DNA of 64,000 bases from Synechococcus sp. PCC 6312. Its GTDB lineage: Bacteria; Cyanobacteriota; Cyanobacteriia; Thermosynechococcales; Thermosynechococcaceae. Positions 1 through 64,000 of this stretch are shown one piece after another; positions within the stretch are counted from its first letter, which is position 1, and the number at the start of each line of letters is the position of its first letter. The stretch spans positions 3,047,407-3,111,406 of the forward strand of contig NC_019680.1 in assembly GCF_000316685.1 (NCBI RefSeq). The letters run 5' to 3'. The notes beneath the pieces were generated by a model. That model saw only the letters and a program-made list of their open reading frames with translations, had not been told where the DNA came from and searched no databases. The position numbers and the translations under genes are program-made.

Positions 1-912
1 TCCAAATGCGATAACGGGAATATTCTCGATATTTTTGGGAATACCAACAGGATTGCGGTCACGGATCCGGTCTATCCCGTCTATGTGGATACCAATGTCA
101 TGGCCGGGCATACGGGAGCCGCCAATGAAAAAGGGGAATATGAAGGTCTGGTCTATTTACCGATTACAGCCGAGAACGACTTTACGGCTACGATTCCGAG
201 TCAAAAAGTGGATTTAATCTATCTCTGTTTTCCCAATAACCCCACCGGAGCCGTTGCCAGCAAAGCTCATCTCCAGGCCTGGGTAAACTATGCCAACAAA
301 CATGGATCGATCATCTTTTTTGATGCCGCTTATGAATCCTTTATTACGGATCCGACCATTCCCCATTCGATCTATGAAATTCCGGGGGCCCGCACCTGTG
401 CCATTGAGTTTCGCTCGTTTTCTAAAAATGCAGGCTTTACCGGCACCCGTTGCGCTCTCAGCGTTGTCCCCAAAACTTTAGAAGTGACGACATCCACTGG
501 GGAAACGGTTCAACTCTGGAGTCTCTGGTCACGGCGGCAATCGACAAAATTTAATGGGGTGTCCTACATCATTCAGCGGGGGGCTGAGGCGGTTTACTCC
601 CCAGAAGGACAATCCCAAACGCGGGGCCTGGTGAATTTCTACATGGAAAATGCCTGTCTGATTCGAGAAAAACTTGGCCTGGCAGGATTTGCGGTCTATG
701 GCGGTGAAAACGCCCCCTACGTCTGGCTGAAAACCCCAAATGATCTATCGAGTTGGGAGTTTTTTGATCAATTGTTAACGACCTGCCATGTGGTGGGAAC
801 ACCGGGTTCTGGTTTTGGGGCTGCGGGTGAAGGCTATTTCCGAATTTCGGCCTTTAATAGTCGGGAAAATGTTGAAACTGCCCTAGCACGGATTGTGAAG
901 GCCTTTGGTTAG
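1..912 (+). CDS. dapL: LL-diaminopimelate aminotransferase, 3' part
   Basis: PLP-dependent class I/II aminotransferase that makes LL-diaminopimelate from tetrahydrodipicolinate in the one-step lysine/peptidoglycan route used by cyanobacteria and plants. The frame is open from base 1, so the start lies outside the window; 303 codons remain of a family usually near 410, so roughly 105 N-terminal residues are missing. Visible family marks are ILDIFG and [13 protein letters not shown] near the start, [14 protein letters not shown], and the cofactor-lysine segment [12 protein letters not shown]. The C-terminus [11 protein letters not shown] is normal and ends in TAG. No close downstream partner on the same strand. 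Confidence 0.95.
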
Positions 913-1226
913 TCAGATAATATCAGTTAACCTTGTGGCAATCGAATTACTGAGCAACGATGCAAATTACCATTGGGTTTTGTTGGGGGACATAGGGAAC
1001 TACGTTAATCCCATAACGTCACTCATGATCCTCTGATTTATCCCATTGACTTGAATTGTTTCGCCAGCTTCTCATTAAGTTCCGCTTGGAGCACGATTAG
1101 AGCACTAAATGTTTGATTGTCCTGAAATTGAGAAATACGGCCTATATTCCGTTCTTAATTAACACGTCCATCGCCTACAATGATGTAATTGACTGAGATC
1201 AGCAATCCTACTGTAATTAATGATTG
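913..1226. other. Intergenic region dapL-ygfZ
   Basis: About 310 bases without a convincing gene on either strand. It is richer in A/T than the flanking genes and has several short stop-rich frames. It presumably holds the promoter of the ygfZ-like gene. I saw no tRNA, strong hairpin or recognisable operator. Confidence 0.5.
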
Positions 1227-2204
1227 ATGAAGACCGATTCTCTAGCATCAGCTTGCTATGACTGTTCTCATTGGGGGCGAATTTTGCTGCGTGGTGCAGA
1301 TCGGTTGCGTTTTCTCCATAATCAAAGTTCCAATCACCTGAATCTGCTCAAACCCGGCCAGGGATGTGATACCGTCATTTTGACCTCAACAGCTCGAACC
1401 TTAGATTTGGTCACGGCCTGGGTACGGTCTGATGATATTTTGCTCTTAGTCTCACCCCAACGGCGGGAACCTTTGCAAAAATGGCTAGACAAGTATATTT
1501 TCTTTGGAGATCAGGTTGAACTTCAAGACATCACCCCGACAACCTCCTGCTGGCGATTCCTGGGCACGGACTGTGAGCAGATTTTTAGGAACCTAGGCCT
1601 GGATTTATCTGACCTACAACAACTAGGGGATCATCGTCAATATCATATTGCTGACTGTCCAGTTGAGATTAGTTTTGGCTCTGGTTTAGCTCTTCCAGGC
1701 CTGACCCTAACAGTACCCATTGAATATCGTCTCCCTGTCATGGCCCAAATCAAGCTGGCCCAACCTGAATTAATGGAACTCTCCGAAACAGATTGGGAAC
1801 ATCTGCGAATTTTACAGGGACGGCCAGCGGTGGATGCAGAATTGACGGAGGACTACAATCCCTTGGAGGCTCGTTTAGACTACACCATTTCCTTGGATAA
1901 GGGTTGCTACATTGGCCAGGAAACCATTGCCCGCCTGAATACCTATCAAGGGGTAAAGCAACAGTTGTGGGGCCTGGCCTTGACGGATGATGTTGAACCG
2001 GGCACTCCATTGCGGCTGGAAGGAACCAAAGTGGGAGTTTTAACCAGTTGTACCTCCTTGGATCATCCTCTTGATCATCAGTCAAAAGCCTTTGGCCTGG
2101 GCTACATCAAAACCAAAGCTGGGGGAGTCGGGTTACAGGTTGAGGCCGGAACTACCATGGGGCAAGTGGTGGATGTCCCGTTTTTAGGGGCAGCGCGTGC
2201 TTAG
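1227..2204 (+). CDS. ygfZ: YgfZ/GcvT-like folate-binding protein
   Basis: Folate-binding protein of the YgfZ (COG0354) family, related to the T-protein of glycine cleavage and linked in other bacteria to repair or maturation of iron-sulfur enzymes such as MiaB. The family signature is clear: KGCYIGQE at about residues 227-234 carries the conserved cysteine. The N-terminal part (LRGADRLRFLHNQSSN, then LTSTARTLDLV) is the usual aminomethyltransferase-like fold. Start chosen at ATG 1227; a TTG lies immediately before it. Product 325 aa, normal for the family. Its 3' end overlaps the next gene by 8 bases, implying co-translation. Confidence 0.88.
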   Translation: MKTDSLASACYDCSHWGRILLRGADRLRFLHNQSSNHLNLLKPGQGCDTVILTSTARTLDLVTAWVRSDDILLLVSPQRREPLQKWLDKYIFFGDQVELQDITPTTSCWRFLGTDCEQIFRNLGLDLSDLQQLGDHRQYHIADCPVEISFGSGLALPGLTLTVPIEYRLPVMAQIKLAQPELMELSETDWEHLRILQGRPAVDAELTEDYNPLEARLDYTISLDKGCYIGQETIARLNTYQGVKQQLWGLALTDDVEPGTPLRLEGTKVGVLTSCTSLDHPLDHQSKAFGLGYIKTKAGGVGLQVEAGTTMGQVVDVPFLGAARA

Positions 2205-2766
2205 AACCACCCTTTTGGGACTCGGATTCTGGCTGATGGGGGGACTCACTCCGGCCTGGGGTGAAAATCCGGCCCATGTTCGCCAACTCTTGGAAACTCG
2301 TCAATGTCCCCGTTGTGATCTCAGTGGGGCTGACCTGCGCCATAGCAATCTGGATCGGGCTGATCTTTCCCAGGCCAATCTAAATGGGGCTAATTTGATG
2401 GGGGTTAATTTATTTCGGGCTAACCTGAGCCAGGCTAATCTCGAAAATGCCTATTTGGCAGGGGTTAACTTTTTTGCTGCCAATCTCGAAAACGCTAATC
2501 TTCAGCGAGCGAACCTCTATTTAGCCACCCTCGTTAATGCCAACTTAACCGCAGCCCGACTGCAAAATGCCCGCATGGTTTTAGTCAACGGTGTCAATGC
2601 CAACTTTACTAGGGCCAAATTAAACCAAGCTAACCTCTCTGGCGCAAACTTAATTGATGTCAACTTTACCCAGGCCGATTTAAGTGGAGCCGACATCTCG
2701 CGAGCAAATTTAGATGGGGCACAATTACAGGGAGCTAAGTTTCCACGACCGCCAGACGCTAAATAA
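2197..2766 (+). CDS. Secreted pentapeptide-repeat protein
   Basis: 189 aa protein with an N-terminal hydrophobic signal (LLGLGFWLMGGLTPAWG) and a likely cleavage after the AWG, so periplasmic or thylakoid-lumenal. From about residue 42 onward it consists of tandem A(D/N)LXX pentapeptides (DLSGADLRHSNLDRADLSQ and similar), which fold as a right-handed quadrilateral beta helix. A CPRC pair precedes the repeats. The start is GTG inside the last codons of the ygfZ-like gene. Cyanobacteria carry many such proteins, some lumenal; no specific function can be assigned. Confidence 0.85.
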   Translation: MLRTTLLGLGFWLMGGLTPAWGENPAHVRQLLETRQCPRCDLSGADLRHSNLDRADLSQANLNGANLMGVNLFRANLSQANLENAYLAGVNFFAANLENANLQRANLYLATLVNANLTAARLQNARMVLVNGVNANFTRAKLNQANLSGANLIDVNFTQADLSGADISRANLDGAQLQGAKFPRPPDAK

Positions 2767-2943
2767 ATCTTCTTGTTCTCATTGAGGGTCATCCCTAGGG
2801 AAATTAATAACTTAGCTACATTCTTGTTTGTCATGTTTATATTATTCTGCCCCGGCCTGGAGGACGCTGTTTTCCATGGGGATAGCCCTGATCCATGGAA
2901 CGAATCGTTATGATGTTCCTAGTGCTACACCTGGCAAAATCTG

Positions 2944-3705
2944 ATGCTCACTCTTAAGCTTCGCTCCCTCCCCACCCCCATCTATCGCGCATTGATTGCA
3001 ACCTTGAGCGTTACGGCTGTGGTCTTAGTCGGATTTGTCATTGTCCGCCTTTCCCCTCCTAAACTAGCTGACATCCGCTCCACAGTCCCCGATCCCGTCA
3101 TTGATGCCTCTATGCTTTCCCCCGCAGCGATGCCCAGTCAGCAGACAGCTGTGTTTGCCGGTGGTTGTTTTTGGGGGATGGAAGCTTTATTTGAGCACGT
3201 TAAAGGGGTTTCCAATGTTGTTTCGGGTTACGCCGGTGGGAGCGCAGAAACCGCCACTTATAAACAGGTCAGTCATGGGGGAACAGGACACGCTGAATCA
3301 ATCCAAATCACCTACGATCCATCCCAGGTGTCCTACGGGGAATTACTGAAGATATTTTTCACGGTTGCCCACGATCCAACTCAATTAAATCAGCAGGGTT
3401 TTGATGTTGGCACACAGTACCGCTCGGCAGTTTTCTTTACCAATGCGGAACAGCAAAAAATCGCCCAGGCCTACATTGATCAACTTAATCAAGCCAAGGT
3501 GTTCTATCAACCTGTTGTCACAGATGTCCAGCCCTTGAATGATTTCTATCCAGCCGAAGATTATCATCAAGACTTTGTCGCCCATCACCCCACCAACTTC
3601 TATGTTGTTGCGGTGGAAATCCCGAAAATTGATCGCTTCCAAAAACGTTTTCCCAGCCTATATACTCCACAGGTCAGCCAACATGGCTCCTCTAGTGGGG
3701 TTTAG
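2944..3705 (+). CDS. msrA: Peptide methionine-S-sulfoxide reductase with membrane anchor
   Basis: Reduces methionine-S-sulfoxide in proteins. The catalytic motif GCFWG (cysteine near residue 77) is intact, followed by the family segments YAGG, GTGHAESIQITYDP and FFTVAHDPTQLNQQG. Length 253 aa because of an N-terminal extension of about 60 residues with a membrane segment (IATLSVTAVVLVGFVIV). The enzyme therefore probably faces the periplasm or lumen, as a signal peptide or anchor. No second resolving cysteine is visible near the C-terminus. Start ATG 2944. It stands alone on the plus strand, convergent with the KaiB-like gene. Confidence 0.93.
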   Translation: MLTLKLRSLPTPIYRALIATLSVTAVVLVGFVIVRLSPPKLADIRSTVPDPVIDASMLSPAAMPSQQTAVFAGGCFWGMEALFEHVKGVSNVVSGYAGGSAETATYKQVSHGGTGHAESIQITYDPSQVSYGELLKIFFTVAHDPTQLNQQGFDVGTQYRSAVFFTNAEQQKIAQAYIDQLNQAKVFYQPVVTDVQPLNDFYPAEDYHQDFVAHHPTNFYVVAVEIPKIDRFQKRFPSLYTPQVSQHGSSSGV

Positions 3706-3806
3706 GGCTAAACTTTTAACCTCTCTTTATCTCTGCAGAAATGACCCAGAGCTTAGGTGAAAGTGCATTAGTGTGGTTAGTCCAGATCAATGGCGATAGA
3801 TGACAC

Positions 3807-4565
3807 TCAATAGAGTAGGGGCGGATCCTCAAGTAGCCATTGTAATGTCGCTAAGTCATCTAACTTACCAACTAAGCGGCGTAAAGGGGGTGGGGAGACA
3901 CGCACTAACGTTGGTGTTGCGGTGACTTGATCGCTCTCCGCTAATTCTGGTTGTCGGGTCACATCCACAATTTTTAAGGTATAGGGAGCCGCTAGACACT
4001 GAGGTAATAGTCCGTGCAGTGTTTTCAGAGTTTGGGCCGTGGCTATAGAGTGCCCAGATACATAGAGGCGTAAGGTATAACTGACTGGATTCTCAAACAA
4101 GATTGGCGGCGAACTGACCGTAATGCTAGGGGACTCCAGGCCATGGACTAAATTATGATGCTGCCAAAGTTGTGGAAAGCGGGGACGATAGCTCTCAATC
4201 GAACGCAGATCATGACTGAGGCTAGAGCTGGCTAACCGCTGCCACGGCAGTTGGATCATCGCTGGATGCTCAAACAACACATCCAAGAGGAATCGCTGCG
4301 ACCAAACAAGGGGATGAGCCTCAGCGACGACGGATAATTGTTGAGTGGGTAAATCCACCCAGAAATCAACAGTCGCTGTATAAGCTGGACACAAGAAAAG
4401 GGGTGGCTCAGGTAAGTCTAGTAGCCCTTGGAGAACTGAGCAGAGATGATGATGCCAGCGCCCCTGCTTGCTCACAGCTAGGCCATAGACCAGATCAAAG
4501 GCTGGGGTGAATAGCGCAACGCCCTTGAATAACCAGGATTGTGTTTGTTGGTGCCCCCCCCCCAT
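3807..4565 (-). CDS. KaiB-like domain protein with unrecognised N-terminal domain
   Basis: 252 aa. Residues from about 158 to the end resemble KaiB and the KaiB-like sensor domain of SasA: YTLRLYVSGHS, LKIVDVTRQPELAE, then ATPTLVRVSPPP and RRLVGKL. The first ~150 residues (LFTPAFDLVYGLAV, FLCPAYTATVDFWVDL) match nothing I recognise. KaiB proper is only about 100 aa, so this is a fusion and not the clock KaiB; no kaiA or kaiC is nearby. The ATG lies 3 bases after the pilT stop, so the two are co-transcribed. The start codon is followed at once by a run of G (ten C on the plus strand, 4554-4563), which sets the reading frame of codons 2-4 and could slip. Confidence 0.75.
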   Translation of the reverse strand: MGGGHQQTQSWLFKGVALFTPAFDLVYGLAVSKQGRWHHHLCSVLQGLLDLPEPPLFLCPAYTATVDFWVDLPTQQLSVVAEAHPLVWSQRFLLDVLFEHPAMIQLPWQRLASSSLSHDLRSIESYRPRFPQLWQHHNLVHGLESPSITVSSPPILFENPVSYTLRLYVSGHSIATAQTLKTLHGLLPQCLAAPYTLKIVDVTRQPELAESDQVTATPTLVRVSPPPLRRLVGKLDDLATLQWLLEDPPLLY

Positions 4566-4568
4566 CGA

Positions 4569-5855
4569 TCAGATTCGACCCCGCAGAATTTGGGCCATTT
4601 CGTTGGGTTTCGGGGAATTTTCTAGGGCTGTTTCCTCATCAATTCGACCCGCTTCATAGAGGTCGTAAAGACACATATTAAAAGTACACATCCCGTCATA
4701 GGCACACTGGGGAATAATCGCCTCAATTTCTTCTACGTCTCCCCGTAGAATATAGTCCTTGATGGCATCGGTGTTGATCATAATTTCATGGATCGCCGCC
4801 CGCTTTCCATCGGTCGTTCGCACCAGGCCTTGGGCAATGACCCCCACCAAGGATTCGGCAACCTGCATCCGCATTGGCCCCTGTTCTTCTGGTTTGTAAA
4901 GGTTAAGAATCCGTTCAATGGTTTTCACCGCGCTGTTCGTGTGCAACGTGCCAAAAACTAAGTGACCCGTTTGGGCAGCCTTGAGGGCCGTATTCACCGT
5001 TTCCCGATCCCGCATTTCCCCAATCAGGATGATATCGGGGTCTTCCCGTAACGAAGCCTTGAGAGCATTATCAAACTCCAGGGTATGAATCCCCACTTCC
5101 CGCTGACGAATCAAAGAACGTTTACTTTGGTGGACAAACTCAATCGGGTCTTCAATGGAGATAATATGCTTCGGCATTTCCGAGTTGATGTAGTCCACCA
5201 TCGCGGCCAAAGTTGTCGATTTCCCAGACCCCGTCGGCCCCGTGACTAAAATCAAGCCCTTGTGATAGTGACAGAGGTCTTGGAAAACCGTCGGCAACCC
5301 CAACTGTTCCATGGTCAAAATTTTCAGAGGAATCAGTCGCAAAACCATCGCCGGGCCTTTCAGGGCAATGAAAACATTAATCCGCACCCGAGCCATGCCT
5401 TCATATTGGTAAGCCCCATCGTATTCCAGGCGACTCCAAAACTGCTCAATTTGGGGCGGGGTGAGAATCTCGTTCAGCCAGTAGTTAAATATCTCCTTAT
5501 CCGTAACGGGGTGATTCGTGGTGATCATCCGACCCCGCTCCCGAAACCGTGGTGACTCGCCGACCCCCAAATGCACATCTGAATAGCCATTTTCATAGGC
5601 TTCCCGCACCAGTTGCTCCATTGTGGGGCCGTTAATTCGGCGAGTGGCATTGGGTGGGAGTGCGCCTGGGCCTTGAACTCTGGACTGGGGCGTGGAAACA
5701 GGTGGGGCGGCCGCAGCAGCAGGCATCCTTGGCGGGGGGGCGGGTAAGGGTAAGGTTTGATTTGGCATTGCTGGCATTGGCGGCCGGGCAGGGGGGGGTG
5801 GGGCGGGCATCCGGGGCGGGGGAGATGGGATGGGAGGATACTGGGGATCGGGCAT
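4569..5855 (-). CDS. pilT: Type IV pilus retraction ATPase PilT
   Basis: Secretion-type hexameric ATPase that powers pilus retraction and twitching. About the first 75 residues are a proline/alanine-rich tail (PPPRMPAPPPPARPPMPAMP). The PilT core follows: EQLVREAYENGYSDVHLGVG, Walker A GPTGSGKST (near residue 208), Asp box EDPIEFVH, Walker B LREDPDIILIGEMRD, and the His box TGHLVFGTLHTNSA. The usual C-terminal AIHEIM is present. Length 428 aa. Cyanobacteria often have two PilT paralogues; this one is outside a pilB-pilT-pilC operon, which suggests the PilT2 type, but that is inference. Downstream partner: the KaiB-like gene. Confidence 0.93.
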   Translation of the reverse strand: MPDPQYPPIPSPPPRMPAPPPPARPPMPAMPNQTLPLPAPPPRMPAAAAAPPVSTPQSRVQGPGALPPNATRRINGPTMEQLVREAYENGYSDVHLGVGESPRFRERGRMITTNHPVTDKEIFNYWLNEILTPPQIEQFWSRLEYDGAYQYEGMARVRINVFIALKGPAMVLRLIPLKILTMEQLGLPTVFQDLCHYHKGLILVTGPTGSGKSTTLAAMVDYINSEMPKHIISIEDPIEFVHQSKRSLIRQREVGIHTLEFDNALKASLREDPDIILIGEMRDRETVNTALKAAQTGHLVFGTLHTNSAVKTIERILNLYKPEEQGPMRMQVAESLVGVIAQGLVRTTDGKRAAIHEIMINTDAIKDYILRGDVEEIEAIIPQCAYDGMCTFNMCLYDLYEAGRIDEETALENSPKPNEMAQILRGRI

Positions 5856-6027
5856 GGAACGGCCTCCAGAAGACGTTTAGAGAGGGTAATGGGGTTTAGC
5901 TAGCTTCACAATCCAAAATCATCCTATGCACATGGCCAGTATAGAAACCTTTGTCTATTCCTGGGGGGCTAATCTCATTACCGATGAGGGGATGCAGGGG
6001 GTCTTCGCTGGGGAGCAATGTCTGACC
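5856..6027. other. Upstream region of pilT with a short plus-strand frame
   Basis: Probably holds the pilT promoter. On the plus strand a frame opens at ATG 5925 (MHMASIETFVYSWGAN) and runs about 40 codons into the adjacent 105 bp repeat, ending at a TGA there. It looks like a gene end cut by the repeat or a chance frame; I cannot tell which. Confidence 0.3.
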
Positions 6028-6132
6028 ATAGCGTTACGCAGACTGTTCTGAGAGAGTAGAAATCTTAAAAGGACTGCCCATAGAGCATTTCCTGACTTGC
6101 CCCAAATAAGGGTCTTAAATGAGTAACGCTAT
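6028..6132 (+). repeat. 105 bp MITE-like repeat, copy 1
   Basis: Begins ATAGCGTTACGCAGACTG and ends GAGTAACGCTAT, giving 10-base perfect terminal inverted repeats (ATAGCGTTAC / GTAACGCTAT). A second, same-orientation copy lies at 6735-6840 and an inverted copy at 28386-28490. It has no coding capacity of its own. I see no clear target-site duplication. This copy has a mismatch in the internal hairpin that is perfect in copy 2. Confidence 0.85.
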
Positions 6133-6514
6133 AGAGGATCCCTGGGGTTAGTTGAAGGGGCGCTGACAGGTTTGAGTAAATTCAGGGCCAAGAACGGATG
6201 AAGCCCACTGGAGATTAATCCGTCTTTCCAGGCCCCAGCTAAGAGAACCTATAGTGTGGGTAAGTGAACCGGCCAAATCCCTGCTGTAAATTCACCTGAT
6301 TAATAATGACTGATGCCTGACAAACAGGTGATTAGCTGGCTCTGATCGGTGCTCAAGGATTTACTTTTTGATCAATAAAACGACTGATTTCCCTAGACCT
6401 GCGGCCTCAGATATCCCCAGGCTAGCCAATGCCCTATTTTTCATGTGTCGTAGCAATGGATTTGGGGGTAAAAAACCGCTGCTTGGCCTGGAGATATCTT
6501 CTGGGTCAAGAGAA
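6133..6514. other. Intergenic region between repeat copy 1 and psaX
   Basis: About 380 bases downstream of psaX with no gene I can support. A 66-codon plus-strand frame from 6368 runs antisense into psaX and has no family resemblance or ribosome site, so I treat it as spurious. No tRNA or strong terminator was recognised; one GGCCTGG motif lies close to the psaX stop. Confidence 0.4.
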
Positions 6515-6634
6515 TTATTTGATTACACCAAAGTAGTAGCCAGCCACAACAAAATTAATAATCAATAACAGTACCGCCCAACTGGCGCGAAATGTATAGG
6601 TAGGTTTAGCGGTTTTGGTCGTTTTAGTAGCCAT
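6515..6634 (-). CDS. psaX: Photosystem I subunit PsaX
   Basis: A 39-codon gene on the minus strand starting MATKTTKTAKPTYTFRASW and continuing with a single membrane helix (VLLLIINFVVAGYYF) ending GVIK. This layout, a basic soluble N-terminus with KPTYxFR followed by a helix with NFxVAxYYFG, is that of PsaX, a peripheral one-helix subunit of photosystem I known from Thermosynechococcus crystal structures. Codons are read from ATG 6634 to TAA 6515. The gene is flanked on both sides by direct copies of a 105 bp repeat (6028-6132 and 6735-6840). PsaX is absent from many cyanobacteria, so it is a useful lineage clue. Confidence 0.88.
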   Translation of the reverse strand: MATKTTKTAKPTYTFRASWAVLLLIINFVVAGYYFGVIK

Positions 6635-6734
6635 GTCAGTCTCCGCAAGATTCACTAAGGTGATTTTTCCCAATCATACAACTGTTGTTTCCCTGGTTGA
6701 TGGCTAGAAATCTATTGGATGTTTAATCGAGGTC

Positions 6735-6840
6735 TATAGCGTTACGCAGACTGTTCCGAGAGAGTAGAAGTCTTAAAAAGACTGCCCATCAAGCATTTTC
6801 TGACTTGTCCCAATAAGAGCCCTAAATGAGTAACGCTATA
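6735..6840 (+). repeat. 106 bp MITE-like repeat, copy 2
   Basis: Begins TATAGCGTTACGCAGACTG and ends GAGTAACGCTATA: 11-base perfect terminal inverted repeats. The centre holds a perfect hairpin AGTCTT-AAA-AAGACT. Same orientation as copy 1, with about a dozen scattered differences. It lies upstream of psaX and between psaX and tsaB. No clear target duplication. Confidence 0.87.
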
Positions 6841-6951
6841 TTGGTGGCGGATAACTTGTGCCTGGGGATATCTGGGAATTGTTAAACTCTGAGAAGATGG
6901 AAGTTAGACAGGCATAACCTGGGAAAGCGGCGTTTTAATCTGACAACTTTG

Positions 6952-7587
6952 ATGAATGAAACTGGACAGGGCTTAATTTTGTGTACGGCCGGGCCGGAGT
7001 TGGGTTTGGGACTGATTGGCACTCAAGGGGGGTCGCGGTGGCAAAGTTGGGACTTGGGCCGGGAAATGGCTGTGTATTTGCATTCCCGTTTAGCAGAGTT
7101 TTTTCCGACCCAGGCCTGGCGGGATCTAGACTTTATTGCGGTCTGTCGAGGGCCAGGCAGTTTTACCGGAACGCGCTTAGGCGTTGTCACGGCGAGAACC
7201 TTAGCCCAACAGTTGCAATTACCTTTATTCGGGATTTCTACCCTAGCGGCCGGGGCCTGGAGTGTGGGGCAAACCTTAACGGAGCCATTAACCTTAGCCA
7301 TTGATTTTCCAGCCCAACGGGATCATGTTTATGGCGCAATTTTTCAGGTTGATCCCAACAGTCCAAAGATCAAAACTGTGCAAGAAGATATGTTAATCAC
7401 GACCGGGGCCTGGGAGGAATTACTGAGTCACTCACCCTATCATCCCAAACGGGTTCCTCTGCCAGATATTCTTAGATTACTCCCAGGAATTGCTGGACTG
7501 GCTCAAGCCCAATACTCTGCGGGTCAACGTCCTCATTGGCAAACTGTCATTCCGTTTTATGGGCAAACCTGGCAACCCAAGCCTTAA
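6952..7587 (+). CDS. tsaB: tRNA threonylcarbamoyladenosine biosynthesis protein TsaB
   Basis: Partner of TsaD in making t6A at position 37 of ANN-decoding tRNAs; an inactive ASKHA-fold paralogue of TsaD. The family motif CRGPGSFTGTRLGV (near residues 66-79) is clear, followed by the helix TARTLAQQLQLPLFGISTL and AIDFPAQRDHVYGA. Product 211 aa, usual for TsaB. ATG 6952 is chosen over the TTG immediately before it. It reads away from psaX and repeat copy 2. Confidence 0.9.
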   Translation: MNETGQGLILCTAGPELGLGLIGTQGGSRWQSWDLGREMAVYLHSRLAEFFPTQAWRDLDFIAVCRGPGSFTGTRLGVVTARTLAQQLQLPLFGISTLAAGAWSVGQTLTEPLTLAIDFPAQRDHVYGAIFQVDPNSPKIKTVQEDMLITTGAWEELLSHSPYHPKRVPLPDILRLLPGIAGLAQAQYSAGQRPHWQTVIPFYGQTWQPKP

Positions 7588-7617
7588 ATTGTTGATCAGC
7601 GTTCCTGAAGACTGGGT

Positions 7618-8013
7618 TTACAACTTCGGGCTTTTGTCATCAGAATTGTCCTGATCTTCTTGGGATTTGAAACGATTGACAGCGTTCACTTGAATAGTTT
7701 TTATTCCCCCCTTAGCTAAAGCTCCGGCTGCCAGTGGCACACCCAAACCACCCCCAACAAAAATAACGAGTGAAACAACTCCTTTCAGGGCCTTTTCTCC
7801 TTGAGAACAATTATTAGGCAAGGCACAGCCCATCGGCCCCATCGCAAAGGCTAACCAGACAGCAGGTATAAACGAAAATGGGAAAATTAACACTGCAACT
7901 AAACAGCCTGCCCCATTAGCAAGCCATCCAGAAGAATGAGTTGGTTCATTACTGTTTGAGCTTTTCACCAGAGAATGACCAATGAGGATGCTGGAAACTC
8001 TATCAAAAGTCAT
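7618..8013 (-). CDS. Small membrane protein of unknown function
   Basis: 131 aa. I do not recognise a family. Two hydrophobic stretches are visible: GCLVAVLIFPFSFIPAVWLAFAM (about residues 36-58) and VVSLVIFVGGGLGVPLAAGALA (about 79-100), glycine-rich, with a charged tail ending in SQEDQDNSDDKSPKL. Two cysteines between the helices (MGCALPNNCSQ) could form a disulfide if exposed. It is convergent with tsaB, 30 bases apart, and divergent from the next gene. Confidence 0.6.
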   Translation of the reverse strand: MTFDRVSSILIGHSLVKSSNSNEPTHSSGWLANGAGCLVAVLIFPFSFIPAVWLAFAMGPMGCALPNNCSQGEKALKGVVSLVIFVGGGLGVPLAAGALAKGGIKTIQVNAVNRFKSQEDQDNSDDKSPKL

Positions 8014-8089
8014 TAGATTGCTTTACCTTATAAGCTCAATCATCCCCAGGCCTGGTGTAATCTGTTAGGGCTAGCTCTGTTGGGGATTT

Positions 8090-8575
8090 ATGACGGCGGC
8101 CGACTCGATTACCGATAACCCCTGGTATTTGGCAGCCCAACTGGTGCAACCGGCCCTGATTCGTTTGGTGGATCAACTGCGGCAACAACTAACCGACACG
8201 GCCTGGAAAAGCAGTTATGAAACGGTGGAAGTTTGGCCCGAAAATCCCCCCGGCCATCAAGACCCGGCCGAGACTGAACCGCAAATTCTCTATTGGCTGT
8301 ACCTTAACCCCAAAGATGCACCTAGTGAAACTCAACCTATCCAGATTAACCTCTGGGAACTGTGTTATCAAATTTGTTTTGAATCTTACACCCCAGTTTT
8401 GGATCGCCCGACAATTCAGGATTTTCAGTTGGGGGATGTGGCGGTGGATCGGACGTTATTTGACGATGATGGAGAAGTAGATTGGAATCGCTTAGATACG
8501 AAGGCGGCTGAGGTCGTTAAGACCATGTTGAATTTTTATAATTCTTCAATAAAATATTCTTGTGAGCCGGATTAA
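8090..8575 (+). CDS. Conserved hypothetical acidic protein
   Basis: 161 aa, soluble and acidic, with no signal peptide or membrane segment. Visible features are a helical start (NPWYLAAQLVQPALIRLVDQLRQQL), a central aromatic-rich part (ILYWLYLNPKD, INLWELCYQICFESY) and an acidic segment (RTLFDDDGEVDW). I recognise it only as the kind of small conserved protein found in cyanobacteria and assign no function. It is followed after 22 bases by the oxidoreductase gene on the same strand. Confidence 0.6.
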   Translation: MTAADSITDNPWYLAAQLVQPALIRLVDQLRQQLTDTAWKSSYETVEVWPENPPGHQDPAETEPQILYWLYLNPKDAPSETQPIQINLWELCYQICFESYTPVLDRPTIQDFQLGDVAVDRTLFDDDGEVDWNRLDTKAAEVVKTMLNFYNSSIKYSCEPD

Positions 8576-8597
8576 GACAATCTTTTGAGGAACCTTG

Positions 8598-9578
8598 ATG
8601 AAAGCGATTGTATGCACAGAATACGGCGGGGCAGAGGGGATGCAGCTCCAGGAAATAGAAAAGCCGACTCCTAGGGAAAAACAAGTCCTAATCAAAATTT
8701 CTGCGACAACAGTAACCTCCGCTGACGTGCGTATCCGCAAAGCTGACCCATTCCCTGTTCGATTTTTCTATGGTCTGAGAAAGCCTAAACATAATACGAT
8801 TTTGGGGTCTGAGTTAGCGGGAGAAATTGAAGCCATCGGTAAAAATGTGACGCGGTTTAAAAAGGGGGATCGGGTTTTTGCGGGAGCCGGAATAACGCTT
8901 GGGGCTAATGCTGAATATATTTGTATGGATGAGGCTGGAGCGATTGCAATCAAACCCAACAATATGACCGATGAAGAAGCAGCATCTATTCCGTTTGGGG
9001 CCACAACTTCCTTGACGTTCTTGAGAGATAAGGGAAATATCCAGAGTGGGCAAAACGTTTTAATCTATGGGGCCTCGGGAGCTTTGGGGACGGCGGCTGT
9101 CCAACTGGCAAAAGCCTTTGGTGCAAATGTGACTGGGGTTTGTAGTACAGCGAATTTAGAATTAGTCAAAGCCCTAGGCGCGGATCAGGTGATTGACTAT
9201 AGCCAAGAAGACTTTACTCAGAACAAAAATACCTACGATATTGTCTTTGATACGGTGGGTAAAAGCCCATTTTCAGGCTGTCTTGATTCACTGAAACCCA
9301 ATGGAATTTATCTCAGGGCAGTTCATTTTGATCCGGTCTCAATCCTGCGAGGGCTATGGGTTTCCATGACAAGTAGTAAAAAAGTCATTGGTGGAGTGGC
9401 AATTGAGCGTCAAGCAGACCTGATTTTTCTGAAGGAGTTAATTGAGTCCGGGAAATTAAAAGCAGTCATCGATCGGTGTTATCCATTGGCAGAGATTGCC
9501 GCAGCTCAGCGATATGTGGAACAAGGCCACAAGAAAGGAACTGTGGTGATCACTGTGGCTCATAATCACAAAAGCTAA
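8598..9578 (+). CDS. NAD(P)-dependent MDR-family oxidoreductase (quinone reductase-like)
   Basis: Medium-chain dehydrogenase/reductase, zinc-independent quinone-oxidoreductase type. The N-terminal GroES-like part shows GSELAGEIEAIGKNVTRFK and GDRVFAG. The Rossmann part starts with VLIYGASGALGTAAVQLAK (residues ~147-165), followed by VTGVCSTANLELVKALGAD and YDIVFDTVG. The zinc ligands of alcohol dehydrogenases are not apparent. 326 aa from ATG 8598 (a TTG lies just upstream); a TGAGG Shine-Dalgarno lies about 8 bases before the ATG. Substrate unknown. Confidence 0.87.
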   Translation: MKAIVCTEYGGAEGMQLQEIEKPTPREKQVLIKISATTVTSADVRIRKADPFPVRFFYGLRKPKHNTILGSELAGEIEAIGKNVTRFKKGDRVFAGAGITLGANAEYICMDEAGAIAIKPNNMTDEEAASIPFGATTSLTFLRDKGNIQSGQNVLIYGASGALGTAAVQLAKAFGANVTGVCSTANLELVKALGADQVIDYSQEDFTQNKNTYDIVFDTVGKSPFSGCLDSLKPNGIYLRAVHFDPVSILRGLWVSMTSSKKVIGGVAIERQADLIFLKELIESGKLKAVIDRCYPLAEIAAAQRYVEQGHKKGTVVITVAHNHKS

Positions 9579-9630
9579 TCACCGCGCTGGATCGGAAATG
9601 ATCAACCACTTTGGGGGAGATGTTTAGATT

Positions 9631-10482
9631 GTGAAATTACGTCAATCCTGCAATTTAAGTCAGGTTTTATTTGCCCTGGGCCTGGGGATTACGATTTTGT
9701 ATATTTTGATTGCCCTGTTCTGCCCCCTCTTCCAGGCCTGGGGATGGATCGCCAACCCGCAAGAATTTTTAGATTTCCCAGTCCATCAACCGCCTTCGAG
9801 TCAACATTGGTGGGGAACGAATCGCCAGGGCTATGATGTTTTTTCGCGCACTCTCTTTGGCACCCAGGCCGCGTTACAAGTTGTTGTTGTGGCCACCCTA
9901 TTTAGCTTAGTGATTGGGGTTCCCCTTGGCCTGGTGAGTGGTTATTTGGGTGGGCGACTTGATACGGCGTTGTTGTTTGTTATGGATACGATTTATACCC
10001 TCCCAGGCCTGTTATTGGCAGTTACTGTTGCCTTTGTGGTCGGAAAAGGCGTAGTGAATGCGGCGGTGGCCTTAAGTGTGGCCTATATTCCCCAGTATTA
10101 TCGAGTGGTCAGAAATCAAACCATTAGCCTCAAAACTGAAGTCTTTATCGAAGCGGCCCAGGCCATGGGAGCCAGCACCAGCCGGATTCTGAGTCGGTAT
10201 TTATTTCTCAATGTGTTGCCCAGTATTCCCGTGTTGTTTACCCTCAATGCCGCCGATGCGATCTTAACCTTAGCTGGCCTGGGATTTTTGGGATTAGGTT
10301 TACCGCCGCAAGTGCCAGAATGGGGGCAGGATTTACGCCAGGCCTTGGATGGGTTATCGGTCGGTATTTGGTGGACAACCTTGTTTCCAGGCCTGGCCAT
10401 GACGTTGTTAGTGGTGGGCTTATCGTTACTGGGGGAGGGCCTGGGGGAAACCTTAAATCCCCTGAATCGCCGAGACTCATAG
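9631..10482 (+). CDS. ABC transporter permease, DppC/OppC type
   Basis: Inner-membrane permease of the peptide/nickel-type ABC importer family. The order is typical: an N-terminal helix (LFALGLGITILYILIALF), a soluble loop with HWWGTNRQGYDVFSR, then five helices, and the EAA coupling motif EAAQAMGASTSRILSRYLFLN near residue 170. 283 aa from GTG 9631. No DppB, ATPase or binding-protein gene is adjacent, so its partners must lie elsewhere. The stop TAG uses the TA target duplication plus the first base of the IS remnant that follows. Confidence 0.88.
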   Translation: MKLRQSCNLSQVLFALGLGITILYILIALFCPLFQAWGWIANPQEFLDFPVHQPPSSQHWWGTNRQGYDVFSRTLFGTQAALQVVVVATLFSLVIGVPLGLVSGYLGGRLDTALLFVMDTIYTLPGLLLAVTVAFVVGKGVVNAAVALSVAYIPQYYRVVRNQTISLKTEVFIEAAQAMGASTSRILSRYLFLNVLPSIPVLFTLNAADAILTLAGLGFLGLGLPPQVPEWGQDLRQALDGLSVGIWWTTLFPGLAMTLLVVGLSLLGEGLGETLNPLNRRDS

Positions 10483-10764
10483 GGCGTGTCACCAATTAGC
10501 AGAATTAACAAAAGCATCAAAAAGTGGATGATTGAGTCAAGACGTTACTGTATCAAGGTAATACTGGAATGAGACGCTACGCTCTGAGATTCGTGTGGTT
10601 CATACCCGCTTTACTCGATGGTCTCGTTCAGCGGTTGGGGAACGAATCTTTAAGCTGTTAGCTGACGAGGCGGATAATGAGTATGCGAGGATTGATGCCA
10701 CGATTGTGCGGACTCATCAACATAGTGCTGGAGCTAAAAAAAAGAGCCGGTAAATGACACGCCC
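10482..10764 (+). mobile_element. Internally deleted IS5-type insertion sequence
   Basis: A 283 bp element bounded by perfect 10-base inverted repeats GGGCGTGTCA and TGACACGCCC and flanked on both sides by TA, consistent with a 2-base target duplication. Inside is one fragment of an IS5-family transposase. The rest of the transposase is deleted, so the element cannot move by itself but keeps both ends and could be mobilised in trans. Confidence 0.8.
10571..10753 (+). pseudogene. IS5-family transposase fragment
   Basis: A 60-codon open piece reading HTRFTRWSRSAVGERIF, then DNEYARIDATIVRTHQHSAG and AKKKSR before a stop. This matches the region of IS5-family transposases around the first catalytic aspartate (D-(A/S)-TIVR-HQH-AGAKK). 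The N-terminal ~60 residues and everything after this segment, including the other DDE residues, are missing. Confidence 0.78.
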
Positions 10765-10765
10765 T

Positions 10766-11077
10766 AGGGACTATCACGATCTTCTCGTTCGGAGTTTCTG
10801 ATTTAAAACATAAGAAAAAAATTATCTAGGCATCTAAATGGAGGCATAAGTCGAGCATATGAATTTGATTAATAGATCTATTGATGGCCTATCTCATTTA
10901 GTATTGTCTTTGTAACTGAAGTAATCTATAAACAATACTATGGGTTTTCCGTTCACTGTTTAGACCTTAATCGAGCCAGCGCGGATTTTGTCTAAGCACA
11001 GTTAACAAATGTTGCCTGGGTCATCTTCATGGCTTGGGATAGAGCAACTTATCTTCTTTCTTTTATAAGGGTGACTT
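10766..11077. promoter_or_regulatory. Upstream region of the cmp operon
   Basis: About 310 A/T-rich bases without a gene, presumably holding the promoter and regulator sites of cmpABCD. A perfect 12-base palindrome AATAGATCTATT lies at 10871-10882 within a longer imperfect one. The known activator of cmp operons is the LysR-type CmpR (TTA-N7/8-TAA sites); I could not find an exact match, nor a clean NtcA box. An ATAAGG lies just before the cmpA ATG as a plausible ribosome site. Confidence 0.4.
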
Positions 11078-12406
11078 ATGAATAGAGTCTCGCGTCGCAA
11101 TTTTTTATTGACTGCTACTTCTACAGCCGTTGGAGCCTTGGTTTTGAAGGGATGTGCCACCGCCCCAGAAACTCCGAGTGCTTCTCCAAGTCCAGCGACT
11201 CCAACTGCGGCGGGAGTTGAAGTGGACACCATTAAACTCGGTTATTTACCAATTGTCGAGTCGGCCCCGCTCATCATTGCCAAGGAAAAAGGCTTTTTTG
11301 CCAAACATGGCTTACCCAATGCCGAGGTCTCCAAGCAAGCCAACTGGGCTAGTGCTCGGGATAATGTCGTGATTGGGGCAGCGGCCGGGGGAACAGATGG
11401 CGGTCAATGGCAAATGCCGATGCCTTACTTGCTCAATGAAGGGGCGATTACCACCAACAATCAAAAAGTGCCGATGGCGCTGCTGCTCAAGCTCAATACT
11501 CAGGGGAATGGGATTGCAATTTCTGGTGCCCAAAAAGGAAAAGGAGTTCACCTCAACATTAAAGACCCGAACTACATTAAAACTGGCCTGGGGCGGAAAT
11601 TTAAGGCAGCGTTCACCTTTCCCAAGGCCAATCAGGATTTCTGGATTCGTTACTGGTTGGCAGCCAATGGGATTGATCCCGACAAAGATATTGAATTGCT
11701 AACGGTTCCCCCAGCTGAGACTGTCAAGGGGATGCAGAATGGGACAATGGATGCCTTTAGTACCGGGGATCCCTGGCCCTACCGGATTGTTAAGGAAGAT
11801 ATTGGCTTTATTGGGGCCTTAACGGCGCAGGTTTGGCCCTATCACCCGGAAGAATATCTGGCGATTCGATCTGACTGGGTGGAGAAAAATCCTAATGCCA
11901 CCAAAGCCCTTTTAAAAGCGGTCATGGAAGCTCAACAGTGGTGTGATGATTTTGCCAATCGGGATGAATTGGTCAAAATTGTTTCTCAGCGGCAATACTT
12001 TAATGCGCCTGTGGATGTGTTGTTGGCTCCTTATAAAGGGCAGTACGACATGGGCGATGGCCAGCCGAAAATCAATGATCCCAAAATGGCGGTGATGTAC
12101 TGGAAAGACCCCAATGGCAACAGTATTTCTTTCCCCTATAAGAGTCATGATCTTTGGTTCCTAACTGAAAGCATTCGCTGGGGTTTCCATAAAGAGACGA
12201 TTAAAGACTTAGCCACGGCCCAAGCCCTGATTGATCAGGTGAATCGTTCGGATCTATGGCGAGAAGCTGCAAAAGAGTTGGGTCTGCCAGCCAGTGATAT
12301 TCCAACAACCGATTCTCGTGGGGTGGAGAAATTCTTTGACGGGGTAGAGTTTGATCCTGCGAATCCGCAAAAATATCTTGACAGCCTCAAGATTAAGGCG
12401 GCTTAA
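11078..12406 (+). CDS. cmpA: Bicarbonate ABC transporter substrate-binding lipoprotein CmpA
   Basis: 442 aa periplasmic binding protein of the NrtA/CmpA family. The N-terminus has twin arginines and a lipobox (SRRNFLL ... LVLKGC), then a Ser/Pro/Ala linker and the domain starting [27 protein letters not shown]. Bicarbonate rather than nitrate is favoured by the CmpA-like stretches [18 protein letters not shown] and [10 protein letters not shown], and by HPEE near residue 256, where NrtA has HPEK (a lysine contacting nitrate; a calcium-coordinating glutamate in CmpA). No nirA or narB is nearby. First gene of a four-gene operon with 109- and 144-base gaps after the first two genes. Confidence 0.85.
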
Positions 12407-12515
12407 CCCCTCTTTTCAATTCTTTTAGATGTCTCCCAACTACAACTGTTTGCTCATCACTCCTCACGTTATTTCTTGATTTTATGACTCAACCTAGAAT
12501 AAAAGGTATGTATTT

Positions 12516-13358
12516 ATGGCAGTTAGTCTAGATCGTTCCAAGAATTCATCCGGATTACCGAAGGGGTTAGCCAAGTTCTGGCAAAAGCAGGGTGGAAATA
12601 TTGGTTTACCGTTGATTGGTCTATTCGGGTTTTTAGCCGCCTGGCAAATTCTCTCTTGGACAAAGATACTGGCTTTGCCCGGCCCCATTGAGGTGTTGGC
12701 CAATGAGCGCAGTCGGTATTTAATTTTTCATCCTTTTTACTACAACAGTGATTTGGATCAAGGCCTGGCGCGGCAAACCTTTATTAGTCTGACCCGGGTG
12801 GCCCAAGGCTATTTCTTGGCCGCGATTGTTGGCATTACCTTGGGTATTGTTGTTGGCACAAGTCCAAATGTTAACAAAGCTCTTGATCCAATTTTCCAGT
12901 TTTTACGGATGGTTGCGCCTTTAGCGTGGGTTCCGATTGCCTTAGCCGCGTTACGTCAAAATGAACCAGCAGCGATCTTCGTGATTTTCATTACCTCGAT
13001 TTGGCCAATTTTAATTAACACAGCCGTGGGTGTCCGCGAAATTCCCCAAGATTATAAAAATGTGGCTCGTGTCCTCAAGATTTCCAAACAAAAATTCTTT
13101 CTCAAGATTCTTATCCCCTCAGCCTTGCCCTATATTTTCACGGGCTTACGGATTGCCATTGGCCTGGCCTGGTTGGCAATTATTGCCGCTGAAATTGTTA
13201 TGTCCGGTGTAGCCGGAATTGGTTTCTTTATTTGGGATGCCTATCAACAAAACTACGTTACTGAAATCATTGTGGCAGTGGTCTATATCGGTGCGGTGGG
13301 GTTGGCCTTGGATCGCTTAGTCGCCTTCATTCAAACCAAAATTGCGCCTGGGAACTAA
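12516..13358 (+). CDS. cmpB: Bicarbonate ABC transporter permease CmpB
   Basis: 280 aa inner-membrane permease of the NrtB/CmpB (SsuC/TauC-like) family. About six helices: LPLIGLFGFLAAWQIL, FLAAIVGITLGIVVG, AIFVIFITSIWPILINTAVG, IGLAWLAIIAAEIVMSG and IIVAVVYIGAVGLALD. The cytoplasmic coupling loop DYKNVARVLKISKQKFFLKI lies near residue 185. It pairs with the CmpC and CmpD ATPases. Start ATG 12516. Confidence 0.87.
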   Translation: MAVSLDRSKNSSGLPKGLAKFWQKQGGNIGLPLIGLFGFLAAWQILSWTKILALPGPIEVLANERSRYLIFHPFYYNSDLDQGLARQTFISLTRVAQGYFLAAIVGITLGIVVGTSPNVNKALDPIFQFLRMVAPLAWVPIALAALRQNEPAAIFVIFITSIWPILINTAVGVREIPQDYKNVARVLKISKQKFFLKILIPSALPYIFTGLRIAIGLAWLAIIAAEIVMSGVAGIGFFIWDAYQQNYVTEIIVAVVYIGAVGLALDRLVAFIQTKIAPGN

Positions 13359-13502
13359 GGGAACCTATCGTCATTTCTGTCAAAACTGAGACATTCAAAA
13401 CGTCTACTCAAACTCGTTTTAACTACTTTGGTGTTTGATTCCTCAGCAAAATGACGATAACCAGCAATTCTTGAATAATTTCTAACAGGATGAGGTGAAG
13501 TT

Positions 13503-15479
13503 ATGGGTGTTTTTGTTGCAGTTGATCAAGTCGAAAAGGTGTTTAATCTCACGAATGGCGGGCAATACCTTGCGCTCAAAGGAATTGATCTGCAGATTAA
13601 AAAGGGTGAGTTTATTTCCCTGATTGGTCACTCTGGTTGTGGTAAATCAACGTTGCTGAATATGATTGCTGGCCTGGATTTGCCCAGCGATGGGATCGTC
13701 ACCTTAGAAGGTCAGCGAATCAATCAACCCGGCCCCGACCGGATGGTGGTGTTTCAAAATTATTCGCTACTGCCTTGGTTAACAGTGCGGGAAAACATTG
13801 CGTTGGCTGTTGAGGAAGTCTTACCCCACATCCCCAAAGGTGAGCGTAAACAGATTGTCGAGCAACATATTGACTTGGTGGGCTTACGTCATGCGGCCGA
13901 TAAACCCCCAGGCCAGTTATCCGGTGGCATGAAACAACGGGTGGCCATTGCCCGAGCCTTAGCGATTCGCCCGAAATTATTACTCCTGGATGAACCCTTT
14001 GGCGCATTGGATGCCTTGACAAGGGGGAATTTGCAAGAGCAATTAATGCGGATTTGTGAAGAAAGCCAAGTCACGGCCGTTATGGTCACCCATGATGTCG
14101 ATGAGGCGGTGTTGCTCTCAGATCGGATTGTTATGCTCACCAATGGGCCGGGTTCCAAGATCGGCGGCATTCTGGAAGTAGATATTCCCAGGCCCCGCAA
14201 GCGGCTGGAGGTGGTGGATCATCCCAGTTATTACAGCCTCCGCAGTGAGGTGATCTATTTTCTCAATCAACAAAAACGGGTCAAACAACTCCAGGCCCGC
14301 CGCAAACCCGCCATTGCCCGGCATGGATTGGAAAAAATCAATCTTGAACTAGGTTTCTTGCCGTTAACGGCCTGTGCTCCCATTGCTGTGGCCCAAGAAA
14401 AAGGCTTTTTTGCTAAACATGGCCTGGATGAAGTGTCCTTGGTGCGGGAAACCAGTTGGCGAGGGATTACGGATGGCATGAGTCGGGGCTATCTTGATGC
14501 GGCCCAAATGCCGGGGGGAATGCCAGTTTGGTTAACAGTGGGTGGGGAAAATAATCAACCCCTGCCGGTTGTTAGTGCTTTGACCTTAACCCGCAATGGT
14601 AATGGCATTACGCTGTGTAAACGGTTTGCCGAACAGGGGATTAAAACCCTGAAGGATTTCCATCAATACCTGCTCCAATCGGCAGATCAACGGCACACCT
14701 TGGGCATGGTTCACCCCTCTTCGATGCACAATTTGCTGTTGCGCTATTGGTTGGCGGCCGAAGGCATTCATCCGGATCACGATGTCACTTTGCAAACCAT
14801 TCCCCCGGCCCAGATGGTAGCGAGTCTGCGGTCTAAAACCATCGATGGTTATTGCGTGGGGGATCCCTGGAATCGCCGGGCCGAGTTAGAGGGCATTGGG
14901 TTTACGGTTGCCGGAGATTTAGATATCTATCCAGGCCATCCGGGGAAAGTTTTAGGCGTGCGAGAAGACTGGGCCATGGCCTATCCCAATACCCACATTG
15001 CCTTGGTCAAAGCCCTGCTGGATGCCTGTCAATATTGTGCCGACCCCAACCACAGCGAGGAAATTCGCCAAATCCTCAGCCAGAAGCAATATGTCGGAAC
15101 TGATCCTGAGTACCTAGAGTTAGGAATGGATGATTCTGACCAGGCCGTGCATCATCTGTTCTATGGCGATGGGGTCAACCGGCCCAGTCGGACGGAACAC
15201 CTGTGGATGATGGCCCAAATGGCCCGCTGGGGGGATGTGCCGTTTCCGCGCAATTGGGTAGAAATTCTGGAGCGGGTCTGTCGGGTGAGTGTCTTTAGTA
15301 CAGCGGCCCGAGAACTCGGCTTGATGGATATTAAATACCGCACCGGCCCGATTCAACTCTTTGATGGCACAGTCTTTAATGCCGATGACCCAATTGGCTA
15401 CCTGAATGGCGTGGACATTAAGCATGAGATTTATATTGCCGAAGTTCCCCTAAATGCCCCTCAAGCACTGGCTGCTTAG
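13503..15479 (+). CDS. cmpC: Bicarbonate ABC transporter ATPase with CmpA-like regulatory domain, CmpC
   Basis: 658 aa. Residues 1-~260 form an ABC ATPase: Walker A GHSGCGKST, Q-loop VFQNYSLLPW, signature LSGGMKQR, Walker B LLLLDEPFGALDALT, H-loop VMVTHDVDEA. From about residue 280 a second domain homologous to the binding protein begins ([56 protein letters not shown]). This fusion is diagnostic for NrtC/CmpC; in NrtC the extra domain mediates regulation. A GGATGAGGTGAAG segment gives the ribosome site. Co-transcribed with cmpD. Confidence 0.88.
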   Translation: MGVFVAVDQVEKVFNLTNGGQYLALKGIDLQIKKGEFISLIGHSGCGKSTLLNMIAGLDLPSDGIVTLEGQRINQPGPDRMVVFQNYSLLPWLTVRENIALAVEEVLPHIPKGERKQIVEQHIDLVGLRHAADKPPGQLSGGMKQRVAIARALAIRPKLLLLDEPFGALDALTRGNLQEQLMRICEESQVTAVMVTHDVDEAVLLSDRIVMLTNGPGSKIGGILEVDIPRPRKRLEVVDHPSYYSLRSEVIYFLNQQKRVKQLQARRKPAIARHGLEKINLELGFLPLTACAPIAVAQEKGFFAKHGLDEVSLVRETSWRGITDGMSRGYLDAAQMPGGMPVWLTVGGENNQPLPVVSALTLTRNGNGITLCKRFAEQGIKTLKDFHQYLLQSADQRHTLGMVHPSSMHNLLLRYWLAAEGIHPDHDVTLQTIPPAQMVASLRSKTIDGYCVGDPWNRRAELEGIGFTVAGDLDIYPGHPGKVLGVREDWAMAYPNTHIALVKALLDACQYCADPNHSEEIRQILSQKQYVGTDPEYLELGMDDSDQAVHHLFYGDGVNRPSRTEHLWMMAQMARWGDVPFPRNWVEILERVCRVSVFSTAARELGLMDIKYRTGPIQLFDGTVFNADDPIGYLNGVDIKHEIYIAEVPLNAPQALAA

Positions 15480-15508
15480 TGATATTATTTGCTATAGGAA
15501 AATTTATA

Positions 15509-16351
15509 ATGCTGAATACTCAATCTCCCAACTCTGCGTCGTTGCGACTGCCCACCCAGGCCCCTGATGAGTTCTTAGTTCTAGAAAACGTTGCCAAGGT
15601 CTATCCCACCCCCAAAGGCCCCTATCCAGTTTTGCAAGATGTGAACTTGACCGTTGCGGCGGGAGAATTTATTTGCCTAATTGGCCATTCCGGCTGTGGG
15701 AAAACAACCCTCTTGAATATGGTGTCTGGATTTGCGACCCCCAGTAGTGGCTATGTCAGTTTACGGAATACCCCTATCACGGGGCCTGGCCCGGATCGAA
15801 TGGTGGTGTTTCAGAACTATGCCCTCTTACCTTGGTTAAGTGCTCTAGAGAATATCTATTTGGCTGTTGATTCCGTCTATCCCCGTAAATCCCGGCCGGA
15901 AAAAATGGCCATTGCGCGGGAACACTTGGCCCTGGTTGGCTTAACCGATGCCGCCGATAAATGTCCACCCCAACTCTCTGGAGGGATGAAACAACGGGTT
16001 TCCATTGCTCGGGCTTTGGCGATTCGGCCGGAAGTGTTGATTTTGGATGAACCCTTTGGGGCGTTGGATGCGATTACCAAAGAAGAACTGCAAGAAGAAT
16101 TGCTGAAAATTTGGAATGATCATCGCTGTACGGTGTTGATGATTACCCACGACATTGATGAAGCGTTGTTCTTGGCGGATCGCCTCGTGATGATGACTAA
16201 CGGCCCAGCAGCCCAAATTGGTGAAATTTTAACCATTCCTTTTCCCAGACCTCGGCAACGAGAACGGATTATGGAGGATCCAGAATTTTATCGCCTCCGA
16301 AATTATGCTCTGGACTTTCTCTATAATCGCTTTGCCCATGATGATGAGTAA
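15509..16351 (+). CDS. cmpD: Bicarbonate ABC transporter ATPase CmpD
   Basis: 280 aa ABC ATPase without the binding-protein domain, partner of CmpC. Walker A GHSGCGKTT, Q-loop VFQNYALLPW, signature LSGGMKQR, Walker B VLILDEPFGALDAIT, H-loop LMITHDIDEA. I chose ATG 15509, preceded by TAGGAAA at a suitable distance, over GTG 15479, which overlaps the cmpC stop. A GCCAGGGGCCTGG inverted repeat after the stop is too short to call a terminator. Confidence 0.88.
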   Translation: MLNTQSPNSASLRLPTQAPDEFLVLENVAKVYPTPKGPYPVLQDVNLTVAAGEFICLIGHSGCGKTTLLNMVSGFATPSSGYVSLRNTPITGPGPDRMVVFQNYALLPWLSALENIYLAVDSVYPRKSRPEKMAIAREHLALVGLTDAADKCPPQLSGGMKQRVSIARALAIRPEVLILDEPFGALDAITKEELQEELLKIWNDHRCTVLMITHDIDEALFLADRLVMMTNGPAAQIGEILTIPFPRPRQRERIMEDPEFYRLRNYALDFLYNRFAHDDE

Positions 16352-16384
16352 TTAAATCGGAAAGCCAGGGGCCTGGGAGGCAAT

Positions 16385-18547
16385 TTAAGGTTGGCAGGGT
16401 AGCTCAATTGAAAATGTTGTGATGCCCTGTTCACTGGTTACGGTAATCTGACCATTGAGTTGCTCGACTAACTTTTTCACCAAGGCTAACCCCAGGCCAG
16501 TCCCACCTTGTTTCCAAGGATCGGCGTTCGGTACTCGATAAAACTTATCAAAGATTCGCGGTAACTCGCTTGTGGGAATTTCCGATTGATTGGTGACCCA
16601 CAGTTTGAGACTTGCGGGGCCGGATTGCGGCTCTAAAACTAAATCCTGAACGGCCACTCCCAGGCCAATTTCACCCTGATCCGGCGTATATTTGCAGGCA
16701 TTATTTAACAACTCTGCTAAAACCCGCTCCAAGCCATGACGATTTGTGACGAGGGGAGGTAAATTGGGAGGACAAGAAAACATTAGCTGTTGCTGGCGTT
16801 GCTGCATTCGACTCCGAAAGGGTTCGATGACAAGGGGGAGCCATTCTTTTAAGTCAATACGCTCCTGACTCACCGGGCCGGGCCGGGCTTCTAGGCGTTG
16901 TAAATCGAGCAGGTCGTTAATTAAATCTGTTTCCCGAGTACATTCATTCGCCAGAATCTCTAAATAGCGGGCTTGTCGTTTCTCTAGGGGAAATTGCCGC
17001 AGCATATGAATAGCCATTTTGATATTGGCCATCGGCGTGCGCAATTCATGGGAAACCGTACTTAAAAAGTCATCCTTGAGGGCATTCAGTTGCTCCAATT
17101 CCTGCATTTTTTGTAACAGTTCCGCCGTCCGTTCCGTCACCTGCTGCTCCAAATCGGCATTGAGTTCCTGTACCTGCTGATATAACAGGGCTTGATGAAT
17201 GGCCAAGGCACATTGATCCGCAATGATTTTAACCAAGCTCAGATCTTCTGTTGTCCAACTGGGGCGATCATCTTGGGCAAATTTCTCAGGGACTAAACAT
17301 TGAGACAGCCGAGAATTAGCTTGGGTTTGAATCAGGGTAATATTACCAAGGTAGCGATTGAGATAAATGAGTGGTGTAATCAACAGCGTATGTAAACAGA
17401 GGGAATCAAAATAAGGCCTGAAATCTGTAGAAATTTCTGGTTGATCTGACCAAAGTAGCACCTGTTGCCCCAACTGTAATGGCTCAAGAAACTGCTGATA
17501 ACTATCCTGATTTAATCTCCTCAACTCTGGGGGCGGGGTTGCTGTCAAATGCCTGGCCTGGGCGATGATGAATGTTTCCGTCTGGTGGGGGCTGATTAAG
17601 CAATAGCTGGCCCCGAGAGCTTCTAAGAGTAAATCTGCGGTGATTTGTAATACTTCTGTCACGACCATCGTTGTCCGCATGGCCTGGATAATCCGGTTAA
17701 TCACCGCTTCCCGTTGGGCCTGCTGCCGGAGTTGTTCTTCGGCCCGTTTGCGATCAGTAATATCCGTCACATAGGTACGAATCAACTCACTTTCATAGAT
17801 GTAATGAATGGACTGTTCATAGATGCGATCGCCAATTTCCACTTCACGGATATTGACCTTTTCCCGGTGCTTGCCGACTCGGGTGGCTAACTCCTGTAAA
17901 CCAATTAAAATCGGGTGTTGCATTCCTAAGGCCTGGATATTCTTAAATTCCATCACCGCTGCGGGGTTGGCATAGGTAATGCTCCCCTTTAGATCAATTT
18001 CAACAATTGGATTAGGAGTCAGTTCAGGATAGGAGGCTAAACGGACTAAGGCCGCCTCACTAAACTCAGCCAACTCCGCCGCTGTTGCCGAGGGTACCAA
18101 GGTTGAATAGGGGTTACTTGCTTTAGAAATAAATCCCAAAATATCCGAGTTTTCCCAAAAGCCATTAAACTCCTCATCGGTCATATTTTGGAAGGCAAAG
18201 TAGCGGGCTTTCACATCTCCAGCGAAAGAAATCATATCTCCATCTTGCAAGTCGTGGGAAAATTGCCGCTGACCATTGATTAAAATCCCATTGGTACTCC
18301 GTTTACCTTGTAAGTCCCCATCTACCATCCGAAACAAATAGTTAGCCGAATCGGGGGCTGTGACCCGCAGTAAGATGGCGTGTTGGCGGGAGACCAGTTT
18401 GGAGGCAACAACAATTGAATTAGTCGGATCTCGGCCGATGGTGTAGGTTGCCGCTTCGAGGAGAATTGGCCGCCGCCCCTGAGCATCTTCCAAAACCAAA
18501 AGATGACGGACTTGTTGCAGTTGGGTCTCAACCGTGCCAGCGGACAT
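16385..18547 (-). CDS. FHA-PAS-GAF hybrid sensor histidine kinase
   Basis: 720 aa soluble sensor kinase. Domains in order: FHA phosphothreonine-binding (TIGRDPTNSIVVASKLVSRQ, RSTNGILING), a PAS domain (ELTPNPIVEIDLKGSITYAN), a GAF domain (~260-450), a coiled coil (ELNADLEQQVTERTAELLQK), HisKA with phospho-acceptor His (TVSHELRTPMANIK) and HATPase (ELLNNACKYTPDQGE, GGTGLGLALVKKL). No receiver domain and no adjacent response regulator. ATG 18547 is preferred because the extra 29 codons upstream lack family resemblance. It is last in a minus-strand run behind the DUF4346 and cytochrome genes. FHA at the N-terminus suggests crosstalk with Ser/Thr kinase signalling. Confidence 0.88.
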   Translation of the reverse strand: MSAGTVETQLQQVRHLLVLEDAQGRRPILLEAATYTIGRDPTNSIVVASKLVSRQHAILLRVTAPDSANYLFRMVDGDLQGKRSTNGILINGQRQFSHDLQDGDMISFAGDVKARYFAFQNMTDEEFNGFWENSDILGFISKASNPYSTLVPSATAAELAEFSEAALVRLASYPELTPNPIVEIDLKGSITYANPAAVMEFKNIQALGMQHPILIGLQELATRVGKHREKVNIREVEIGDRIYEQSIHYIYESELIRTYVTDITDRKRAEEQLRQQAQREAVINRIIQAMRTTMVVTEVLQITADLLLEALGASYCLISPHQTETFIIAQARHLTATPPPELRRLNQDSYQQFLEPLQLGQQVLLWSDQPEISTDFRPYFDSLCLHTLLITPLIYLNRYLGNITLIQTQANSRLSQCLVPEKFAQDDRPSWTTEDLSLVKIIADQCALAIHQALLYQQVQELNADLEQQVTERTAELLQKMQELEQLNALKDDFLSTVSHELRTPMANIKMAIHMLRQFPLEKRQARYLEILANECTRETDLINDLLDLQRLEARPGPVSQERIDLKEWLPLVIEPFRSRMQQRQQQLMFSCPPNLPPLVTNRHGLERVLAELLNNACKYTPDQGEIGLGVAVQDLVLEPQSGPASLKLWVTNQSEIPTSELPRIFDKFYRVPNADPWKQGGTGLGLALVKKLVEQLNGQITVTSEQGITTFSIELPCQP

Positions 18548-18650
18548 AGGCAAAAGAGAGTTAGTTGCTCTTAGTTTACAAAAGTCGGGCTGGCCTGGGC
18601 AGATGAGGGCCGGTTGAACGGATATCCCCGACATTGGGCTTCTCTGGAAA

Positions 18651-19163
18651 TTATGGCGCAGTGGGTGTTGAAAATTGCTGCCAATTGGGCACTAAGGTGA
18701 TGTAGTCCAACTGCTGGGCGGCGGGATGGCAGCTTTTACAGCTACCCAGGCCAATGGGCTGACTCAACTCTACCCCTGGGTGCAAGACGCGAAAGAAGCG
18801 AGATTGTCTCAGGCGATAGGGAACTGTTTCCCCAGTCCGAATCGGGCGGGAATAGGTGCGTAAATAGGGCCAAATTAAATTGAAGTCTAATTTAGGCAGG
18901 GGTTGGAGTTGAATGCCGTAGTGGTTGATGTCTTGAATCAGGACACGCCAAGTATCGGTCGATAGGGTTTGGGCTGGAACTGGTAAATGACAACTGCCGC
19001 ACCGTTGGACGTATAACTCAGCCCCCAAACGCAACCTACCTAAGCTTGGTTGGGCTGGATCTGCCCCTTGACTCCAGGCCCCCAGCCCCCAGCCCAAGAC
19101 ACTACAAACACTCAGTAGCAGGCCCAGTCCCCAGAGCCATCGCCGTTGCCATCGTTGCTTCAT
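18651..19163 (-). CDS. Diheme cytochrome c-like protein
   Basis: 170 aa with an N-terminal signal or anchor (WLWGLGLLLSVCSVLGWGLGAW) and two heme c attachment sites: CGSCH near residue 55 and CKSCH near residue 143. The segment around RFFRVLHPGVELSQPIGLGSCKSCH suggests the small DHC-type diheme cytochrome family. Location periplasmic or lumenal. Starts 3 bases after the DUF4346 stop, so translationally coupled to it. Electron partners unknown. Confidence 0.8.
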   Translation of the reverse strand: MKQRWQRRWLWGLGLLLSVCSVLGWGLGAWSQGADPAQPSLGRLRLGAELYVQRCGSCHLPVPAQTLSTDTWRVLIQDINHYGIQLQPLPKLDFNLIWPYLRTYSRPIRTGETVPYRLRQSRFFRVLHPGVELSQPIGLGSCKSCHPAAQQLDYITLVPNWQQFSTPTAP

Positions 19164-19166
19164 CCG

Positions 19167-19556
19167 TTAATCCTGCACATAGGAAAGACCTAAATCCAGA
19201 CAATGCTCAGCCCGTTGAAACTCTCGCCCCAAGTAGGCTGCGTGATCTAAGCAAGTGACTAAGCAAGGATCGGGGGTTTCAAAAATCTCAATACAGAGTT
19301 CCTTGGCAGTCCGACCTTGAAACACATGGGCGGGTTCCCGGACATTTTTGCCACGGGTGGGAATCGGTAAGCCTGTATCCGGATCTAAGGCTAGGCCCTT
19401 GTCATTAACGATGTTGGTGTAATGTTTGGCCACAATCAGGGCATTTTCAGCATCAACGTAAATAATGAAGTAGCCACCAGGGTCTAACTTAATAAACCGT
19501 TGGGAGAGTTTGTCATTGAGGGTTGTGCGCCCGGCCTGGGTTAAAGATAATTCCAT
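19167..19556 (-). CDS. DUF4346-type conserved cyanobacterial protein
   Basis: 129 aa soluble protein. It resembles the small cyanobacterial family with YVDAENALIVAKHYTNIV, a central PTRGKNVREPAHVFQGRTAKELC and several cysteines and histidines (DPCLVTCLDHAAYLGREF). I place it in DUF4346 from memory of that pattern. No function is known. The first gene of a coupled pair with the diheme cytochrome. Confidence 0.65.
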   Translation of the reverse strand: MELSLTQAGRTTLNDKLSQRFIKLDPGGYFIIYVDAENALIVAKHYTNIVNDKGLALDPDTGLPIPTRGKNVREPAHVFQGRTAKELCIEIFETPDPCLVTCLDHAAYLGREFQRAEHCLDLGLSYVQD

Positions 19557-19690
19557 ACATGAGCTAAGGAAAGCAACAAAACAGCACCAATTTCGGCATT
19601 AGCCCCTCCCGCAAGATTGCTTCAATCGGCCTTTCTCAAATCCTAGCCCAGTCACAGCCCCTTCCCATCGGTTTTGAGTTGGCCCCAGTC

Positions 19691-20689
19691 CTATAACAAT
19701 TGGTCGCGGGGGTTGTAGGTTTCCATTTGGCGCAGTTGGCGATAGAGGTCTAGCTCGGCCTGGGAAATATCCCGTGGGACTTCAATCCGTATTTCCACCA
19801 ACTGATCGCCCCGTTCTCCCGCTTCGGTGAGATAGCCTTTGCCGGCTAAACGGAGCCGTTGGCCAGAGCGAACTCCTGGAGGTACGGAAAGCTTGACCCA
19901 GCCATCTAAGGTTGGAGCTTCGATTTGCCCCCCTAAAACCGCTTCACTGGGAGTCACGGGTAACTGGCAAATGACATCAATTCCGTCAAGACGAAAGAGA
20001 TTGTGGGGGAGAATTTCAATTCTGAGGTAGAGATCTCCACCCCCTGTACCTTGATTGCGGAGTCGAATCCGTTGCCCCGTGATCATCCCCGGCGGTAAGG
20101 TGACTTCTAAGGAGCGGCCATCTCCGAGACGAATTCGCTCCCGCCCCCCTTGGTAGGCTTTTTCGAGGGGCACTTCCAAAGAGGCTTCGGCATCACGGCG
20201 CAGGGGCCTGGGACTATAGGTATTTTTCGTCACTCCCGGCCGAAAAGGATCCTCTGGACCTGTTCTGCGTTCTGCGGCAGTAGGACTCCGGCGAGTGGTA
20301 TAGGTGGTTTTGCCGCGCCGGCCTAGGAGTTGGTCTAAAAAGTCTTGAAAATCATCAAAGTCTTCAATCTCAATCCCTTCAGCCACCGCCGCCCGGCCAA
20401 CCCCATTACTGCGGACTGTGGCGCTGCGATTGCGCTCCCGTTGGCGGCTATTAAATCCCGGTTGTTGCCAGTGGGCCCCATAGCGGTCATACTGATCCCG
20501 TTTGGCTGGATCACTGAGGACTTGATAGGCTTCCCCAATGGCTTTGAACATTTCCTCGGCGTTAAGATCTCCCGGATTCAGATCAGGATGGTAGAGCCGG
20601 GCCTGGCGGCGATAGGCTTTTTTGATTTCATCCCCCGAAGCAGCCCGATCTACGCCTAAGAGTTGGTAGTAATCACGAAAGTTTTGCAT
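19691..20689 (-). CDS. dnaJ: DnaJ-type co-chaperone without zinc finger
   Basis: 332 aa Hsp40. J domain at the N-terminus ([23 protein letters not shown] in [17 protein letters not shown]), a linker, then the CTD I/II substrate-binding domains ([41 protein letters not shown]). The four CxxCxGxG zinc repeats are missing, so this is a CbpA-like type B DnaJ. ATG 20689 is chosen over TTG 20707. It begins 11 bases after the dnaK stop, forming an operon with it, and presumably stimulates that DnaK's ATPase. Confidence 0.9.
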
Positions 20690-20700
20690 GGTGTTAGGTT

Positions 20701-22737
20701 CTACCAATCATCGTCATCATCCCAGGAATCCCAGGCCGGAGCCTCTGTGGTGCGACCATTCCGCCGTCTGGTGCCACTGCTGGGGGTTGTTTCCCACTCA
20801 TCGTTATAGCCGCGACTACCGGAATTGGCTGGAACCCTGCCCCGCACCACATCCATCCCTTTCGAGACCGCTTCTCCAATATTCGGCATTTTGAAGAGAT
20901 CATCTTCCTCGTCTATGTCTTCCTGGGCCTGGCGGACGGCTTGGGCAAATTCGTAGAGGGCTTCTTGGAGGGCTGCAAATTTCAGGTCTATTTGTCGCTC
21001 ATCACTGGCCTGGACGCTGGCTTGCAGTTCCCGGATTAAGGCCTCTACCTGACGGCGTTGGGCAGCCGCAAACTGAAATCCTAACAGTTGGGAGGCTTCC
21101 CGGAGTTGGCGTTCCGCTTTGGTGATTAAGTCTTGAGTCCGGTTCCGTTTTTCAATTTGTTCCCGGCGGTTGCGGTCAGCTTCGGCCTGGCTCTCGGCAT
21201 CTTTGAGCATTCGGTCAATTTCATCTTCTGAAAGGGTCGAAGCACCTTGAATGGAAATACTTTGCTCTCGGCCAGAATAGCGATCTAGAGCCGTGACTTG
21301 GAGCAGGCCATTGGCATCCAGATCAAAGGAGACTTGGATTTGGGGAATACCGCGGGGGGCGGGGGGAATCCCAGTGAGCTTAAACCGGCCCAGAGATTTA
21401 TTATTTTCGGCTAAGTCCCGTTCCCCTTGGAGGACATGAATTTCCACTTGGCTTTGGTTATTTTCAGCAGTGGAAAAAATATCCGAACGGCGGACGGGGA
21501 TGGTGGTGTTGCGGGGAATCAGCTTTTTCATCACGCCGCCGATGGTTTCCAGGCCCAGGGATAGTGGTGTCACATCTAAGAGCAAAATATCCTTGGTTTC
21601 TCCGGCTAATATCCCGGCCTGGATGGCGGCCCCAACGGCAACAACTTCATCCGGGTTCACGTTTTGATTGGGTTCGAGATCAATTAACTGCCGCACCAGA
21701 TTTTGCACCATGGGCATCCGGGTCGCGCCCCCCACCAAAACCACTTCATCAATTTGGTTCGGACGTAAGCGGGCATCTCTGAGGGCCTGTTCCACCGGAT
21801 AGCGCAACCGTTCTAAAAGCTCTTGGCTCAGATTCTCAAATTCACTGCGGCTGAGGTTGACTTCAATATGTTTGGGGCCGTCGGCGGTGGCCGTGACAAA
21901 GGGGAGGCTGATGTTCGTTTCTAACAGTCCAGAAAGCTCCATTTTGGCTTTTTCAGCAGCTTCGGTTAGCCGTTGCAGGGCCTGGCGGTCGCGGCGTAAA
22001 TCAATGTTTTCTTCTTTCAGGAATGCTTTGGCTAACCAGTCCACAATTAACTGATCAAAGTCATTCCCGCCGAGTTGGGTATCGCCACTGGTGGCCTTAA
22101 CTTCAAACACCCCGTCCCCGACATCCAAAATCGAGACATCAAAGGTACCACCGCCCAAGTCGAAGACTAAAACTGTTTGTTCCTGTTGCCGATCCAGGCC
22201 ATAGGCTAAAGATGCCGCTGTCGGTTCATTAATAATCCGCCGCACATTTAAGCCAGCAATTCGCCCAGCATCGCGGGTGGCCTGACGTTGGGAGTCATTA
22301 AAATAGGCGGGGACTGTAATCACCGCATCGGTGACGGCTTGCCCCAGATAGCGGCTGGCATCTTCCACCAACTTTCGGAGGACAATGGCTGAGATTTCTT
22401 CGGCCGCAAATTCTTTTTGAAGCCGTGGGCATTTACAGCGAATGTTGCCATTTTCATCACGGCGAATCGTGTAGGGGACGCGCTTAGAATCTTCGTTGAG
22501 TTCACTATACTGGCGGCCGATAAACCGCTTCACCGCATAGAAGGTATTTTGGGGATTTAACACGGCCTGGCGGCGAGCTAATTGCCCCACCAACTGCTCT
22601 CCCTCTTTGCCAAAACCGACTACAGATGGGGTTGTCCGAGACCCTTCAGCATTAGCAATGACGATGGGCTTTCCCCCTTCCATGACCGCAACCACGGAGT
22701 TTGTTGTCCCTAAGTCAATGCCAACAATTTTGCCCAT
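20701..22737 (-). CDS. dnaK: Hsp70 chaperone DnaK
   Basis: 678 aa. The ATPase domain has [64 protein letters not shown] and [10 protein letters not shown]; the substrate-binding domain has [17 protein letters not shown]. The helical lid is followed by a charged tail ending in [10 protein letters not shown], not the EEVD-like end of standard DnaK. Cyanobacteria carry several DnaKs, and this one is paired with a type B DnaJ. I do not assign the paralogue number. ATG 22737 (MGKIVGID) is the family start. No CIRCE element was found upstream. Confidence 0.95.
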
Positions 22738-22906
22738 GTATTGCTGAAACCTCTCGTCCGGCAAAGTAGAGAATACGGCTATGGTAACGGATTCTTTACC
22801 GTTGTTACAGTTCTAGTGTACTCCAGGCCCTACCTGAGAATCTGAGGATACAATTTTGGCCTAGAGGGAGTTAAGGATTGTCCCGCAGTGTTGTGATTGG
22901 CCCGAG

Positions 22907-23296
22907 TCAAAACCAATGCTGCCCCAGCAGGACTCCCAATTCCCCAGCCCCCAGGCCAGCCAAAGGACTCCCAATGCCATAGAGCCAATTTTTCTGTCCC
23001 ACCCGATTTCGTCCCAAGTTAACCGTATCTAAGGCATAGGTGGAGAAGGTGGTATAGGCTCCCAAAAATCCCGTTAGGATCATCAACTTCATCCCAGGGG
23101 GTAAGGAGGATGCCCAAGGCCACATCGCTACGAATCCAATTAAAAACGCGCCAGAAACATTAACCATCAAGGTTCCCCAGGGAAAGTTTCCCCCCCACTG
23201 TTTCAACGCCCAAAGACTGAGGTAATAACGGCATAAAGCCCCAGGGACAGCCCCAACCGCTACCCAGGCCGGATCGGGAATATTGATCATAAGCAC
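22907..23296 (-). CDS. crcB: Fluoride exporter CrcB/Fluc
   Basis: 129 aa with four membrane helices. Family motifs: VGAVPGALCRYY, FPWGTLMVNVSGAFLIG and the TM3 break GFLGAYTTFSTYALD. Forms dual-topology dimers that let fluoride out. I looked for a fluoride riboswitch upstream and saw none. Start ATG 23296, or ATG 23290 two codons later. Confidence 0.9.
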   Translation of the reverse strand: MLMINIPDPAWVAVGAVPGALCRYYLSLWALKQWGGNFPWGTLMVNVSGAFLIGFVAMWPWASSLPPGMKLMILTGFLGAYTTFSTYALDTVNLGRNRVGQKNWLYGIGSPLAGLGAGELGVLLGQHWF

Positions 23297-23380
23297 TAGA
23301 GATTTATTTAAGAGTTTGATTATAAGTTGCCTGTGGTCATAATTGGCTGCGGCCCAACTCCACTCATTACCCCCAACGGG

Positions 23381-23794
23381 CTAGATCTTCGGCCATTCTC
23401 CATTGGGTAACCACTGCCCATGCTCTCGTTTGACCCGTTCGAGTCCCATGACATAGACCCAGGCCCCGCCTAAATCTGCCCCACTCAAGCTCCATACCCG
23501 TTGCCAGATCCGTTGATAATGATTTTGGTCTGGGGCGGCTTGGGGATTATAGCCTTCATAATCATCAAGGGTTGCCATCAGGCCCGGAACATTTTCAAAA
23601 ATTAGGAGGATACCCCTTACCCGGCCGGACTCCTTCGTCATGGCAGGATAGCCAGCCTGGGGGAGATGATAAATCCGTCCAGAGGTTTGAGCCGGTTGGA
23701 TGTGGGGATTATGGGCCTGGCAAAACTGATGAAAGCCCCGATAACCAGGCTTTAATGTGCCATAAACAAAAAAATGTTGACGGGAATCGGCCAT
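23381..23794 (-). CDS. Gamma-glutamylcyclotransferase-like protein
   Basis: 137 aa of the GGCT/AIG2-like fold. The substrate-loop motif FVYGTLKPG stands at residues 9-17, followed by LPQAGYPAMT, VRGILLIF and the acidic segment TLDDYEGYNP with the likely catalytic glutamate. The exact substrate (gamma-glutamyl amine, glutathione fragment) cannot be read. Divergent from chlM. Confidence 0.85.
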   Translation of the reverse strand: MADSRQHFFVYGTLKPGYRGFHQFCQAHNPHIQPAQTSGRIYHLPQAGYPAMTKESGRVRGILLIFENVPGLMATLDDYEGYNPQAAPDQNHYQRIWQRVWSLSGADLGGAWVYVMGLERVKREHGQWLPNGEWPKI

Positions 23795-23874
23795 GTCACC
23801 CCTGCCCCTCTTTCTCCCCAGGCCCTTAAAATAAAGTGCGGACGATTGCTAATTTTTCCCTAGCCCAGGCCCCT

Positions 23875-24585
23875 ATGACCCCTATCAAGCCTCCAACCCC
23901 TGAACAGACTGACGACAAGACCATTGTGCAGAATTACTTTAACACCGTTGGCTTTGATCGCTGGCGGCGGATCTATGGTGATGGGGAAGTCAACAAAGTC
24001 CAGGCGGATATTCGTACCGGCCATCAACAAACCATTGACACCGTGATTAGCTGGATGAAGGCCGATACCAATATGGCTGGCAAGTTAATCTGTGATGCGG
24101 GCTGTGGTGTTGGCAGTTTAACCATTCCCTTAGCAGCTACCGGAGCGAGAATCTATGCCAGTGATCTATCCGAAAAAATGGTCACGGAAGCCAAAGAACG
24201 GGCGGCGGCTACTCTAGAGCGCACCGATAATTTAATTTTCTCAGTTTCAGATTTAGAAACCTTGCGGGGTGAGTACCACACGGTGATCTGCCTGGATGTG
24301 TTGATCCACTATCCCGAAGATAAGGCCCAGGCCATGATTGCCCATCTTACTAGTCTCGCCAGCCATCGTTTAATCCTCAGCTTTGCCCCAAAAACCACCG
24401 CCTATACCATTCTCAAAAAAATTGGTGAGTTTTTTCCCGGCCCTAGCAAAGCCACTCGCGCCTACCTCCATCGGGAGTCAGAAATTGTCAAGATACTCAC
24501 CAGTCTAGGTTGGCGGATTGAGCGGAATGCCATGACGAAGACTCAATTTTACTTCTCGCGACTCCTAGAGGCCTGGCGAATTTGA
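23875..24585 (+). CDS. chlM: Magnesium-protoporphyrin IX methyltransferase
   Basis: SAM-dependent enzyme of chlorophyll synthesis that methylates the C13 propionate of Mg-protoporphyrin IX. 236 aa. Family start region KTIVQNYFNTVGFDRWRRIY, SAM motif I ICDAGCGVGSLTIPLA, and the chlM-type KTTAYTILKKIGEFFPGPSK and RAYLHRE. ATG 23875 is chosen; GTG 23836 would add 13 residues unlike the family. Convergent with the DUF445 gene. Confidence 0.94.
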   Translation: MTPIKPPTPEQTDDKTIVQNYFNTVGFDRWRRIYGDGEVNKVQADIRTGHQQTIDTVISWMKADTNMAGKLICDAGCGVGSLTIPLAATGARIYASDLSEKMVTEAKERAAATLERTDNLIFSVSDLETLRGEYHTVICLDVLIHYPEDKAQAMIAHLTSLASHRLILSFAPKTTAYTILKKIGEFFPGPSKATRAYLHRESEIVKILTSLGWRIERNAMTKTQFYFSRLLEAWRI

Positions 24586-24602
24586 GGGGACTCAATACCT
24601 GA

Positions 24603-25835
24603 TTAACCCTGCCAGGCCAGAAATAGTGTTTGCCCCAACCCAATCAGAAAGCCTAACACGCCTCCTAAGTTGACAATAGCCTGGAGTTCGGTTTTAACAA
24701 TGCCTTGAATGGCGGCTTCTAAGTTTTCCGGCGAGGTGGCCTTCACCCGTTCCATAATCACCGTGTCTAAATCCAAAATCGGGATGGCTTTTTCTACGAT
24801 CATTTCTAAATCCCGTTCTAAATAGCGTTCCAAAACCAAGGCTAAATCTTCGCTAACGACAGCCAAAGATTGGGTCAAGGTTGTTGAACTTTTGAGGCGA
24901 TTGAGAATCGTTAATGCCATGTGATCCCAATCCACGGTTTGACTAAATCCCTGCACAAATTGCAAGCCTTGCCGTTGGATATAGTCCCGCACACTGTGTT
25001 GGAACAAGACTCGTAATTGGCGGGTTGTCGCAATCGGTAAACTCTGTAAAGTAATGTTTTGTAGCGATTCCAACAAGCGTTCTCGAATTCCCAAGGCAAT
25101 AATTAGATCCCCTAACCGCTGGTTACATTCCTCTCGTTCATGAACACAATAGTCCCGCAAGCGAACCAGTGTATTCCTGGCCCCAAAGAGATTAGCTAAT
25201 ATCCAATAGGTGCCACTGGTTTTTTCCCGTAACCGTTCATCTAAAATTTCGATGTTGCGATCCGTTAAAAAATCAATCAGGGCAATCCGTAATCGATCTG
25301 GGGGTAAGACCACTTGCAAGAGCCAATCGGCTAACTTCCCGGCCTGGTCCTCACTAAATTGCAACTCCACTAGAACTTGGTCAAAAATTTGGTTTAATTG
25401 AGTCTCTAAAAAATCATTGCGCCGGGCCCAGGCCTTGACTAAACGGGGTAAACTTTGTCCAAATAAGTCTCGGAGAATATTAGCTAAAACTTGGGCTGAA
25501 CGCTGTTCGGTTTGGCTTTTGACTTGCTCTAAGGTCAGTTCTAATAACCAAAAAATTGCCGCTTTAACCCGTTCAGTTTGCAGGAGCCGCCGGGCCAGAT
25601 TCTCTAATTCCTCTGGGGTTAACAAAGAGCCTAAAATAGCATCAGCAATCCGGCGGGCCAGACGTTCTTGATTACGCGGAATCAGGCCTGGGGTAAAGGG
25701 AAGTTGATAGTCCCCAATTTTAACTGGCCGATAGGGCTTAAACAACATGGAAATGGCTAAATCGTTGGTGAAGTAGCCAATTACCCCCCCCGCAATCGGT
25801 GGCACAATTAAGTTAATCAGAGAGTTACTAACCAA
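24603..25835 (-). CDS. DUF445 family membrane protein
   Basis: 410 aa. An N-terminal hydrophobic helix ([19 protein letters not shown]) with the family marks [18 protein letters not shown] and [18 protein letters not shown], a long helical middle, and a C-terminal hydrophobic helix ([20 protein letters not shown]). This is the DUF445 (YheB-like) layout; the function is unknown in any organism I recall. Start ATG 25835. Confidence 0.85.
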
Positions 25836-26002
25836 GGGATTGACTCATTACCCGACTGACTTCCTCTCTAATCTGGAGTGGATGCAATGATGATCTCAAT
25901 ATACCGAAAACTGTTTCTGCCACAGCCATTTTAGAGCCTTACCTCTCTGTCTTTTTACTTATCCTCCCCTTCTACTTCAATCACCTCATGGTTTGAGTTC
26001 CG

Positions 26003-26248
26003 CTAGTCGAATTGAACCTCAACCCGCAAGCCAGGCCGGAGATGCGCAAAACTCTGCAACCCATCGTCATAGTCACTTACAGAAGTAACAAAAAATTTAA
26101 TACCTTGAGAAACGAAAGATTAGCTATGCCGATCAACAGACTCAATTAATCCCCTGACCTCATTATCGGCCATCACCACTGGACTGAGCATCAGTACCCC
26201 ACTTACCAGGCCGAGTCCAACCAGGATCGCCTTGGAAAACTGAAGCAT
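26003..26248 (-). pseudogene. Small secreted protein gene broken by an in-frame stop
   Basis: From ATG 26248 the frame encodes a signal peptide (ILVGLGLVSGVLMLSPVVMA) and DNEVRGLIESVDRHS, then TAA at 26120-26122. The same frame continues for 38 codons (SFVSQGIKFFVTSVSDYDDG, FAHLRPGLRVEVQFD) to a second stop at 26003-26005. The pattern VxGxIxSVD...F.VQGI..VT..T.YDDGL..F.LxPGxRVEV suggests a small OB-fold-like DUF5666-type secreted protein. A single C-to-T change (CAA to TAA) would explain the break. Genuine nonsense mutation, readthrough or sequencing error are all possible. Confidence 0.6.
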
Positions 26249-26262
26249 CCGATTCAAACGTC

Positions 26263-27993
26263 CTAACTAGCCACAGGTACACCTGATTCAAGCCGGTTTC
26301 CAGCCATTGCCCCGGTTAAAGCTCCCAAGGCCACATCCATCAAGGAAAAAGGCGGTAAATCAGCTTTGACTAAGTTCCAGAGTCGCTGAACTTCCTCGGT
26401 ATGGAGCCGATCATCTTCCGTCAGAGCCAACACAATTTGCCGCCGGAGATATTTACCCTCTTCTGACATTAGAAATTGCAGCCCCATCGTGGCAGTGGGG
26501 ACCATATCAAAATGGGTATCTGTGCGGGCAATGGTGATCAGGTTTTCTAAGCGTTGCCATTGGAGTCTGCCATCCTTAAATAAAACATCCAACAATCGCC
26601 GCCGCAACTGAGGAGACTCACCCCGTAACAATCGCCGGGCAATGTAGGGATAGCTCACATCCACAATCCGAAAATCAGAATTTAAGCAGAGGGCAATCCC
26701 TTCCTGAGTCACTAGTGAGCGAATAATCAAGGCAAACTTGGCCGGCACTCGGAACGGATACTCAAACATCAGCTCGGAAAAGCGATCCGTAATAGTTTTG
26801 AAATTAAAATCACTCACACTGGAGCCGACTATACTGCCTAAAACATCTTCTAAGGCGGGAATAATCGGATTAATGTCTGTTTCTGGACTGAGAAATCCGA
26901 GTTTAATAAAATCCTGGGCTAACTGAGCATAATCTTTATTGACTAGATGCACCACCGCGTCCACAAGACTTTCCTTGGTCGCCTCCTCCAGTTGATCCAT
27001 CATGCCAAAGTCAATGTAGGCCATCCGGCCATCGGCCAGGGCAAACAGGTTTCCAGGATGGGGATCCGCATGGAAAAAACCAAATTCTAGCAGTTGCCGT
27101 AAACCTGAAATAACCCCAACCCGAATGAGTTGATCTGGGTCTGCTCCGGCATCAACAATACATTGAGTTTGAGAGAGCTTCAGGCCATTGATCCACTCCA
27201 GGGTTAACACTCGTTGGGTTGTGTAGCGCCAGTAAATTTTGGGGACTTTCACCGTTGGGTCATCACGGAAATTCCGGGCAAAAGTTTCGGCATTATGGCC
27301 TTCGTTAATGTAGTCAATTTCTTCAAAAAGCTTGCGGCCAAATTCATCGACAATGTCCCGGAGGTCATGGCCTAAATTCAGGGGTAGAAACGGCCCAAAC
27401 CAGTTCACCAATAGTCGGAGTAGGTATAAATCTTTGGTGAGGACAGGCAGGAGGTTGGGGCGTTGGACTTTGACCGCAACATCTTCCCCGGTATGGAGCT
27501 TGGCCCGATACACCTGCCCTAAACTGGCGGCGGCCACTGGGTCGATGGAAAATTCGGCATAGGCTTCGGCTAAGGACAAACTGAGCTCCCGCTCAATGAT
27601 GGCTCGAGCCATGTCGTTGGAGAATGGCGGAAGTTTGTCTTGGAGTAAAGTTAATTCGTCTAGATAATTCCGGTTAATCAGATCTGGGCGGGTGGAGAGG
27701 GCCTGACCAACCTTAATAAAAGTGGGCCCGAGCTTAATTAAGAGTTGCCGCAATTGCATCGCCCGGATTGGCAAATTTTCTTCCGTTTGATTAAACCACT
27801 CATCCCAGCGAAGTTTGCACCAAAAAAGGGTGAACAAGGCAATGATGCGGAAGAGGCGACCAAAGGTTAGCCAAGGACGGAATCCGTAGTAACGATTGAG
27901 GGACTGGGGATCATATTTACGAACCGGCCAAGCGTAACGATTTTGAGTCTCAGGGGCCCACGTAGGACGCACAGAACTGACCGTAATTGTCAT
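26263..27993 (-). CDS. ABC1/AarF/UbiB atypical kinase
   Basis: 576 aa member of the ABC1K (UbiB) family, known for roles in quinone or prenyl-lipid metabolism. Motifs: KLGPTFIKVGQALSTRPDL (KxGQ), AAASLGQVYRAKL (alanine-rich loop), VAVKVQRP, HADPHPGNLFAL and AYIDFGMMDQL. The C-terminal ~150 residues are helical, with a hydrophobic stretch near the end. I chose ATG 27993 (MTITVSSVRPTWAPE); an earlier ATG at 28047 would add 18 residues. Cyanobacteria have several paralogues, so no gene name is given. Confidence 0.88.
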   Translation of the reverse strand: MTITVSSVRPTWAPETQNRYAWPVRKYDPQSLNRYYGFRPWLTFGRLFRIIALFTLFWCKLRWDEWFNQTEENLPIRAMQLRQLLIKLGPTFIKVGQALSTRPDLINRNYLDELTLLQDKLPPFSNDMARAIIERELSLSLAEAYAEFSIDPVAAASLGQVYRAKLHTGEDVAVKVQRPNLLPVLTKDLYLLRLLVNWFGPFLPLNLGHDLRDIVDEFGRKLFEEIDYINEGHNAETFARNFRDDPTVKVPKIYWRYTTQRVLTLEWINGLKLSQTQCIVDAGADPDQLIRVGVISGLRQLLEFGFFHADPHPGNLFALADGRMAYIDFGMMDQLEEATKESLVDAVVHLVNKDYAQLAQDFIKLGFLSPETDINPIIPALEDVLGSIVGSSVSDFNFKTITDRFSELMFEYPFRVPAKFALIIRSLVTQEGIALCLNSDFRIVDVSYPYIARRLLRGESPQLRRRLLDVLFKDGRLQWQRLENLITIARTDTHFDMVPTATMGLQFLMSEEGKYLRRQIVLALTEDDRLHTEEVQRLWNLVKADLPPFSLMDVALGALTGAMAGNRLESGVPVAS

Positions 27994-28047
27994 AGAAGCA
28001 TTGCCTGTCAATCGAGAATACGGAGATAGCGATGGCCACACCTTCAC

Positions 28048-28385
28048 GGTACAATAAGCCCTCTGAAGAAGAAGCTATATTCTTGCCGAAAAATGATGCA
28101 CCAAAGCCGAGGAAAACAAAGCTTAGCAATAGAGGAAAAAGATTCTGAGAGAGATCCGTGATCCCCATCTAAACCTGCCCCCTAATCAGACCTGTTTGCC
28201 TAAGCTTAGTATAGAAAACTACACAAATGCTGGCGATTTGTAACCTTTTTCTTAGTAAATCTTTGCAACCTACACGGAGAGCTTAAATTCTACCCCTATG
28301 GCCTGGGAAAAGTAGATCGGGTGAATATGAATGTGCTGAATCTAGGGTTACCCATTGGAAGATTTCATAGAGCGGCGTTTTTACC
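28048..28385. other. Intergenic region upstream of the ABC1 gene
   Basis: No gene I can support. A 72-codon minus-strand frame reaching 28168 overlaps the ABC1 start in another frame and looks accidental. Probably contains the ABC1 promoter. A/T-rich. Confidence 0.35.
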
Positions 28386-28490
28386 TATGGCGTTACTATT
28401 TAGGGCGCTTATTGGGACAAGTCAGAAAATGCTTTATGGGCAGTCTTTTTAAGATTTCTACTCTCTCAGAACAGTCTGCATAACGCGATA
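28386..28490 (-). repeat. 105 bp MITE-like repeat, copy 3 (inverted)
   Basis: Reads as the reverse complement of copies 1 and 2: starts TATGGCGTTACTATTTAGGG, contains ACAAGTCAGAAAATGCTTTA and GGGCAGTCTTTTTAAGATTT, and ends CAGTCTGCATAACGCGATA. Terminal repeats are slightly decayed (GGCGTTAC versus ATAACGCG). It lies in the pnp to ABC1 intergenic space. Confidence 0.82.
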
Positions 28491-28712
28491 GATTGGGGTT
28501 CGTTCACAGGCCGCTTGCTGGCAGAGTGCCAAAATCATCATGATTCAGAACAATCTGCGTAAGCCTGTAGAGATTGACTGTAAAGATGCTGTCAGCGAGG
28601 GGGCAATCTAGAGTTCCAGGCAGCTTAGTGCAGCAGGGATAGATTTGTTACCAACGGACTGCGGCTCTCCCTGATGGCCCACTCGACTATTTAGAGTATT
28701 CTCCCTTGAGTT
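28491..28712. other. pnp downstream region with a decayed partial repeat
   Basis: About 220 bases with no gene. At 28544-28572 the sequence TTCAGAACAATCTGCGTAAG resembles the end of the 105 bp repeat just upstream (TCAGAACAGTCTGCATAAC), so this may be the remnant of a fourth copy. Confidence 0.45.
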
Positions 28713-30857
28713 TTATTCAGCAACCACTGTTCGGGCCGCCACCGCTTCATCGGGATGGATGCCTAAGCGCGTTAGGTTAACCCGACCGCGTGGATCAATT
28801 TCGCGAATTTTGACGATGACTTCATCCCCAACGTTCACTTCATCTTCCACTTTGCCAACTCGGTATTCGGCCAATTGGGAAATATGAATCATCCCTTCTT
28901 TATTGGGCAGAAATTCAACAAAGGCCCCAATCGGAATGACGCGAGTGACTTTGCCGAGGAAGACATCGCCCGTGTTGATTTTGCGGGTTAGGCCTTGGAT
29001 GATGCTGCGGGCCCGTTTGGCTTTGTCTTCATCAATGGCGGAAACCGTGACCGTGCCATCATCCTGAATATCCACCTTGGCTCCGGTTTCCTCGGTGATG
29101 CTTTTGATCATCTTTCCGCCCGGCCCGATGACGAGACCAATCAACTCCGGTTCAATTTTGAAGGAGATCAGGCGCGGGGCAAAAGGAGAGAGATGACTGC
29201 GGCTAGTAGGTAAACAGGCCAGCATTTTTTCCAAGATGTGGAGACGGGCTGGGCGGGCTTGTTGGATGGCCTGGGTAATCACATCGAGGGGTAAACCCGT
29301 AATTTTCATGTCCATTTGCAGGGCCGTAATCCCGGTTTCCGTTCCAGCTACTTTGAAGTCCATATCCCCAAGGAAATCTTCAATTCCCTGAATATCCGTG
29401 AGAATGCGGACTTCTTCCCCTTCTTTAATCAGTCCCATCGCCGCGCCACTGACGGGTTTGAGAATGGGAACGCCTGCATCCATCAAGGCTAAGGTTGAAC
29501 CACAGACAGACCCCATCGAAGTCGAACCATCAGACGAAAGCACTTCTGAGACCACCCGGATTACATAGGGAAATTCTTGTTGGGGGGGTAAAACAGGAAT
29601 TAAGGCCCGCTCCGCCAAGGCTCCGTGCCCAATCTCCCGCCGGCCTGGAGAGCGCATTGGGCGAGCTTCACCGACTGAGTAGGGCGGAAAATTGTAGTGG
29701 TGGAGATACCGTTTTTCTTCATCAGGGTGGAGATCGTCCATTTCCTGGGCATCACCGGGAGTCCCCAAGGTCACCACCGACATGACTTGAGTCAGACCCC
29801 GATTAAACAGGCCGGTGCCATGAACCCGAGTCGGCAAAACCCCGACATCACAACTAATCGGGCGAACTTCATCCAGTTTGCGACCATCAACCCGCACGCC
29901 TTTTTCGATAATCTGTTGGCGCATCAGTTTTTTGGTGACACTCTTAAACAGGGTGGGCAGGGCTTTGGGTGAGGCAGTAGCAGCGGTATAGACTGGATCG
30001 GTTTCATCGAGGGCGTTAATATCTTGTCCAATCGCGGCCTGGACTTCATCGAGGGCAGCATCCCGGATTGTTTTGGGTTCAAAGCGTTGGAGAACTTCTT
30101 GAATGGGGCCTGCGGCTTTTTGGTAGATGAAATCTTGCAGGGTGGGGTCGAGGGTTGGGGCTGCCACTTCAATCAGGGGAATTCCTAGCTCGGCCAATAA
30201 ATCTCGCTGGGCCTGGATGAGGTCGCGAACCACTTCATAGCCAAAGTCAATGGCTTCGATGACATCTTGTTCCGGCAGTTGATTCGCTCCAGCTTCCACC
30301 ATGACCACACCCGCATCGGTGCCAGCCACGACTAAGTCCAGATCACCCGCTTCAATTTCGGCGTAAGTCGGATTAATAATAAAGTCATCGCCGACCAGGC
30401 CAACCCGCACCGCCGCCATCGGCCCATTAAAGGGAATTTGCCCTAAAAGAACAGCAATGGAAGCTCCTGTTACAGCCAAAACATCGGGGGGAACCTGTTC
30501 ATCCATCGAAACCGTGGTGGCAACAATTTGAATATCCGTCCGGAGCCAACTGGGAAATAGGGGCCGCATGGGGCGATCAATTAACCGACCTGTCAAAATA
30601 GCCTTTTCCGGAGGCCGGCCTTCTCGCCGTAAAAAACCTCCCGGAATCCGACCGGCTGCATAGAGGCGTTCTTCGTAATCGACCGTTAAGGGTAAGAAAT
30701 CAATGCCATCTCGTGTTCCGGCCTGGGTTGCGGTGACTAAGACAGCGGTATTCCCGGAACGAACTAAGACAGCACCATCGGCCTGGGGTGCAAAACAGCC
30801 AATTGTCAAATGCAGATCCCGCCCATCTAGGGGGATCACTTTTTCCAGTTTTGTCAT
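28713..30857 (-). CDS. pnp: Polyribonucleotide nucleotidyltransferase (PNPase)
   Basis: 714 aa 3'-5' phosphorolytic exoribonuclease. Order: first RNase PH-like domain ([20 protein letters not shown]), helical linker, second RNase PH domain ([37 protein letters not shown]), KH domain ([19 protein letters not shown]) and S1 domain ([20 protein letters not shown]). All domains are complete. Start ATG 30857. It is monocistronic in this window, with no rpsO next to it. Confidence 0.96.
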
Positions 30858-31010
30858 TTCTGGGTTGTCTCTTTTTACTTTTGTGCTTCTCTTACTTTAT
30901 TCGATTTGGATGAACACCGGAAAATTCTTCAAGATGCAGGGGTTCACCAACAAGACCGAGCAACCTGATCATTAAGTCTAGGTCTCAAAAGCCAATTATG
31001 CACTGATGTG

Positions 31011-31526
31011 TCATTCAAGCTCTTGAAATGCAGGGAGATATTGAATCGTGCCTTGAGAATCTCTGAGACAGCCTAAATTTAACTCTAATACCATAAAGTA
31101 CTCATCAGGCACATCGAACTCACAGGCCAGGCGATGGAACTGACTTGTGACAAATCCAAAACGTTGGTAGTAGTTCGGATCACCGAGGACAACAATAGCC
31201 GCAACTCCTGCTAACTTGAGCGACTCTAAACTTTGAGAAATTAAACGCTGGCCAATACCCTTCCGTTGCCAATCGGGGAGAACCGCCACTGGAGCCAGGC
31301 CAAGCAGGGAGAGATGCTCTGGAGACTGCCCTAAAATTCTGACGGGACTGAAAAAGACATGGCCCACCACTTGCCCCTGAACCACCGCCACAAATGAGTA
31401 CGTCCCAACCAGGCCCCGGAGTTTGTTAACTAGTTCTGCTTCAGACCCGCGACCAAAGGCTAATTCATTGACTCTCTGCACTTGGGGAATATCCGCAGGC
31501 TGTTCGGGGCAAATTTTTAGCTCCAT
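31011..31526 (-). CDS. GNAT family N-acetyltransferase
   Basis: 171 aa acetyl-CoA-dependent acyltransferase of the YhbS-like type. The acetyl-CoA loop is seen in PVAVLPDWQRKGIGQRLIS, followed by AAIVVLGDPNYYQRFGFV, typical of YhbS-like proteins. Substrate unknown. Start ATG 31526. Confidence 0.87.
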   Translation of the reverse strand: MELKICPEQPADIPQVQRVNELAFGRGSEAELVNKLRGLVGTYSFVAVVQGQVVGHVFFSPVRILGQSPEHLSLLGLAPVAVLPDWQRKGIGQRLISQSLESLKLAGVAAIVVLGDPNYYQRFGFVTSQFHRLACEFDVPDEYFMVLELNLGCLRDSQGTIQYLPAFQELE

Positions 31527-31653
31527 GGGTCATAACCGAAAGGCTTCATGCTTAATCATCGGCTGGATATTACTGATTTGCCAGCGGGGCCTGGGCTAGA
31601 GTGGAGATTGCGAGATCGTACGCAGCCGTCCTTGAAATTTGGATCAAAAAACT

Positions 31654-34269
31654 ATGGCCGTAGCAGTCGAATCCTTATTAACCGCAGACATTGCCAAACC
31701 AGGCCGGTATTTAGGCAAAGAATTAGGAGCGGTTCATAAAGCATGGAACTCGGCCACGGTGCGCTGGGCCTTGACCTATCCAGAAGTCTATGAAGTCGGA
31801 GCCTCGAACCTGGGCCATATTATTCTCTACAACATCCTCAATGCTCAAGCCCAACAACTCTGTGATCGGGCCTATTTACCGGGGGGAGATTTAGCCGCCA
31901 AGTTACGGGAAACAGATACGCCCTTATTTGCAGTGGAATCGCGGCGATTTTTAGGGGAATTTGACATTTTGGGGTTTAGCCTCAGCTATGAATTGGGCGC
32001 GACTAACATCCTGGAAATGCTGGATTTAGCCCAGATTCCCTTGACATGGGCGGAACGTCAAACGGCTTCCATTACCGAAATTCCCTTGATTTTTGCCGGG
32101 GGACAAACCGCCACATCGAACCCCGAACCCTATGCCGACTTTTTTGACTTTTTTGCCCTGGGGGATGGGGAAGAGGTTTTGCCGGAAATTGGCGAGGTGG
32201 TGGCTCAAGGCAAAGCAGCGGGGTTAAATCGGGTGGAATTACTCCTGAACCTAGCCCAAGTGCCAGGGGTCTATGTCCCACGGTTTTATCAGCGAACTGA
32301 GTCTGGTGCGGTTGTTCGATGCCGTGAGGATGTCCCCGAAAAAATTCTTCGCCGTGTGGCCACCCCCAGGCCGGAGTTTTCCATTGGTTTAGTCCCTTTT
32401 GTTGAGACGGTGCATGATCGGTTGACGGTGGAAATTCGCCGAGGTTGTACGCGGGGATGTCGGTTTTGCCAGCCGGGAATGTTAACGCGACCGGCCCGTG
32501 ATGTGGATCCGGATCAGGTGATTGAAACGATTGAAAAAGGGATGCGGGCTACGGGCTATAACGAGTTTTCCTTACTGTCTCTGAGTTGTTCTGATTATTT
32601 AGCCTTGCCAGCGGTGGGCCTGGAAATTAAAAACCGGCTCAAGGATGAAAATATTTCCCTCTCATTACCCAGTCAGCGGGTGGATCGCTTCGATGAAAAC
32701 ATTGCCCATATTCTCGGCGGAACCCGTCAAGGCAGCATTACCTTTGCCCCAGAGGCCGGAACCCAGCGTTTGCGGGACATTATCAACAAGGGCCTGACCA
32801 ATGAGGAACTCCTGCGCGGTGTAAAAACAGCCTATGAACAGGGTTGGGATAAGGTCAAACTTTATTTCATGATTGGCCTGCCGGGGGAACTTGATGCCGA
32901 TGTCTTGGGCATTGCTGAGATGATTCGCTGGCTGAAGTCAGAATGTTGGCAAAAGGGCCGCAAAGCGATGAGTTTTAATGTCACGATTTCTAACTTCACA
33001 CCCAAACCTCACACTCCTTTTCAATGGCATTCGGTTTCAACGGAAGAATTTACGCGCAAACAGGAGTTACTCCGGGCCGAATTGCGGACGATCCGGGGCT
33101 TGAAAGTGAACTTTACCGATGTCAGAATCTCGGCGATGGAGGATTTTGTCGGGCGCGGCGATCGGCGATTGGGTCAGGTGATTGCCAAGGCCTGGGAATT
33201 GGGGGCACGGGAAGATTCCTGGTGGGAAAGTGTGGAGCGAGCTTACGGGGCCTGGACAGATGCGATTGATCAAGCCGGATTAAGTTGGGAATACCGGAAA
33301 GTGGCTGCCGGAGAATGGAATATTTTTGAATCACAACCCGATGAATCCCAGGCCAAGACGACCAAAGAAATCCTGGCTGATTGGAATCTCAATGCGCCCT
33401 TGCCTTGGGATCACATTGATACGGGGGTGAGCAAACGCTGGTTAAAAACTGACTTGAAAAAAGCTCTCGAAGCCGTAGTTGTGCCGGATTGCTCCTTTGA
33501 TGCCTGTTACAGTTGCGGCGTGTGTGGCTCTGAGTTTGGCCATAATGTCGTTGTGCCACCGTTACCGATTCCCGAATTCCAAGGACAGCCCCAGGCCCAC
33601 GGTGAGCGGATTCAACGTTTACGGGTGTGGTTTGGCAAATTGGGGGATTTAGCCCTCATCAGTCATTTGGATTTGTTGCGCTTATTTGATCGGGCCTTAC
33701 GCCGGGCCAGCTTACCGATTTCCTTTACCAATGGGTTTCATCCTTCGCCCCGAATTGCCCCGGCCAATGCCTTACCGTTGGGAATGACAAGTACGGGTGA
33801 AATTGTGGATTTTGAATTGTGGCAAACTTGTGATTCGGTTGAATTTCAGGCCCGATTAGCGGCCCAACTCCCAACCGATTTACCACTTTATGATGTGCAG
33901 GAAATTCCCCTATCTGCTCCCTCTGCCACGCAAATTTTAGATCAAGCTGAATATGTTTTAACCGTGAATTGTGAAGGGGAAGAAAGCGGGGCCTGGAAAG
34001 ACTGGGTTGAGGAAATTCTGAATGCACCTGAGTTTCCCCATGAAACCAAAACAAAATCAGGTAAAAAGAAACAGGTGAATTTACGAGAGCGATTATTTGA
34101 AATTGAATTATTAGAAACTAACTCTCAAGCCAAGATGCGCTATGTGGGCAGTTGTCGCAATGATGGCACACTTTTACGGCCAGAGCATTTAGTGATGATG
34201 TTAGAAACTGTTGCGGGAATACCTATCTCATTACAAAAGGCAGAGCGAGTAAGAATGATTCTGGTTTAG
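31654..34269 (+). CDS. TIGR03960-type radical SAM protein with C-terminal DUF2344
   Basis: 871 aa. An N-terminal B12-binding-like region (PEVYEVGASNLGHIILYNIL, DILGFSLSYELG), then a radical SAM core with the cluster motif RRGCTRGCRFCQPG near residue 265, FAPEAGTQRLRDIINKG, and a cysteine motif CYSCGVCG. From about residue 650 comes a DUF2344 domain (LRVWFGKLGDLALISHLDLL). Function unknown; the domain pair is common in cyanobacteria. ATG 31654 is preferred over TTG 31639. The last ~90 codons look more A/T-rich than the rest, and an alternative 3' end of a homologous gene lies at 35863-36030, so this 3' end may have been replaced. Confidence 0.85.
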   Translation: MAVAVESLLTADIAKPGRYLGKELGAVHKAWNSATVRWALTYPEVYEVGASNLGHIILYNILNAQAQQLCDRAYLPGGDLAAKLRETDTPLFAVESRRFLGEFDILGFSLSYELGATNILEMLDLAQIPLTWAERQTASITEIPLIFAGGQTATSNPEPYADFFDFFALGDGEEVLPEIGEVVAQGKAAGLNRVELLLNLAQVPGVYVPRFYQRTESGAVVRCREDVPEKILRRVATPRPEFSIGLVPFVETVHDRLTVEIRRGCTRGCRFCQPGMLTRPARDVDPDQVIETIEKGMRATGYNEFSLLSLSCSDYLALPAVGLEIKNRLKDENISLSLPSQRVDRFDENIAHILGGTRQGSITFAPEAGTQRLRDIINKGLTNEELLRGVKTAYEQGWDKVKLYFMIGLPGELDADVLGIAEMIRWLKSECWQKGRKAMSFNVTISNFTPKPHTPFQWHSVSTEEFTRKQELLRAELRTIRGLKVNFTDVRISAMEDFVGRGDRRLGQVIAKAWELGAREDSWWESVERAYGAWTDAIDQAGLSWEYRKVAAGEWNIFESQPDESQAKTTKEILADWNLNAPLPWDHIDTGVSKRWLKTDLKKALEAVVVPDCSFDACYSCGVCGSEFGHNVVVPPLPIPEFQGQPQAHGERIQRLRVWFGKLGDLALISHLDLLRLFDRALRRASLPISFTNGFHPSPRIAPANALPLGMTSTGEIVDFELWQTCDSVEFQARLAAQLPTDLPLYDVQEIPLSAPSATQILDQAEYVLTVNCEGEESGAWKDWVEEILNAPEFPHETKTKSGKKKQVNLRERLFEIELLETNSQAKMRYVGSCRNDGTLLRPEHLVMMLETVAGIPISLQKAERVRMILV

Positions 34270-34270
34270 A

Positions 34271-34837
34271 TTAAAAATCCCAGGCCTCGAACAATTCATT
34301 TACAGCCATGGAAAAACCTGGAACAATATCTTCTCCATCCAAGGAATCACCCATGCCTAACAACTGATCTGGCTCAGAACTGTGATAAACCAAAATAGAT
34401 CGCTCACTTGGATCAACTTTCCACAATAGACGCGTCCCATTGGCAAAATACTCGACGATTTTTTGGTGCATTTCTTCGACCGTATTTCCAGGCGATAGAA
34501 TCTCCACAACCAGATCCGGCGCACCCTCAAAAAATCCCCTTAAGGGGCGACTCAACCCCCTTAGACGCTCCCGACCAATAAAGCCAATGTCAGGGGATCG
34601 TTTATTACCATTTTTTAGTGTAAAAGCCGTGCTAGAGTCACAAATTGCCCCTAACTTATTTTTACGTACAAAGATTGTTAATTCTGCCAACAAAATAGAA
34701 GCAAAATAGCCATGCTCCATCCCCGAATTACCCATATCCACCACCTCCCCGTTCACCAACTCATAACGATGGCCATCACTGGGCAAGTCCATAAATTCTG
34801 CATCTGTCCAGGTTTTCGACTCCAGCGCAACAGTCAT
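34271..34837 (-). CDS. Uma2/DUF820 family putative endonuclease, first copy
   Basis: 188 aa of the Uma2 (DUF820) family with a PD-(D/E)XK-like fold. Catalytic-type motifs: SPDIGFI, APDLVVEILSPGNT, and KIVEYFANGTRLLWKVDP. Such genes occur in tens of copies in cyanobacteria; their role is not established. Its stop is 1 base from the convergent stop of the radical SAM gene, which may mark an insertion junction. Starts at ATG 34837; about 140 bases separate it from the second copy. Confidence 0.87.
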   Translation of the reverse strand: MTVALESKTWTDAEFMDLPSDGHRYELVNGEVVDMGNSGMEHGYFASILLAELTIFVRKNKLGAICDSSTAFTLKNGNKRSPDIGFIGRERLRGLSRPLRGFFEGAPDLVVEILSPGNTVEEMHQKIVEYFANGTRLLWKVDPSERSILVYHSSEPDQLLGMGDSLDGEDIVPGFSMAVNELFEAWDF

Positions 34838-34975
34838 TTATACCCCTCCTGCTCAACGATAAAAAACACAATCCCCTTAATCCCAATTCAGCATTGCCCC
34901 CAGGCCAATTACTTTATTCTTACTAGTTTTTAATACACTACTTTTATGAATAGTAATCGAAATAATGGCACACCT

Positions 34976-35650
34976 TTAGGATTTTTGATTTTGTAATTTC
35001 TGGCAAAACTCAACATATCGATCACACTTCAATTGTTCCTGCTGTCTTGCCAAAACATCAAGCAAATTGTGCTCAAGCATGGATGCGAGGGCCAAGACCA
35101 GGCCTGGAAATGTTTTACTCTCAATTAGTCCACGTTCATTAGGGAGCAAGGAAACATACCGTCCTTCCTGCAAATAAAGCCAATCAATCTGGTGATCATA
35201 AACCCGCCAAACAATATATTCCTTAACTCCATGGCGGCGATAGACTTCTAGTTTGTCATGTAAATCGTAGGAAAATGTCGATCCCGCAATTTCAACAATT
35301 AACTCTGGTGCGCCCTCAATATAATCGTCTTTGCTAATGTGTGATTGTCCGCCGGACTCTGTTTCAATACGAAGCAGTGCATCGGGTTGGGGTTCGTTAT
35401 CTGCATCTAAACGAATCGTGGCATTATCGGCCAATTCAATGCCGGGCGTATTCGCTGCATAAAGAGCCAACCAACCGATAATGTAGCTATGGGGTAAACC
35501 ATGGGAACGATATCGTAACGCTGCGGCCATGAATACCACTCCATTAATTAATTCCAGTTTTTTGGGGGCTGCCGGGATATTAGCTCGCGCCTCAAACTCA
35601 TAGCGGTTCATCCGGTCGCCATTTTCTAGGGGAGGAATCTGAGTTTTCAT
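34976..35650 (-). CDS. Uma2/DUF820 family putative endonuclease, second copy
   Basis: 224 aa, divergent from the first copy. Motifs EPQPDALLRIE, GAPELIVEIAGSTFSYDLHD and KLEVYRRHGVKEYIVWRV. It has a longer C-terminal tail (LARQQEQLKCDRYVEFCQKL). Start ATG 35650. Same strand as the first copy, and likely arrived with it between the radical SAM gene and the displaced 3' fragment. Confidence 0.87.
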   Translation of the reverse strand: MKTQIPPLENGDRMNRYEFEARANIPAAPKKLELINGVVFMAAALRYRSHGLPHSYIIGWLALYAANTPGIELADNATIRLDADNEPQPDALLRIETESGGQSHISKDDYIEGAPELIVEIAGSTFSYDLHDKLEVYRRHGVKEYIVWRVYDHQIDWLYLQEGRYVSLLPNERGLIESKTFPGLVLALASMLEHNLLDVLARQQEQLKCDRYVEFCQKLQNQKS

Positions 35651-35862
35651 GGCAGTTGATCAAGCAGGAAGTCAAACAAGTTTTAACTGAAAATTCTAGC
35701 AAGCGTTACTGTCCGACGGTACCACATATTTTGGAACCCAAAAATCTAAAATACTGTAACGGTTCTGCTCCCTTGGTTTTGATAATAAATTTTACCTTTT
35801 GTCTTCACACCTCGCCTTCGATAGCAAAATGTCCTTATTCTCGCTTCACAAATTAGTCATAG
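35651..35862. other. Spacer between Uma2 gene and displaced 3' fragment
   Basis: A/T-rich, no gene I can support. A 66-codon plus-strand frame has no family features. The right border is where homology to the radical SAM 3' end begins. Confidence 0.35.
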
Positions 35863-36030
35863 ACCGCATCCCAGGCCAAGATTAAGATTCACTATTTAGG
35901 CAGTTGTCGCCATGACGGCACGCTACTACGCCCAGAGAATTTAGTCATGATGTTGGAACAGGTTTCCCAGCACCCAATTAGCTTCATTGATGCCGAGCGG
36001 GTGAAATCCATCCTAACCCCTATGTCTTAG
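35863..36030 (+). pseudogene. Displaced 3' end of a radical SAM/DUF2344 gene
   Basis: In-frame 55-codon piece reading TASQAK, HYLGSCRHDGTLLRPENLVM, MLEQVS and PISFIDAERVKSIL to a TAG. It aligns along its whole length with the C-terminus of the intact gene ending at 34269 (GSCRNDGTLLRPEHLVMMLE, AERVRMIL) but differs at many residues. Stops precede it in frame, so it is not expressed. Its stop is 2 bases from the ycf4 stop, suggesting that the ancestral gene once ended here, convergent with ycf4. Confidence 0.85.
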
Positions 36031-36032
36031 AG

Positions 36033-36599
36033 CTACAGTCCTTCCATGGGGACACCGAGAAAACTAGCAATTTCAGCCCCTTGATTTTCTAAATCCGCTA
36101 GGGGTAGGGGTTGGCCAACACGGGTTAAGGGAATTTCCCCTCGTCCTTTAATGCGTAAATACAAAGCCCGCTTGGGATTGAACCCCTCCCGAATAATGAT
36201 CCGCAAGGCCTGGACATCACTCATCCGGCAAGAAATTTCAATGATGCGATTTTTCCCCGGAAAGCCGTAGCGAAACACCTTGACTTGACCCGTCTCCTTA
36301 TTGAACTCGTTGTAACCACCACCCACATCCCAAGCAATGGTTAACCACAGATAGGTGGAAAGGAGCAATGCCGCTACGCCATAAAAGCCAATTGCGATCC
36401 CCTGGGGAATAAACACTAGTTCCAGCGGATTGCCGATGGGTAAAAGGTTTTGATGTAAGTAGCTCGATAGCCCCGCCAAAAAAAAGCCCAGGCCCCCAAT
36501 GGCGACAACGACAGCCCAAAAGTAATTACTAAACCGTCTGGCCCCAACCACGCCATAGCGCAGAATAGATTTTTGGGTTGAGGGAGTTGAAGTCACCAT
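36033..36599 (-). CDS. ycf4: Photosystem I assembly protein Ycf4
   Basis: 188 aa thylakoid membrane protein that helps photosystem I assembly. N-terminal soluble part (LRYGVVGARRFSNYFWA), two helices (AVVVAIGGLGFFLAGL and IAIGFYGVAALLLSTYLWL), then the conserved WDVGGGYNEFNKETGQVKVF and FRYGFPGKNRIIEIS. Length and order are standard. Start ATG 36599. It faces the displaced radical SAM fragment tail to tail. Confidence 0.95.
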   Translation of the reverse strand: MVTSTPSTQKSILRYGVVGARRFSNYFWAVVVAIGGLGFFLAGLSSYLHQNLLPIGNPLELVFIPQGIAIGFYGVAALLLSTYLWLTIAWDVGGGYNEFNKETGQVKVFRYGFPGKNRIIEISCRMSDVQALRIIIREGFNPKRALYLRIKGRGEIPLTRVGQPLPLADLENQGAEIASFLGVPMEGL

Positions 36600-36827
36600 A
36601 GGAAAAATTGTTCAGGTTAAACAGCTTGCCATCCTTGAGTATAAGGGGTTTGGGTTCATTGCTTTGGGAACGATGGTTAGGGGTTACATTGAATTGTATC
36701 CAGCCGATCAGATAACTATTGACAGCATCCACAACTAGACTCAGTGACAAGAAATCAAGAGTTTATGCAAACCGAGGAGAAGAGGAGGACAATAAAAGTA
36801 ACTCTCATTGTTTAGGGTAGGGTTTCT

Positions 36828-37604
36828 ATGGGCGGCCCAGTCATCACGATTTTAATTGCCCTGTTCATCTTTGCCAGTAGCGGGATTAAGTTGGATCGGG
36901 AATATCAACGGGGAGTCATTTTTCGGTTGGGGCGATTACAAGGGGTCAGGGGGCCTGGCCTGTATTGGATTGTGCCACTTATGGATCAAAAGGTGCAATT
37001 AGATGTCCGCACAAAAACGGTAGATATCGAGCCTCAAGAAACGGTCACTGCCGATAGTGTCACCATCAAAGTCAATGCGGTTTTGTATTATCGGATTTTG
37101 CGAGGGGATAAAGCCATTAACCGGGTCGAAAATTATCAAATGGCCGTGTATCAGGTGGCTATGACAACCCTGCGGAATGTGGTCGGGCAGAACAATTTGG
37201 ATGATGTTTTACAAAATCGAGATCGGATCAATCAGAAAGTTCAAGAAATTGTTGATGAAATTACAGAACCCTGGGGAATTGAGATTGAGCGGGTGGAAAT
37301 GAAGGATGTAGAAATTCCTCTAGGAATGCAGCGGGCTATGGCCAAAGAAGCGGAGGCTTTCCGGGAAAAACGGGCCCGTTTAATTAAAGCCACTGCCGAA
37401 CAGGAAGCCTCCATCAAACTATCGGAAGCCTCTCGTAACATTATGGAAAACCCGGCGGCTTTAGAGTTGAGACGGCTACAAATGCTAACAGAAATTGGCG
37501 CAGAAAATAACACGACGACAATTGTGATGTTGCCCTCAGACTTGATTACTCTGGCAAAAAACTGGTCGGAGGCAAAAGCAGCCCAAAATCAATCACCAAA
37601 TTAG
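36828..37604 (+). CDS. Slipin/stomatin-like SPFH protein
   Basis: 258 aa. One N-terminal membrane hairpin (ITILIALFIFASSGI), then an SPFH domain (YQRGVIFRLGRLQGVRGPGL, VDIEPQETVTADSVTIKVNA), a helical C-terminal part (AMAKEAEAFREKRARLIKAT) and a conserved hydrophobic tail (TTIVMLPSDLI). Slipins form large membrane rings; no NfeD partner gene is next to it. Start ATG 36828. Confidence 0.9.
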   Translation: MGGPVITILIALFIFASSGIKLDREYQRGVIFRLGRLQGVRGPGLYWIVPLMDQKVQLDVRTKTVDIEPQETVTADSVTIKVNAVLYYRILRGDKAINRVENYQMAVYQVAMTTLRNVVGQNNLDDVLQNRDRINQKVQEIVDEITEPWGIEIERVEMKDVEIPLGMQRAMAKEAEAFREKRARLIKATAEQEASIKLSEASRNIMENPAALELRRLQMLTEIGAENNTTTIVMLPSDLITLAKNWSEAKAAQNQSPN

Positions 37605-37634
37605 TTACAGCAAGTAAAATATATCTAAGTCTTC

Positions 37635-37997
37635 CTAGCTGTCACGCTCGCCACTGAGGCTGGGTACGGGAGAACGACCCTCATTAAATTCTTCAATCCG
37701 TTGTTGGGCATAGGGATCGGTAGTAAAGAACTGTTCTCCCCCCTCTTGGATAACCAGGCGTTGGCAGGGGATCGTGTCGGATAAAATCGCACTGGCCATC
37801 ATCCCAGAATGAATTTCTAGCTGGGCCGCCTGCATAGCCTCAAACACTAGCCGCTGGCCTGGGAAGACAACCCGCTCAAAATACCAATTGGGAATGTTGG
37901 TAATCCGGGCGATCTGCATTTTGCTACTGACATTGACATAGCAGCAAAGAATCCGGTCGGGGTGTTCGCTGGGGACGGGATCAAAGACCTGAGACAT
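37635..37997 (-). CDS. DUF1830 family protein
   Basis: 120 aa soluble protein. RILCCYVNVSSKMQIARITN and IPNWYFERVVFPGQRLVFEA are the hallmark of the cyanobacterial DUF1830 family, with a conserved CC pair. Function unknown. ATG 37997 is chosen over GTG 38009. Convergent with the slipin gene. Confidence 0.8.
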   Translation of the reverse strand: MSQVFDPVPSEHPDRILCCYVNVSSKMQIARITNIPNWYFERVVFPGQRLVFEAMQAAQLEIHSGMMASAILSDTIPCQRLVIQEGGEQFFTTDPYAQQRIEEFNEGRSPVPSLSGERDS

Positions 37998-38193
37998 GGA
38001 GGAGATCACTACACGCGAGCGCGACTAACGACCCTTAGAGGCTAACACTCCTAAAAAATGCTGATTGTAAAGTCAACTACAACTTAGGCAGATCATCTCT
38101 AATCCTGATCCCCAGGCCTGAGTCTGAGAGCATTGTGCTAGAAAATAAAGAAGTGTGAAGTATTTTTATTTCTCTCACTATAGGCTTTTAGTC

Positions 38194-39789
38194 ATGGACA
38201 ACCCCAAATCAGACCGAGTTTTGTATGTCCGACTGCCCTGTAACCCCATTTTCCCCATTGGTGTTGTTTATCTTGCGGATCACATTCACAAGCAACTGCC
38301 AGGGGTTGAGCAGCGGATTTTTGATTTGGGGACAGTGCCACCCTTGGACTTTCGTGTCGCATTGAATGAATGTATTGATCATTTTCAGCCAACGGTACTG
38401 GTTTTTTCCTGGCGGGATATTCAAATCTATGCACCCGTGGGCGGCCGTGGCGGTAATCCCTTACAAAATGCCTTTGAGTTTTACTACGCCAAAAATCCCC
38501 TGATTAAACTGCGCGGGGCCTGGGGGGGCTTGCGGATGGCCTCAACCTATTTATTGGAACTGTGGCGAAATCTGAGTTTGATTAAACAAGGCCTAAAACG
38601 GGCAAAAAAATATCATCCCGAAATCAAAACCGTTGTCGGTGGTGGGGCGGTCAGTGTTTTTTATCAACAACTGGGCAAAAGTTTACCCCAAGGCACAATT
38701 ATTTCAGTCGGCGAAGGGGAAAGCCTGTTAACGAATTTATTGCAGGGTAAAGAGTTTCGTCAAGAACGCTGTTATGTAGTCGGAGAAAGTGCGCCACGGG
38801 ATCGCTTGATCCATGAATGGCCAACCCCGATTGAGAAAACCGCCTGTGATTATCCCTACATCAGCCAGATTTGGCCCGAATTTGAGTATTACTTCCAAGA
38901 AGATGACTTCTATATAGGCGTGCAAACCAAGCGCGGCTGTCCCCATAACTGTTGCTATTGCGTTTATACCGTCGTTGAAGGGAAACAAGTCCGAATCAAC
39001 CCGGCCGATGAAGTGGTGGCGGAGATGCAGCAACTTTATGCCAAGGGAATGCGGAATTTTTGGTTTACGGACGCGCAATTTATCCCAGCCCGCAAGTTTA
39101 TTCCTGATGTGGAAGAACTCCTGGAAAAAATCTTGGCGGCGGGCATGAAAGATATTCACTGGGCGGCCTATATTCGGGCCGATAATCTCACTCCCCGTCT
39201 CTGTGAGCTGATGGTGCAAACGGGGATGAATTACTTTGAAATCGGGATTACCAGCGGCTCCCAAGAACTCGTGCGGAAAATGCGGATGGGTTACAACCTG
39301 CGGACGGTACTAGAAAACTGTCGGGACTTAAAAGCGGCCGGTTTTAATGATTTGGTTTCTGTAAATTACTCCTTTAATGTGATTGATGAGCGGCCCGAGA
39401 CCATTGCCCAGACTGTGGCTTATCACCGAGCTTTGGAAGAGATTTTTGGTGCGGACAAGGTTGAACCAGCGATTTTCTTCATTGGCCTGCAACCCCACAC
39501 CCATCTGGAAGAATACGCCTTCAAGAAAAATATTCTCAAACCGGGCTATGATCCCCTGGCGATTCACTTACCTTGGGTAGCGAAAAAACTCCTCTGGAAT
39601 CCGGAACCCTTGGGATCAGTCTTTGGAGAAGTCTGTCTCCAGGCCTGGAAACGGAACCCCAACGACTTTGGCCGGGAGGTGATGGCGATTCTGGAATCAC
39701 GATTTGGTTGCGCTCCCCTGGAACAAGCTCTTCATGCCCCCATCGAGGAAAAAGTGGATTCTTCCCAATTAGTTGGAGCCGGCCGTTAA
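38194..39789 (+). CDS. B12-binding radical SAM protein of unknown function
   Basis: 531 aa. N-terminal cobalamin-binding-like part (PIGVVYLADHIHKQLPGVEQ, FQPTVLVFSWRDIQIYAPVG, VVGGGAVSVFY), then a radical SAM core with RGCPHNCCYCVY near residue 248 and typical segments FWFTDAQFIPARKF, MNYFEIGITSGSQELVRKM and FNVIDERPETI. This is the B12-radical SAM class that includes BchE and methylases, but I cannot pick a reaction. ATG 38194 is favoured over GTG 38155. Confidence 0.83.
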   Translation: MDNPKSDRVLYVRLPCNPIFPIGVVYLADHIHKQLPGVEQRIFDLGTVPPLDFRVALNECIDHFQPTVLVFSWRDIQIYAPVGGRGGNPLQNAFEFYYAKNPLIKLRGAWGGLRMASTYLLELWRNLSLIKQGLKRAKKYHPEIKTVVGGGAVSVFYQQLGKSLPQGTIISVGEGESLLTNLLQGKEFRQERCYVVGESAPRDRLIHEWPTPIEKTACDYPYISQIWPEFEYYFQEDDFYIGVQTKRGCPHNCCYCVYTVVEGKQVRINPADEVVAEMQQLYAKGMRNFWFTDAQFIPARKFIPDVEELLEKILAAGMKDIHWAAYIRADNLTPRLCELMVQTGMNYFEIGITSGSQELVRKMRMGYNLRTVLENCRDLKAAGFNDLVSVNYSFNVIDERPETIAQTVAYHRALEEIFGADKVEPAIFFIGLQPHTHLEEYAFKKNILKPGYDPLAIHLPWVAKKLLWNPEPLGSVFGEVCLQAWKRNPNDFGREVMAILESRFGCAPLEQALHAPIEEKVDSSQLVGAGR

Positions 39790-39921
39790 TCTGGTCACAG
39801 AAACTACAGACACGGATCAAAAGTTGCCGTTCCCCCTTAGGATATGATCTAGGGCATTCCTGGAATGGGGTTTTGCAACCAAATTTTTTTGACGTAGTTT
39901 TTGATACGAGGAAGGAATCAG

Positions 39922-40938
39922 GTGGTTAGAGTCGCAATTAATGGTTTTGGCCGGATCGGGCGTAACTTTATGCGCTGCTGGCTACAACGGAAAGCGAATA
40001 GCAAACTTAATATTGTTGCCATTAACGATACGTCTGATCCCCGGACTAATGCTCACTTGCTGCGTTACGACTCAATGTTGGGTACGTTTAATGATGTCGA
40101 GATCAGTGCTGATGATAATTGTATCTATGCTGACGGCGAAACGGTGAAATGCGTCTCGGATCGTAACCCCGAAAACTTGCCCTGGAAAGAATGGGATATT
40201 GATCTGATTATTGAATCCACTGGGGTATTTGTCAGCCGCGATGGGGCAAGTAAGCACGTCAACGCGGGAGCCAAAAAAGTCCTAATTACGGCTCCCGGTA
40301 AAGGCAATGTGCCGATGTATGTTGTCGGCGTGAATCATACTGATTATGATCCCAACGAAACCATCCTCAGTAATGCCAGTTGCACGACCAACTGTTTAGC
40401 TCCGATTGTGAAAGTCCTCCATGAACGGTTCAAAATCAAACAGGGGATGATGACCACCACCCACAGCTACACCGGGGATCAGCGGTTATTGGATGCCAGT
40501 CACCGGGATTTACGGCGGGCCCGGGCGGCAGCGATGAACATTGTCCCCACTTCAACTGGGGCAGCTAAAGCAGTCGGCCTGGTGATCCCCGAGTTACAAG
40601 GCAAACTCAACGGGATTGCGCTACGGGTGCCAACTCCCAATGTTTCGGTGGTGGACTTTGTCGCGGAAGTGGAAACTCCTACCTTAGCTGAGCAGGTGAA
40701 TGAAACTCTGAAACAGGCCGCTGAAACCAACATGAAAGGGATCATCCACTACAGCGATTTGGAATTGGTTTCTAGTGATTATCGTGGGCATCCGGCCTCC
40801 TCGATTTTAGATGCCTCCTTAACGATGGTCATGGGTGGCAACATGGTTAAGGTGGTGGCCTGGTATGACAACGAATGGGGCTATAGCCAACGGGTGCTGG
40901 ATTTGGCTGAATATGTAGCCGCCCATTGGTCAGCTTAG
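39922..40938 (+). CDS. gap2: Glyceraldehyde-3-phosphate dehydrogenase, photosynthetic Gap2 type
   Basis: 338 aa. NAD(P) fold [17 protein letters not shown], dinucleotide-specificity segment [20 protein letters not shown] (Gap2-type, dual NADP/NAD), catalytic cysteine in SNASCTTNC (residue ~154), and [20 protein letters not shown]. The dinucleotide loop and [20 protein letters not shown] match cyanobacterial Gap2, which works in the Calvin cycle. The start is GTG 39922, preceded by the ribosome site AGGAAGGAA; no upstream ATG fits the family. No C-terminal CP12-like tail. Confidence 0.95.
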
Positions 40939-40996
40939 GTTGATGTTCTAGAATCAAAATCTATCTCTACTGCGATTGCGCTTAGGTTTGAGTTGA

Positions 40997-42145
40997 ATGA
41001 AAGATAAATCCATGCTCATGATCCCAGGCCCGACTCCGGTGCCGGAATCTGTTCTACGCGCCCTAGGTACTCATCCGATGGGCCATCGCAGTGGAGAATT
41101 TAGCCAGATTTTTGCCCGCGTTACCCAAGGCCTGAAGTGGCTGCATCAAACAGAAAATGATGTTCTGATTTTGGCCTCCAGTGGTACCGGAGCAATGGAA
41201 GCCGGGCTGATCAATTTCCTCAGTCCAGGGGATCGAGTCTTAGTCGGCTCCAATGGGAAATTTGGGGAACGCTGGGCAGAAGTGGCCTTGGCCTATGGTC
41301 TGGATGTGCAGGAAGTCAAATCTCCTTGGGGAACGCCCCTCAATCCCGATGATTTCAAAGCGGCTCTCGAGGCTGATACCGCTAAAACCATCAAAGCTGT
41401 TGTCATTACCCACAGCGAGACTTCTACGGGGGTGCTCAACGATCTCGAAGCCATTAATCACCATGTCAAAGCCCATGGCGCGCTGATTATTGTCGATGCT
41501 GTCACCAGTCTTGGGGCCGTATCAGTACCCGTAGATGCCTGGGGCCTGGATGTGGTCGGGTCGGGTTCCCAAAAAGGTTACATGATGCCGCCAGGGTTAG
41601 GGTTTGTTTCGGTCAGTGCCAAGGCCTGGGAAGCCTACACAACCGCAAAATTACCCAAGTTTTATTTGGATTTGGGCAAATATCGCAAAGATGCGGCTAA
41701 AAACACCACACCCTACACACCCGCGATCAATCTGTTCTTTGCCTTAGATGTAGCTCTGGAAATCATGAAAGCCGAGGGATTAGAGAATATTTTTGCCCGT
41801 CATGCCCGACTGACCCAGGCCATGCGAGCCGCGATTAAAGCCTTGAATTTAGACCTCTATGCCCCGGATGATTCAGCCAGTCCAGCCATTACAGCGGTGG
41901 CTCCAAAAGGGATTGATGCCGAGAAAATTCGCTCGATTATGAAAAAACGCTTTGATATTGTCTTAGCGGGCGGGCAGGATCACCTCAAGGGGCAAGTGTT
42001 TCGGATTGGGCATTTGGGTTTTGTCTGTGACCGAGATATTTTGGCGGCGATTGCTGGCCTGGAAGCTTCGTTACGGGAATTGGGCTATGAGTCCTTTGTT
42101 CCAGGGGCGGGTGTGGTAGCGGCAGCTAAAGTCATTTCAGGTTAA
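40997..42145 (+). CDS. Class V aminotransferase (serine/alanine-glyoxylate type)
   Basis: 382 aa PLP enzyme. N-terminal MIPGPTPVPESVLRALGTH, MGHRSGEF, SSGTGAMEA, ITHSETSTGVLND, VDAVTSLGAV and the cofactor lysine in GSGSQKGYMMPPG (residue ~193). Homologues act as alanine- or serine-glyoxylate transaminases in photorespiration; older cyanobacterial annotations call this family soluble hydrogenase 42 kDa subunit. 58 bases downstream of gap2, probably a separate unit or readthrough. Confidence 0.9.
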   Translation: MKDKSMLMIPGPTPVPESVLRALGTHPMGHRSGEFSQIFARVTQGLKWLHQTENDVLILASSGTGAMEAGLINFLSPGDRVLVGSNGKFGERWAEVALAYGLDVQEVKSPWGTPLNPDDFKAALEADTAKTIKAVVITHSETSTGVLNDLEAINHHVKAHGALIIVDAVTSLGAVSVPVDAWGLDVVGSGSQKGYMMPPGLGFVSVSAKAWEAYTTAKLPKFYLDLGKYRKDAAKNTTPYTPAINLFFALDVALEIMKAEGLENIFARHARLTQAMRAAIKALNLDLYAPDDSASPAITAVAPKGIDAEKIRSIMKKRFDIVLAGGQDHLKGQVFRIGHLGFVCDRDILAAIAGLEASLRELGYESFVPGAGVVAAAKVISG

Positions 42146-42171
42146 GTTATTCCTCTCATCCAGTAGGGTTA

Positions 42172-43020
42172 ATGAGTCTCCCTGATTTCAGTCAAGTTCC
42201 AGCAGGTGAGGCGATTTGGCATGAATTTCCAGCGCGGGATTTTGTCCGGGTACGGGCCAGCTTAACGGAAGAAACCGCGTTTATTGTTTGGCAAGGGGCG
42301 ATCTACAGTCTTGTCCCTGGGGAAAAGAAGCAGCATTTATTCGATATTGTCGGCATGAGTGCGGCCCGGTGTTTAGCACATCCTGAGGGGGGGTGGGACT
42401 TTACCTCACGGGAATTACTCTTTTACCTTGATCCCAAATCCGGTGAATTGCTGCATCGTTGGCATAATCCCTGGACAGATGAGACAGTTACCGTTGTTCA
42501 TGTGGCTAATAGTCCAGTGCAAGGCCGGTTTCGCCATGATTTCCCCGCTCTCGTCACACCGGAAACCACGACGTTTATTTTTGATCTATTTCCTAACTAT
42601 CCCAATTCCCTAGCGGATGATCCCAAATTTCAGGACTATAGCCCCCAGGCCCTGTATCAAGCGGTAGAACTTTTTAAGCTGACCGTACCAACAGCTGAGA
42701 TTTTGAACCCTGACCCGCCCTGCATTGAGAAATTGCTCTTGGCCTGGAGCCGGATTGGGCCGTGGTTGCCGTGGATGAAGATGGGGGCCTGGCCTGGCCA
42801 GATGATTTATAGTGCCAGTGGTCGCAAGGTCATGCAATTTGATCAGTTACCGCGCCTGATTCAAGAGCAAATTCAAACCCGATTACCCTTGTTCACCCAG
42901 GCCCCGCCCCAGAAACTTGATACCGAAGACATGACCTCCTGGCGATATTTTGCCCAGAACTTTGAAGCCTATTTAGCGGGTGAACAATTTCCCTTGCCAG
43001 CCCCTAATGACTCAAATTGA
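42172..43020 (+). CDS. DUF1838 family protein
   Basis: 282 aa soluble protein. The segment YLDPKSGELLHRWHNPWTDE and VVHVANSPVQGRF is typical of DUF1838. An early part reads FVRVRASLTEETAFIVWQGA. Function unknown. It begins 26 bases after the aminotransferase stop on the same strand, so may be co-transcribed. Confidence 0.78.
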   Translation: MSLPDFSQVPAGEAIWHEFPARDFVRVRASLTEETAFIVWQGAIYSLVPGEKKQHLFDIVGMSAARCLAHPEGGWDFTSRELLFYLDPKSGELLHRWHNPWTDETVTVVHVANSPVQGRFRHDFPALVTPETTTFIFDLFPNYPNSLADDPKFQDYSPQALYQAVELFKLTVPTAEILNPDPPCIEKLLLAWSRIGPWLPWMKMGAWPGQMIYSASGRKVMQFDQLPRLIQEQIQTRLPLFTQAPPQKLDTEDMTSWRYFAQNFEAYLAGEQFPLPAPNDSN

Positions 43021-43041
43021 TAGTTTTCGATCAATCCATTC

Positions 43042-43878
43042 ATGCGCCGTGACTCTATTTACTACCAAATACTTCAGCAATTTCCCACTTGCCTTTTTGA
43101 ACTGATGGGTGTTGCCCCTAATCACGCCAAAAATTATCAATTTATCTCAGTAACCCTAAAAGAAACGGCCTTTGAACTTGATGGTATTTTGCTCCCCTCT
43201 ACAGACTCCGAGCCAAGTATCGTTTATTTCTTAGAAGTTCAGTTTCAGAAAGATGAACAGTTTTATGAGCGTTTTTTTAGTGAACTGTTTATTCACTTGT
43301 ATCGCTACCGAACCACCCTGCAAGATTGGCAAGCCGCCGTCATTTATCCCAATCGCCTGGCCGAGCAACGGGACACTAGTTTATATCAGGCATTACTTCA
43401 GAGTGGAAAAGTTCATCGGATTTATTTAGATGAATTGGGGGAAACGGACTCATTGCCCTTAAACTTGATGAAACTGACAATTACATCTTCGGATAAAGCC
43501 CCAACATTTGCCCGTCAGCTTGCCCAAAAAGCCCAGGCCCAACCCGCCATCATCGAGTTACTGACTACAATCATGGTGTATAAGTTCACAAATCTAAGTC
43601 GGGATGAGGTAAGAGAAATGCTTGGATTTACCAGGACAGAACTGAAAAATACCCGCTTTTATCAAGAGGTCAAGGCTGAAGGAGTTGAAGAAGGACGACA
43701 AGAAGGGGAGTTAGCAATTTTGATGCGAGTGTTAAAACGTCGTTTTGGCCCTATACCCACAACTTTAGAATCCCAAATTCAATCTCTATCCCAGGCCCAG
43801 CTTGAATCCCTGGCTGAAGCTATCTTTGATTTCAATGCACTTGCAGATGTCCAGGCCTGGATTAGCACCCTCAAATAA
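43042..43878 (+). CDS. Rpn/DUF2887-type putative nuclease
   Basis: 278 aa of the recombination-promoting nuclease / DUF2887 family. N-terminal RRDSIYYQILQQFPTCLFEL, the PD-(D/E)XK-like core IVYFLEVQFQKDEQFYERFF, and a C-terminal helical part with GVEEGRQEGELAILMRVLKR. Such genes multiply in cyanobacteria and are often mobile. Starts 21 bases after the DUF1838 stop. Confidence 0.85.
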   Translation: MRRDSIYYQILQQFPTCLFELMGVAPNHAKNYQFISVTLKETAFELDGILLPSTDSEPSIVYFLEVQFQKDEQFYERFFSELFIHLYRYRTTLQDWQAAVIYPNRLAEQRDTSLYQALLQSGKVHRIYLDELGETDSLPLNLMKLTITSSDKAPTFARQLAQKAQAQPAIIELLTTIMVYKFTNLSRDEVREMLGFTRTELKNTRFYQEVKAEGVEEGRQEGELAILMRVLKRRFGPIPTTLESQIQSLSQAQLESLAEAIFDFNALADVQAWISTLK

Positions 43879-43892
43879 CAATTAGCGTGAAC

Positions 43893-44325
43893 ATGAGCGA
43901 GCAATATCTAACAGATTTTAGTCCATGGATTAACCAAACAGTCCAGTTATTAAGGGAGCAGCGTTGGCAGGAAATTGATGTCTCAAATTTGATTGACGAG
44001 GTTGAAAGCTTGGGGAAAAGTGAACGACGGGGAATTGCCAGTCAACTCACTCGTCTTTTGCTCCATTTGCTTAGATGGCAATATCAACCAGTGCCGCTCC
44101 GATAGTTGGTTAGACTCGATTACGGATGCCCGGACTCAGATTGAATTGGCGATTGAGGACAGTCCGAGCTTAAAAAGTTTTCCAGCCCTACAACTTGCCG
44201 CGAGTTATCAACGGGCCTGGTCTCAAGCTGCGGCACAAACTGGGATCAAGGTTGCCCGATTTCCAGAGGTGTGTCCATACCCTTTAGAACAGGTCTTAAC
44301 CGAAAACTGGCTGCCAGAATGCTAA
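43893..44325 (+). pseudogene. DUF29 family gene with a frameshift
   Basis: From ATG 43893 the first part encodes the DUF29 start (DFSPWINQTVQLLREQRWQE, LIDEVESLGKSERR, LLLHLLRWQYQP) and stops at TAG 44103. The remaining family sequence continues in another frame (SDSWLDSITDARTQIELAIE, ARFPEVCPYPLEQVLTENWL). The switch lies near 44085-44095, best explained by one base gained or lost. Either a real inactivation or a sequencing error. Next to the Rpn gene, another accessory family. Confidence 0.8.
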
Positions 44326-44505
44326 ATCTTCAAAAAAGCAGCCATAGGAAAATCCTGGCCTGGTTAATCAACGTTCCTTGTTCTAAGAACGATGCATCTC
44401 TAATCTGAACCCCTGCCACAAACAACCAGCAGATCCCCCTGGGAGGAGAGAGTACGTCACCCTTACGGACTGGGATAATGGAGATACCCTTGGTCTGGAT
44501 TTGCC

Positions 44506-47034
44506 ATGACTCCTGATACTGCTTTGGCTTGGCTCCAATCACAACCACTGTTTGCTGCCCTCAGTAATTCCTTGCAAGAAACCATTGCGACTCACTTAGA
44601 ATTAGTTTTTCTGGGTGCTGATCAACGCCTTACTCCTCCCAACACCAGGCCACTGGGATTATTTTTGTTAATTACGGGTGAGTTAGAAAGTCAAACCGGG
44701 ACAGGCCTGGGACAAACTGAAATCCTCTTTCCGGGCGCAGTTTTATTTTGGGCCGAACTTCTCCTCCAGCAACCGATTACCAACCCAATTACCGCCCTAA
44801 CCGATGCTGAACTCTGGTTATTACCACAGGAAAAACTAACCGAACTGATTAACCAGCACCCGGAACTGTCCCAGGCCCTCTCCCAGCAACTAGCCGCAGC
44901 GGTGACAACTCTCACCAATCAACTCAGCCTAGAGCAGGAACGCCAACACATTCTCCGCCCCTACATTGTTCCCCAGGCCAAGCGCGGGATTATTGGCAAA
45001 AGTCGGTATGCAGTCCAACTCCGGCAACAGCTTAAAACCGCAGCCCAAGGCCAGGAGAATGTGCTGATTTTTGGCGAACCGGGCCTGGAAAAAGATAACA
45101 TGGCGGCACTGATCCACTTCGGCTCCCGGCAACGGCGACAACCCCTCATCAAAATTGCCTGTGACAAACTGCAACTGAGTGGAGCAGAACTTTTTGGCCG
45201 ATCTGGGGGAAAACCAGGACTCTTGGCCTGGGTGGGAACGGGAACCATCATCCTCAACAATATTCAAGATTTACCTCCGCCCCTATGGCCAGCGATTCTC
45301 AATCTCTTAAAAACGAATACCTATCAACCAGTTGGGTCAACGGAGTCTAGCCCTGAAATTGCCTTGAGTCGCAACCAGGCCCGGATTATTTTAATTGCCG
45401 AAAAAGCAGATACTCGTTTGGAAAAGGTCATCTCCACCACGATTAAAGTACCTCCCTTACGCGTCCGCAAGGCCGATATTGAAGCCCATGTGGACTATTA
45501 CATCAGCCTGATTTGTCGGGCCCGCTGTTGCCAAAGAGTTTCCCTCACCCCAGAAGCCCTCCGCCGCTTACAAAGCTATGACTTTCCCGGAAATTTAAGA
45601 GAACTGGCCGGCCTGGTGGAGCGAGCCATCAACCAACGCGGCATTGAAGGGGAGTTAACCGAGGAAGTATTCTGGGCCGCTGAGGGAAAAAAACGCCGCT
45701 TTCGAGTCAATTTACTCAATGCCTATCCCTGGTTACGGAGTTTCCTGAGGAGTCCCGCATGGCCCAACTGGATCAACTATGGGATCACAACCTGGGTGTT
45801 TGCGGCCGTGGTAGCCATTCTCTTTTGGGGACCGCAAACTCGGAATCAAAATTTTGCTCTGAATTTGTTTTGGTGTTGGTGGTGGCCATTGATCCTGATT
45901 GGCTTTCCCTTTGTTGGGCGGCTGTGGTGCGCTGTTTGTCCATTCATGATTTATGGCGAACTGACCCAAAAACTCTCTCTCTGGCTCTTTCCCCGCACCT
46001 TACAAAAATGGCCAAGACAAACCGCCGAAAAATATGGGGCTTGGTTTTTATTTGGCCTGTTTGCCCTCATTTTTTTATGGGAAGAACTCTGGGATCTACC
46101 GAATACGGCCGCTCTGTCCAGTTGGCTTTTACTCCTAATTACGGGCGGGGCTGTGATTGGCTCCTTGCGCTTTGAACGGCGATTTTGGTGTCGCTATCTC
46201 TGCCCGATTGGGGGGATGAATGGCCTATTTGCCAAGCTTTCTATGACGGAACTCCGGGCCCAGCAGGGGACTTGTGGCGCAGAATGTACAACCTACCAAT
46301 GCTATAAAGGCGGCCCTGCTCTGGGGGAAGGGTTAGAAACGAATGGCTGTCCCCTCTATTCCCATCCAGCCCAATTAGTAGATAACCGCGATTGTGTTTT
46401 ATGTATGACTTGTCTCCAGGCCTGTCCCCATCGGTCTGTAGCCTTAAATTTGCGCCCCCCCGGCATTGAACTCTGGACAACTCATACGCCCCGCCATGCC
46501 GAAATTGCCCTGTTATTGTTGCTGTTGGGCGGTATTTTTCTCCATCATTTACCGGATTTAGAACGGTTGAGTGGCTTTAACTGGCATTTGGAGCAATTCT
46601 GGTTTCATGGCCTGGCTTCTGTGGTTGTTTTACTGATTGCGGCCCTGATTCCCCTCCTCGCCTATGGCATCACTTGGCTTTTGGCTCCAAAACTAAAACC
46701 CCGGTCTTGGTTGGAGTTGGCCTATGGCTATTTACCTTTGGTCTGGGCCGGAAATTTAGCCCATTACCTACCTTGGGGCCTGGGAGAAGGCGGCAAACTT
46801 TTACCTGTGACAGCCGCAACGATGGGTTTCAATAGCTACAATTTGCCGATCCTCGTCGCGCATCCAGCGGTGATTGCCTTTTTACAAGGGGTAACGCTTC
46901 TGTTTGGCCTGGGGGTGAGTCTCTGGTTGAGTCAAAAAATTGCCCGTCAATCCTGGAACCTTCTTTGGCCCCATCAGTTGGGCATTGGCCTGATTGCCGG
47001 GGCCTGTTGGTGGGTACTCTTAGGCACGACTTGA
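44506..47034 (+). CDS. Fusion: cNMP-like domain, degenerate NtrC-type AAA, membrane 4Fe-4S polyferredoxin
   Basis: 842 aa. Residues 1-~150 resemble a cyclic-nucleotide-binding beta roll (GLFLLITGELESQTGTG). From ~165 to 400 comes an NtrC-like AAA module: GEPGLEKD in place of GESGTGKE, GTIILNNIQDL in place of the usual GTLFLDEI, no GAFTGA loop, then PGNLRELAGLVERAINQRG. From ~420 it is a NapH/NosR-like membrane part with helices and cysteine motifs WCAVCP (~471), WCRYLCP (~561), CGAECTTYQC (~590), and CVLCMTCLQACP (~630), followed by more helices. It probably transfers electrons across the membrane under control of the cytoplasmic sensor part; its substrate is not readable. Start ATG 44506. 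Confidence 0.82.
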   Translation: MTPDTALAWLQSQPLFAALSNSLQETIATHLELVFLGADQRLTPPNTRPLGLFLLITGELESQTGTGLGQTEILFPGAVLFWAELLLQQPITNPITALTDAELWLLPQEKLTELINQHPELSQALSQQLAAAVTTLTNQLSLEQERQHILRPYIVPQAKRGIIGKSRYAVQLRQQLKTAAQGQENVLIFGEPGLEKDNMAALIHFGSRQRRQPLIKIACDKLQLSGAELFGRSGGKPGLLAWVGTGTIILNNIQDLPPPLWPAILNLLKTNTYQPVGSTESSPEIALSRNQARIILIAEKADTRLEKVISTTIKVPPLRVRKADIEAHVDYYISLICRARCCQRVSLTPEALRRLQSYDFPGNLRELAGLVERAINQRGIEGELTEEVFWAAEGKKRRFRVNLLNAYPWLRSFLRSPAWPNWINYGITTWVFAAVVAILFWGPQTRNQNFALNLFWCWWWPLILIGFPFVGRLWCAVCPFMIYGELTQKLSLWLFPRTLQKWPRQTAEKYGAWFLFGLFALIFLWEELWDLPNTAALSSWLLLLITGGAVIGSLRFERRFWCRYLCPIGGMNGLFAKLSMTELRAQQGTCGAECTTYQCYKGGPALGEGLETNGCPLYSHPAQLVDNRDCVLCMTCLQACPHRSVALNLRPPGIELWTTHTPRHAEIALLLLLLGGIFLHHLPDLERLSGFNWHLEQFWFHGLASVVVLLIAALIPLLAYGITWLLAPKLKPRSWLELAYGYLPLVWAGNLAHYLPWGLGEGGKLLPVTAATMGFNSYNLPILVAHPAVIAFLQGVTLLFGLGVSLWLSQKIARQSWNLLWPHQLGIGLIAGACWWVLLGTT

Positions 47035-47156
47035 TCCGATTTTTAAGACTAAAGTCAACTTCGCAAACTATTAACGACTATGAGATAAAAAAATTAGTAT
47101 CCCGATAGCAGAGGTGTTTTCAGCCTTTAATCACATTACAAATTATCTTTGCTAGC

Positions 47157-47897
47157 CTAATTATCTTTAACGGTGGCAGTAACTGTGATTTTGCCAATGC
47201 CCTGAATAGACGACAGCGTGGGTTGAATTTGTTGTAATTGTGCCGCGGTTTGCGTCGTCCCAGAGACCGTGATATTTGTGTCTTTGACCTCAACCACTAA
47301 CTGATTATTCGGGAAAGACGCTTGTAATTGCTTGATCGCCGCATTTTTGAGAGTGTTATTAATTTGGCTGGGGGTGAGGGCGGTTTCGTTAGCTGGTGCA
47401 GTGGCAACCAAGGGTTTAGCCGCAACAGAACTGGGATTAGCAGTCGCTGGCTTGGGGGCGGTAACAGGCTGGTTCATATTATTGGTGGCTGATGGTGTGC
47501 CGGGGGGCTGGGGAATGTTCACAATGGTAACGTTGGGCTTCTCATTAACCTGGGTTTGTGGCGCAGAAGACAGAGGAGACTTGGCATAGTTAGGAACAAT
47601 GACAGCAGCAGGCTGAGGAACGTTGGGACGAGTCATCATGTAAACAGTACCAGCGACCAAACCTCCCACACAAGCCACAATAATCCCCATCAAAACTCCT
47701 TTTGAGATATTTCTATCGGCCTGTTTTTCGCGATGATTTTGCCATTCTTCCTCAATCAGCTGATTATCCATATAGCCCATTTTATAAGCACGAACTTTTC
47801 CTTGTGCATCTCGATACTCTAGATGAACATTTCCTTGAGCATCTTTGTATTCCCGAAGCAGTTTCCAATTCGCTCTTTCCATCTCATTTCTATCCAT
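47157..47897 (-). CDS. Membrane-anchored protein with C-terminal BON-like domain
   Basis: 246 aa. N-terminal soluble part with two similar halves (KDAQGNVHLEYRDAQGKVRAY), one membrane helix (GVLMGIIVACVGGLVAGTVY), a long Pro/Ala/Thr/Asn-rich linker, then a C-terminal domain (FPNNQLVVEVKDTNITVSGT, IQPTLSSIQGIGKITVTATV) resembling BON domains. The C-terminal part is likely periplasmic. ATG 47897 is chosen; a start at 47957 would add 20 residues. Unknown function. Confidence 0.65.
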   Translation of the reverse strand: MDRNEMERANWKLLREYKDAQGNVHLEYRDAQGKVRAYKMGYMDNQLIEEEWQNHREKQADRNISKGVLMGIIVACVGGLVAGTVYMMTRPNVPQPAAVIVPNYAKSPLSSAPQTQVNEKPNVTIVNIPQPPGTPSATNNMNQPVTAPKPATANPSSVAAKPLVATAPANETALTPSQINNTLKNAAIKQLQASFPNNQLVVEVKDTNITVSGTTQTAAQLQQIQPTLSSIQGIGKITVTATVKDN

Positions 47898-48059
47898 GAT
47901 TTGATTTATCCCCGCTATGGGAGTCTTTATCTCAACTATGAATGAAGACCGTTTCAAATCAGGTATAAGGATTTGTTCCTGTATCGGGCTAGATCAAACT
48001 AGGATACCGTCAATAATTGTAAATCTAAATTTTTAGGAATGATATATTTTGAAATGATT

Positions 48060-48839
48060 TTACGTTCTTGGAGATAGAGCAGAACCCCACTCTGGTTGGC
48101 CTAAGGCTTCAAAGGCGGGTTTGGCAAAGTAATAGCCCTGCACCAGTTCAATGCCCATCTCCTGGATCGAGGTTAGTTCGGCGGCGGTTTCAATTCCTTC
48201 GGCAATCGGGGTAATTCCTAAATCCCGGCAAACGTGCAAAATTCCTTTAACAATAGCCTGGCGAATTGGATCCGTTTCAATGTGGCGAATGAGGGCCATA
48301 TCCAACTTGAGAAAATCTGTTTGAAACTCTGCTAACAAGTTGAGACCCGAATAGCCGGCCCCAAAGTCATCAATGGCTGTCTTAAAGCCCCGTTTTTGAT
48401 AGTATTCAATGATTTCCCGTAAATGGGCCTGGTCATCAACCCGTTCCCCTTCTGTAATTTCAAAAATAATTTGGTCAATGGGAAACCCATATTCATCAGC
48501 AGCGGCTAATGTTGTCCGAATACATAACTCTGGGCGATACACGGCATTGGGCAGAAAGTTAATGCTCAAGTAGCAGGGCATTTCTAACTCTGATGCCAGC
48601 TTGATGGCCTTGACCCGACAGGCCTGGTCGAAGCGATAGCGATTGGTTTGATTAATTTTCTCTAAAATCATCCCGGCTGGTTCTTGATGGAGGCCGCGCA
48701 CAAGGGCTTCGTAGGCAAAAATGCTCTGGGTTTGAATATTCACAATCGGTTGGAAGGCCATGGTAAAGTCAAAGCCCAGATCCGCCCCGTGCAAACATTC
48801 TCCACAGCCCAAATCGCGAAAATCCTCTTGAACAATCAT
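48060..48839 (-). CDS. EAL-domain cyclic-di-GMP phosphodiesterase
   Basis: 259 aa stand-alone EAL protein. Catalytic marks are intact: EALVRG, SINFLPNAVY, FEITEGE, IDDFGAGYSGL, FLKLDMALI, IAEGIETAAEL and GYYFAKP. It should therefore hydrolyse c-di-GMP. A short N-terminal stretch carries a cysteine pair (GCGECLHG) that could sense redox or metal; no GGDEF, PAS or receiver domain. ATG 48839 chosen. Confidence 0.88.
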   Translation of the reverse strand: MIVQEDFRDLGCGECLHGADLGFDFTMAFQPIVNIQTQSIFAYEALVRGLHQEPAGMILEKINQTNRYRFDQACRVKAIKLASELEMPCYLSINFLPNAVYRPELCIRTTLAAADEYGFPIDQIIFEITEGERVDDQAHLREIIEYYQKRGFKTAIDDFGAGYSGLNLLAEFQTDFLKLDMALIRHIETDPIRQAIVKGILHVCRDLGITPIAEGIETAAELTSIQEMGIELVQGYYFAKPAFEALGQPEWGSALSPRT

Positions 48840-49017
48840 CAGAAACCACAACAATTAATAGAATAATGGCCAGATTTTGACTCCTCTAGAAATTATGGCT
48901 TGACAGTACCATCACGGGCTTGAGTCATCAGGCATTTGGCGGTGAACAGCCATTCCCTTTGATTATCCCCCGGAAAGCCGTCTGCACAAACAGCTCCTTA
49001 AATTTCCGTTTGGCTAT

Positions 49018-50184
49018 CTAGCTTTCCCAGAGGTTTTGGGGAAGAAAGGCCCGATCCATAGCCAAGGGGGCAACGGGTTCGGTTAATAAAAATTTTCCCG
49101 CTTGGATCCAGGCCTGGAGTTCTTTGGCAACTTGCCGACCGAGATAAATACTACTTAACGGCGCAGTACGGACGGTTTTTCCTTCAATTTTGATCTTCCC
49201 AGACTTGAGTTGTGCATAGCTGACCAGGCCAAAGGTGGGACGGACTCGACGCGGAATCGAAAAATCCACCACCGGGGCCACCACATCCTCATCTTGTACC
49301 GCACAGTGATAAATAACCCGTTCATCCAAAACTGGCAGGGGAATTCCCACTCCTAACATTAAAGAGGAGCCATAATGCTTAAAATAGCAGCCCCGCACCC
49401 ATTCAGGCGTCATGGTTTTGGCATCACCAATTAAAGCCAGAGTCGCCGCTGGGCCAATGGGAGTTTGATTTTCTAGGCGTTTTTGTAAGGGAAAATGTTG
49501 CGTCCCTTCCCAGGCCACATAGCCAATCCCACCGCCTAAAAAAATCCGCGTCCCAATCCCAATTAAACGCAGGTGGGGATCATTCAACAACGGAGCCGAA
49601 GCCCCCGGATGGGCATAAACAGCATTACCCAATTGGGGTTGTAAAGGACCCAGATAGGTATGGAGCAGACGTTCCCCGCCATTAACCCCAACAATAAAGT
49701 TCTGATAAAGATTTCGGGGATTATAGAGATAAAACTGGTTGATGGTGTCTTTGGTAATTGTGGTTTCAAAGCTGGCCCGTGGATAACAGTCCGTCACTTG
49801 TCCCGTCGCCCGCAGTTGGACTGGCTTCCCGGCAATGAGATTGGCAATGACCTGCCCCCCGCCCCGTTCTTCCGTGTCTGTTTCGAGGGGAGATTCCACC
49901 GCCTTGGCTGCCCCAATGTACAAATCCACAGCCCCAAACCCCGTATAGGCCGGAACCCCATCTAACCAGCATTGCCGAAGCTTAATCGGCGGATCCGTTG
50001 GCCCCAGGTTGATCATCCCCCCTGATGCTTCCATCGCTTCAAAGGTGCCGGTGGTTACCACATCCACCTGTTTGGCAATTTCAGGAATCCCCAACTCCTT
50101 GGCCTGGGCTTTCACCTGATCGACTGTCCAAACCGTCGCTGTGCCAGCTTGGATTTTGGCGTTAATTTCGGCAATGGTGCGCAT
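49018..50184 (-). CDS. DUF39/HcyBio family protein (putative homocysteine biosynthesis)
   Basis: 388 aa of the DUF39 family, whose methanogen members are implicated in making homocysteine by sulfur insertion into aspartate semialdehyde. Motifs: VDVVTTGTFEAMEASGGMIN, GGGIGYVAWEGTQHF, and conserved cysteines (KLRQCWLDG, TDCYPRA, RGCYFKHYG). Methanogen proteins often carry CBS or ferredoxin domains at the C-terminus; this one does not. ATG 50184 is favoured over 50193. It starts 14 bases after the DUF1400 hydrolase stop, so the two form an operon. Confidence 0.85.
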   Translation of the reverse strand: MRTIAEINAKIQAGTATVWTVDQVKAQAKELGIPEIAKQVDVVTTGTFEAMEASGGMINLGPTDPPIKLRQCWLDGVPAYTGFGAVDLYIGAAKAVESPLETDTEERGGGQVIANLIAGKPVQLRATGQVTDCYPRASFETTITKDTINQFYLYNPRNLYQNFIVGVNGGERLLHTYLGPLQPQLGNAVYAHPGASAPLLNDPHLRLIGIGTRIFLGGGIGYVAWEGTQHFPLQKRLENQTPIGPAATLALIGDAKTMTPEWVRGCYFKHYGSSLMLGVGIPLPVLDERVIYHCAVQDEDVVAPVVDFSIPRRVRPTFGLVSYAQLKSGKIKIEGKTVRTAPLSSIYLGRQVAKELQAWIQAGKFLLTEPVAPLAMDRAFLPQNLWES

Positions 50185-50198
50185 GAAAACCATAAGCT

Positions 50199-51950
50199 CT
50201 AGTGGGCCAGCATAACAGGAGGGGGTGAAACAGGTTGATCTAGGTTTTGCAACGCAGAGTTGAGGGCTGTCGCATTCCAGGCCTGGGTAATGTGAATGGT
50301 TAAGGGAGGTTGACTCAAGGCCTGGGCCGCCGCCGCACTCAGATAGACCTCCATCGATCGATCCTGGTGAAGATAGGTATTCACAAAGGCTAAACTCAAC
50401 GCCCGTAAATAATATCGCGATTGTCGTGGAGTCGGGCCAATTAGAGCTATTGGGATCGGCATCCCTGCAGTATCAGATCGGGATTGGCCAATGGTAGAAA
50501 AATGGGTCGCCTCATCCATCAAGACCAGATAGCGGTGGGGAGTCTTGAGCCAAGTAAAGGGAAGTACCTGTTCGGCTAGGGCTGGGGCAATGGTATCGGC
50601 ACTCCCAGCAACTATCATCACGGGAACGCGTACCGCCGCTAATCCAGCCGGGCCAAAAATCTTGCTACTGATGGGGTTGATGGCCAAAACGGCCTTGACG
50701 CGAGGGTCAGTCAAGGTACCCGTATCTGGAGGAAGGGACAGGGCCTGGCATTGGAGGAGGAGTGAGACATTCAGGGAGACACTAAGGGAGGGTGGACAGT
50801 TTTGCTTCAGTTTGGCTCGATTTAAGGCTGCGCCTGCCAATCTTAAGGCCGTATATCCACCAAAGGATTGCCCAATCACTAGTACTTCTTGGGGGTTGAC
50901 ACGTCCTGGCCAAGGCCGTAAATAGGCGGGATATTGGCTTAACTGATTCAAAATAAATGAAATATCCAAGGGACGATCAATAAATTCCTGCCCAGCCCGC
51001 AGACTGTCCGAGTCCCCCCCTGAAAAGGACAATAACTGTTGCATTGAGCTACCCGGATGTTCAATGGCTGCCACCGCCAAACCATGGGAGGCCAAATGTT
51101 CCCCCAAATAGGCATAACTATAGCGATCGGCACCTAAACCGTGGGAAATCACCACCAGGGGAATCGGGGTGGGTGGGGGCGGCGTGGGTAGATAGATCTC
51201 TACATTGAGGGTGCGGGGTTGGCCTGTGCGCGCCAATCGGATTGAGGAATTATCAGTAACGGCCCAAGAAAGAATCTGGACACGCCAAGGCCCCGGTTCC
51301 GTTAAGGCCTGCATGGATTGGGGCGAAATCGGGGCCTGGTTAGCCGCCTCAGCCCGGCTTTGTTCACGGACGCTAGCCAAAACAGATTGACTCTGCCGCA
51401 CTAGCAATTGAAAGGTTTTCAGAATTTCTAAGCCCTTGGTTAAATCTACCCGCATTGCTTTAGCTGGATAGTGACGAATTAAGCTCAAGGCCGAAAGTCC
51501 TTGGGGATCTGTAGCGGCGAGAATCAGGGCAGCGCGTAACGCTTGGGCATTGGCCTGGCGCGATTCTGACTGAACCACCGTACTGACCTGATCCAACATT
51601 GCCTCACCCAAGGGTGAATAGAGTAACTGGGCCACTGCCACAGGCTCCAAGATTAATCGTTCTTGTAATGCTGTGCGTAGCTGTTCCCGTTGATGAGGGG
51701 CCAAAGCGTCTAAATAGGCTCGTAAACGTCTAGAGGTCTTTCCAGTTTCAGCATAGTGGGTTAACTCTGACAAGCTAATGGAGCGTTCAAGAATGAAGTA
51801 ACTGACAACAACCCGCTCTGCCCCGAATACAAGAATTGACTGTCCCCAGGCCAGCATCACACCGATCACGCCAACCCGCATAACCCACGCCAGAGACTGA
51901 ATCAACGGTCGCACATCAGCCAACTGGAACAGAGGGCGATAACTGTCCAC
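50199..51950 (-). CDS. Secreted DUF1400 plus alpha/beta hydrolase
   Basis: 583 aa. An N-terminal hydrophobic segment (VMRVGVIGVMLAWGQSILV) acts as signal or anchor; the DUF1400 domain follows (SISLSELTHYAETGKTSRRL and repeats of similar helices), then an alpha/beta hydrolase with VISHGLGADRYSYAYLGEHL, nucleophile elbow GQSFGGYTAL, and a late DEATHFSTIG that supplies the His. Substrate unknown. A shorter start at M24 is possible. First gene of an operon with DUF39. Confidence 0.85.
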   Translation of the reverse strand: MDSYRPLFQLADVRPLIQSLAWVMRVGVIGVMLAWGQSILVFGAERVVVSYFILERSISLSELTHYAETGKTSRRLRAYLDALAPHQREQLRTALQERLILEPVAVAQLLYSPLGEAMLDQVSTVVQSESRQANAQALRAALILAATDPQGLSALSLIRHYPAKAMRVDLTKGLEILKTFQLLVRQSQSVLASVREQSRAEAANQAPISPQSMQALTEPGPWRVQILSWAVTDNSSIRLARTGQPRTLNVEIYLPTPPPPTPIPLVVISHGLGADRYSYAYLGEHLASHGLAVAAIEHPGSSMQQLLSFSGGDSDSLRAGQEFIDRPLDISFILNQLSQYPAYLRPWPGRVNPQEVLVIGQSFGGYTALRLAGAALNRAKLKQNCPPSLSVSLNVSLLLQCQALSLPPDTGTLTDPRVKAVLAINPISSKIFGPAGLAAVRVPVMIVAGSADTIAPALAEQVLPFTWLKTPHRYLVLMDEATHFSTIGQSRSDTAGMPIPIALIGPTPRQSRYYLRALSLAFVNTYLHQDRSMEVYLSAAAAQALSQPPLTIHITQAWNATALNSALQNLDQPVSPPPVMLAH

Positions 51951-52456
51951 AACATTTGCCCTAACAAGATTGCCAAGAACTATCGGGATGCTTATAGCCT
52001 AGGGCCATACCCATCAACCCATAGGTAATGTTAAACCTTAACCCTAGAGAGACCCTAGGAAAGCTGAGGATGCCCATCAGTTATGCAATAGGCAATGACC
52101 TTTAACAGCTTCCTCTAGTTTAGTCCGAAATTTAACTCCGCCGACCGCCACAGCTTAACAGAATGGATTGGCGGCAAGCATAAATTACCTTAAGGAATAG
52201 AACTATTAACTGAGAACTTAGATATGTGAGACGAGGCAACAAAGAGAAATGCTACCTGGGCTTTGTTCAATAAACAGGTTTACTGACGGTTAATCTAGAT
52301 AGTGGACATGGCTCATTTAGGACTAGGCAGAGATGGGGTGGGAAATATTTTATGAGCAATCCTTTTGAACCTCATATTCTCTTGAAAAAATCTGAGTAAC
52401 ACTATAATGGCCAGTGCCCTGATCTTCCCTAAATACCTTGGTATGGCAACTCATCC
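51951..52456. other. Large intergenic region
   Basis: About 500 bases between two divergent genes, probably with both promoters. A/T-rich with many short stop-interrupted frames. No tRNA, repeat copy or family gene recognised. A transcribed small RNA cannot be ruled out from sequence reading. Confidence 0.4.
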
Positions 52457-53077
52457 ATGAACTTGAAAAAAAAGGATACACCCATATCCCCCTTTGCGGA
52501 GGTGATTGCTACCAGTACAGCTGAGTTTACGGCCCAATGTCTAGAGAGTCCAAATTTAGATTTTCCGGTTTTACCAGCCCTAGGCAGTTGGGTTAAGACC
52601 ATTGATGAACTGAGCGGGCAAGCGGTTTATGCCATTGTCTGTTATGCTGCTGCTGCTCCGATGGACTCTATTCATCGGGCCCAGGCCTTGGGACTTAGCC
52701 TCCAGCAATTGCGCCTAGAGCAGCCCCAAATTTTTGCGATGATCAAAGCTGAATTTCGGACGGCAATTATGGGCTTTCAAGGCAATGGACAAACTTATCA
52801 GCATCTCCCACCTCAACCCCCCCAGATCCACCAAGCCGTCTATCCCTGCACTAGCTTGGAACTCAGCCCGTTTGCCCAAAATCCCCTCTTTTTACGGACA
52901 ATTCTGCATTTCGGGGGCGGCCCAGTGGATGCAGTCATCGCGGCCACTTTACGGCAAATGTATCAGCAGCAAAACTATGACCAGGCCTGGTTAATCCAAG
53001 CCGGCCGTAACTTAAATACTCTCCTCAAAGAAGACTATGACCGCCTCCGGGGAATTCTCGAACAAATTCATCCCTAA
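52457..53077 (+). CDS. Conserved hypothetical protein
   Basis: 206 aa, soluble, no signal peptide or membrane helix. I do not recognise a family. It has an N-terminal helical section (FAEVIATSTAEFTAQCLE), a central segment rich in Q and P (YQHLPPQPPQIHQAVYPC), and a helical end (VDAVIAATLRQMYQQQNYDQ). ATG 52457, convergent with rpmE. Confidence 0.6.
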   Translation: MNLKKKDTPISPFAEVIATSTAEFTAQCLESPNLDFPVLPALGSWVKTIDELSGQAVYAIVCYAAAAPMDSIHRAQALGLSLQQLRLEQPQIFAMIKAEFRTAIMGFQGNGQTYQHLPPQPPQIHQAVYPCTSLELSPFAQNPLFLRTILHFGGGPVDAVIAATLRQMYQQQNYDQAWLIQAGRNLNTLLKEDYDRLRGILEQIHP

Positions 53078-53113
53078 AGATGGCCACAGTGGAATTTAGG
53101 TTTTTGGCAAGGC

Positions 53114-53374
53114 TTATTTTTTGTCTTTACTCGCTTTGGCTTTGGTCGGCCGATTGCCCTTGACCGCCCCTTCCCGACTATATTTCCGGCGGAATCGCTC
53201 GACCCGACCTTCAGCATCGAGAATTTTCTGAGTTCCAGTAAAGAAGGGATGATTCCCTGACCAGACATCCACATGGAGTTCCGGTTTGGTTGAGCCAACG
53301 GTCATGACGAGTTCGCCGTTGCAGTAAACTTTGGCTTCGGGATACCACTCAGGATGAATATTTGCTTTGGGCAT
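53114..53374 (-). CDS. rpmE: 50S ribosomal protein L31
   Basis: 86 aa. KANIHPEWYPEAKVYCNGEL, VMTVGSTKPELHVDVWSGNH and HPFFTGTQKILDAEGRVERF are typical. The zinc ligands of C-plus L31 are reduced to one cysteine (CNG; WSGNH instead of CSxCH), so it is a zinc-independent C-minus form. Upstream in-frame codons extend to 53485 but overlap rpsI; ATG 53374 is the family start. Last gene of the cluster. Confidence 0.93.
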   Translation of the reverse strand: MPKANIHPEWYPEAKVYCNGELVMTVGSTKPELHVDVWSGNHPFFTGTQKILDAEGRVERFRRKYSREGAVKGNRPTKAKASKDKK

Positions 53375-53438
53375 AGTTAGGCTCCGATGTGCTTCAAGAA
53401 AAGATTGGCTGATTTTTAAAAGGCTGCGAATTGCCAAA

Positions 53439-53849
53439 TTAACGTTTGGAATATTGCGGGGCTTTGCGGGCTTTGCGCAACCCATATTTTTTCCGTTCCT
53501 TAGCCCGTGGATCCCGAGTCAGATAGCCTTCTACTTTCAGGGGTTTACGATTTTCCCCATCCAACTGGCATAAGGCCCGGGCAACACCTAAGCGAATGGA
53601 GTCGGCCTGGCCGGTTAAACCACCGCCGTGGGCATTGACCAAAATATCGTAGCTACTTTCCAGGCCCAAGGTTTCTAAGGGAGCTTTGGCGAGGGCAATA
53701 TAACCAGGGTTGAAATTGAGATACTGCTCACCAGGGCGATCATTGATGATCAGTTGACCCGTACCGGGGACAAGACGCACCCTGGCAATCGAAGACTTCC
53801 GCCGGCCCGTACCAAGATAAACAGCGCGCTTAGATTCGGCAATTTGCAT
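53439..53849 (-). CDS. rpsI: 30S ribosomal protein S9
   Basis: 136 aa. [20 protein letters not shown] near the start and the basic tail [17 protein letters not shown] are diagnostic. The C-terminal tail reaches the decoding centre near P-site tRNA. It directly follows rplM with a 4-base gap, the classical L13-S9 pair. Confidence 0.96.
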
Positions 53850-53853
53850 GGAA

Positions 53854-54318
53854 TTACACTCCTGGGATCGTAGAAATGGTTAGGGTTTCTGGCTTTTGGG
53901 CCGCGTGGGGATGATTGGGGCCAGCATAGACTTTCAGCTTAGTGAACAGTTTCCGTCCCAAGGAATTTTTGGGCAGCATCCCTTTGATCGCTTGCTCAAT
54001 AATCCGCTCAGGAATCCGGGCCTGGAGTTGGGTAAAGGTCTCCGTTTTCATCCCGCCGGGCCGACCCGAATGGCGGCGATAGACTTTTTGGCTCCGTTTT
54101 TTCCCCGTAACCGCCACTTTCTCCGCGTTGATAATCACTAAAAAGTCACCTGCGTCCATGTGGGGGGTATAGGTGGGTTTATTTTTTCCCCGTAACACGC
54201 GGGCTGCTTCGGTCGCCAAACGCCCTAACCGCTGATCGGCCGCATCAATGACGTACCATTGGGGATCGAGTTCCGTGACAGGGGGTAAATAGGTTTTATT
54301 TAGATTCGTTGTGGTCAT
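53854..54318 (-). CDS. rplM: 50S ribosomal protein L13
   Basis: 154 aa. [40 protein letters not shown] and [13 protein letters not shown] are typical L13 motifs. Early assembly protein of the large subunit. A 42-base gap separates it from truA. Confidence 0.96.
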
Positions 54319-54360
54319 AGGATTATTCTCATGGTGATTAGGCAGTGATCAAGCAAGGGA

Positions 54361-55209
54361 TCAAGCAATGGACAAATCTGAATCAGCCGGGGATAGACAC
54401 CAGCGAGGCAAGGTATCAAACCACACCTCCTGGGACAGAGGAAAATCTGGATAGCCAACCCGCAATAGGCAAAGCCCCTTGGCCGGAGCCGAATACTTTA
54501 CTTCATTGCGACAATTTTGCTGCCAAATCCGGGTAAAGTCCAAACTAGAACACTGCCCAGAGCCAACCTGTACCAGCAGGCCAACCAACAGCCGCATCAT
54601 CCCGTAAAGAAAGCCACTGGCCTGGACTTCAATTTCTACCACTGCCCCCCGCCGTTGACAGGAGACTTCTTGAACTTCCACCCAAGTATGGGGACGACTT
54701 GATCCAGCCCGTTCAAAAGCGGCCAAGTTCTGCTGCCCTAAGAGGGGGACTAGGGCAGCCTGCATCTGCTCTACATCTAAGCTGTGATGGTAGTAATGCC
54801 AGGCTAAGGGAGCAATAAACAGGTTTGGACAAGGATCAGTATAGAGAGTGTAACGATAGCGCCGCCAGATGGCGGAAAACCGGGCGTGCCAGGCCAAAGG
54901 AACCGCCACTGCCCCCCGAACTAAAATGTCCTTGGGTAACCGACCATTGAGGATGGCTGGCCAGCGATGGGCAGGAATTACAGCATTGGTATCAAAATGG
55001 GCCACTTGGGCAGCGGCGTGTACCCCAGTATCAGTGCGACCGGCCCCGTGTAAACGAACCGGTTCACCAAGCACTCCACTAATAGCCGACTCAATTTCGG
55101 ACTGGATGCTCCGTTGTCGGGGTTGCCATTGCCAGCCATGATAGTGAGTCCCCAGGTACTGAATAACCAAGGCGATTCGCTGTTGTGTATCTCCGACCAG
55201 GCCTGCCAT
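54361..55209 (-). CDS. truA: tRNA pseudouridine synthase A
   Basis: 282 aa. Makes pseudouridine at positions 38-40 in the anticodon arm. IQYLGTHYHGWQWQPRQRSI at the N-terminus and the catalytic aspartate in GRTDTGVHAAAQVAHFDT (residue ~58) are clear. The second half shows ASGFLYGMMRLLVG. The location between rplQ and rplM is standard for cyanobacteria. Confidence 0.95.
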   Translation of the reverse strand: MAGLVGDTQQRIALVIQYLGTHYHGWQWQPRQRSIQSEIESAISGVLGEPVRLHGAGRTDTGVHAAAQVAHFDTNAVIPAHRWPAILNGRLPKDILVRGAVAVPLAWHARFSAIWRRYRYTLYTDPCPNLFIAPLAWHYYHHSLDVEQMQAALVPLLGQQNLAAFERAGSSRPHTWVEVQEVSCQRRGAVVEIEVQASGFLYGMMRLLVGLLVQVGSGQCSSLDFTRIWQQNCRNEVKYSAPAKGLCLLRVGYPDFPLSQEVWFDTLPRWCLSPADSDLSIA

Positions 55210-55221
55210 GATAGTTGCTCG

Positions 55222-55572
55222 TTAAACTAACTCAATCACAGCCATTTCCGCATTATCACCCCGCCGACGGACGGTGCGGATAATCCGGGTATAACCACCA
55301 GGTCGTTGGCCATAGCGTTCAGGGGCCTGGGCAAAGAGGGAATGGACTAAGTTCTTGTCAAAAATGTATCCCAAGGCCTGCCGCCGCGCTGCTAGTGATC
55401 CATCCTTAGCCAGGGTGATCATTTTGTCCGCATGAGCCTGGACGGCCTTGGCCCGAACTTTGGTGGTGGTGATCCGACCATGACGAATTAACTCGGTGGT
55501 CAAACTCCGCAACAGGGCCTTACGCTGATCCGCAGGCAAACTTAATTGGGGGACACGACAACGGTGACGCAT
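55222..55572 (-). CDS. rplQ: 50S ribosomal protein L17
   Basis: 116 aa. [39 protein letters not shown] and the C-terminal [20 protein letters not shown] are diagnostic. Short form typical of bacteria. Follows rpoA with a 21-base gap. Confidence 0.96.
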
Positions 55573-55593
55573 AACAGTACCTCCACGACTTCA

Positions 55594-56550
55594 TTAATTA
55601 CGGGCTGGTTTCTGGGGCGGTAAAGTAATCCCCAAATGCTTTTGCAAAGCTTCGATGACTTCTTCCGCTGACTTTTGCCCAAAGTTCTTAATTTCAAGCA
55701 AGTCTTCCTGGGAATATTCCAGGAGATCGGCCACCGAATTAATTTGGGCCCGCTTCAAGCAGTTGTAGGCCCGCACCGATAAATTCAAACTTTCAATTTG
55801 GATTTGACCGGCTTCATCATTGTCATCCCCACGGGTGAGTTCCGCCGTATGGAGGGGAGCTTCCTTGAGGGGATTAAATAATTCCACCAAAATGCTTGCC
55901 GATTGGCTCAATGCTTCTTGGGGGCTGATACTGCCATTCGTCCAAATTTCCAGGGTCAAACGATCCTTGAAGGGTCGATCATCCTCCCCAGGCCCACCAA
56001 CCCGAATATCATCAACGGTGTAGTTCACCTTCTGTACAGGCATAAACACCGCATCTAGTTGCAAATAGTCGAGAGCTAAGCGATCGTCTCGACTGCGATC
56101 AATGCTCCGATAGCCAGTCCCCCGCTCAATCTTAAATTCCATTTCCAAGGTAGCTTCCGGCATTAAGGTGGCAATGTAGTGGCCTGGATTAATCACCTCG
56201 ACATCGGAAGACAGTTGAATATCATCGGCCGTTACGGTCGCAGGCCCTTGGATATGGAGACGACCAATTTGAGATTCGTTGGTATAGCTGCGCAAAACAA
56301 GCTGCTTCATCTGCAGGAGGATATCCATGACATCTTCCCGTACCCCCGGAATGGTCATAAATTCATGGGTGACACCCGCAATTCGTACCGCCGTTACTGC
56401 CGTTCCCACCAAACTCGATAAGAGGATGCGCCGTAAGGCATTCCCAACTGTCATCCCCTGCCCCCGTTCTAAGGGTTGAAGGATAAAGCGACCATAGTGG
56501 CTGGAGTCGGGATTAACCCGAGTTTCTACACATTCAATCTGATAAGACAT
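55594..56550 (-). CDS. rpoA: RNA polymerase alpha subunit
   Basis: 318 aa. N-terminal domain for dimerisation (HYGRFILQPLERGQGMTVGN, ALRRILLSSLVGTAVTAVRI) and C-terminal DNA-binding domain (LNLSVRAYNCLKRAQINSVA, DLLEIKNFGQKSAEEV). ATG 56550 (MSYQIECVETR) is used; a longer frame to 56607 would overlap rpsK. Confidence 0.97.
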   Translation of the reverse strand: MSYQIECVETRVNPDSSHYGRFILQPLERGQGMTVGNALRRILLSSLVGTAVTAVRIAGVTHEFMTIPGVREDVMDILLQMKQLVLRSYTNESQIGRLHIQGPATVTADDIQLSSDVEVINPGHYIATLMPEATLEMEFKIERGTGYRSIDRSRDDRLALDYLQLDAVFMPVQKVNYTVDDIRVGGPGEDDRPFKDRLTLEIWTNGSISPQEALSQSASILVELFNPLKEAPLHTAELTRGDDNDEAGQIQIESLNLSVRAYNCLKRAQINSVADLLEYSQEDLLEIKNFGQKSAEEVIEALQKHLGITLPPQKPARN

Positions 56551-56576
56551 TGAGCCAAATTCTCCTGCTGTTAGCT

Positions 56577-56969
56577 CTAAACTCGCCGCCGTTTGGGGGG
56601 CCGGCAACCGTTGTGGGGAATGGGGGTGACATCCCGAATCAAGGTGATTTCCAGGCCTGAACCTTGGAGGGCGCGAATAGCGGTTTCCCGTCCCGAACCT
56701 GGGCCGCTGACCATTACCTCAATCTGCCGCATTCCTTGATCAATCGCCCGCCGGGCCGCACTATCGGCAGCAGTTTGAGCCGCAAAGGGAGTTCCTTTTT
56801 TGGCCCCCTTAAAGCCACTGGAACCGGCAGAGGCCCAAGAAATGACCTCCCCGTTGGTGTCTGTAATCGAGATAATCGTGTTGTTAAAAGTGGATTGGAT
56901 GTGGGCCACGCCGCTAGGGACATTGCGCTTTTGTTTGCGAGGGCCAGAACGTTTGGGGGATGGAGCCAT
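56577..56969 (-). CDS. rpsK: 30S ribosomal protein S11
   Basis: 130 aa. [34 protein letters not shown] and the C-terminal [16 protein letters not shown] are diagnostic. Platform protein of the small subunit. 26 bases before rpoA. Confidence 0.97.
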
Positions 56970-57054
56970 AACTTAAACCTGAATCATGTGAAGGAATTGA
57001 CAGTCAAAAAGGGAGATCAAACTGTGACAGGGAGGCATCAAAAACTCCCAAGCC

Positions 57055-57435
57055 CTATTTCTTAGCCGCAGCTTTTTTCTTGCCGGCCACAGTCCGTCTG
57101 GCCCCCCGCCTTGTGCGCGCATTGGTGCGTGTCCGCTGACCTCGCACAGGTAAGCCCATCCGATGCCGACGGCCTCGATAGGTGCCAATATCCATCAATC
57201 GTTTGATGTTCATGGCTTCAATACGACGTAAGTCTCCCTCGACATCGTATTCGTCAATCGTTTGCCGGAGAGACAAAACATCGCCATCTACTAGGTCTTT
57301 TACCCGCGTGTCAGGATTGACCCCCGTCTTTGCCAAGATTTCCTGGGAACGGGTTAGGCCAATGCCATAAATATAAGTGAGGGCAATTTCTACCCGCTTG
57401 TCACGGGGCAAATCTACGCCAGCAATCCGGGCCAC
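57055..57435 (-). CDS. rpsM: 30S ribosomal protein S13
   Basis: 126 aa. [33 protein letters not shown], and the end [14 protein letters not shown] with a basic tail. Head protein contacting L5 and tRNA. 85 bases separate it from rpsK. Confidence 0.97.
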
Positions 57436-57470
57436 AAGTCGTTCTCCCTAAACTGAATGAATAAACAAAA

Positions 57471-57584
57471 TTAACCTTGCCGTTGCTTATGCTTGGGGTT
57501 GGTGCAAATCACCATGACGCGTCCGCGGCGGCGAATAACACGGCATTTTTCACAAATTTTGCGGACAGAGGCTCTAACTTTCAT
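57471..57584 (-). CDS. rpmJ: 50S ribosomal protein L36
   Basis: 37 aa, read from ATG 57584 to TAA 57471: [19 protein letters not shown] and [13 protein letters not shown]. The zinc knuckle ligands Cys11, Cys14, Cys27 and His32 are all present, so this is the zinc-binding form. Lies between infA and rpsM as usual. Confidence 0.95.
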
Positions 57585-57716
57585 AATGATCGCTTATATA
57601 GTCGCAAATATAGGATTGTAGCAAAGATTACAGGTCATATCAAGAGTTTTTGGGAATTGGGCGGCTACCTGCCAACACAGCAGCAATATTCTGATCAACA
57701 GTGAACCCAATTCCAA

Positions 57717-57941
57717 TTATTTTTTCCGTAAACGATAGGTAATTCGCCCTTTTGTGAGGTCATAGGGGGTGAGTTCCACCTTGACTCGGTCACCGGGGAG
57801 AATTTTGATATAGTTACGACGAATTTTGCCGGAAATATGGGCTAAGACATTAAACCCGTTATCTAAGTCCACCCGAAACATGGCATTGGGTAAAGACTCA
57901 GTCACCGTGCCTTCAATTTCAATCGCATCCTGTTTAGACAA
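57717..57941 (-). CDS. infA: Translation initiation factor IF-1
   Basis: 74 aa OB-fold protein. [40 protein letters not shown] and [16 protein letters not shown] are typical. Binds the ribosomal A site during initiation. The 132-base gap to rpmJ is long for this cluster and might hold a promoter. Confidence 0.97.
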
Positions 57942-57959
57942 GCAAGCTCCTTTTGATGA

Positions 57960-58511
57960 TCATGAGGTTATCGCTGTTTTAATTGCCGTTGATACGGTTG
58001 CAATGGATTCCATACCATCAATGCGGACAAACCTTGGATGATCCTGATAGCTGAGAATCATCGGCAAGGTTTCTTCGGCATAGACCCGTAAACGATCCTG
58101 AATGACCTTCGGATCGTCGTCCTGACGCTGACGACCGAGGAGGCGCTGGCTGAGAATCTCCGGCTGGACTTCCAGGAATAAGAGATAGTCATAGCCTTGC
58201 TTGGTGCGTTGAAGCATCTCTTCCAAAACCTTGGCCTGGTTGGCATTACGGGGGAATCCATCCAAGAGCCAACCCGACTGAGCATCCGCCTGGGCCAAGC
58301 GTTTTTCCACCATATCAACCACCAGTTGATCGGGAACCAGTTGGCCGCTGTCCATATAGACTTGGGCCTGCTGACCAAGTTCACTCTTTTTAGCCCGCTC
58401 GGCTCGAAGAATGTCCCCTGTGGAGATATGAGGAATATGGAAGTGATCCACTAAAAAAGCTGCCTGTGTTCCCTTCCCGGAACCTGGACCGCCAAACAAA
58501 ATCAACCGCAT
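57960..58511 (-). CDS. adk: Adenylate kinase
   Basis: 183 aa, short-lid form. P-loop LFGGPGSGKGTQAAFL, STGDILRAE, LLDGFPRN (AMP/ATP sites) and RLLGRQRQDDDPKVIQDRL. ATG 58511 shares one base with the secY stop (TAATG), so translation is coupled. Confidence 0.96.
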   Translation of the reverse strand: MRLILFGGPGSGKGTQAAFLVDHFHIPHISTGDILRAERAKKSELGQQAQVYMDSGQLVPDQLVVDMVEKRLAQADAQSGWLLDGFPRNANQAKVLEEMLQRTKQGYDYLLFLEVQPEILSQRLLGRQRQDDDPKVIQDRLRVYAEETLPMILSYQDHPRFVRIDGMESIATVSTAIKTAITS

Positions 58512-59821
58512 TACTGTTTCACCATCCCTTCATAGCGTTGGGAGATCACATAGGTTTGAATCTGTTTAGCCGTATCAATAGCCACACCCACCAAGATCAG
58601 CAAAGAGGTTGCCCCCAGGCCTTGGAAGGTTGTCACCCGCGTTGCACTTTCGACAGCCGTTGGCACAATGGCCACTAGCCCTAAGAAAATAGCCCCCAGC
58701 AATGTCAAGCGATTTAAGACTTTTTCGATGTAATCTGATGTGGCTTTTCCGGGGCGAATTCCCGGAATACTGGCACCCATTTTTTTCAAGTTTTGGGACA
58801 TATCCACGGGATTCACCACTAGGGAGGCGTAGAAGTAACTAAAGAAAAGGATTAAAACCAGATAGAACATGACATAGACCCAAGGCGTTGGCCCCCCGGG
58901 AGAAAGATAGGCGGCAACTTGGGCAACAACGGCATTTTGACTAAATTGAGCCAGAGTGGAGGGTAAAATCAACATTGCCGAAGCAAAAATAATCGGCATC
59001 ACCCCACCTTGATTCAGGCGCAGGGGTAAATAGCTAGTTTGCTCGCGGTACAATCGCCGTCCGACTTGTCGCCGGGCAGAAACAATCGGAATCCGGCGTG
59101 TGCCTTCCTGAACAAAAACAATCCCGACAATCATGACCAGAAAGACAAGGGCCAGTACAATAATTCCGCCAATGCTGCCCCCACTTTCAGCCAAGGCAAT
59201 GGTTTGTCCCACAGAACTGGGGAGGTAAGCAACAATGCTCAAGAAAATCAGCAAGGAAGCCCCGTTACCAATGCCACGTTCGGTGATTAATTCCGAAACC
59301 CACATCACAAACATGGAACCAGCCGTTAGGGCTAAGGCCGTTTCCGCTAAGAATAGAGAACCTGGTGTCAGGGCTGCGCCTGGAATGGAGTTAACAAAAA
59401 TGGCAATCCCCGTGCTTTGAATGATGGCCCAACCCAAGGCCACGTAGCGGGTGATTTGGGAAATTTTTCGCCGTCCGGCTTCCCCTTCATCCTTTTGTAA
59501 TCGCTCTAAGGATGGTAAAGCCGCAGTCATCAACTGCATGATGATCGAAGCATTGATATAGGGCAGAATCCCCAGGGCAAAAATACCTAAAGCTGAGATA
59601 CCACCCCCAGAAAAAATATCTAAAAAGCGGATGACAGAATTATTTTGAACCGCCGCCGCAAAGACTTGGCGATCAATGCCAGGAACAGGTAAATAAATTC
59701 CTAGTCTGACTAGAATTAACAGTCCTAATGTGACTAAGACCCGACTGCGTAATCCTGCGGCCTGGGCCATTTGCATGAATGTTTCTTGGGCTGATGGCGT
59801 TTTACCGCGACTGACAACCAT
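58511..59821 (-). CDS. secY: Preprotein translocase subunit SecY
   Basis: 436 aa with ten membrane helices. RLGIYLPVPGID at the plug-proximal start, SIIMQLMTAALPSLERLQKD, VQEGTRRIPIVSARRQVGRR and PVDMSQNLKKMGASIPGIRP are SecY marks. Serves both plasma and thylakoid membranes in cyanobacteria. Confidence 0.96.
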   Translation of the reverse strand: MVVSRGKTPSAQETFMQMAQAAGLRSRVLVTLGLLILVRLGIYLPVPGIDRQVFAAAVQNNSVIRFLDIFSGGGISALGIFALGILPYINASIIMQLMTAALPSLERLQKDEGEAGRRKISQITRYVALGWAIIQSTGIAIFVNSIPGAALTPGSLFLAETALALTAGSMFVMWVSELITERGIGNGASLLIFLSIVAYLPSSVGQTIALAESGGSIGGIIVLALVFLVMIVGIVFVQEGTRRIPIVSARRQVGRRLYREQTSYLPLRLNQGGVMPIIFASAMLILPSTLAQFSQNAVVAQVAAYLSPGGPTPWVYVMFYLVLILFFSYFYASLVVNPVDMSQNLKKMGASIPGIRPGKATSDYIEKVLNRLTLLGAIFLGLVAIVPTAVESATRVTTFQGLGATSLLILVGVAIDTAKQIQTYVISQRYEGMVKQ

Positions 59822-59858
59822 ACCTGATACCTCTGCACCTAACTTGCTTTGCTTTGGA

Positions 59859-60305
59859 TTATCCAGTCACCGTACAAGAACCACCTGCTTGCTCGATCTT
59901 GGCCTGAGCAGATTGAGTAAAGGCTGCCGCTGTGACCTGGAGGGCTACAGACAATTCACCGTCTCCCAAAAGCTTGAGGGGGCCGTCGTTGGTAGTGACA
60001 ATCCCAACTTCCATTAGGGAATCAAGGGTGATCACACTGTTAGCAGCTAAATCATTCAGGCGACCGACATTGATTGTAGTGTAGGACTGGCGATTGACAA
60101 CCGTAAAGTGCTTCAGTTTTGGAACCCGCCGATAGAGAGGATTTTGCCCCCCTTCAAAACCTGGGCGAGTCGGCCGTCCGGAGCGAGATTTTTGCCCCCG
60201 CATGCCAAAGCCCCCGCTAGCCCCTTGTCCAGCTGCAATTCCCCGCCCAATTCGTCTGCCCCGTTTCCGAGAGCCAGCTTGCGGTTGAATATCCGTAAGT
60301 CGCAT
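59859..60305 (-). CDS. rplO: 50S ribosomal protein L15
   Basis: 148 aa. Glycine/arginine-rich start ([27 protein letters not shown]), then [16 protein letters not shown] and a globular end. No rpmD (L30) gene precedes it, as in other cyanobacteria. Confidence 0.96.
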
Positions 60306-60323
60306 GGTTGATTTTCCTCGAAG

Positions 60324-60848
60324 TTATTGGCTATAGAGTTGTTGGATGGAAATTTCCCGCTCTTCAGCAACTTCTGCCAAAGTCCGCAGGGATGCTAAGG
60401 CTTCAATCGCAGCCCGGGCATTATTGAGAGGGTTGCTGGAGCCGAGTTGTTTGGCAAGCACGTTCCGCACCCCAGCCAATTCTAAAACAGTACGAACGGC
60501 CCCACCGGCAATTACCCCTGTTCCTGGGGCTGCTGGGCGAATCAAAACACGGGCTGCACCCCCTTCCCCCGTTGTTGGGTGGGGAATTGAATTGGCTTTA
60601 GTAATTGGAATTTCTACTAGGTGCTTTTTACCATCGGCCACGCCTTTCTTGACAGCCCCAATCACATCAGCGGCTTTACCCACGCCCACACCAACTTGTC
60701 CCCGTTCATTGCCAACAACAACAATGGCTCGGAAACTAAGCTTTTTACCGCCTTTAACGACCTTAGAGACACGGCGAATTTGGACAACCCGCTCTTGCCA
60801 GTCTGTTTCTTTCTCTGCTTTGCGTGAACCTTTGCGACGACTTGCCAT
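60324..60848 (-). CDS. rpsE: 30S ribosomal protein S5
   Basis: 174 aa. [39 protein letters not shown] and [20 protein letters not shown] are typical. ATG 60848 is preferred over the preceding TTG. Confidence 0.96.
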
Positions 60849-60859
60849 CAACTTATCCT

Positions 60860-61222
60860 CTAAAATTCCAGACCTGCTTCCCTTGCTGCATCCGCTAGGG
60901 CCTGAACCCGTCCGTGATACAGATTGCCACCCCGATCAAATACGACTTCCTTAATACCAGCAGCTAAAGCCCGTTTGGCGAGGGATTGGCCTACGGCCAC
61001 CGCCGCTTGACAACTCCGACCATGACTAAATTGTTCCTTGAGTTCAGGTTCAACCGTAGAAGCAGCAACAAGAGTGTGCTGTTGATTATCGTCAATCACT
61101 TGAGCATAAATATGCTGATGAGAACGAAAAACAGCTAAACGCGGACGGGCGGCTGTTCCAGAAACTTTGCGCCGAATCCGCCGATGCCGACTTTGGGTTG
61201 CTTCTGTGCGTGACTGTTTCAT
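60860..61222 (-). CDS. rplR: 50S ribosomal protein L18
   Basis: 120 aa. [40 protein letters not shown] and [20 protein letters not shown] are diagnostic. Binds 5S rRNA. Its ATG abuts the rplF stop directly. Confidence 0.96.
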
Positions 61223-61786
61223 CTATTTTTTCCCTGTCTTCCCGACCTTACGACGAACTGCTTCACCGGCATAGCGAATTCCTTTGCCCTTGTAGGGTTC
61301 AGGAGGGCGCACAGCTCGGATTTGGGCGGCCAAGTTGCCGACTTGCTCTTTGTCAATACCCGACACCAAGATCAGAGTACCTTGGGTGACTTTTTTACCT
61401 TGGTTGTCTTCTAACTCAAAGGTAATGCCAGTTGGGGGATCAATCTCCACCGGGTGACTGTAGCCAACACTTAAGACCAGCTTTGTCCCTTGAAGGTTGG
61501 CCCGGTAACCAATCCCTTGAATTTCTAAGCGCTTACTAAAGCCTTGGGCAACTCCCTCGACCATATTAGCGACTAGGGTGCGACACAGACCATGACGCTG
61601 ACGAGCTGGCCGAGATTCATTGCGGCGACTGACAAGAATTGTGCTGCCCTCTTGTAAGACCTCAACTTCAGCAGGTAACACACGGCTAAGTTGACCTTTA
61701 GGGCCTTTGACCGTTACCTCTTGCCCAGCTAATGCCAGTGAGACCTTGTCGGGGAGAGGAATGGGCCGTTTACCAATACGAGACAT
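61223..61786 (-). CDS. rplF: 50S ribosomal protein L6
   Basis: 187 aa. [37 protein letters not shown] and the C-terminal [20 protein letters not shown] are typical. Two alpha-beta domains complete. Confidence 0.96.
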
Positions 61787-61802
61787 AAATTAACTCCCAG
61801 GT

Positions 61803-62204
61803 TTACCAGACATAACAAAGGACTTCACCGCCGATGCCCTGCTTCCGAGCCTCTCGGTCGGTCATAATCCCGCTAGAAGTAGAGATAATGGCAATGCCAA
61901 TCCCACCTAAAACCCGGGGCAGTTCCTGACGGTTAGCATAAACACGCAGGCCTGGTTTGCTGACTCGTTTTAGGGCTGTGATGATCGGTTGCCGCTGCTT
62001 ACCACGGTACTTGAGTCCAACCACAAGTTGTTGTTTGATTCCTTCCCCTTCGACTTTGAAGTCTTCTATAAAGCCTTCAGCCTTGAGGACTTGAGCAATG
62101 TTACGGGTCATCCGAGTGGCGGGGATAGTTGTCGTTTGATGCCGGGCCAGGTTCGCGTTGCGGATCCGGGTAAGCATATCGCTGATGGTGTCGTTTACTG
62201 CCAT
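61803..62204 (-). CDS. rpsH: 30S ribosomal protein S8
   Basis: 133 aa. [25 protein letters not shown]-like [20 protein letters not shown], and the C-terminal [20 protein letters not shown] are diagnostic. Binds the 16S central domain. No rpsN gene lies before it. Confidence 0.96.
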
Positions 62205-62240
62205 AGGTACTCCTAAAAGATTCTGACCTCCTGGGGGTGA

Positions 62241-62786
62241 TTAATTCTCACGAAAGGGCATACCCAACGCCTTAAGTAAGGCTCTCCCTTCCTCATCAGT
62301 TTTAGCGGTAGTGATGATCGAGATGTCCATCCCGCGAATCTGATCGATATCGTCATAATTAACTTCTGGGAAGATGAGTTGCTCCCGCAGTCCGAGAGTA
62401 AAGTTACCGCGGCCGTCAAAGCTTTTGGGATTGATGCCTCGAAAGTCACGAATTCGAGGTAAAGCCAAGTTTATCAGCCGATCTAAAAAGGCGTACATCC
62501 GATCAGCACGCAGTGTAACCATCACGCCAACCGGCATACCTTGACGAATCTTAAAGCCAGCAATTGCTTTTTTAGCCCGAGTTACAACCGGCTTTTGCCC
62601 CGTAATTCTGGCAACTTCGGCTAGGGTTGCTTCTAGGGATTTGGCGTTTTGAGCGGCTTCCCCCAGGCCCCGGTTGACCGTTACTTTGACCACTTTGGGA
62701 ACTTGATGAACATTGCTGTACTTAAATTGCTGCTGAAGTTGGGGGACAGCAGTTTCTTGATATAGGGTTTTCATGCGTGAACTCAT
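62241..62786 (-). CDS. rplE: 50S ribosomal protein L5
   Basis: 181 aa. [40 protein letters not shown], and [20 protein letters not shown] are typical. Binds 5S rRNA. An internal ATG four codons in is an alternative start. Confidence 0.96.
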
Positions 62787-62844
62787 AGCTGGCTCTCCTT
62801 ATAGGCTCTGGGCTGGGTCAGAGACTTAGATTTCAATCAAAAGA

Positions 62845-63189
62845 CTAATCAATAATTTCCCCGGTTTTCTTTAGCATCCGTACCTTCTTGCCAGCTTCGG
62901 TATAGGTATAACAAATCCGACTGGCCACGTTCTGCTTGTTGGAGTAGAGCATGACGTTAGAACTGTGGATGGGAAATTCTTTGTTGACAATCTGTCCTGC
63001 TTCACCTTCTTGTTGGGGTTTGACATGCTTGGTTTTAATGTTTACACCCTTGACAACGACTTGGCTTTTCTTAGGGAAAACTGCTAGCACTTCTCCGACC
63101 TTAGCCTTGTCGTCACCGGCAATGACTTGAACGGTATCCCCTTTTTTGACATGCATCCGATAACGGATCGGTGGTTTTGTCGTAGCCAT
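62845..63189 (-). CDS. rplX: 50S ribosomal protein L24
   Basis: 114 aa. [40 protein letters not shown] and IHSSNVMLY are typical of L24 (KOW domain). Directly abuts the rplN stop. Confidence 0.96.
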
Positions 63190-63558
63190 TTAGAGTACCT
63201 CCGGAGCCAGAGAAACGATTTTAGTAAAGTTTTTATCCCGCAGTTCCCGAGCAACTGGGCCAAACACCCGAGTTCCCCGGGGGTTGCCTTCTGCATTGAT
63301 TAAGACAGCAGCATTATCATCAAAACGAATACTCATGCCACTGTCACGACGAATAGTTTTGCGGGTTCGGACAATGACGGCTCGGACGACATCAGATTTT
63401 TTGACGGCCATGTTAGGTGTGGCATCTTTAACCGTTGCGATAATTACATCCCCGACGCTGCCATAGCGACGGTTACCACCACCAAGAACACGGATACAGA
63501 GGAGTTTTTTCGCCCCGCTGTTGTCCGCCACGTTGAGATAGGTTTCCTGTTGAATCAT
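63190..63558 (-). CDS. rplN: 50S ribosomal protein L14
   Basis: 122 aa. [40 protein letters not shown] and [20 protein letters not shown] are diagnostic. Nine bases after rpsQ. Confidence 0.97.
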
Positions 63559-63567
63559 GACTGTCTC

Positions 63568-63819
63568 CTAAGCCGATATTGTCGCTGTCAGGATCTCGAT
63601 CACCGTCCACCGCTTAGTACGGCTTAAGGGACGAGTTTCTTGAATACGGACTCGATCACCCACTTTGCAGCGGTTTTCTTCGTCGTGGGCTTTATAGCGG
63701 TTGGTTTTGACCACGATTTTGCCGTACTTGGGGTGAGAGGAGCGATTTTCCACCGCTACCACAACAGTTTTTTCCATTTTGTCGCTGACAACAACGCCAA
63801 CCCGTTCTTTAACTGCCAT
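63568..63819 (-). CDS. rpsQ: 30S ribosomal protein S17
   Basis: 83 aa. [40 protein letters not shown] and [20 protein letters not shown] are typical OB-fold S17 motifs. Confidence 0.96.
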
Positions 63820-63821
63820 GA

Positions 63822-64000
63822 TTAACCTTCTCCTGTGCTGGAATGAGTGATACCCAGTTGCCGCTGACGTTCGAGGGTCATGAGTTGGGCCAGAGTATGA
63901 CGCAAGTGTTTATACTGGTGGGGCTTGACTTCCCGACGGGTGGCCTGGGCAAACCGCAGATCAAAGAGTTGCTTTTTTATTTCTGCAATTTTTTCATCTA
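63822..64000 (-). CDS. rpmC: 50S ribosomal protein L29, C-terminal part
   Basis: The minus-strand frame enters at the window edge and ends at TAA 63822-63824. It reads [20 protein letters not shown], then [19 protein letters not shown], the two-helix L29 core, with a tail THSSTGEG. The first few residues lie outside the window. Precedes rpsQ by 2 bases. Confidence 0.92.

Follow-up and report, generated by a model that had tools for sequence, protein, structure and literature searches.

Positions 44506 to 47034 (forward strand) of the window, the whole 64,000-nucleotide stretch of Synechococcus sp. PCC 6312 DNA that was analyzed, encode an 842-residue protein in which a CRP-like domain and a degenerate AAA+ module of the NtrC type are fused to a membrane polyferredoxin. 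The reading we favor, tentatively and with a probability a little short of evenly balanced, is that of a membrane-bound electron-transfer protein like NapH or NosR, a quinone-linked cytosolic Fe-S conduit gated by a pseudo-AAA cap. Each part comes from a known superfamily. Neither their combination, nor a membrane part of nine helices like this one, nor AAA inactivation throughout the family has been described, as far as literature searches show, and no published description or function of the fusion was found in the literature searched. Family members are mislabelled (e.g. "nitrogen assimilation regulatory protein"), and the family presents a case, open to testing, in which an ATPase of transcription activators would have become a control element of a membrane redox protein.

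The gene has an ATG start, a TGA stop and no interruption between them, and it is single copy in its genome. Pfam finds, in order, cNMP_binding (28.7 bits against a cut-off of 27.5, a marginal score), Sigma54_activat (PF00158, 57.1 bits against 20.2), AAA_lid_14 (41.5 bits) and two stretches of Fer4_5 (PF12801, 30.9 bits against 22). NCBIfam models match a NorR/NtrX/PspF-type AAA module in the middle and a NapH/MauN-type membrane part at the end, all scoring far under their curated cut-offs. The AlphaFold2 model of the full-length protein has a mean pLDDT of 86.8. Full-length or near-full-length copies with 52-65% identity occur in more than 70 genomes of a 386-genome sample of the phylum Cyanobacteriota. 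Conservation of this extent, over a frame open along its full length, confirms from sequence that the fusion is genuine, neither chance nor frameshift, and marks it as an old and stable architecture; the three-part protein proposed in the earlier note is thereby borne out, together with its Pfam domains. (Directly upstream, at 43993-44325 on the same strand, lies a truncated DUF29 gene that covers only positions 64-138 of the 138-position profile.)

The family reaches many of the sampled cyanobacterial families, Gloeobacterales included, and 24 of the 29 genomes of the window's own order have a match. Full-length fusions turned up only in the photosynthetic class (Cyanobacteriia); the other classes of the phylum gave AAA-only or ferredoxin-only matches. 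A search of 72,556 plasmids returned only two full-length matches, both cyanobacterial, and the one scan of genome contigs that looked beyond Cyanobacteriota, made with exact short peptides, an insensitive probe, gave cyanobacteria only. Stand-alone proteins from another class of the phylum, which match residues 462-677, proved to be other polyferredoxins with extra ferredoxin repeats and a different C-terminus. One genus of the window's family shows recent losses, with the gene broken in one genome, a possible remnant in another, and absence from three more.

Alignment and a quick tree divide the family into three groups: A, to which the window protein belongs; B, of about 900 residues and 38-40% identity to the window protein; and C, of about 700 residues, which lacks the CRP-like domain and comes from one family of small-genome cyanobacteria. 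Groups B and C are each set off by a fully supported branch, although the branching order of the three groups is unsure, the tree being midpoint-rooted with long branches meeting. Many genomes carry a group A and a group B copy together. Conservation is uneven along the protein: within group A the membrane part averages 67% identity, the lid 61%, the AAA core 56% and the CRP-like domain 32%, and the membrane part retains 49% identity from A to B and 47% from A to C.

The AAA core (residues 156-318, positions 44971-45459, +) and lid (residues 319-395, 45460-45690, +) are modelled as NtrC type, with pLDDT above 90 across most of both, and Foldseek matches this model to FleQ, NtrC1, FlrC and NtrX. 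The core and lid fold is shared with bacterial enhancer-binding proteins (NtrC, NorR, PspF, FleQ) at 22-28% identity, and TM-scores to the FleQ and NtrC1 cores are about 0.7-0.8 by target length. The Walker A-like segment FGEPGLEKDN (residues 189-198, 45070-45099, +) exemplifies the form GEPGL(E/G)KDN seen in groups A and C, where the P-loop Thr is lost, the Gly mostly lost, and the Lys kept (Lys196 is invariant in 56 sequences); group B has an intact P-loop, GTGKT. The Walker B-like segment LNNIQDL (residues 250-256, 45253-45273, +) has lost the catalytic D and E; LNN replaces LDE in group A, and at this site group B shows D, N, V, A or E ahead of an N. The site of the missing GAFTGA loop (residues 227-240, 45184-45225, +) reads AELFGRSGGKPGLL. 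Aligned members of all three groups are missing the GAFTGA loop, the Walker B Glu and the FREDLYYRL arginine-finger stretch. Thus the motifs quoted beforehand (GEPGLEKD at residues 190-197, LNNIQDL, and no GAFTGA) are as stated, and the changes are common to the whole of group A rather than private to the window sequence. A Pfam scan of the 842-residue protein detects no helix-turn-helix, and the lid leads straight into transmembrane helices with no Fis/HTH domain behind it. ATP hydrolysis by the group A module appears unlikely. Six residues of the AAA part are invariant: Lys196, His204, Asp324, Asn363, Glu366 and Arg373.

These features bear on whether the protein could be a sigma-54-dependent transcription activator, as public records label its relatives. 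An NtrC-family AAA fold and lid are present, and a homologue from Aulosira carries such an annotation. A C-terminal helix-turn-helix is usual in sigma-54 activators, although a few lack one. Sigma-54 itself (PF04963) was found in none of 28 genomes of the window's order in a search that detected its positive controls, and sigma-54 and its activators were missing from all 29 cyanobacteria of a published survey (PMC3162934). Because GAFTGA, the arginine fingers, the Walker B Glu and any DNA-binding domain are absent, and because the 28 genomes have no sigma-54, the activator role is excluded so far as motifs and gene content can tell, and we give it practically no probability. The earlier note had argued both that cyanobacteria lack sigma-54 and that the module has lost activator function; both points hold, the first in the genomes surveyed, the second for the family as a whole. 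The fusion protein differs from NtrC, NorR, PspF and FleQ not only in these losses but in being membrane-bound and in having a host without sigma-54. Precedent for a defective GAFTGA in an AAA module that is still useful comes from TyrR, DhaR, HupR and VpsR, which are soluble transcription regulators, several of them shown to be sigma-70 dependent (PMC3162934); the fusion protein, unlike them, has no DNA-binding domain and is joined to a redox membrane protein.

The N-terminal domain (residues 1-120, 44506-44865, +) resembles the cNMP domain of CRP/FNR proteins in having a beta-roll-like fold followed by a long helix, here the linker helix of residues 120-153 (44863-44964, +). It differs from them in lacking a helix-turn-helix and the residues of the canonical cNMP phosphate-binding cassette (Gly-Glu...Arg-Ser/Thr-Ala), in place of which the window protein has AELLLQQPITNPITA, unconserved in the family. 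The Pfam score rises to 54.0 bits in a group B member. This is the fastest-evolving part of the protein, and two group A lineages that were checked have dispensed with it completely: stop codons there stand ahead of a new start that lies just before the AAA part. Further group A matches start near residue 122. The CRP-like part is, by this pattern, an optional module. The label "cyclic-nucleotide-binding-like" therefore stands only in part: the domain does pass the Pfam cut-off, but the cassette is absent, the sequence evolves fastest here, and several families have lost it.

The membrane polyferredoxin domain (residues 399-842, 45700-47031, +) has nine predicted transmembrane helices. Its first Cys-Pro motif, at the cytoplasmic membrane edge, is CxxCP (WCAVCP, with C475 and C478; 45925-45942, +) and its second is CxxxCP (WCRYLCP, with C562 and C566; 46186-46206, +). 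Two [4Fe-4S] motifs follow (C590/C594/C599/C615 and C630/C633/C636/C640; 46273-46425, +), and beyond them E666 and E761 (invariant) with H680 and H753 (mostly conserved) form a candidate quinone or cofactor site (46501-46788, +). All 12 Cys residues and both Glu residues are found without exception in groups A, B and C. Counts of Lys plus Arg are 3.8, 3.7, 11.7, 2.5 and 1.1 for the even loops and 1.4, 0, 1.2 and 0.9 for the odd loops; by the positive-inside rule, the N-terminus and all predicted Fe-S motifs are strongly predicted to be cytosolic. Conservation and topology thus support the earlier proposal that membrane electron transfer is the core of the protein. The AlphaFold2 model of this part has a pTM of 0.85 and is poor over the cluster motifs; the full-length model is weak at the first of them (residues 588-620, pLDDT below 50). 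Searched against PDB structures and viral models, the membrane-part model has no significant fold relative (best E 1.4 in the PDB), and PDB sequences provide no relatives beyond ferredoxin motifs.

NapH, NosR and RdhC (PceC), of the Fer4_5 family, are the nearest described kind. In common with the fusion family they have a membrane module that bears two Cys-Pro motifs where it meets the membrane edge; NapH and NosR also have two cytosolic 4Fe-4S motifs, represented in the fusion family by eight invariant Cys whose clusters are predicted; the best NCBIfam match of the membrane part is NapH/MauN TIGR02163, at 46.7 bits against a cut-off of 213. The fusion protein is set apart by its first motif (CxxCP rather than CxxxCP), by five extra transmembrane helices behind the clusters, by the lack of an FMN domain and by the cytosolic CRP-like and AAA domains in front. 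NapH, NosR and RdhC are carriers, or proposed carriers, of quinol electrons, RdhC having first been thought a transcriptional regulator (PMC5928378), and modular reuse of NapH-like systems has precedent (PMC8238504).

Gene neighborhoods separate the groups sharply. Group A shows no conserved neighbors, no non-self family being present at more than 5 of the 49 loci. Its upstream regions have no motif in common (NtcA, CRP, FNR, ChlR and SqrR-like sites and dyads were sought), only HIP1, GCGATCGC, being prominent. Sulfur and low-oxygen genes noticed by eye at single group A loci (CysH, rhodanese, SulP, SsuA, methanethiol oxidase) show no enrichment when counted. In the window, a gene of the sulfur-incorporating homocysteine biosynthesis family HcyBio (PF01837, 484 bits) lies 2 kb downstream at 49018-50193 (-), a link that was not found beside group A genes elsewhere. 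By contrast, cysK stands by group B in 31 of 46 loci (24 times directly downstream on the same strand) versus 3 of 49 group A loci (p = 2e-10, an optimistic value as the loci are related). Other neighbors of group B, hardly ever near group A, include rhodanese (16 of the 46 loci), petC (10), psbA (9), SQR-like proteins (8), ArsR (8), ETHE1-like proteins (6), cydA (5) and HO/HemN (5); DUF3365, nitronate monooxygenase, TauE-like proteins, cydAB and AcsF also recur. These neighbor annotations come from sequence reading and clustering, with Pfam checks for a few, plus two annotated cyanobacterial plasmids, which carry the same neighbor set around group B. In one genome the group B gene adjoins an SQR-like protein and a heterodisulfide-reductase-like run (a CCG protein and 4Fe-4S proteins). 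Of the 21 group C loci, 4, belonging to two genera, have AcsF and ArsR close by, and one of these genera also has hemN directly upstream and psbA, ADO and DUF3365 nearby; the psbA there is 86% identical to the group-B-linked kind.

In Acaryochloris, the gene sets psbA1-DUF2892-petC-rhodanese and acsF-ho2-hemN are induced by low oxygen (PMC5295598); the passages on them make no mention of the fusion gene. Judged by gene content, group B sits in sulfide/micro-oxic gene islands, and these islands of a sister group are the best available clue to the function of the family. Together with part of the group C neighborhoods and the low-oxygen induction in Acaryochloris, they suggest photosynthesis under sulfide and low oxygen as the family's sphere, which for group A we infer. 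Group B also serves as a marker of such islands in cyanobacteria.

In the favored mechanism, electrons would pass, by way of the clusters, between the quinone pool, met at the conserved Glu and His residues of the additional helices, and a soluble partner in the cytosol. The dead NtrC-type AAA+ module, joined in most members by the CRP-like domain, would form a regulatory unit capping the membrane part, and this pseudo-AAA cap may bind a nucleotide or a partner without hydrolysing ATP and so set whether electrons flow. Most speculative is the setting, possibly reducing, low in oxygen or sulfidic, which is carried over from group B and partly from group C. A fuller version, in which a signal-gated valve from quinone to ferredoxin is set by the dead AAA module and a CRP-like ligand domain, the group B copy serves photosynthesis under sulfide or low oxygen, and the membrane fold has no solved relative, is doubtful as a whole.

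A close rival to the conduit is a redox sensor or transducer, possible though rather unlikely, whose polyferredoxin would read the state of plastoquinone or of sulfide and oxygen and whose pseudo-AAA and CRP-like part would signal to a protein partner, with no net electron transfer. Fe-S clusters in a membrane module would suit a sensor just as well, the regulator-derived N-terminus (56% identity in its AAA core, Lys196 invariant) has been kept across the depth of Cyanobacteriia down to Gloeobacterales, and the lone group A gene, with no enzyme partner adjoining, favors sensing. The pattern of conservation favors the conduit, as it peaks in the membrane part rather than in the part that would give the output; Pfam detects no output domain (HTH, kinase or cyclase), and for the comparable RdhC, which used to be regarded as a regulator, electron carriage is now the better explanation (PMC5928378).

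Improbable, by comparison, is the view that the AAA and CRP-like parts survive only as a structural leftover, regulating nothing, on a plain membrane ferredoxin. The rapid evolution and repeated loss of the CRP-like domain would suit it, as would the membrane part standing alone elsewhere, but no full-length cyanobacterial member seen lacks the AAA part, which retains 56-61% identity, and a leftover would not keep its six invariant residues. Slightly less probable still is a remodelling or assembly factor powered by ATP, in which hydrolysis by the AAA part would drive the insertion or activation of a redox partner in the membrane. The well-known AAA modules of the NtrC fold work as oligomeric motors, the Foldseek matches tie the module to that fold, and group B offers the intact P-loop and sometimes a Walker B Asp. 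Against this, the Walker B Glu and the arginine-finger stretch are gone from all groups, and groups A and C have in addition lost the P-loop Thr and, mostly, the Gly.

Relatives of the membrane part that stand alone, with neither AAA nor CRP-like part, occur in Deinococcus ficus and, at a greater distance, in haloarchaea, and from this distribution it appears that the membrane part can work alone. The Deinococcus ficus protein (WP_027463891, 452 residues, on plasmid pDFI1) is 31% identical over residues 402-829 and shares the extra transmembrane helices, the conserved Glu and a neighboring His. Its gene shares 4 bases with that of a His-rich exported protein, an overlap that suggests the latter as a metal or redox partner. 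Sulfurovum has a relative that is more distant still (22% identity to the Deinococcus protein over 74% of its length), encoded at the head of a cluster with a second 4Fe-4S protein, a 2-hydroxyacyl-CoA dehydratase-type protein and the activase of the latter. The Sulfurovum cluster is plasmid-borne, with two 4Fe-4S proteins in all, and also includes a TonB receptor and a TauE-like protein.
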